Positions 1 through 21,668 of a stretch of 21,668 nucleotides of DNA are shown piece after piece. Below the pieces are notes generated by a model that was not told the DNA's origin, did not search any database, and worked only from the letters and a program-made list of their open reading frames with translations. Position 1 is the stretch's first letter. Each line of letters starts with the position of its first letter. The DNA is taken from positions 1 to 21,668 of IMG/VR virus record IMGVR_UViG_3300045454_000144. One strand, 5' to 3'. Source of the stretch: a virus. Made by a program: the position numbers and the translations under genes.

Positions 1-522
1 GGCGTGAGCCATGTCGCGGTGCTGCGCGCCGCCAAGGCGGGCCGCATTCCGATGGAGCCCGACGGCACCATCGACCCGGCCAAGGCCGATGCCGCCTGGC
101 AGCGCTCGACCGACCCGGCACGGGGAAAGCGAAAGCAGGAGGCACCGGCCACAAAACTCAAGCCGGTGCCGGAGGCAGCGCTCGGCTCGGTGCGCGAGAC
201 GCTGAAGGAGCAGGGCCTGCCGGCGGGCGGCAACGTCACCTTCGTGCAGGCGCGCACCGCGCATGAGATCGCCAAGGCGCATCTCGCACGGCTGAAGCTG
301 CAGGAGCGCCGCGGCGAGCTCGTCGACCGGGCACGGGCGACGGCGCTCGTGTTCCGGCTCGCCCGCGAGGAGCGGGACGCCTGGGCGAACTGGCCGGCGC
401 GGGTCGCCGCCCTGATGGCGGCCGAGCTCGGTGTCGAGGCGCACCCGATGCAGAAGCTTCTGGAGACGCATGTCCGTTCACACCTCGCCGAGCTCGCCGA
501 GGTCCGGCCCGAGTTTCGCTAG
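1..522 (+). CDS. terS: Terminase small subunit, Nu1-like (5' partial)
   Basis: This is the DNA-recognition subunit of the packaging motor. It binds the phage pac/cos site and recruits the large subunit. The reading frame is open to the first base and reads G-V-S-H-V-A-V-L-R-A-A-K-A-G-R-I-P, which matches the recognition helix and wing of Nu1-type winged-helix domains ('RGVS..AV..A...GRIP'). The true start therefore lies upstream, and the GTG at 4 is probably an internal valine. The remaining 173 residues comprise the end of the HTH with its typical 'DGTIDPAKADAAW' tail, a charged linker, and a helical C-terminal half (about residues 80-172) for oligomerisation and large-subunit contact. The 3' end overlaps the terL start by 53 bp, so the two are probably translationally coupled. 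The family call rests on motif recall and position directly before a GpA-type terminase. Confidence 0.85.
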   Translation, partial: GVSHVAVLRAAKAGRIPMEPDGTIDPAKADAAWQRSTDPARGKRKQEAPATKLKPVPEAALGSVRETLKEQGLPAGGNVTFVQARTAHEIAKAHLARLKLQERRGELVDRARATALVFRLAREERDAWANWPARVAALMAAELGVEAHPMQKLLETHVRSHLAELAEVRPEFR

Positions 523-2521
523 CGCGGCCCCGCGGTTCGATGACCTGTTCGCCTTCGAGGGTGCGGAGGAGCTCTGGCAGTCGTGGCGCGACGGCCTCAC
601 GCCGGACCCGCTGCTCGACGTCTCGGAATGGGCGGATCGCCACCGCTTCCTGAGCCCGCGGGCATCAGCCGAGCCCGGCCGCTACCGCACCGATCGCACG
701 CCCTACATGCGCGCGATCGTGGATGCGCTGTCGCCGTCGCATCCCGCCCGGCGCGTCGTCTTCATGAAGGCGGCGCAGGTGGGTGCGACCGAGGCCGGCA
801 ACAACTGGATCGGCTACGTCATCCATCATGCGCCGGGGCCGATGCTCAGCGTCCAGCCGACGGTCGAGCTCGCCAAGCGCTTCTCGCGCCAGCGCATCGA
901 TCCGCTGATCGCCGAGAGCCCGTCCCTGCGCGAGCGGGTGAAGCCGGCGCGCTCGCGCGATGCCGGCAATACGGTGCTGTCGAAGGAGTTCCCGGCCGGG
1001 CTTCTGGTCATCACCGGCGCCAACTCGGCGGTCGGCCTGCGCTCGATGCCGGCGCGCTACCTGTTTCTCGACGAGGTCGACGCCTATCCGCCATCGGCCG
1101 ACGAGGAAGGCGATCCGGTCGCGCTCGCCGAGGCGCGCACGCGCACCTTCTCCTGGCGGAGCAAGGTGTTCATGACCTCGACGCCGACGATCCACGGGAT
1201 CTCGCGCATCGAACGCGAGTACGAGGCGTCCGACCAACGCCGCTTCTTCGTGCCGTGCCCGCATTGCGGTCATCGCCAGTGGCTCAGGTTCGAGCGGCTC
1301 AGGTGGGACAAGGGCAAGCCGGAGACGGCGCACTACCTGTGCGAGGCCTGCGACGGCGCGATTGAAGAGCACCACAAGACGGCGATGCTGATCGCCGGCG
1401 AGTGGCGGTCGACGGCCGAGCCTTCCGATCCGGCGACGATCGGCTTCCATCTCTCGGCGCTCTACTCGCCGGTCGGCTGGCTCTCCTGGGAGGCGATCGG
1501 GCGCATGTGGGAGGCGGCCACCACCGACGAGGCCAGGCGCAGCTTCAAGAACGGCGTGCTCGGCGAGACCTGGATCGAGACCGGCGAGGCGCCCGACTGG
1601 CAGCGGCTCTACGAGCGGCGCGAGGACTTCGCCGTCGGCACGGTGCCGGCCGGCGGGCTGTTACTGACGGCCGGCGCCGACGTTCAGAAGGATCGCATCG
1701 AGGTCTCGGTCTGGGCGTGGGGGCGGGGCCTCACCAGCTGGCTCGTCGACCACATCGTGATCGACGGCGGCCCGGAACACGCTTCAGCCTGGGCGGAGCT
1801 CTCCGCACTCCTCGACCGCACCTGGCCGCATGCCCATGGGCAGCGGCTCGGTCTCGCCAAGCTCGGCATCGACACCGGCTACGAGGCGCCGGCGGTCTAC
1901 GCCTGGGCGCGCCAGGCCGGCTTCGCGCAGGTGGCGCCCGTGAAGGGCGTCGAGGGCTTCAACCGCGCCGCACCCGTGGTCGGGCCGAGCTATGTCGACG
2001 TGACGACGAGCGGGCGAAAGCTGCGCCGTGGGGCGCGGCTCTGGACCGTGGCCGTCGCCACCTTCAAGAGCGAGACCTATCGCTTCCTGCGGCTCGGCCG
2101 GCCGACGGAGGACGAGCTCGCCGAAGGAGCTCGGTATCCCGTCGGCTACGTCCACCTGCCGAAGGGGACAGAGGCCGAGTGGGTCAAGCAGCTCGTTGCC
2201 GAGCAGCTGGTGACCGTCAAGACCCGCCGCGGCTTCCAGCGCCTCGAATGGCAGAAGCTGCGCGAGCGCAACGAGGTCCTGGACTGCCGCGTCTACGCCC
2301 GCGCCGCCGCCTGGATCGCAGGCATGGACCGCTGGAGCGAAGCGACCTGGCGCGACCTGGAGGCGCAGGTGGCGGCCAACGACGGCGAAGGCGGAACGAT
2401 GCCGGAGGAAGACGATCGGTCTGCGGAGCCGGACTCCTCCGAGACGCCCTCGGCCGGCCTCCTGCGGCGTGAGCGCCGGCCGCGCGGCCGGCGTGTGTTC
2501 ACCCCGAGCTATCTGAGCTGA
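470..2521 (+). CDS. terL: Terminase large subunit, lambda GpA family (ATPase-nuclease)
   Basis: This is the packaging ATPase and DNA-cutting subunit that threads DNA into the prohead through the portal. From the ATG at 470 it is 683 residues, usual for GpA. It shows a Walker A-like loop 'MKAAQVGATEAGNNW' (about 99-113), Walker B 'YLFLDEVD' (197-204), a zinc ribbon with Cys263/Cys266 and Cys291/Cys294, and a C-terminal nuclease region starting at 'GADVQKDRIEV' (402-412, Asp404) and including 'LGIDTGY'. The frame is also open upstream to a GTG at 431. I prefer ATG 470 because GGAG lies 4 bases before it and the 13 extra residues are Arg-rich and unlike the family. It overlaps terS. A GpA terminase, rather than the HK97-type enzyme of true GTAs, marks a lambda-type packaging module. 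Confidence 0.95.
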   Translation: MSVHTSPSSPRSGPSFASAAPRFDDLFAFEGAEELWQSWRDGLTPDPLLDVSEWADRHRFLSPRASAEPGRYRTDRTPYMRAIVDALSPSHPARRVVFMKAAQVGATEAGNNWIGYVIHHAPGPMLSVQPTVELAKRFSRQRIDPLIAESPSLRERVKPARSRDAGNTVLSKEFPAGLLVITGANSAVGLRSMPARYLFLDEVDAYPPSADEEGDPVALAEARTRTFSWRSKVFMTSTPTIHGISRIEREYEASDQRRFFVPCPHCGHRQWLRFERLRWDKGKPETAHYLCEACDGAIEEHHKTAMLIAGEWRSTAEPSDPATIGFHLSALYSPVGWLSWEAIGRMWEAATTDEARRSFKNGVLGETWIETGEAPDWQRLYERREDFAVGTVPAGGLLLTAGADVQKDRIEVSVWAWGRGLTSWLVDHIVIDGGPEHASAWAELSALLDRTWPHAHGQRLGLAKLGIDTGYEAPAVYAWARQAGFAQVAPVKGVEGFNRAAPVVGPSYVDVTTSGRKLRRGARLWTVAVATFKSETYRFLRLGRPTEDELAEGARYPVGYVHLPKGTEAEWVKQLVAEQLVTVKTRRGFQRLEWQKLRERNEVLDCRVYARAAAWIAGMDRWSEATWRDLEAQVAANDGEGGTMPEEDDRSAEPDSSETPSAGLLRRERRPRGRRVFTPSYLS

Positions 2522-2531
2522 ACCCGACACC

Positions 2532-2744
2532 ATGACGCTCGAAGAGATGATTGCGCGGCGCGATGCGCTGCTCGCGGCCCGTTTCCGCGGCGTGCGCACC
2601 GTCGAGGTCGAAGGTCGGCGCATCACCTATGCGACCGATGCCGAGATGGCCGCCGCGCTGGCCGACCTAGAGCGGCGCATCGCCGAGACCAAGGCGGGCG
2701 CTCGGCGCCGGATCGTGCGCACGGCGGCGAGCAAGGGACTGTGA
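2532..2744 (+). CDS. gpW-like head-tail joining protein
   Basis: This small 70-residue protein sits between the terminase and portal genes, exactly the position of lambda gpW. gpW completes the filled head by binding below the portal and provides the surface for the tail connector. The sequence begins 'MTLEEMIARRDALLAARF', has a central strand segment 'VRTVEVEGRRITYATDAEM' and ends in a helix and a basic tail. This follows the helix-hairpin-helix pattern of the gpW family (lambda gpW is 68 residues). Its TGA overlaps a GTG start of the portal gene (GTGA junction). Family assignment is by length, pattern and gene order. Confidence is good but not absolute because proteins this short carry few diagnostic residues. 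Confidence 0.8.
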   Translation: MTLEEMIARRDALLAARFRGVRTVEVEGRRITYATDAEMAAALADLERRIAETKAGARRRIVRTAASKGL

Positions 2745-4213
2745 ACCCCATGCTCGGCATGATGCGGCGCTGGCGCCGGCAGGTCGGCGCCTTCATCGGC
2801 GGCTTCGAGGCCGGCGAGGCGAGCCGGCGGCTCCGGCACTTCCAGCCGAGCCGGGCGCATCTCAACACGCTGATCGCCGCCGCCGGCGCCGACATCACCG
2901 CGCGCGCCCGTTGGCTCGTGCGCAACAATGGCTATGCGGCGAACGCGATCGAAAGCTGGGCCGGCAATGTGGTGGGCGATGGAATCAAGCCGTCGTCGCT
3001 GATCGCCGATGCCGATCGCAAGGCGCGCGTGCAGCGGCTCTGGCTCGACTGGACCGACGACAGCGACGCGGAGGGGTTCACCGACTTCTATGGCCAGCAG
3101 CGGCGCGCTGCGCGCGAGGTGTTCATCGCGGGCGAGGTGTTCCTTCGCTTTCGGCCACGCCGGCCCGAGGACGGGCTCGTCGTGCCGTTGCAGCTGCAGA
3201 TGATCCCGTCGGAGATGCTGCCGCTCAGCCGCAACGAGCAGATCCCCGGCGGCAATGTCGTCCGCCAGGGCATCGAGTTCGACCGGATCGGGAGGCGCGT
3301 CGCCTATCACTTCCTGCGCCGCCATCCGGGTGACGTGACCGATCCAGGGCTCGCCGGCGAGACCGTGCGGGTGCCGGCGTCCGAGATCGTCCACGTCATT
3401 GATCCGGTCGATGCCGGACAGCTGCGGGGGATTTCCCGCTTCGCGCCGGGCATCGTGAAGCTGTTCCTGCTCGACCAGTACGACGACGCCGAGCTCGACC
3501 GGAAGAAGGTCGCGGCGATGCACGCGCTGTTCATCACCACGCCGGCGCCGGCCGAGCCCTTCGATGTCGCCGAGAGCGACGAGGCGGGCGAGCGCACGAT
3601 GGACCTGCAGCCCGGCCAGATCGTGATGCTGGAGCCGGGCGAGGAGGTGCAGACCTCGGCGCCGGCCGATGTCGGCCAGACCTACGAGCCGTTCCAGTAC
3701 CGCACGCTCCTGCAGGTCTCGGCGGCGCTCGGCGTTCCCTACGCGTACCTCTCGAACGACATGCTGAAGGCGAACTACTCGAACTCGCGCCTGGCGCTTC
3801 TCGAGTTCCGCCGCCGCGTCGAGGCCTATCAGCATGCCGTCATGGTCTGGCAGATCTGCCGGCGCGTGTGGGCGCGCTGGATGGATACGGCGGTCATGGC
3901 GGGCGCTCTCGACCTTCCCGATTACGAGGCGCGCCGCCGAGAACACATCGCCTGCTCGTGGCTGCCGCCGAAATGGGACTGGGTCGATCCGCTGAAGGAT
4001 GCCCGCGCCGAGATCGAGCAGATCGAGGCGGGGCTCAAGAGCCGCACCCAGGCGCTCGCGGAGCGCGGCTACGACGCCGACCAGGTCGACGCCGAGATCG
4101 CCGCCGATCGCGAGCGGGAGCGGAGCCTCGGGCTCGCGTTCACCGGCGCGCGCACCGATCCGGTCCCGCCGGACGATCTGCAGCTGCCCGCACCCGCGCC
4201 GGCCACCGACTGA
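2741..4213 (+). CDS. Portal protein, lambda GpB family
   Basis: This forms the dodecameric ring at one head vertex through which DNA enters and leaves. It is 490 residues with family landmarks: 'ARWLVRNNGYAANAIESWAG' near residues 57-77, 'NVVGDGIKP' just after, 'RGISRFAPGI' in the wing/stem region, and 'ALGVPYAYLSNDMLKANYSN' towards the C terminus, a hallmark of lambda-type portals. The C-terminal tail after about 420 is charged and proline-rich. There are two possible starts: GTG 2741, overlapping the previous stop, and ATG 2750. The AAGGGA at 2733-2738 is 2 bases from the GTG and 11 from the ATG, so neither spacing is ideal and the choice stays open. Two small ORFs in other frames of this gene are shadows. 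Confidence 0.95.
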   Translation: MNPMLGMMRRWRRQVGAFIGGFEAGEASRRLRHFQPSRAHLNTLIAAAGADITARARWLVRNNGYAANAIESWAGNVVGDGIKPSSLIADADRKARVQRLWLDWTDDSDAEGFTDFYGQQRRAAREVFIAGEVFLRFRPRRPEDGLVVPLQLQMIPSEMLPLSRNEQIPGGNVVRQGIEFDRIGRRVAYHFLRRHPGDVTDPGLAGETVRVPASEIVHVIDPVDAGQLRGISRFAPGIVKLFLLDQYDDAELDRKKVAAMHALFITTPAPAEPFDVAESDEAGERTMDLQPGQIVMLEPGEEVQTSAPADVGQTYEPFQYRTLLQVSAALGVPYAYLSNDMLKANYSNSRLALLEFRRRVEAYQHAVMVWQICRRVWARWMDTAVMAGALDLPDYEARRREHIACSWLPPKWDWVDPLKDARAEIEQIEAGLKSRTQALAERGYDADQVDAEIAADRERERSLGLAFTGARTDPVPPDDLQLPAPAPATD

Positions 4214-4220
4214 GGAGTCC

Positions 4221-5585
4221 ATGACGCTACATCATCCTGTGCTGACCCGGCTTGTCCGCCGGCCGCTGGCGATCGCGCCGCGCGCGCTCGATGGACTGCT
4301 TGCCGCCGATCTGACCGTCGATGCGCGATCCGCGATCACGCCGATCCTCCCCGACGCCGATCGGGCGGCATCGCACGGTTTCACGGTGACGGACAGCGGC
4401 ATCGCCGTGGTGCCGGTGCTCGGACCGCTGGTGAGCCGGGGCGATTGGCTGACGGTGCTCTTCGGAGCCAGCGACTATGGCGCGATCGGCAGCGCCGTCG
4501 CGGCGGCCTTCGCGGAACCGCCGGCCCGCGCCGTGCTGCTCGAGGTCGACTCGCCCGGTGGCGAGGTCGGCGGCCTGTTCGATCTGGTCGACCGTCTTGC
4601 CTCGTTGCGCGAGGAGGCGGGCAAGCCGCTCTGGGCGGTGGCGAGCGAGGGCGCACTGTCGGCCGGCTTCGCCATCGCGAGCGTTGCCGACCGGCTCTAT
4701 GTGACCCGCACCGCGGAGGTAGGCTCGGTCGGCGTCGTCGCGATCCATGTCGACGAAAGTGCCGCCGACGCGATGGCCGGCCTCAAGTGGACGCTGATCC
4801 ATGCCGGCGCGAAGAAGGTCGAGGGCAATCCCCACGAGCCGCTGGCGGCTGAAGCCCACGCCGACATCCAGGCCGATGTCGATGCGCTCCATGACGAGCT
4901 CGTCGCGCTCATCGCGCGCAACCGGAACATGAGCCCGGACGCGGTGCGCGCGACGCAAGCCGCCATCTATCGCGGGCAGCGCGGGATCGACATCGGTTTC
5001 GCGGACCGCCTGGGCAACGTGGACCAGGCACTCGCCGACCTCGCCGCGACGCTGGATCGGCCTGTCCGAAGCCGGGGTCTCGCCTCGGCGAAGGCAGGCG
5101 CCCAGCGGCGCACCCCTGCCGTTCAACCTCCAAGGAGCAAGCTCGACATGACCACCGATACCGATACCGAAGCGGCCAACGAGGACGCCGCCAACATCGA
5201 CACGGGTGCGCCCGCCCCCAATCCTCCCGATCCCCAGCTGGAAGACGACCAGGCACCGGACCCTGCACCGGCTGCTCCGGTCTCCGTGCCGGGTTCCCCT
5301 GTGCCGCCGGCCGACGCCGCAGCCGAGCGGCTGCGCGCCGAGTACGCCGAGATCGCCGCCATCGCGGCACAGGCCGGCCGTCTCGGCGTCACCATCGATG
5401 CGGCGGACGCCATGGCCAAGAGGATCAGCCCGGAGGCGCTGCGTCGCTCGGTGCTCGACGCGCTGAGCCAGCGCGCCGAGGCCACCGCCGTGGTCGCCGC
5501 GGCGCCACAGGTGCCTGCCGCTGGCGACAGCCCCATCGTCCGCCGCGCCCGTGAACGCGCCGCATCCGCCAACCGCAACGCATGA
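4221..5585 (+). CDS. S49 (SppA/ClpP-like) prohead protease with C-terminal scaffold region, lambda C-like
   Basis: This is the head-maturation serine protease that degrades the scaffold during prohead expansion. The ATG at 4221 is preceded by TGAGGAG (4211-4217). The open frame continues upstream inside the portal gene, but those codons are shadow. The 454-residue product has an S49 fold at about 50-300: oxyanion strand 'LLEVDSPGGEVGG' (106-118), nucleophile Ser147 in 'SEGALSAGFA', and the Lys198/Lys199 pair in 'HAGAKKVEGNP', matching the Ser-Lys dyad of SppA-type enzymes. Residues 310-454 form an acidic Pro/Ala-rich stretch and then helices, the scaffold part, which also seems to be made separately from an internal start. 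The protease-scaffold fusion and its place between portal and decoration protein match lambda C/Nu3. Confidence 0.93.
   Translation: MTLHHPVLTRLVRRPLAIAPRALDGLLAADLTVDARSAITPILPDADRAASHGFTVTDSGIAVVPVLGPLVSRGDWLTVLFGASDYGAIGSAVAAAFAEPPARAVLLEVDSPGGEVGGLFDLVDRLASLREEAGKPLWAVASEGALSAGFAIASVADRLYVTRTAEVGSVGVVAIHVDESAADAMAGLKWTLIHAGAKKVEGNPHEPLAAEAHADIQADVDALHDELVALIARNRNMSPDAVRATQAAIYRGQRGIDIGFADRLGNVDQALADLAATLDRPVRSRGLASAKAGAQRRTPAVQPPRSKLDMTTDTDTEAANEDAANIDTGAPAPNPPDPQLEDDQAPDPAPAAPVSVPGSPVPPADAAAERLRAEYAEIAAIAAQAGRLGVTIDAADAMAKRISPEALRRSVLDALSQRAEATAVVAAAPQVPAAGDSPIVRRARERAASANRNA
5148..5585 (+). CDS. Nested head scaffold protein, lambda Nu3-like (internal in-frame start)
   Basis: An in-frame ATG at 5148, residue 310 of the protease ORF, follows an AAGGAG at 5132-5137 with a 10-base spacer. 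This is exactly where the S49 domain ends and composition changes. The predicted 145-residue product starts 'MTTDTDTEAANEDAAN', runs through an acidic proline/alanine-rich segment of about 50 residues, then a helical region ('AAERLRAEYAEIAAIAAQAG') and an Arg-rich C terminus of the kind that contacts capsid protein. In lambda the Nu3 scaffold is made the same way from inside gene C and helps gpE assemble into a prohead. The Shine-Dalgarno and start are seen directly. Separate production is inferred from the lambda precedent. Confidence 0.7.
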   Translation: MTTDTDTEAANEDAANIDTGAPAPNPPDPQLEDDQAPDPAPAAPVSVPGSPVPPADAAAERLRAEYAEIAAIAAQAGRLGVTIDAADAMAKRISPEALRRSVLDALSQRAEATAVVAAAPQVPAAGDSPIVRRARERAASANRNA

Positions 5586-5596
5586 GGAGGTGACCC

Positions 5597-5986
5597 ATGC
5601 CTGTGCTGACCATGCCGCCCACGCTGGGCGATCTACTCAAGTACGAGCTCAATGCGAGCTACTGCCGCGAGACCGTCACGCTCAAGGCGGGAACGAGCTA
5701 CGCGCTCGGCTCCGTGCTCGGCCGGATCACCGCCTCGGACAAGTACCGACTTGCGCCGGCCGCCGAGGTCGTCGGGGACGAGGGTGCGGAGGTCGCAAGC
5801 GCCGTTCTGATCGAAGCGGTCGACGCCACGGCCGGCGACAGGACCGGACTCGTCGTCGCCCGCGGGCCCGCGATTGTGTCCAAGGCGGCGCTCGTCTTCG
5901 ACGCCTCCGTCGATGACGCGGCCAAGACGGCCGCCAAGAACGCCGAGCTCAGCGCCGCCGGCATCGTACCGCGCGACACCGCCTGA
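5597..5986 (+). CDS. Head decoration protein, lambda gpD-like
   Basis: This 129-residue capsid-stabilising protein binds as trimers on the expanded head. It is slightly longer than lambda gpD (110). The N terminus 'MPVLTMPPTLGDLLKYELN' is followed by alternating strands ('TVTLKAGTSYALGSVLGRIT') and a C-terminal part typical of the HDPD family ('SAVLIEAVDATAGDRTGLVVARGPAIV'). The ribosome site AGGAGGTGA (5585-5593), a near-perfect match to the 16S tail, starts on the last base of the preceding stop codon. That fits a protein needed in hundreds of copies. It lies between the scaffold and the major capsid gene, as in lambda. An intrinsic terminator follows it. Confidence 0.92.
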   Translation: MPVLTMPPTLGDLLKYELNASYCRETVTLKAGTSYALGSVLGRITASDKYRLAPAAEVVGDEGAEVASAVLIEAVDATAGDRTGLVVARGPAIVSKAALVFDASVDDAAKTAAKNAELSAAGIVPRDTA

Positions 5987-6017
5987 TCTTCACGTTTCCC
6001 CTCTGACTCTCTGACCG

Positions 6018-6047
6018 GCTCCGAAGCGTCCGCCTCGGGGCTTTTTT
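6018..6047 (+). terminator. Intrinsic terminator between decoration and major capsid genes
   Basis: GCTCCGA (6018-6024) pairs with TCGGGGC (6035-6041) with one T-G wobble. After one A-C mismatch the stem continues for 2 bp across a short loop, and six T's follow immediately (6042-6047). This is a textbook rho-independent hairpin. It is inside the late operon, before the major capsid gene, with no obvious promoter in the 30 bases that remain. It may act as a partial terminator or mRNA 3'-end stabiliser that sets gene dosage, or be read through by antitermination. Confidence 0.8.
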
Positions 6048-6080
6048 CATGCCCGTTCCAGCCCAAGGAGACCCGACCCC

Positions 6081-7103
6081 ATGGTCGCCATGATCAACCC
6101 GTTCGACGCGGGCGGCTACTCGCTCGCCGAGATGACCCAGGCCATCAACATCCTGCCCAACGTCTACACCCGGCTCGGGCAGATGGGCCTCTTCCGCTTC
6201 GAGGGTGTCACCCAGCGCTCCGTCGTCATCGAGCAGGCGGAGGGCGTGCTCAACCTCCTGCCCACCGTGCCGCTCGGCGGTCCCGCCACCGTCGCCAATC
6301 GCGACACGCGCTCGATGCGCTCCTTCACGGTGCCGTGGATTCCCCACGACGACGTGATCACGCCCCAGGACATCCAGGGCGTGCGCGGCTTCGGCGTGGC
6401 CGACGCCGCCGACCCGCTCGCCACCGTCATGGAGCGCAAGCTCACCCGCATGCGGGTCAAGCACGCCCAGACGCGCGAGTACATGGAGGTCAATGCGCTG
6501 CGCGGCATCGTCAAGGATGGCGCCGGCACCACGCTCTACAACTACTTCACCGAGTTCGGCCTCACGCAGCTCGAAACGGACTTCGTGCTCGGCACTGCCG
6601 GCACCCAGGTCCAGGGCAAGGTGCGCGACGTGCTCCGCAAGGTCGAGACTGAGCTCAAGGGCGAGACCATGACCGGCGTGCTCGCTCTCGTCAGCCCTGA
6701 GTTCTTCGACAAGCTGATCGGCCACGCCAAGGTCGAAGAGGCCTACAAGTACTATTCCTCGACCGGGGCGCAGCCGCTGCGCGAGGACACCCGCCGGCGC
6801 TTTCCCTTCGCCGGCATCCTGTTCGAGGAGTACAACGCCACCGTCACGCTCTCGACCGGCGCGACGGAAACCCTGATCCCCTCCGGCGAAGGCATCGCGT
6901 TCCCGCTCGGCACGCTCGATACCTTCGTCACCCATGGCGCGCCGGCCAACCTGATTGAGACGGTCAACACAGTGGGCCTGCCGATCTACGCGCGGCAGAT
7001 CGCGCGACCCGATGGCAGCGCCATCGAGGTCAAGACCGAGGCCTCGATCCTGCCGATCAACAAGCGTCCGCGTCTCGCCGTGCGCATCTTCTCCAGCAAC
7101 TGA
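6081..7103 (+). CDS. Major capsid protein, lambda gpE family
   Basis: This is the main shell protein of the icosahedral head (HK97 fold in the gpE branch). It is 340 residues, as lambda gpE (341). The N terminus reads 'MINPFDAGGYSLAEMTQAIN' after three extra residues, followed by 'VVIEQAEGVLNLLPTVP' and 'RSMRSFTVPWIPHDDVITPQD', which is characteristic of this family. The C-terminal half has 'EAYKYYSSTGAQPLREDTRR', 'FAGILFEEYNATV', 'AIAFPLGT'-like text and a basic end 'NKRPRLAVRIFSSN'. AAGGAG (6065-6070) sits 10 bases before ATG 6081. A second ATG at 6090 would remove three residues and is a weaker alternative. Next to it lie gpD-like and FII-like genes. No equivalent of lambda FI is seen in between. 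Confidence 0.95.
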   Translation: MVAMINPFDAGGYSLAEMTQAINILPNVYTRLGQMGLFRFEGVTQRSVVIEQAEGVLNLLPTVPLGGPATVANRDTRSMRSFTVPWIPHDDVITPQDIQGVRGFGVADAADPLATVMERKLTRMRVKHAQTREYMEVNALRGIVKDGAGTTLYNYFTEFGLTQLETDFVLGTAGTQVQGKVRDVLRKVETELKGETMTGVLALVSPEFFDKLIGHAKVEEAYKYYSSTGAQPLREDTRRRFPFAGILFEEYNATVTLSTGATETLIPSGEGIAFPLGTLDTFVTHGAPANLIETVNTVGLPIYARQIARPDGSAIEVKTEASILPINKRPRLAVRIFSSN

Positions 7104-7105
7104 GC

Positions 7106-7441
7106 ATGAGCATCTTCGCGGAGGCGATCGACGACCTCTTCGCCGATCCAAACCTCGCGCGGGATGCCGTCTGGCGGGCGGGCGGCACGGGCGCACCGGT
7201 GACGGTGCGGATCGTTCTGCGCCAGCCGGACCGCATCGGAGGCTTCGGTGAGACGCGCCTGCTCGCCGCCACTACCGTGATCGAGGTGTGCACGGCCGAG
7301 GCGCCGGAGCTCGCAGAGGGCGATGTCTTCGAGATCCCCGGATCAGGTCCGGGGCAGGCTGCCGAGACCTTCGTGGTGCAGGGCGAGCCGGTGCGCGACA
7401 GCGAGCGTCTCGTCTGGACGGCGGAGCTGAGGCAAGCATGA
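7106..7441 (+). CDS. Head-tail connector/head completion protein, lambda FII-like
   Basis: This 111-residue protein follows the major capsid gene directly, in the position and size class of lambda FII (117), which forms the last head ring and binds the tail terminator. The text begins 'MSIFAEAIDDLFADPNLARD', then has a mainly beta region ('APVTVRIVLRQPD', 'RLLAATTVIEVC', 'GDVFEIPG') and ends 'RDSERLVWTAELRQA'. This is the usual layout of alphaproteobacterial head-tail adaptors. Codons for 'IPGSGPGQA' are a palindromic repeat (7336-7354), suggesting a short insertion was absorbed into a surface loop. The stop overlaps the next start (ATGA at 7438). The exact family is uncertain, but the role is well supported by order. 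Confidence 0.72.
   Translation: MSIFAEAIDDLFADPNLARDAVWRAGGTGAPVTVRIVLRQPDRIGGFGETRLLAATTVIEVCTAEAPELAEGDVFEIPGSGPGQAAETFVVQGEPVRDSERLVWTAELRQA
7336..7354. repeat. Alphaproteobacterial-type palindromic repeat inside a coding region
   Basis: CCCCGGA (7336-7342), TCAGG loop, TCCGGGG (7348-7354) form a perfect 7-bp inverted repeat. Flanking GAT and CAGG extend the match to the dispersed element I know from alphaproteobacterial genomes, whose antisense translation reads 'PDLIRGS'. Here the sense strand encodes 'IPGSGPGQA' without breaking the frame. Identity with that repeat family is from memory. No second copy was noticed in the window. Confidence 0.65.
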
Positions 7442-8097
7442 AGCTGTCGGCTGAGATCATCGGCGACCTCGGCCGCATCATGGCGGAGGAGATCAAGGCC
7501 GCCGAACGAGCCGCGACCACGGGTGTCCGCGAGGCGGCTGACGGGCTCAAGAACGAGCTGAGGGCGCAGGTCACGAGCGCCGGGCTCGGGCCGCGCCTTG
7601 CCCGGACGTGGCGCGCCGAGACCTTCCCCAAGGGGCAGAACAGCATCCGCGCCGCCGGCCTCGTCTGGTCGAAGGCGCCTGGCATCATCCGCATCTATGA
7701 GGACGGCGCCACGATCCGCTCGACCAGGGGCTTCTTTCTGGCGATCCCGACCGAGGCGGCCGGACGCCATGGCGATGACGGCCGCAAGATCACGCCGGGC
7801 GGCTGGGAGCGGCGCACGGGGCAGCGCCTGCGCTTCGTCTATCGGCGCCATGCGCCCTCGCTGCTCGTGGCCGACAACATGCGCGCCCGCACCGGCAAGC
7901 GCGCCGGATTTGCGCGTGCGAGCGCCGCAGCCCAGCGCAGCGGACGCGGGCTGGTGACCGTGCCGATCTTCATCCTGGTGCCGCAGGTGACCTTCCGAAA
8001 GCGGCTCGACGTTGCGGGCGCCGCGCTCCGCTGGCAGGAGCGCCTGCCGGGTCTCGTCGTCCGCAGCTGGTTCTCCGGCGATGGAGGGAGCCGCTGA
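7438..8097 (+). CDS. DUF6441-like minor tail/connector protein (lambda Z position)
   Basis: This 219-residue protein begins 'MKLSAEIIGDLGRIMAEEIK' and has a helical, charged N-terminal third ('ERAATTGVREAADGLKNELR'), then 'LARTWRAETFPKG' and beta segments ('GIIRIYEDGATIRS', 'FLAIPTEAAGR', 'IFILVPQVTFRKRLD'). I recognise this as the DUF6441 type found in alphaproteobacterial prophages between the head-tail adaptor and the U-like gene. Lambda gene Z holds the same slot and is needed for correct tail completion at the head end. The ATG at 7438 overlaps the previous stop (ATGA) and its own TGA overlaps the next start (TGATG), so translation is coupled on both sides. The frame is open 50 codons upstream, but that part is shadow. 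The specific biochemical role is not known. Confidence 0.72.
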   Translation: MKLSAEIIGDLGRIMAEEIKAAERAATTGVREAADGLKNELRAQVTSAGLGPRLARTWRAETFPKGQNSIRAAGLVWSKAPGIIRIYEDGATIRSTRGFFLAIPTEAAGRHGDDGRKITPGGWERRTGQRLRFVYRRHAPSLLVADNMRARTGKRAGFARASAAAQRSGRGLVTVPIFILVPQVTFRKRLDVAGAALRWQERLPGLVVRSWFSGDGGSR

Positions 8098-8528
8098 TGT
8101 CCCGTCGGGAAGACATTCTCGCAGCGCTCGTTGCGACGCTCGACAGTGCTCTTACCGCGAAGGTCCGCCGCAATGAGGTCCTGCCCGAGAAGGCGCCGGC
8201 GGAGGGGCTCGTCATCGTCCGCGACGGCGATCCCGGCGAGCCGGATGTGACGCTCAACCCGCGCACCGAGTTCTACGCCCACCGGGTCGAGATCGAGGCC
8301 TATATGCCGCGGGATTCGACGGGCGGTGGCGAGGCGGCGCTCGATGCTCTGCTCGGGGCCATCGGCGCGGCGCTCAAGGTCGACCCCGCGCTCGGCGGTC
8401 TGGCCGAAAACCTGATCCCGTCCGCGCCCGAGACCGGCGCGCTCGCCATCGAGGGCGCGGCCCCGATCCTCACCGCCCGGCTCGTGGTCACGGTCGAGTA
8501 CCTGGTGAGCGATCCGCTCAGCCACTGA
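8097..8528 (+). CDS. Tail terminator, lambda U-like
   Basis: This 143-residue protein is similar in size to lambda gpU (131), which caps the tail tube at the correct length and docks to the head connector. It starts 'MSRREDILAALVATLDSALT' and has strands 'AEGLVIVRDGDPGEPDVTLNP' and 'FYAHRVEIEAYM', a helix 'GEAALDALLGAIGAALK', and a last strand 'ILTARLVVTVEYLVSDPLSH'. This alpha-beta layout is typical of tail terminators. It lies directly before the tail tube gene, as U precedes V. Similar proteins are often labelled 'acyl-CoA transferase' in databases. Nothing in the sequence supports that. The assignment is from fold pattern and order, not from strong identity. Confidence 0.7.
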   Translation: MSRREDILAALVATLDSALTAKVRRNEVLPEKAPAEGLVIVRDGDPGEPDVTLNPRTEFYAHRVEIEAYMPRDSTGGGEAALDALLGAIGAALKVDPALGGLAENLIPSAPETGALAIEGAAPILTARLVVTVEYLVSDPLSH

Positions 8529-8552
8529 CGCTTCCAGCTCAAGGAGTTTCCC

Positions 8553-9824
8553 ATGCCCAAGGTGCGCGCCTATGGCGCGGACGCCACGCTGAAGGCTTGC
8601 CGCGAGGCGGCTTACGGTGTGGCGCCGCTCTCCGGCTACCGGAGTCTCGATTTCAAGTCGACCGATCTCTCCTCGGCGCAGCCGCTCGGCGACGACCCGC
8701 TGCTCGGGCGCGGTCGCAACGCCCAGGACCCCTATCGCGGGCTCATCACCGACGAGGGCCAGATCGAGATCCCGTTCGATCTCCGCGGCACCGGCTTCTG
8801 GCTCACCGGCCTGTTCGGCGATCCGGCGACGACGGCGGTCAAGGCGAGCGGGTCGATCGCCTTCGCGGCCAACCCGTCGCCCGGCGACACCATCACGCTG
8901 AACGGCACGGAGTGGACCTTCGTCTCGGGCCCGGTCTCGGGCAACGAGACGGAGATCCAGGGGACGGTGACGCAGACCGTCGATCAGCTGGTCGCCGACC
9001 TCAACGGCTCGGGCGATGCGGAGGTGTCGAAGTGCACCTACTCGCGGCCGACCGGCACCCAGACGCTGGCGATCGAGTTTGATGTCGCGGGGCCGACGGG
9101 CAACGCCTTCACGCTCGCCGCATCGGCCGCGACCACATCGGGCCCGACTCTGACCGGCGGCGGCTACGACCATGTCTGGGAGAGCGGCGCCGACGACATC
9201 CCGAGCTACACGATCGAGATCGGCCACCCGAAGCTGGTGACGCCCGTGTTCTTCCACCATCTCGGCACGGTGATGGAGAGCCTCAACTTCGAGATGGGCC
9301 AGGAAGGGCCCGCCAACGCCCGCCTCCAGCTCGTGGCGCAGGGCGAAGAGAAATTCGCCGCCACGATCGACGCGAGCCCGGACGCCTACTCGCTGCGCCG
9401 GTTCAGCCAGGGACGCGGCTTCATCCGGCGCGGCGGGTCGGCGCTCGCCGGCGTCACGGGCGGCAGCCTTACCTTCTCGAACAATCTGGAGCGGGTGCGG
9501 GTGATCCGCGAGGACGGCAAGATCGAGGCGGCCGATCCCACCTTCGCCTCCGCCGAGGGCTCGATGTCGGTGCGCTTCGACGGCGCCACGCTGGTGGCCG
9601 AGGCCACCGACGGCGATCCGGTCGCCCTCGAATACGGGTTCACCTTCCCGGAAGGCTATGCGCTCCGCTTCGAGCTGCCGCGGGTCTTCCTGCCCAAGCC
9701 CAAATACGCCGTCTCCGGCCCCGGCGGGGTGGAGGCGAGCTTCGACTGGCGCGCCGCCTTCGACGACAGCGAAGGCACGATGCTGCGCGCCCATCTCCTG
9801 AACGACGTCACCAGCTACACGTGA
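8553..9824 (+). CDS. Major tail tube protein (lambda V position) with inserted beta domain
   Basis: This subunit stacks as hexamers into the tail tube. AAGGAG (8541-8546) sits 6 bases before ATG 8553. It is 423 residues, well over lambda gpV (246). The core is residues 1-97 ('MPKVRAYGADATLKACREAA', 'GLITDEGQIEIPFDLRGTGF') plus 205-423 ('YTIEIGHPKLVTPVFFHHLG', 'SLNFEMGQEGPANARLQLVA', 'GGSLTFSNNLERVRVIREDG'). Between them about 98-204 form a separate module: 'IAFAANPSPGDTITLNGTEW', 'GTVTQTVDQLVADLNGSG' and 'GPTLTGG'. This is a small beta domain seen in many phage structural proteins. The following gene pair is the G/G-T chaperone, which fits a tube protein here. Confidence 0.88.
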   Translation: MPKVRAYGADATLKACREAAYGVAPLSGYRSLDFKSTDLSSAQPLGDDPLLGRGRNAQDPYRGLITDEGQIEIPFDLRGTGFWLTGLFGDPATTAVKASGSIAFAANPSPGDTITLNGTEWTFVSGPVSGNETEIQGTVTQTVDQLVADLNGSGDAEVSKCTYSRPTGTQTLAIEFDVAGPTGNAFTLAASAATTSGPTLTGGGYDHVWESGADDIPSYTIEIGHPKLVTPVFFHHLGTVMESLNFEMGQEGPANARLQLVAQGEEKFAATIDASPDAYSLRRFSQGRGFIRRGGSALAGVTGGSLTFSNNLERVRVIREDGKIEAADPTFASAEGSMSVRFDGATLVAEATDGDPVALEYGFTFPEGYALRFELPRVFLPKPKYAVSGPGGVEASFDWRAAFDDSEGTMLRAHLLNDVTSYT

Positions 9825-9835
9825 GGACACAACCC

Positions 9836-10273
9836 ATGATCCGCCTCGATCTCTCCCGCGAGCCGCGCTGGCTCGATCTCGGCCACGGCGTGCGCCTGCG
9901 CGTGGGGCCACTGACCACCGCACTCATGGCGGCCGCGCGCAGCGATCCAACCGTAACGAGTCTGCCGGAGGGGGCGTCGAACGAGACCATCGCCGTTGCC
10001 ATGGCCAAGGCGCTGGCGCGGCTCGTGGTCGAGGACTGGGAGGGCGTCGGCGACGCCGAGGGCAACCCCGTGCCGGTCACGCCGGAGGGGATCGATGCGC
10101 TGCTCGACATCCTGCCGCTCTTCGAGGCCTTCCAGCTGCGCTACGTCTCGAAGGGCCTGCTCCTGGAAGCGGAAAAAAACGCCTCCGCGCCCTCGCCGAG
10201 TGGCACTTCAGCGGGGGCGACCAGTACTGCCGATCCTGCCGCGGCACCTGCAGCGAGTGCCCCGCCGTCCTGA
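9836..10273 (+). CDS. Tail assembly chaperone, lambda G-like (zero-frame product)
   Basis: This 145-residue product coats the tape measure before tube assembly in the lambda model. I chose ATG 9836, with GAGGA at 9823-9827 8 bases upstream, over GTG 9821. It begins 'MIRLDLSREPRWLDLGHGVR' and has helices 'NETIAVAMAKALARLVVEDW' and 'IDALLDILPLFEAFQLRYVS'. After residue 115 the zero-frame text turns into low-complexity Ser/Ala/Pro with poor third-position G/C, while the -1 frame takes on strong coding character from the same point. So the last 30 residues look like a read-out of a region selected for another frame. The slippery A AAA AAC lies at 10174-10180. Confidence 0.85.
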   Translation: MIRLDLSREPRWLDLGHGVRLRVGPLTTALMAAARSDPTVTSLPEGASNETIAVAMAKALARLVVEDWEGVGDAEGNPVPVTPEGIDALLDILPLFEAFQLRYVSKGLLLEAEKNASAPSPSGTSAGATSTADPAAAPAASAPPS

Positions 10274-10515
10274 ACCGGCCCGTCACCATTGAGGGCTGGC
10301 AGGTCTGGGATCTCGCCCTGCGACTCACGGGCCAGCTCCGCATCATCCCCGGCGCGGTGTTGGGCCTCGACATGACCGCCGCACTCGCAATGGCCGAGGC
10401 TTTGGGGATCAACCCATTGGTCGGTGCGGAGCTTCTGCCGGAGATCGAGGGAATGATGGTGCGCGGCCTCAACGCACAGATCAGGGCTGAACAGCAAGAG
10501 GCGGGGAGCGCGTGA
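9836..10515 (+). CDS. G-T fusion tail assembly chaperone made by -1 frameshift, join(9836..10180,10180..10515)
   Basis: Slipping back one base at A AAA AAC joins residues 1-115 of the G-like protein to 111 further residues, giving about 226. The T-like part starts 'RLRALAEWHFSGGDQYCRSC' and has a CxxC-x3-CxxC cluster, then 'VTIEGWQVWDLALRLTGQLR', 'AALAMAEALGINPLVGAELL' and 'MVRGLNAQIRAEQQEAG', ending at TGA 10513-10515. The -1 frame has no ATG, GTG or TTG between the slippery site and a GTG at 10357, yet its codons end almost always in G or C. The region can therefore hardly be reached other than by frameshift. In lambda, G-T carries the T domain that recruits tube protein to the tape measure. 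The frameshift itself is inferred. Confidence 0.82.
10174..10219 (+). promoter_or_regulatory. -1 ribosomal frameshift signal (slippery heptamer plus hairpin)
   Basis: A AAA AAC at 10174-10180 is in the right phase (zero-frame codons GAA AAA AAC). After a 7-base spacer, CGCCCTCG (10188-10195) can pair with CGGGGGCG (10212-10219) over 8 bp with one T-G wobble and a 16-base loop. Spacing of 5-9 bases between slip site and stem is usual for such signals. In GC-rich DNA stems arise easily, so the hairpin is weaker evidence than the heptamer. Confidence 0.78.
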
Positions 10516-10533
10516 GCGCGACAGGGAACGATA

Positions 10534-13017
10534 ATGGCTGAGAAGCGCGTCTCCGTGCGCCTGGCCGTCGTCGGCGGCCGTGAGGTGCGCGCCGAGCTGC
10601 AAGGCGTTGGCGATGCAGGCGAGAGCAGCATGCGGCGCCTGTCCCGCGAGATGGATGCCGCAAACAGCCGCGTCGCCGCCTTCTATCGCCGGCTGCAGAT
10701 CGCCGCTGCCGCGGCCGCGGCCGCGTTCGCCGCCACCGCTGCGGCGATGATCCGCTCGGGCCTCCAGGTCATCGATGCCCAGGCCAAGCTCGCCGCCTCG
10801 CTCGGCACCACGGTCGAGAGCATCCAGGTGCTGGAGCGCGCCGGCGATCTCGCCGGCGTCTCCATGGGCGAGATCGAGCAGGCGACGATCCAGCTGACTC
10901 GGCGCCTCAGCCAGGCGGCGGCGGGAACCGGGCCGGCGGTCGAGGCGCTGCAGCGCCTGCGGCTCACCGCCGAGGAGCTGCAGCGGCTTCCCCTCGATCA
11001 GCGCATCGCCGCGATCCAGGACGCTCTGGCGCGTTACGTGCCTGAAGCCGAGCGTGCGGCGGTCGCCTCCAAGCTCTTCGGCGACCGGGCCGCGCTCACC
11101 TTCTCGCGCATCGACACGGCGACGCTCCGGACGGCGACGCAGGATGTGCGGGACTTCGGGGTTGTGGTCTCCCAGCAGGACTCGGCCCAGATCGAGCGTA
11201 CCAACGACGCACTGTCGCGGCTCGGGCTGATCTGGCGCGGGATCTCCAACCAGCTTGCCGTGGCGGCGGCGCCGGCCCTCGAAGCCGTCGCCGATGCGCT
11301 CGCGGCGATGGCGCGCACGACCGGACCGCTCGGCCGGGCGATCCAGCTCCTGTTCGAGAACATCGGCCGGCTTGCCTCGATCGCCGCGGCCTTCGTCGGG
11401 CTGATGGCCGGGCGCTTCGTCGCCAGCATGGTGGTGGCGGCCGTCTCGGTCCGTGGTCTCGCCACCGCGCTGGTCTTCCTGCGCGGCGCGATCATCCGCA
11501 CCGGGATCGGTGCGCTAGTCGTCGCGGCGGGCGAGCTGATCTACCAGTTCGGGCGGCTGGTGCAGGCGACCGGCGGGTTTGGCGCCGCGCTCAACCTCCT
11601 CGGCGATGTCGCGCGCGAGGTCTGGGATCGCATCGGTCTGCTCGCCGAGGTTCTCAAGGGTCGGGTCGCCGCTGCCTGGCTCGGGATCCAGGCGGGCGTG
11701 GCGGATGCCTTGCAGGGCGCGCTCGAAGCCGTCATCGGCTTCGGCAACCGGGCCGTCAACACCTTCCAGGGCGCCTTCGACGCCATGGTGGCGATCTGGA
11801 GCCGCCTGCCGGCAGCGATTGGCGACTTTGCCATCCGCGCGGCCAATGCGCTGATCGCCGCCGTCGAGTGGATGCTGAACGGCGCCACGCGCGGCATCAA
11901 CGGCCTGGTGCAAGGGATCAGTACCGCGCTTTCAGCCATCGGCATCGAGACTGAGATCAGACTCGTGCCGGACATCAATCTCGGCCGCATCGAGAACCAG
12001 TTCGCAGGCGCCGCCGAGCGCGCGGGGGAAGCGGCACGCGATGCCTTCGCGGCCGCCTTCGAAACGGACGCCTTCCGCGTTCCCGATCTCGGTCTATCTG
12101 AGTTCGCCGAGGATGCCCGCCGCGCTGCCGACAGTGCTCGCGCCACAGCGGATGCGATGAGTGAGCTGGCCGGGGCGCCGCTCGCCTCCGTCGCAGCCCT
12201 TCGCGAAGCGATGACGGGCGCCACGGCCGAGATCGACAACGCCGCGACCGCCACCGAGCGCCTCGACACCGCCTTCGACGCGATCAGCGGGGCTGACGAG
12301 GACGCCGGCGGCGCTACACGCGGCGCGGGGTCTGCCGGCCGGGCCGCCGCGGCCAGCCGGGAGGCGGGCAAGGAGATCAAGGATGCAGCGGAGCAGGCGG
12401 CGACCGGCTGGGCTGCTGTCCGCGACGAGCTCGCGCGCTACGCCAGCGAGGCGATGGATTGGGGCAAGGGCCTCGGCAATGCGCTGGTCGGCGCCTTCCG
12501 CAGCGCCGAGGACGCGATCGCCAAGTTCGTCACCACCGGCAAGCTCGACTTCAAGGCGCTCGCCGACAGCATCCTCGCCGACATCACGCGGATCGCCGTG
12601 CGCTCGGCGATCCTCGGCCCGCTCGCCAACGCGCTTGCCGGCGGAGGCGGTCTCCTCGGCGGCCTGTTCGGCGGCAGTGGCGGCCTCCTATCGGGGATCT
12701 TCCATACTGGCGGGATGGTCGGGGCTCCCGCACCCCAGCGCCTCGTCCCGGCGCTCGCCTTTGCCGGCGCGCCGCGCCTGCATGGTGGCGGCATGGCGGG
12801 GCTCCGTCCGGACGAGGTGCCCGCCATCCTGCAGCGCGGCGAGATGGTCCTCTCTCGCGCCCAGGTCGCCGCCATGGGCTCGGCCCGCGACACCCGTCCG
12901 CCGGTCAGCGTGGTGATGAACATCTCGACGCCGGACGCAAACAGCTTCCGCTATGCCCAGGGCCAGATCGCGGCCGACGCCGCCCGCGCCATCGAGCGGG
13001 CGCGACGCAATCTCTGA
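10534..13017 (+). CDS. Tail tape measure protein, lambda H-like
   Basis: This protein sets tail length and is ejected with DNA. It is 827 residues, close to lambda gpH (853), so a tail of lambda-like length is expected. The N-terminal part is helical with an Ala-rich segment (about 56-72). Hydrophobic stretches lie near 280-335. Long Ala/Glu/Arg-rich coiled-coil-like regions span about 485-630. The lambda-type C-terminal motif is clear at 643-690 ('GKGLGNALVGAFRSAEDAIA', 'KFVTTGKLDFKALADSILAD'), followed by a Gly-rich stretch 703-725 and 'FHTGGMVG', 'LHGGGMAGLRPDEVPAILQR', 'GEMVLSR', the usual end of this family. The ATG follows AGGGAA about 7 bases upstream. The gene directly follows the G-T chaperone. 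Confidence 0.95.
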   Translation: MAEKRVSVRLAVVGGREVRAELQGVGDAGESSMRRLSREMDAANSRVAAFYRRLQIAAAAAAAAFAATAAAMIRSGLQVIDAQAKLAASLGTTVESIQVLERAGDLAGVSMGEIEQATIQLTRRLSQAAAGTGPAVEALQRLRLTAEELQRLPLDQRIAAIQDALARYVPEAERAAVASKLFGDRAALTFSRIDTATLRTATQDVRDFGVVVSQQDSAQIERTNDALSRLGLIWRGISNQLAVAAAPALEAVADALAAMARTTGPLGRAIQLLFENIGRLASIAAAFVGLMAGRFVASMVVAAVSVRGLATALVFLRGAIIRTGIGALVVAAGELIYQFGRLVQATGGFGAALNLLGDVAREVWDRIGLLAEVLKGRVAAAWLGIQAGVADALQGALEAVIGFGNRAVNTFQGAFDAMVAIWSRLPAAIGDFAIRAANALIAAVEWMLNGATRGINGLVQGISTALSAIGIETEIRLVPDINLGRIENQFAGAAERAGEAARDAFAAAFETDAFRVPDLGLSEFAEDARRAADSARATADAMSELAGAPLASVAALREAMTGATAEIDNAATATERLDTAFDAISGADEDAGGATRGAGSAGRAAAASREAGKEIKDAAEQAATGWAAVRDELARYASEAMDWGKGLGNALVGAFRSAEDAIAKFVTTGKLDFKALADSILADITRIAVRSAILGPLANALAGGGGLLGGLFGGSGGLLSGIFHTGGMVGAPAPQRLVPALAFAGAPRLHGGGMAGLRPDEVPAILQRGEMVLSRAQVAAMGSARDTRPPVSVVMNISTPDANSFRYAQGQIAADAARAIERARRNL

Positions 13018-13029
13018 CGGCTCACCACG

Positions 13030-13632
13030 ATGACCGGTTTCCACGAGGTACAGTTCCCGTCCGACATCTCCTACGGGGCCTCGGGCGGACCGGGCTACTC
13101 GACCACGGTGGTCACCACGGTCTCGGGCCACGAGCGGCGCAATGCCAACTGGGCGCAGGCGCGGGGGCGCTGGAACGTCGCGCACGGCCTCAAGAAGCGC
13201 GAGCAGGTGGCGGCGCTGATCGCCTTCTTCCGCGCGCGGAAGGGCCGCGCCTACGGCTTCCGCTTCAAGGACTGGACCGACTTCCAGGCCTTCGCACAGG
13301 TCATCGGGGTCGGCGATGGCACGACCAAGACCTTCCAGCTGGTCAAGCATTATCCCAGCGGCGGCGAGATCGAGACGCGCGTCATCGCCAAGCCCGTCGC
13401 CGGCACGGTGAAGGTCTATCGCGACGGCGTCGAGGCGACGTCGGGCTGGACCGTGAACACGGCGACCGGCCTCGTCACCTTCACCACCGCGCCGGCCTCC
13501 GGCGTGCAGGTGACGGCGGACTTCGAGTTCGACGTGCCGGCGCGCTTCGACAGCGACCAGATGGATATCACCATCGAGACCTACCAGCTCGGCAGCTGGG
13601 GGCAGATCATCATCCTCGAGGTCCGGCCATGA
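13030..13632 (+). CDS. Distal tail protein, DUF2460 / GTA g12 (Rcc01695) family
   Basis: This forms the ring joining the tail tube to the baseplate hub, the lambda M position. It is 200 residues with strong family text: 'FHEVQFPSDISYGASGGPGY' near the start, 'STTVVTTVSGHERRNANWAQ', 'ARGRWNVAHGLKKREQVAAL', 'FFRARKGRAYGFRFKDWTDF' and a beta-rich C terminus ending 'ITIETYQLGSWGQIIILEVR'. This is a TIGR02217-type protein, first described in the Rhodobacter capsulatus gene transfer agent. Residues 92-160 ('GDGTTKTFQLVKHYPSGG' onward) are a beta module common to this family. The TGA overlaps the ATG of the hub gene (ATGA). Confidence 0.95.
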   Translation: MTGFHEVQFPSDISYGASGGPGYSTTVVTTVSGHERRNANWAQARGRWNVAHGLKKREQVAALIAFFRARKGRAYGFRFKDWTDFQAFAQVIGVGDGTTKTFQLVKHYPSGGEIETRVIAKPVAGTVKVYRDGVEATSGWTVNTATGLVTFTTAPASGVQVTADFEFDVPARFDSDQMDITIETYQLGSWGQIIILEVRP

Positions 13633-14690
13633 AGTCGGTTTCCGCAGCGCTCGCGGCCCATCTCGCCGGGCCGGTGACGACACTCGCCACCTGCTGGCGC
13701 ATCACGCGGGTCGACGGCCAGGAGTTCTTCTTCACCGATCATGACCGCGACCTCGCTTTCGAGGGCCACGTCTACAGGGCGAACTTGGGCTACTCGCGCA
13801 CGGCGATCGCCAATGACGCGAGCCTCGGTGTCGACAACCTCGACGTCGAGGGCGTGTTCGATAGCGAGGCGATCACCGAGCAGGAGCTGCGCGCGGGGCT
13901 CTTCGACCAGGCCGAGGTGCGCATCTTCCTCGTCAACTGGGCCGACCCGTCGATGGGGGCGCTTCGCATGCGCCGCGGCTGGTTCGGCGAGGTCGTGCTG
14001 ACGGAGCAGGGCGTCTTCCGCACCGAGCTGCGGGGGCTGGCACAGGCACTGTCCCAGCGCATCGGCGAGCTTTACAGCCCGGAATGCCGGGCCGACCTCG
14101 GCGACCACCGCTGCAAGGTGCCGATCCATCCGCCGGTGGCCGCCCGCGAGACGGCCTATGCGCTGGGCGACCATGTGCGTGTCGCAACCGGGTCGGGCAG
14201 CGGCTCGGAGGTCTACGAGGACCGCATCTACGCTTGCGTCGTCGCCGGCACGACCGCGCCCGCTCAGCCCGTCTACGACACGACCGTCGGCCACCAGACC
14301 ACGGATGGCGGCGCCGTCTTCGAGGCGATGGAGGCCTGGAGCCGCGCGGGTGCCGTCATGAGTGTCGTCGATCGCGCCATCTTCACCGCGTCGATCGACG
14401 AGCCGCGTGCGAGCGACGGCTGGTTCGCGGGCGGTGTGCTCACCTGGGAGAGCGGCGCCAACGCCGGCCGTTCGATCGAGGTGAAGGCCTGGACGCAGGC
14501 GGTCGGCCAGATCGAGCTCTTCCTGCCCATGGGCTACGCGATCGAGATCGGTGATGTCTTCCGCATCCACCCGGGCTGCGACAAGCACCTCGACACCTGC
14601 ATCGACCGCTTCGCCAACGTCCTCAACTTCCGCGGCGAGCCCTACGTGCCGGGGCAGGACGCCATGATGAGCTACCCCGATGCGCGCTGA
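13629..14690 (+). CDS. Baseplate hub protein, DUF2163 / GTA g13 family, lambda gpL-like with Fe-S cysteines
   Basis: This 353-residue tip hub protein equals GTA g13 and occupies the lambda L position. The ATG at 13629 overlaps the g12-like stop, and the longer open frame upstream is shadow. Family text: 'LATCWRITRVDGQEFFFTDH', 'YSRTAIANDASLGVDNLDVE', 'LVNWADPSMGALRMRRGWFG'. Four cysteines stand where gpL-related proteins coordinate an iron-sulfur cluster: Cys153 and Cys162 ('SPECRADLGDHRCKV'), Cys317 and Cys324 ('HPGCDKHLDTCIDRFANVLN'). Residues about 177-237 ('YALGDHVRVATG', 'YACVVAGTTAPAQPVYDTTV', 'GGAVFEAMEAW') look like an inserted small beta module found in other phage tail proteins. It overlaps the next gene by 11 bp. 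Confidence 0.94.
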   Translation: MKSVSAALAAHLAGPVTTLATCWRITRVDGQEFFFTDHDRDLAFEGHVYRANLGYSRTAIANDASLGVDNLDVEGVFDSEAITEQELRAGLFDQAEVRIFLVNWADPSMGALRMRRGWFGEVVLTEQGVFRTELRGLAQALSQRIGELYSPECRADLGDHRCKVPIHPPVAARETAYALGDHVRVATGSGSGSEVYEDRIYACVVAGTTAPAQPVYDTTVGHQTTDGGAVFEAMEAWSRAGAVMSVVDRAIFTASIDEPRASDGWFAGGVLTWESGANAGRSIEVKAWTQAVGQIELFLPMGYAIEIGDVFRIHPGCDKHLDTCIDRFANVLNFRGEPYVPGQDAMMSYPDAR

Positions 14691-15120
14691 GACGATCACG
14701 CCCGAGCGCATCGTCGCGGAGGCGCGGGGCTGGCTCGGCGTGCCCTGGCGGCACCAGGGGCGGAGCCGCGCCGGCATCGACTGCGTCGGGCTCGTGGTGC
14801 GGGTCGCGCGCGCCCTCGGGCTCTCGGACTACGACCACACCGCCTATGGCCGCCGCGCGCAGGGCCAGGGCTTCGTCGAGCACTTCCGCGCCAACATGGA
14901 CGGCGTCGCCATCCCGGAGGCAGGGCCGGGCGATGTGCTGGTCTTCGCCGACCAGGCCTATCCGTGCCACTGCGGTTTTCTCTCCGCGCGGCTGGGGCAT
15001 GCGCATCTCATCCACGCCCATGCGCTCCGCCGCAAGGTGATCGAGGAGCCCTACGCCGGCGAGTGGCTCGCCAAGGTCAAGTTCGCCTTCCGCTTCCGCC
15101 CTCCGGTCTCCGACGTCTGA
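14680..15120 (+). CDS. NlpC/P60 cysteine peptidase, tail tip (GTA g14 / lambda K-like)
   Basis: This 146-residue peptidoglycan-cutting enzyme is carried at or processed into the tail tip and probably helps the tube cross the wall during DNA entry. The catalytic cysteine is Cys35 in 'GIDCVGLVVR', preceded by 'ARGWLGVPWRHQGRSRAG', the standard start of phage NlpC/P60 proteins (TIGR02219 type). The conserved histidine is most likely His97 in 'YPCHCGFLS', with His112 in 'LIHAHALRRKV' as the third, polar position. The C-terminal 'EEPYAGEWLAKVKFAFRFRP' is usual for the g14 group. The start lies 11 bases inside the hub gene, so translation is probably coupled. Confidence 0.93.
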   Translation: MRAETITPERIVAEARGWLGVPWRHQGRSRAGIDCVGLVVRVARALGLSDYDHTAYGRRAQGQGFVEHFRANMDGVAIPEAGPGDVLVFADQAYPCHCGFLSARLGHAHLIHAHALRRKVIEEPYAGEWLAKVKFAFRFRPPVSDV

Positions 15121-15129
15121 TCTCCGAAG

Positions 15130-18100
15130 ATGGCCATCCTCGTTGCAGTCGGCGGGGCCGCGCTCGGCTCCGCCATCGGTGTCGGCTGGCAGGCCGGCTG
15201 GCTGGTGGGATCGGTGGTCGGCAGCCTGCTCTTTCCGGCCAAGGGCCAGAACGTCACCACCGAGGGCCCGCGGCTCGGCGATCTCACCGTGTCGTCCTCC
15301 GCGTATGGGGCGTCCATCCCCATCGGCTACGGCACGCTGCGCATGGCCGGCAACATGATCTGGTCTTCCGGGATCCGCGAGCAGCAGAACGTGACCCGGA
15401 CCCGGTCGGGCGGCAAGGGCGGCGGGCGCAGCACCCAGACCTCGATCACCTACTCCTACTTCGCGTCGTTTGCGCTGAGCTTCGGTGAAGGACCGGCCGA
15501 GGACGTGCTCCGCATCTGGGCCGACGGCAAGCTCATCTACGACAAGACCGGATCGAGCCCGGACGTCGCCAAGCCCAACCTGCGCTTCCGCTTCTATCCG
15601 GGCAACGAGACCCAGCTGCCTGACCCCTTGATCGAGGCCCATGTCGGCACCGGGCGCGCGCCAGCGCATCGCGGGCTCTGCGTGGTCGTCTTCGAGGACC
15701 TGGCGCTCGCCGACTACGGCAACCGCATCCCCAACATCACTGCCGAGATCACTTATCGCCGCGCCACGCAGCAGCCCTACCAGCTCCTCGACTTCATCAC
15801 CTCGGGCGAAGGCGGCTACTTCGACTCCTACCAGACCAGCGACCTCGCGATCGACTGGCGCCGCGGCTACGGCTACTTCCTGCGCAGCAGCAGCGACGCG
15901 GCGGCCGCCGGCATCCGCCGTTTCAGCCTCCGCACCATGCAGGAGGACCGCCAGGCACGGATGACGGACGTGACCAGCGTCACGCCCAACAACTTCCCGA
16001 GCACGCTGTTCTGCGGCGAGGACGGCCACCTCTACATGACCGTCGGCAGCGGCAACTCGCGGCCGATCATCCGGGTCGAGCCGAATGCCTTGAAGGAGGT
16101 GGGCCGCTTCGGATTCACCAGCACCGGGCTCTCCAACACGACCACTCGCTTCGTCGCGACGAGCTGGCTCGGTATGGTCTCGGCCTATGGCCCCTCCGGC
16201 CGCGTCGACTTCCTGCTCACGGGCTCGCTCTTCGACGACATCGGCCTCTTGCGCGCCGACACCATGGGCTACGTCTGGGGCGCCGGCCAGACCGTGACCG
16301 AACCGCGCGTGCGGGGCGTCATCGGCGGCGTGGTCGGCGAAGGCTTCGGCGAGGGCTGGCTGCTCGGCAGCGGCACGAGCACCAACCATACGAGCCTCGG
16401 CCTCTATCGCATCCGTGTCTCGGCGCTCGCCCAGTATGATTCCCTTACGGCGCAATCCCTTGGCGTCACCTTCGAGAAGCTGGCGACCTTCAGCCCGGCG
16501 GAGATCGAGGCCGGCGCGACCGGCTTCTACAGCAGCGCCGGCGGTCTCACCTACGACGCCACCGACGACAGCGTGATCTTCCAGGTCCGCATGTCGAATG
16601 GCGGCTCGGCCGGGACGATCTACACGATCAAATGGCGGTCGGATGTCGGCATCGTCTGGAAGACAGCGGTCCCGAGCCAGATCAACTACGAGGGTCCGTT
16701 CTTCGGCCAGAGCCGGCTCAGGGGCCAGCGCTGGACGGTGATGCGCTCGACGCGGGTCGTGCAGCTCGACACCGCAACAGGCACCATCGTCCTCAACGAG
16801 ATTTGGCCGGGCGCGGTCAGCGAACAGGGCGCGCAGGTCTACGACGCCGTCACTGACACCCATCTCGTGCGCGGCACGAACGGCTGGGCTCGGCTCTTCC
16901 TCAATCGCGGCGGCGGCGAGGGCGAGGCGCTGTCGGCCATCGTCGCCGATCTCTGCGCGCGCGCCGGCCTCGGGCTCGCAGACATCGACGTGGCCGAGCT
17001 CACGCCGTCCGTGCCCGGCTATGTGATCGGCCGGCAGACCACCGTGCGCGGTGCCATTGAGCCGCTGGCGCAGGCCTACTTCTTCGATGCGGCGGAGAGC
17101 GACGACACCTTGCGCTTCCGCACGCGCGGGCGGGCACCGGCGGCGACCATCGGCGCAGACCTCCTGGTGCCGCTCGACGAGCGCACGGGCGAGAGCTGGC
17201 GCGAGCGCCGCACACAGGAGGTGGAGCTGCCCGAGCGCATCAGCGTCGTCTACATGGACCGCGACGCTGACTACCAGCAGGGCACGCAGAGCGAGAAGCG
17301 CGCCTCGCTGCCGCTCGCGACCATGCACTCGCGCAACCAGGCGAGCCTCGAGCTGGCGCTTGCGATCGATGCCACCACGGCCAAGCGCATCGCCGCCAAG
17401 ACCCTCTATAGCGCCTGGATCGAGCGCAGCGCCTATGAGGCCGAGCTGCCGCCTGACTGGCTGCGCCTCGATCCGACCGACGTGGTGGATGTGATCTTTG
17501 CGACGGGATCGGCGTTCCGCACCCGGATCACCCGCCTTGATATCGGCGCCGACTTCTCATTGGCGCTGAAGGGCGTGTCGGAGACGGCCGCCACCTACGT
17601 CTCCACCGTCGCGGCCGATGGCGGGGCCGGCCGGCCGCCGCAGGTGATCGGGGCTGAGGCGGCCACGCGGCTGATCCTGCCCGACCTGCCGCTCCTGCGC
17701 GATGTCGACGACGCCGGCGGCGCCGGCTCAAGGGCTTACTACCTGATGGCAGGGTTCGGCAGCCCGGGCTGGCCGGGTGCTGCCCTCTATCGCAGCCCGG
17801 ACGGCTCTGCCTGGGCACAGGTCGGGCGCGCCTTGAGCGAGGCCGCCTGGGGCGCCACCGCCAACGCGCTCGGTTCTCCGCGCTCGCCCTTCGGCACGGA
17901 CGAGGAGAACAGCCTCACCGTATTCATGACCACGGGCGGCGATCGCCTGGAGAGCGTGTCCCAGGAGGCGCTGGTCAACGGCGCCAACGCCGCCCTGGTC
18001 CTCAAGGCCAATGGCGAGCCGGAGATCGTCCAGTTCCGCGAGGTCACGCTGAACCCGGACGGCTCTTATACGCTTCGAGGACTCCTGCGCGCCCGGCGGG

Positions 18101-18633
18101 GCACGGACGTCTTCGTCGACGGCCATGCGGCGGGCGAACTCTTCGTGCTCTTGGATCCCGACGACATCGAGACGCTCGTCGTCTCGCTCGGCGACCTCGG
18201 CCTCGCGCGTTCATGGCGGGCCGTCGGGTTCGGCACGCTGTTCGAGGACGCCGAGACGCTCGTCCAGAGTCACAGCGGCCGTGACCTCAAGCCCTATGCG
18301 CCGTGGAACGTGAAGGCGGTCAAGAGCGGTAGCCCGACGAACATCACCCTCTCCTGGGTCCGCCGCACCCGCATCGGCGGCGAGCTCAAGGACGGCACCG
18401 GCACGGTGCCGCTCGGCGAGGCGAGCGAATCTTACGAGGTCGACATCCTCGACGGTCCCGGCGGCGCGGTGCTCCGCACGCTCGCTTCGACCAGCCCGAG
18501 CGTCGTCTACACCAATGCCGACATCCTCGCCGACTTCGGCGCCGTGCCAGCCACCTTGTCCGTCGCCGTCTACCAGCTGAGCGCGGTCGCCGGCCGCGGC
18601 TTCCCGCGCGCCGTTACCCTGGAGATCACCTGA
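15130..18633 (+). CDS. Tail tip/host-contact protein, J-like (GTA g15 position), with propeller-like insertion
   Basis: This 1167-residue central tip protein holds lambda J's slot. The N terminus (1-36) is Gly/Ala-rich and hydrophobic ('LGSAIGVGWQAGWLVGSVVG'). Residues 37-212 are a conserved tail domain ('GPRLGDLTVSSSAYGASIPI', 'TSITYSYFASFALSFGEGPA', 'NRIPNITAEITYR'). Residues about 225-590 are a beta-rich insertion with repeating blade-like units. Residues about 598-830 match the phage tail tip J domain ('LSAIVADLCARAGL', 'RISVVYMDRDADYQQGTQ'). Beta domains follow, and residues 1055-1167 resemble fibronectin III ('LKPYAPWNVKAVKSGSPTNI', 'SYEVDILDGPGGAVLRTL'). No TIM-barrel hydrolase region as in GTA g15 was recognised. 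The stop overlaps the fibre start (TGATG). Confidence 0.9.
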   Translation: MAILVAVGGAALGSAIGVGWQAGWLVGSVVGSLLFPAKGQNVTTEGPRLGDLTVSSSAYGASIPIGYGTLRMAGNMIWSSGIREQQNVTRTRSGGKGGGRSTQTSITYSYFASFALSFGEGPAEDVLRIWADGKLIYDKTGSSPDVAKPNLRFRFYPGNETQLPDPLIEAHVGTGRAPAHRGLCVVVFEDLALADYGNRIPNITAEITYRRATQQPYQLLDFITSGEGGYFDSYQTSDLAIDWRRGYGYFLRSSSDAAAAGIRRFSLRTMQEDRQARMTDVTSVTPNNFPSTLFCGEDGHLYMTVGSGNSRPIIRVEPNALKEVGRFGFTSTGLSNTTTRFVATSWLGMVSAYGPSGRVDFLLTGSLFDDIGLLRADTMGYVWGAGQTVTEPRVRGVIGGVVGEGFGEGWLLGSGTSTNHTSLGLYRIRVSALAQYDSLTAQSLGVTFEKLATFSPAEIEAGATGFYSSAGGLTYDATDDSVIFQVRMSNGGSAGTIYTIKWRSDVGIVWKTAVPSQINYEGPFFGQSRLRGQRWTVMRSTRVVQLDTATGTIVLNEIWPGAVSEQGAQVYDAVTDTHLVRGTNGWARLFLNRGGGEGEALSAIVADLCARAGLGLADIDVAELTPSVPGYVIGRQTTVRGAIEPLAQAYFFDAAESDDTLRFRTRGRAPAATIGADLLVPLDERTGESWRERRTQEVELPERISVVYMDRDADYQQGTQSEKRASLPLATMHSRNQASLELALAIDATTAKRIAAKTLYSAWIERSAYEAELPPDWLRLDPTDVVDVIFATGSAFRTRITRLDIGADFSLALKGVSETAATYVSTVAADGGAGRPPQVIGAEAATRLILPDLPLLRDVDDAGGAGSRAYYLMAGFGSPGWPGAALYRSPDGSAWAQVGRALSEAAWGATANALGSPRSPFGTDEENSLTVFMTTGGDRLESVSQEALVNGANAALVLKANGEPEIVQFREVTLNPDGSYTLRGLLRARRGTDVFVDGHAAGELFVLLDPDDIETLVVSLGDLGLARSWRAVGFGTLFEDAETLVQSHSGRDLKPYAPWNVKAVKSGSPTNITLSWVRRTRIGGELKDGTGTVPLGEASESYEVDILDGPGGAVLRTLASTSPSVVYTNADILADFGAVPATLSVAVYQLSAVAGRGFPRAVTLEIT

Positions 18634-19913
18634 TGCCGAGCCCCAACCTCTCGATCACCCATGTCGCGGCCGCCCAGAACCAGAAGGAGGTCACGATCAA
18701 CGATGCCGTCGACGCCCTCGACAATTCCATGAACCGGGCGCTGTCGCTGGCGATGGCCGATGTCAACGTCACGCTCACGGCCGACCAGGCCAATCGCAAC
18801 GGCCTCATCGTGCTGACCGATACGCTCACCGCCTCGCGCATCCTGACCCTGCCGGCCAACCATCGCCGGCTCGCCATTCGCAATGCGACGAGCGGTGGAC
18901 AGGAGGTCCGGGCCAAGTATGCGGGCTCGGGCGCCGAGGTCATCATCGTGCCCGGCGCCACGGTGCTGGTGCAGGGCAATGGCAGCGATCTCTTCGGAGT
19001 CGGCGGCGGCGCGGGCGCCTTCAACGACCTGACGGACGTCTCGGTCGGGGCAGCTGTCGCCAGCGACGTGCTCCAGTTCGACGGCGTGCAATGGGGACCC
19101 GCAGGGGTCGGCATGTTCCAGCGGGCGCTGCTGCCGTTCCGCGGCGCGCTGGTGCGGCGGACCACCAACTTCAGCGTCTCGACGACCGGCACCTATGTCG
19201 CGATCCCCTGGCAGAGCGCCGCCTACGACAGTGACGCGCTCTGGGACGCCGGCCAGGCGACGCGGCTCACGGTCCCGGCCGGTGTGACCAAGGTCCGGCT
19301 CACGGGCAACATCGAGTGGCAGACCTCGCCCACGAGCCAGCTGGTCGAGATCCGCAAGAACGGCGGCGCCGTGGTCGGCGGCGGCTCCTTCATCGTCCGC
19401 GGCGACAGCGGGTACAGCAATCAGATGCGGAACATCGCGAGCGCGGTCCTCCCGGTCGTCGCCGGCGATTGGTTCGAGCTAGCGGTCTTCGTCAGCGCCT
19501 CGGGTGAGCTCCGGAGCCTGGAGCGCACCTGGTTCTCGCTCGAAGTGGTCGAGACGGAGGACGCGGCCGATCCGCCGGCGGACTTCGCCTTTGCGAAGGC
19601 GGGCACGCCCGCCGCCTCGGAGGTGCTGCTGCGCACGGTCGTGGCCCGGCGCTCGCGGCTCAAGGTCGATCTTGCCGGCAGCCAAGGCACGGCCGGAGTC
19701 GCGGCTACCGCAGAGACGGACCTCGATGTTCAGCACAACGGCGCGAGCATCGGCACCATCCGCTTCGCAGCGAGCGCCTCAACCGCCGTCTTCATCGCCG
19801 CGAGCGAGACCGTCCTCGAACCTGGCGACCTCGTCGAGGTGATCGCACCCGCGAGCCCCGACGCCACGCTCGCCGACATCGCGATCACGCTCGCCGGGAC
19901 GCTGGTGATCTGA
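18633..19913 (+). CDS. Tail fibre / receptor-binding candidate, DUF2793-like with C1q-like domain
   Basis: This 426-residue modular protein is probably displayed at the tip and binds the host surface. Residues 1-35 ('LSITHVAAAQNQKEVTINDA') match the attachment motif of DUF2793-type fibres. Residues 45-125 are a beta segment ('LTASRILTLPANHRRLAIRN'). Residues 130-157 carry the linker motif 'FNDLTDVSVGAAVASDVLQF'. Residues about 165-307 resemble a C1q/TNF-like jelly roll ('TGTYVAIPWQSAAYDSDALW', 'RLTVPAGVTKVRLTGNIEWQ', 'VVAGDWFELAVFV', 'RTWFSLEVVE'). Residues 313-426 form a further beta-sandwich-like module ending 'ATLADIAITLAGTLVI'. The gene is coupled to the tip gene by TGATG. No fibre-assembly chaperone gene follows. 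The receptor is unknown. Confidence 0.78.
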   Translation: MPSPNLSITHVAAAQNQKEVTINDAVDALDNSMNRALSLAMADVNVTLTADQANRNGLIVLTDTLTASRILTLPANHRRLAIRNATSGGQEVRAKYAGSGAEVIIVPGATVLVQGNGSDLFGVGGGAGAFNDLTDVSVGAAVASDVLQFDGVQWGPAGVGMFQRALLPFRGALVRRTTNFSVSTTGTYVAIPWQSAAYDSDALWDAGQATRLTVPAGVTKVRLTGNIEWQTSPTSQLVEIRKNGGAVVGGGSFIVRGDSGYSNQMRNIASAVLPVVAGDWFELAVFVSASGELRSLERTWFSLEVVETEDAADPPADFAFAKAGTPAASEVLLRTVVARRSRLKVDLAGSQGTAGVAATAETDLDVQHNGASIGTIRFAASASTAVFIAASETVLEPGDLVEVIAPASPDATLADIAITLAGTLVI

Positions 19914-19936
19914 TCGACAGCTTGAGAACCACGACG

Positions 19937-20227
19937 ATGGAACAGAAACGGGACGGCGGCAGGCTGGTCAGCCTGCCGAGCGATGAGTTCGAGGCCTTGC
20001 TGGAGCGCGCTGCCGAGACCGGCGCCCGCCGTGCGCTGCAAGAGGTCGGGCTGCAAGGCGAGGACGCCGCTCTCGATATCCGCGACCTGCGCTCGCTCAT
20101 CGAGTGCATCCGCTTCGTGCGGCGCACCGCGGTCCAGACGGCAGTGCGGCTCATCACCACCGGCATCCTGCTCGCCCTGATGGCGGGCATCGCCATCAAG
20201 CTGAAGCTGTTCGGCAACGGCCCCTGA
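19937..20227 (+). CDS. DUF6127-like small membrane protein, lysis-cassette position
   Basis: This 96-residue protein has a soluble N-terminal part ('LVSLPSDEFEALLERAAETG', 'DAALDIRDLRSLIECIRFVR') and one membrane segment near the C terminus ('LITTGILLALMAGIAIKLKL', about residues 70-90). It resembles the DUF6127 proteins of alphaproteobacterial prophages, which sit before an M15 endolysin. That position and the single membrane helix make it a holin candidate or holin regulator, but no function can be read from sequence. ATG 19937 has a GAGA 9 bases upstream. TTG 19922 in the same frame is possible and adds five residues. An intrinsic terminator follows 28 bases after its stop. Confidence 0.78.
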   Translation: MEQKRDGGRLVSLPSDEFEALLERAAETGARRALQEVGLQGEDAALDIRDLRSLIECIRFVRRTAVQTAVRLITTGILLALMAGIAIKLKLFGNGP

Positions 20228-20255
20228 CCGGCGCTTCCGATCCTCAACCCATCAG

Positions 20256-20277
20256 CCCGCCGCTCGGCGGGTTTTTT
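20256..20277 (+). terminator. Intrinsic terminator before the endolysin gene
   Basis: CCCGCC (20256-20261), GCTC loop, GGCGGG (20266-20271), then six T's (20272-20277). The 6-bp all-G/C stem is perfect. It falls between the DUF6127-like gene and the endolysin, whose Shine-Dalgarno (GGAG, 20284-20287) begins 6 bases after the T-run. It is probably a partial stop lowering lysis gene expression. No promoter is evident after it. Confidence 0.85.
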
Positions 20278-20294
20278 GTGCCTGGAGACCACCC

Positions 20295-20969
20295 ATGACG
20301 ACGACCTACTTCAACCACTGGCGTGACGTGCCGGCGGCCCGCTGGCGCTGGAAGAACTTCTCGCCGGCCGAGATCGCCTGCCGCGGCACCGGTAGCTTGC
20401 GCATCAACGAGGAGGCTCTCGACAAGCTGCAGGCGCTGCGTGACCGGCTGGGCAAGCCGCTGGTCGTCCGCTCGGCCTTCCGCAGCCAGGCGCACAACCG
20501 TGCCGTCGGCGGAGCGCCGCGCTCGAAGCACCTCGACGGCGCCGCCTTCGACATTGCCATGGCCAACCACGACCCGGTCGCCTTCGAGGAGGCGGCCCGC
20601 GCAGTCGGCTTCAAGGGCTTCGGCTTCTACCCGCGCTCCGGCTTCATGCACATCGATCTCGGTCCCGCGAGGATGTGGGGCGAGCGCTTCCCGGTCCGCG
20701 AGACGGCCTTCGCCATGGAGACGCCGCCCGCACGAGAGGTGTTGGCCGAAAGCCGGACCCTGAAGGGTAGCGGGGCAGCAGGTGTCGCGACCGTCGGCGC
20801 GGCCGGCGTCGAGGTGGCGCAGAACGTCCTCTCGGAAACGCAGTCGGCCATCCTGCCGCTCGTGCCCTATCTCGACACGCTGCGCTGGGTCTTCATCGCC
20901 GTGGCCCTCGCCGGCATCGCGGTCGCGATCTACGCCCGCATCGACGACTGGAAGCGGGGGCAGCGATGA
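20295..20969 (+). CDS. M15A D,D-carboxypeptidase-like endolysin with C-terminal membrane segment
   Basis: This 224-residue zinc peptidase is expected to cut peptide crosslinks of peptidoglycan at lysis. The M15A ligands are His79 and Asp86 in 'SKHLDGAAFDIAM' and His119 in 'GFMHIDLGPAR', preceded by 'LVVRSAFRSQAHNRAVGGAP' and by the N-terminal 'WRWKNFSPAEIACRGTG'. The catalytic domain ends near 135. After a Gly/Ala linker a hydrophobic segment (about 197-214, 'LRWVFIAVALAGIAVAIYAR') and a basic tail follow, so the enzyme is probably membrane-anchored at its C terminus. No N-terminal signal is seen. GGAG lies 7 bases before ATG 20295. The 3' end overlaps the Rz-like gene by 4 bases (ATGA). Confidence 0.9.
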   Translation: MTTTYFNHWRDVPAARWRWKNFSPAEIACRGTGSLRINEEALDKLQALRDRLGKPLVVRSAFRSQAHNRAVGGAPRSKHLDGAAFDIAMANHDPVAFEEAARAVGFKGFGFYPRSGFMHIDLGPARMWGERFPVRETAFAMETPPAREVLAESRTLKGSGAAGVATVGAAGVEVAQNVLSETQSAILPLVPYLDTLRWVFIAVALAGIAVAIYARIDDWKRGQR

Positions 20970-21223
20970 TCGCGTCCCTGCTTGCCTGGATCGCCGCCAC
21001 CCCGTGGGCCCGTGCCGCGCTGCGATACGGCGTGCTCACCCTCACGATCCTCTTGTTCCTGCTGTCGATCCGCCGCGCCGGCGAGCGCGCCGGGCGGCTG
21101 GCGGAACGTCTCGAAACCATGGAGAAGGCCAATGACGTGCAGCGCCAGATGCTGGACGCCGCGGCTCGCCGTCCTCGCGATCGCGGCGAGCTTGCTGACC
21201 GCCTGCGCGACGGGCAGTTCTGA
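20966..21223 (+). CDS. Rz-like inner-membrane spanin candidate
   Basis: This 85-residue protein starts inside the endolysin stop (ATGA). It has an N-terminal membrane helix ('YGVLTLTILLFLLSIRRAGE', about 21-37) and then a charged helical, coiled-coil-like region ('AGRLAERLETMEKANDVQRQ'). An N-terminal anchor followed by a periplasmic helix is the layout of an i-spanin such as lambda Rz, though this one is short. An Rz1-like lipoprotein is encoded in another frame over its 3' part, the classic Rz/Rz1 arrangement. The call is by architecture and position after an endolysin. No sequence identity to Rz is claimed. Confidence 0.7.
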   Translation: MIASLLAWIAATPWARAALRYGVLTLTILLFLLSIRRAGERAGRLAERLETMEKANDVQRQMLDAAARRPRDRGELADRLRDGQF

Positions 21224-21389
21224 ACTGCGCGTAGTCGCGGTCTGTCCGCCAGTAGTGGAGTACAGCCGCGAGTTCCAGGCACGGGCAGCCGACGAGCTCG
21301 ATCTGCTACCGGAGAGTTCGGCGATCGCCGAGATGCTGAGCGACTACGCCGTCATGCGGGGCCAGGCGCGGGCGTGTCGCGCTGGATAG
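21132..21389 (+). CDS. Rz1-like outer-membrane spanin lipoprotein, overlapping frame
   Basis: This 85-residue protein starts at ATG 21132 after GGAGAAGG (21121-21128), within the Rz-like gene in the +1 frame, overlapping it by 92 bases. The signal peptide has basic residues (Arg6, Arg11), a hydrophobic core 'LAVLAIAASLLTAC' and a lipobox with Cys25, so it should be lipidated and sent to the outer membrane. The mature part 'ATGSSELRVVAVCPPVVEYS' contains a Pro pair, and the rest is helical ('REFQARAADELDLLPESSAI'). That is longer than lambda Rz1 but within the range of o-spanins. The longer open frame from 20982 is shadow. The partner is the Rz-like protein. Together they fuse the two membranes in the last step of lysis. 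Confidence 0.75.
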   Translation: MTCSARCWTPRLAVLAIAASLLTACATGSSELRVVAVCPPVVEYSREFQARAADELDLLPESSAIAEMLSDYAVMRGQARACRAG

Positions 21390-21416
21390 GCATTCCCGTT
21401 GCAGCGCGATCCGGGA

Positions 21417-21668
21417 TTATCCTGGCACTCGATAGGTCGGGTGCCTGCGGCGCCAGTCGCGATAGCCTTCGAGATCGTGGTCAGCATCAAAGGGCCGCAG
21501 GCGATTGCCCTGCTCGTCGATCAGTCCCGCCTCGATCTCGGCGGCGACGCAGTGCCAGTAACGATCGACCGCAGTCGGAAGCGCGGTCGTGGCTATCCCG
21601 GTCGCTCGCAACTGACGCTCGCACAGATCGCGCGCGACGGCTTCGATATTGCTCCAGGCTGCGTGCAT
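21417..21668 (-). CDS. Uncharacterised protein, convergent to the lysis genes (may be 5' partial)
   Basis: This 83-residue reading frame runs opposite to every other gene and starts with ATG on the last three bases of the window, so the real start may be further upstream. It reads 'MHAAWSNIEAVARDLCERQL', 'VDRYWHCVAAEIEAGLIDEQ', 'FDADHDLEGYRDWRRRHPTY' and looks like a small soluble helical protein with many Trp/Arg/His residues. I do not recognise a family. It ends 27 bases from the Rz1 stop, so the two converge with almost no spacer. It could be a host gene at the prophage edge or a phage accessory gene. No ribosome site can be judged. Confidence 0.55.
   Translation of the reverse strand: MHAAWSNIEAVARDLCERQLRATGIATTALPTAVDRYWHCVAAEIEAGLIDEQGNRLRPFDADHDLEGYRDWRRRHPTYRVPG

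Follow-up and report, generated by a model that had tools for sequence, protein, structure and literature searches.

A G/GT-type tail assembly chaperone gene very probably expressed by programmed -1 ribosomal frameshifting in alphaproteobacterial phages

The window analysed here is a 21,668-nucleotide stretch of a virus record (IMG/VR IMGVR_UViG_3300045454_000144). Between its tail tube and tape measure genes, both recognised by Pfam profiles, lies a zero-frame gene (G) followed in the -1 frame by a second coding region (T), and the two together would encode a fusion (GT) (Table 1). The downstream tape measure protein is of the lambda type (PF09718). In a profile search the G product matched PHROG 313 (Tail assembly chaperone) with an E-value of 1.6e-25. 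An AlphaFold2 model of G, prepared with annotated phage records left out of the input rows, reached a pLDDT of 85.6. In BFVD it matches predicted phage tail/tape-measure chaperones (probability near 1, TM-scores around 0.5-0.6). By gene order, PHROG match and predicted fold, the zero-frame gene is a putative tail assembly chaperone. T matches PF24752 (DUF7697) over residues 56-105 with 80.4 bits, the gathering cut-off being 27. Searches of the PDB by sequence and by fold found no meaningful relative of G or T, and in Pfam neither the window's G and T nor 54 G homologues match the lambda G or T sequence families.

Table 1. Coordinates of the chaperone locus and its neighbours in the window.
Feature	Position	Strand	Evidence or remark
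Tail tube protein, upstream	8553..9824	+	PF18906 Phage_tube_2, E 1.5e-48
Zero-frame gene, putative G-like tail assembly chaperone, 145 aa	9836..10273	+	phrog_313; AlphaFold2 model compared with BFVD
Predicted GT fusion	9836 -> 10515	+	115 + 111 = 226 aa
Slippery heptamer A AAA AAC	10174..10180	+	In phase; 225 AAAAAAC and 9 GGGAAAC in phase among 244 loci
-1 frame T domain, 111 aa, predicted via frameshift	10180..10515	+	Open frame, first start 10357; conserved over whole length in relatives
7-nt spacer	10181..10187	+	Sequence
Putative stimulatory hairpin, 8-9 bp stem 10188-10196 / 10211-10219	10188..10219	+	96.8% of cells paired (43 sequences); z against synonymous shuffles
CxxC-x3-CxxC motif (T residues 17, 20, 24, 27), possible zinc-binding knuckle	10228..10260	+	Encoded only after the shift
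DUF7697 part of T	10345..10494	+	PF24752 E 9.3e-23 (T residues 56-105); phrog_11212 (T residues 53-106)
Tape measure protein, downstream	10534..13017	+	PF09718 E 1.7e-23; phrog_8462 E 3.9e-164

At the heptamer the zero frame reads GAA (10172), AAA (10175) and AAC (10178), residues 113-115, which is the X XXY YYZ phase for -1 tandem slippage. AAAAAAC was found twice on the two strands of the window, against 0.04 occurrences expected by chance. The -1 frame is free of stops from 9802 (a TGA at 9799 precedes) to the TGA at 10513-10515, and its earliest ATG, GTG or TTG is the GTG at 10357, 59 codons past the slip site. Up to the slip site, third-position G+C favours the zero frame (0.90, against 0.47 in the -1 frame). 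The next 31 codons show the reverse, with 0.61 in the zero frame and 0.97 in the -1 frame, so the coding signal moves from one frame to the other at the heptamer. An earlier sequence-only reading had pointed to the correctly phased heptamer, to a -1 frame open to the same stop with no usual start over its first 59 codons, and to a zero frame poor in third-position G/C where the -1 frame is rich; the codons, the frame scan and the composition bear out all three.

That reading had also proposed an alignment of homologues and had named, as evidence against a frameshift, homologues without both the heptamer and an open -1 frame. G- and T-query scans of viral and bacterial contigs, together with phage records, yielded 244 loci with both halves, the window included. 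In 238 of the 244, which come from separate assemblies and include isolate phages, T lies in the -1 frame relative to G. The in-phase heptamer is AAAAAAC in 225/244 loci and GGGAAAC in 9/244. The same pattern is seen in clusters at 90% nucleotide identity (98 and 3 of 106) and at 80% (18 and 2 of 22). Loci retrieved with T only come from a search pattern that never touches the heptamer and hence does not select for it; of these, 145/158 carry AAAAAAC and 6/158 GGGAAAC, i.e. one of the two in 151/158. Once aligned, the relatives share the heptamer, the hairpin and the open -1 frame.

Two separate groups carry GGGAAAC, that of RcKvothe and one of Gemmobacter/Rhodobacter prophages, and one slippery site was therefore probably exchanged for another at least twice. 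Elsewhere in G, lysine is written AAG 262 times and AAA 99 times (73% AAG), so codon preference does not account for AAA at the slip site. The faecal phage MT835566 has a very distant T homologue (33% identity); it is preceded by GCA AAA AAC, which is A AAA AAC in phase, and the -1 frame, read by eye, then continues as RLRRLAEWHWGGGD.

These counts bear on two explanations that place the frame break in the A-run itself. According to the first, a mistake in sequencing or assembly has broken what is really a single uninterrupted ORF. The window is an IMG/VR-type virus record, homopolymers are error-prone, and two loci, L244 (with A8) and L205 (next to Ns), do read as fused. However, the same -1 relation recurs in 238/244 loci from separate assemblies and isolate phages, and the GGGAAAC lineages lack a long homopolymer. 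Such an error is extremely improbable and, as a general account of the break, already refuted by the comparative sequence data. According to the second, RNA polymerase slips on the A-run and the resulting mixed mRNAs give G and GT without ribosomal frameshifting. The run is indeed A7, with a few variants of A6, A7G or A8, but in two lineages it is replaced by GGGAAAC, and the hairpin downstream is under selection, as ribosomal frameshifting would predict. Polymerase slippage is therefore a very unlikely source of the two products.

Single loci depart from the common arrangement. In L143 the place of the heptamer is taken by GAA GAA AAC (A GAA AAC), possibly a degenerate slip site, and the -1 frame and hairpin are intact. 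L030 and L088 (one contig), L169 and L232 are one base shorter in or after the A-run, which puts T in a +1/-2 relation to G; these are either sequencing errors or natural variants. L030 reads A AAA AAG G, on which a -2 slip would re-pair fully. In L244, a Roseisalinus antarcticus contig, a run of A8 brings G and T into a single frame of 228 aa. This may be a one-base error; if it is real, the short G would need slippage in the opposite direction.

The 8-bp hairpin noted earlier, 7 bases past the heptamer, was confirmed in its proposed register. The stem 10188-10195 / 10212-10219 has 8 pairs, one of them U-G, and in a fold starting at 10186 it grows to 9 bp with 3 further inner pairs. Among 43 diverged sequences it is paired in 96.8% of cells, compared with 48-74% when slid. 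An overlapping register, 10181-10188 / 10211-10218, is the MFE structure if folding begins at 10181, but it is conserved less (88.7% of cells paired). A plain 100-nt fold is not more stable than shuffles (z +0.8); it takes a local window or codon-aware shuffles for the hairpin to become apparent. When T was shuffled synonymously with its amino acids preserved, the hairpin window gave a mean z of -2.74 over 52 relatives, whereas five control windows further on gave -0.36 to +0.29.

The covariation score of the stem is not clearly above column shuffles, and most changes that preserve pairing are one-sided. Column shuffles fail to separate the stem because its columns are nearly invariant, and synonymous codon choice was therefore tested instead. 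Leu5 of T, within the stem, is CTC or CTT in 101/101 sequences and never CTG, the codon of 57% of leucines elsewhere. Gly12, also in the stem, is GGG in 90/100, against 15% elsewhere, and codons 14 to 18 show little synonymous bias. In the RcKvothe group, where the stem is CGCCCTTG/CAAGGGCG, Gly12 is replaced by Lys, yet every pair is kept. The synonymous bias, the shuffle z and the RcKvothe pairing suggest selection on the stem as RNA. Its conservation is not easily put down to the zero-frame tail alone, whose residues vary. No upstream Shine-Dalgarno-like stimulator was evident or conserved on inspection of the alignment by eye.

Conservation of the -1 frame at the protein level begins at the slip site. 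T residues 1-55 are conserved in relatives, and W8, G13, Y16, C17, C20, C27 and P28 are invariant; C24 is retained in at least 90% of the 53 sequences compared. The CxxC-x3-CxxC pattern suggests a zinc knuckle. All four cysteines precede any -1 frame start codon in the window, and this part of T would therefore be translated by frameshift only. If T were instead a separate gene with an internal start (GTG 10357, ATG 10372 or further on), the heptamer would be incidental. Some relatives are annotated in this way, and no other portion of T is represented in the Pfam and PHROG models, but the well-conserved 55 residues ahead of the first start, with their cysteines, and the synonymous constraint at the heptamer and stem leave very little probability for it. 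A short T could still be made in addition to GT.

Both PF24752 and phrog_11212 begin at T residue 53-56, near the internal starts, and the conserved N-terminal half of T is absent from them. They look like the outcome of truncated ORF calls, and probably stop short because of the habit, seen in the Synechococcus and Nostoc relatives, of calling two ORFs of which the second is truncated. A tentative proposal, rated slightly below an even chance, is that the T of this alphaproteobacterial phage family has a frameshift-only zinc-binding knuckle, missing from DUF7697 and phrog_11212 because these were built on truncated ORFs.

The locus is thus almost certainly a tail assembly chaperone gene of the G/GT type whose expression involves programmed -1 ribosomal frameshifting, as the sequence-only reading had held; the conserved heptamer, hairpin and -1 frame, the gene order and the G family match all support this. 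Translation of 9836-10273 by most ribosomes would yield G (145 aa). In a minority, the hairpin 7 nt further on would cause a pause while AAA and AAC occupy the ribosome; these ribosomes would move back one base onto AAA AAA and, reading the -1 frame as far as 10515, complete the 226-aa GT fusion. If lambda is a guide, the role of G may be to coat the tape measure protein and that of T to recruit the tail tube subunit. A AAA AAC slips less strongly than A AAA AAG in E. coli (PMC5009743), and the efficiency of the shift in the host is therefore uncertain. Nearly all relatives use AAC at this site.

These results firmly assign a large phage and prophage family of alphaproteobacteria to the G/GT kind, and the comparative evidence that its slip site and hairpin are selected is unusually clear. 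The function of the Pfam family DUF7697 is unknown; the data suggest that it represents the half of a tail assembly chaperone that lies beyond the frameshift, which, if so, would help to correct annotations. In the literature library searched, there were no papers on DUF7697 or on the slip site in this phage family.

Among known phages, Rhodobacter capsulatus phages RcKvothe, RcFrancesLouise and RcKemmy have a G homologue with 43-47% identity, a T homologue with about 50%, the same gene order and a -1 shift at the same place, but with G GGA AAC where the window has A AAA AAC. Synechococcus phage Sc-Yong805-1 and Nostoc phage Nsp-JY21 have a homologous T (49%) and a weakly similar G (29%), again in -1 relation; their site differs, being A AAA AAA. 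The expectation that automatic annotation loses the second half holds for these two, in which a pair of ORFs is annotated and the second begins about 40 codons past the slip site, but not for the three Rhodobacter phages, whose GenBank records already give the tail assembly chaperone as a two-piece joined CDS. The G/GT kind is well known from lambda (PMC5009743), and the window shares its features: an in-phase heptamer conserved near the end of the first gene, a second frame that is open, conserved and without its own start, and a downstream stimulatory structure, which is frequent but not universal in the kind. The earlier label "lambda-like" is apt for mechanism and position, but not for sequence. 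Unlike lambda, the window has another heptamer, proteins outside the lambda G/T families and a CxxC pair in T. As in lambda, the pair lies between the tail tube and tape measure genes, and a -1 shift near the end of G would give a longer fusion (PMC5009743). Long-tailed phages are known to use frameshifted tail chaperones, and the window leaves the known mechanism unchanged and adds a further member.
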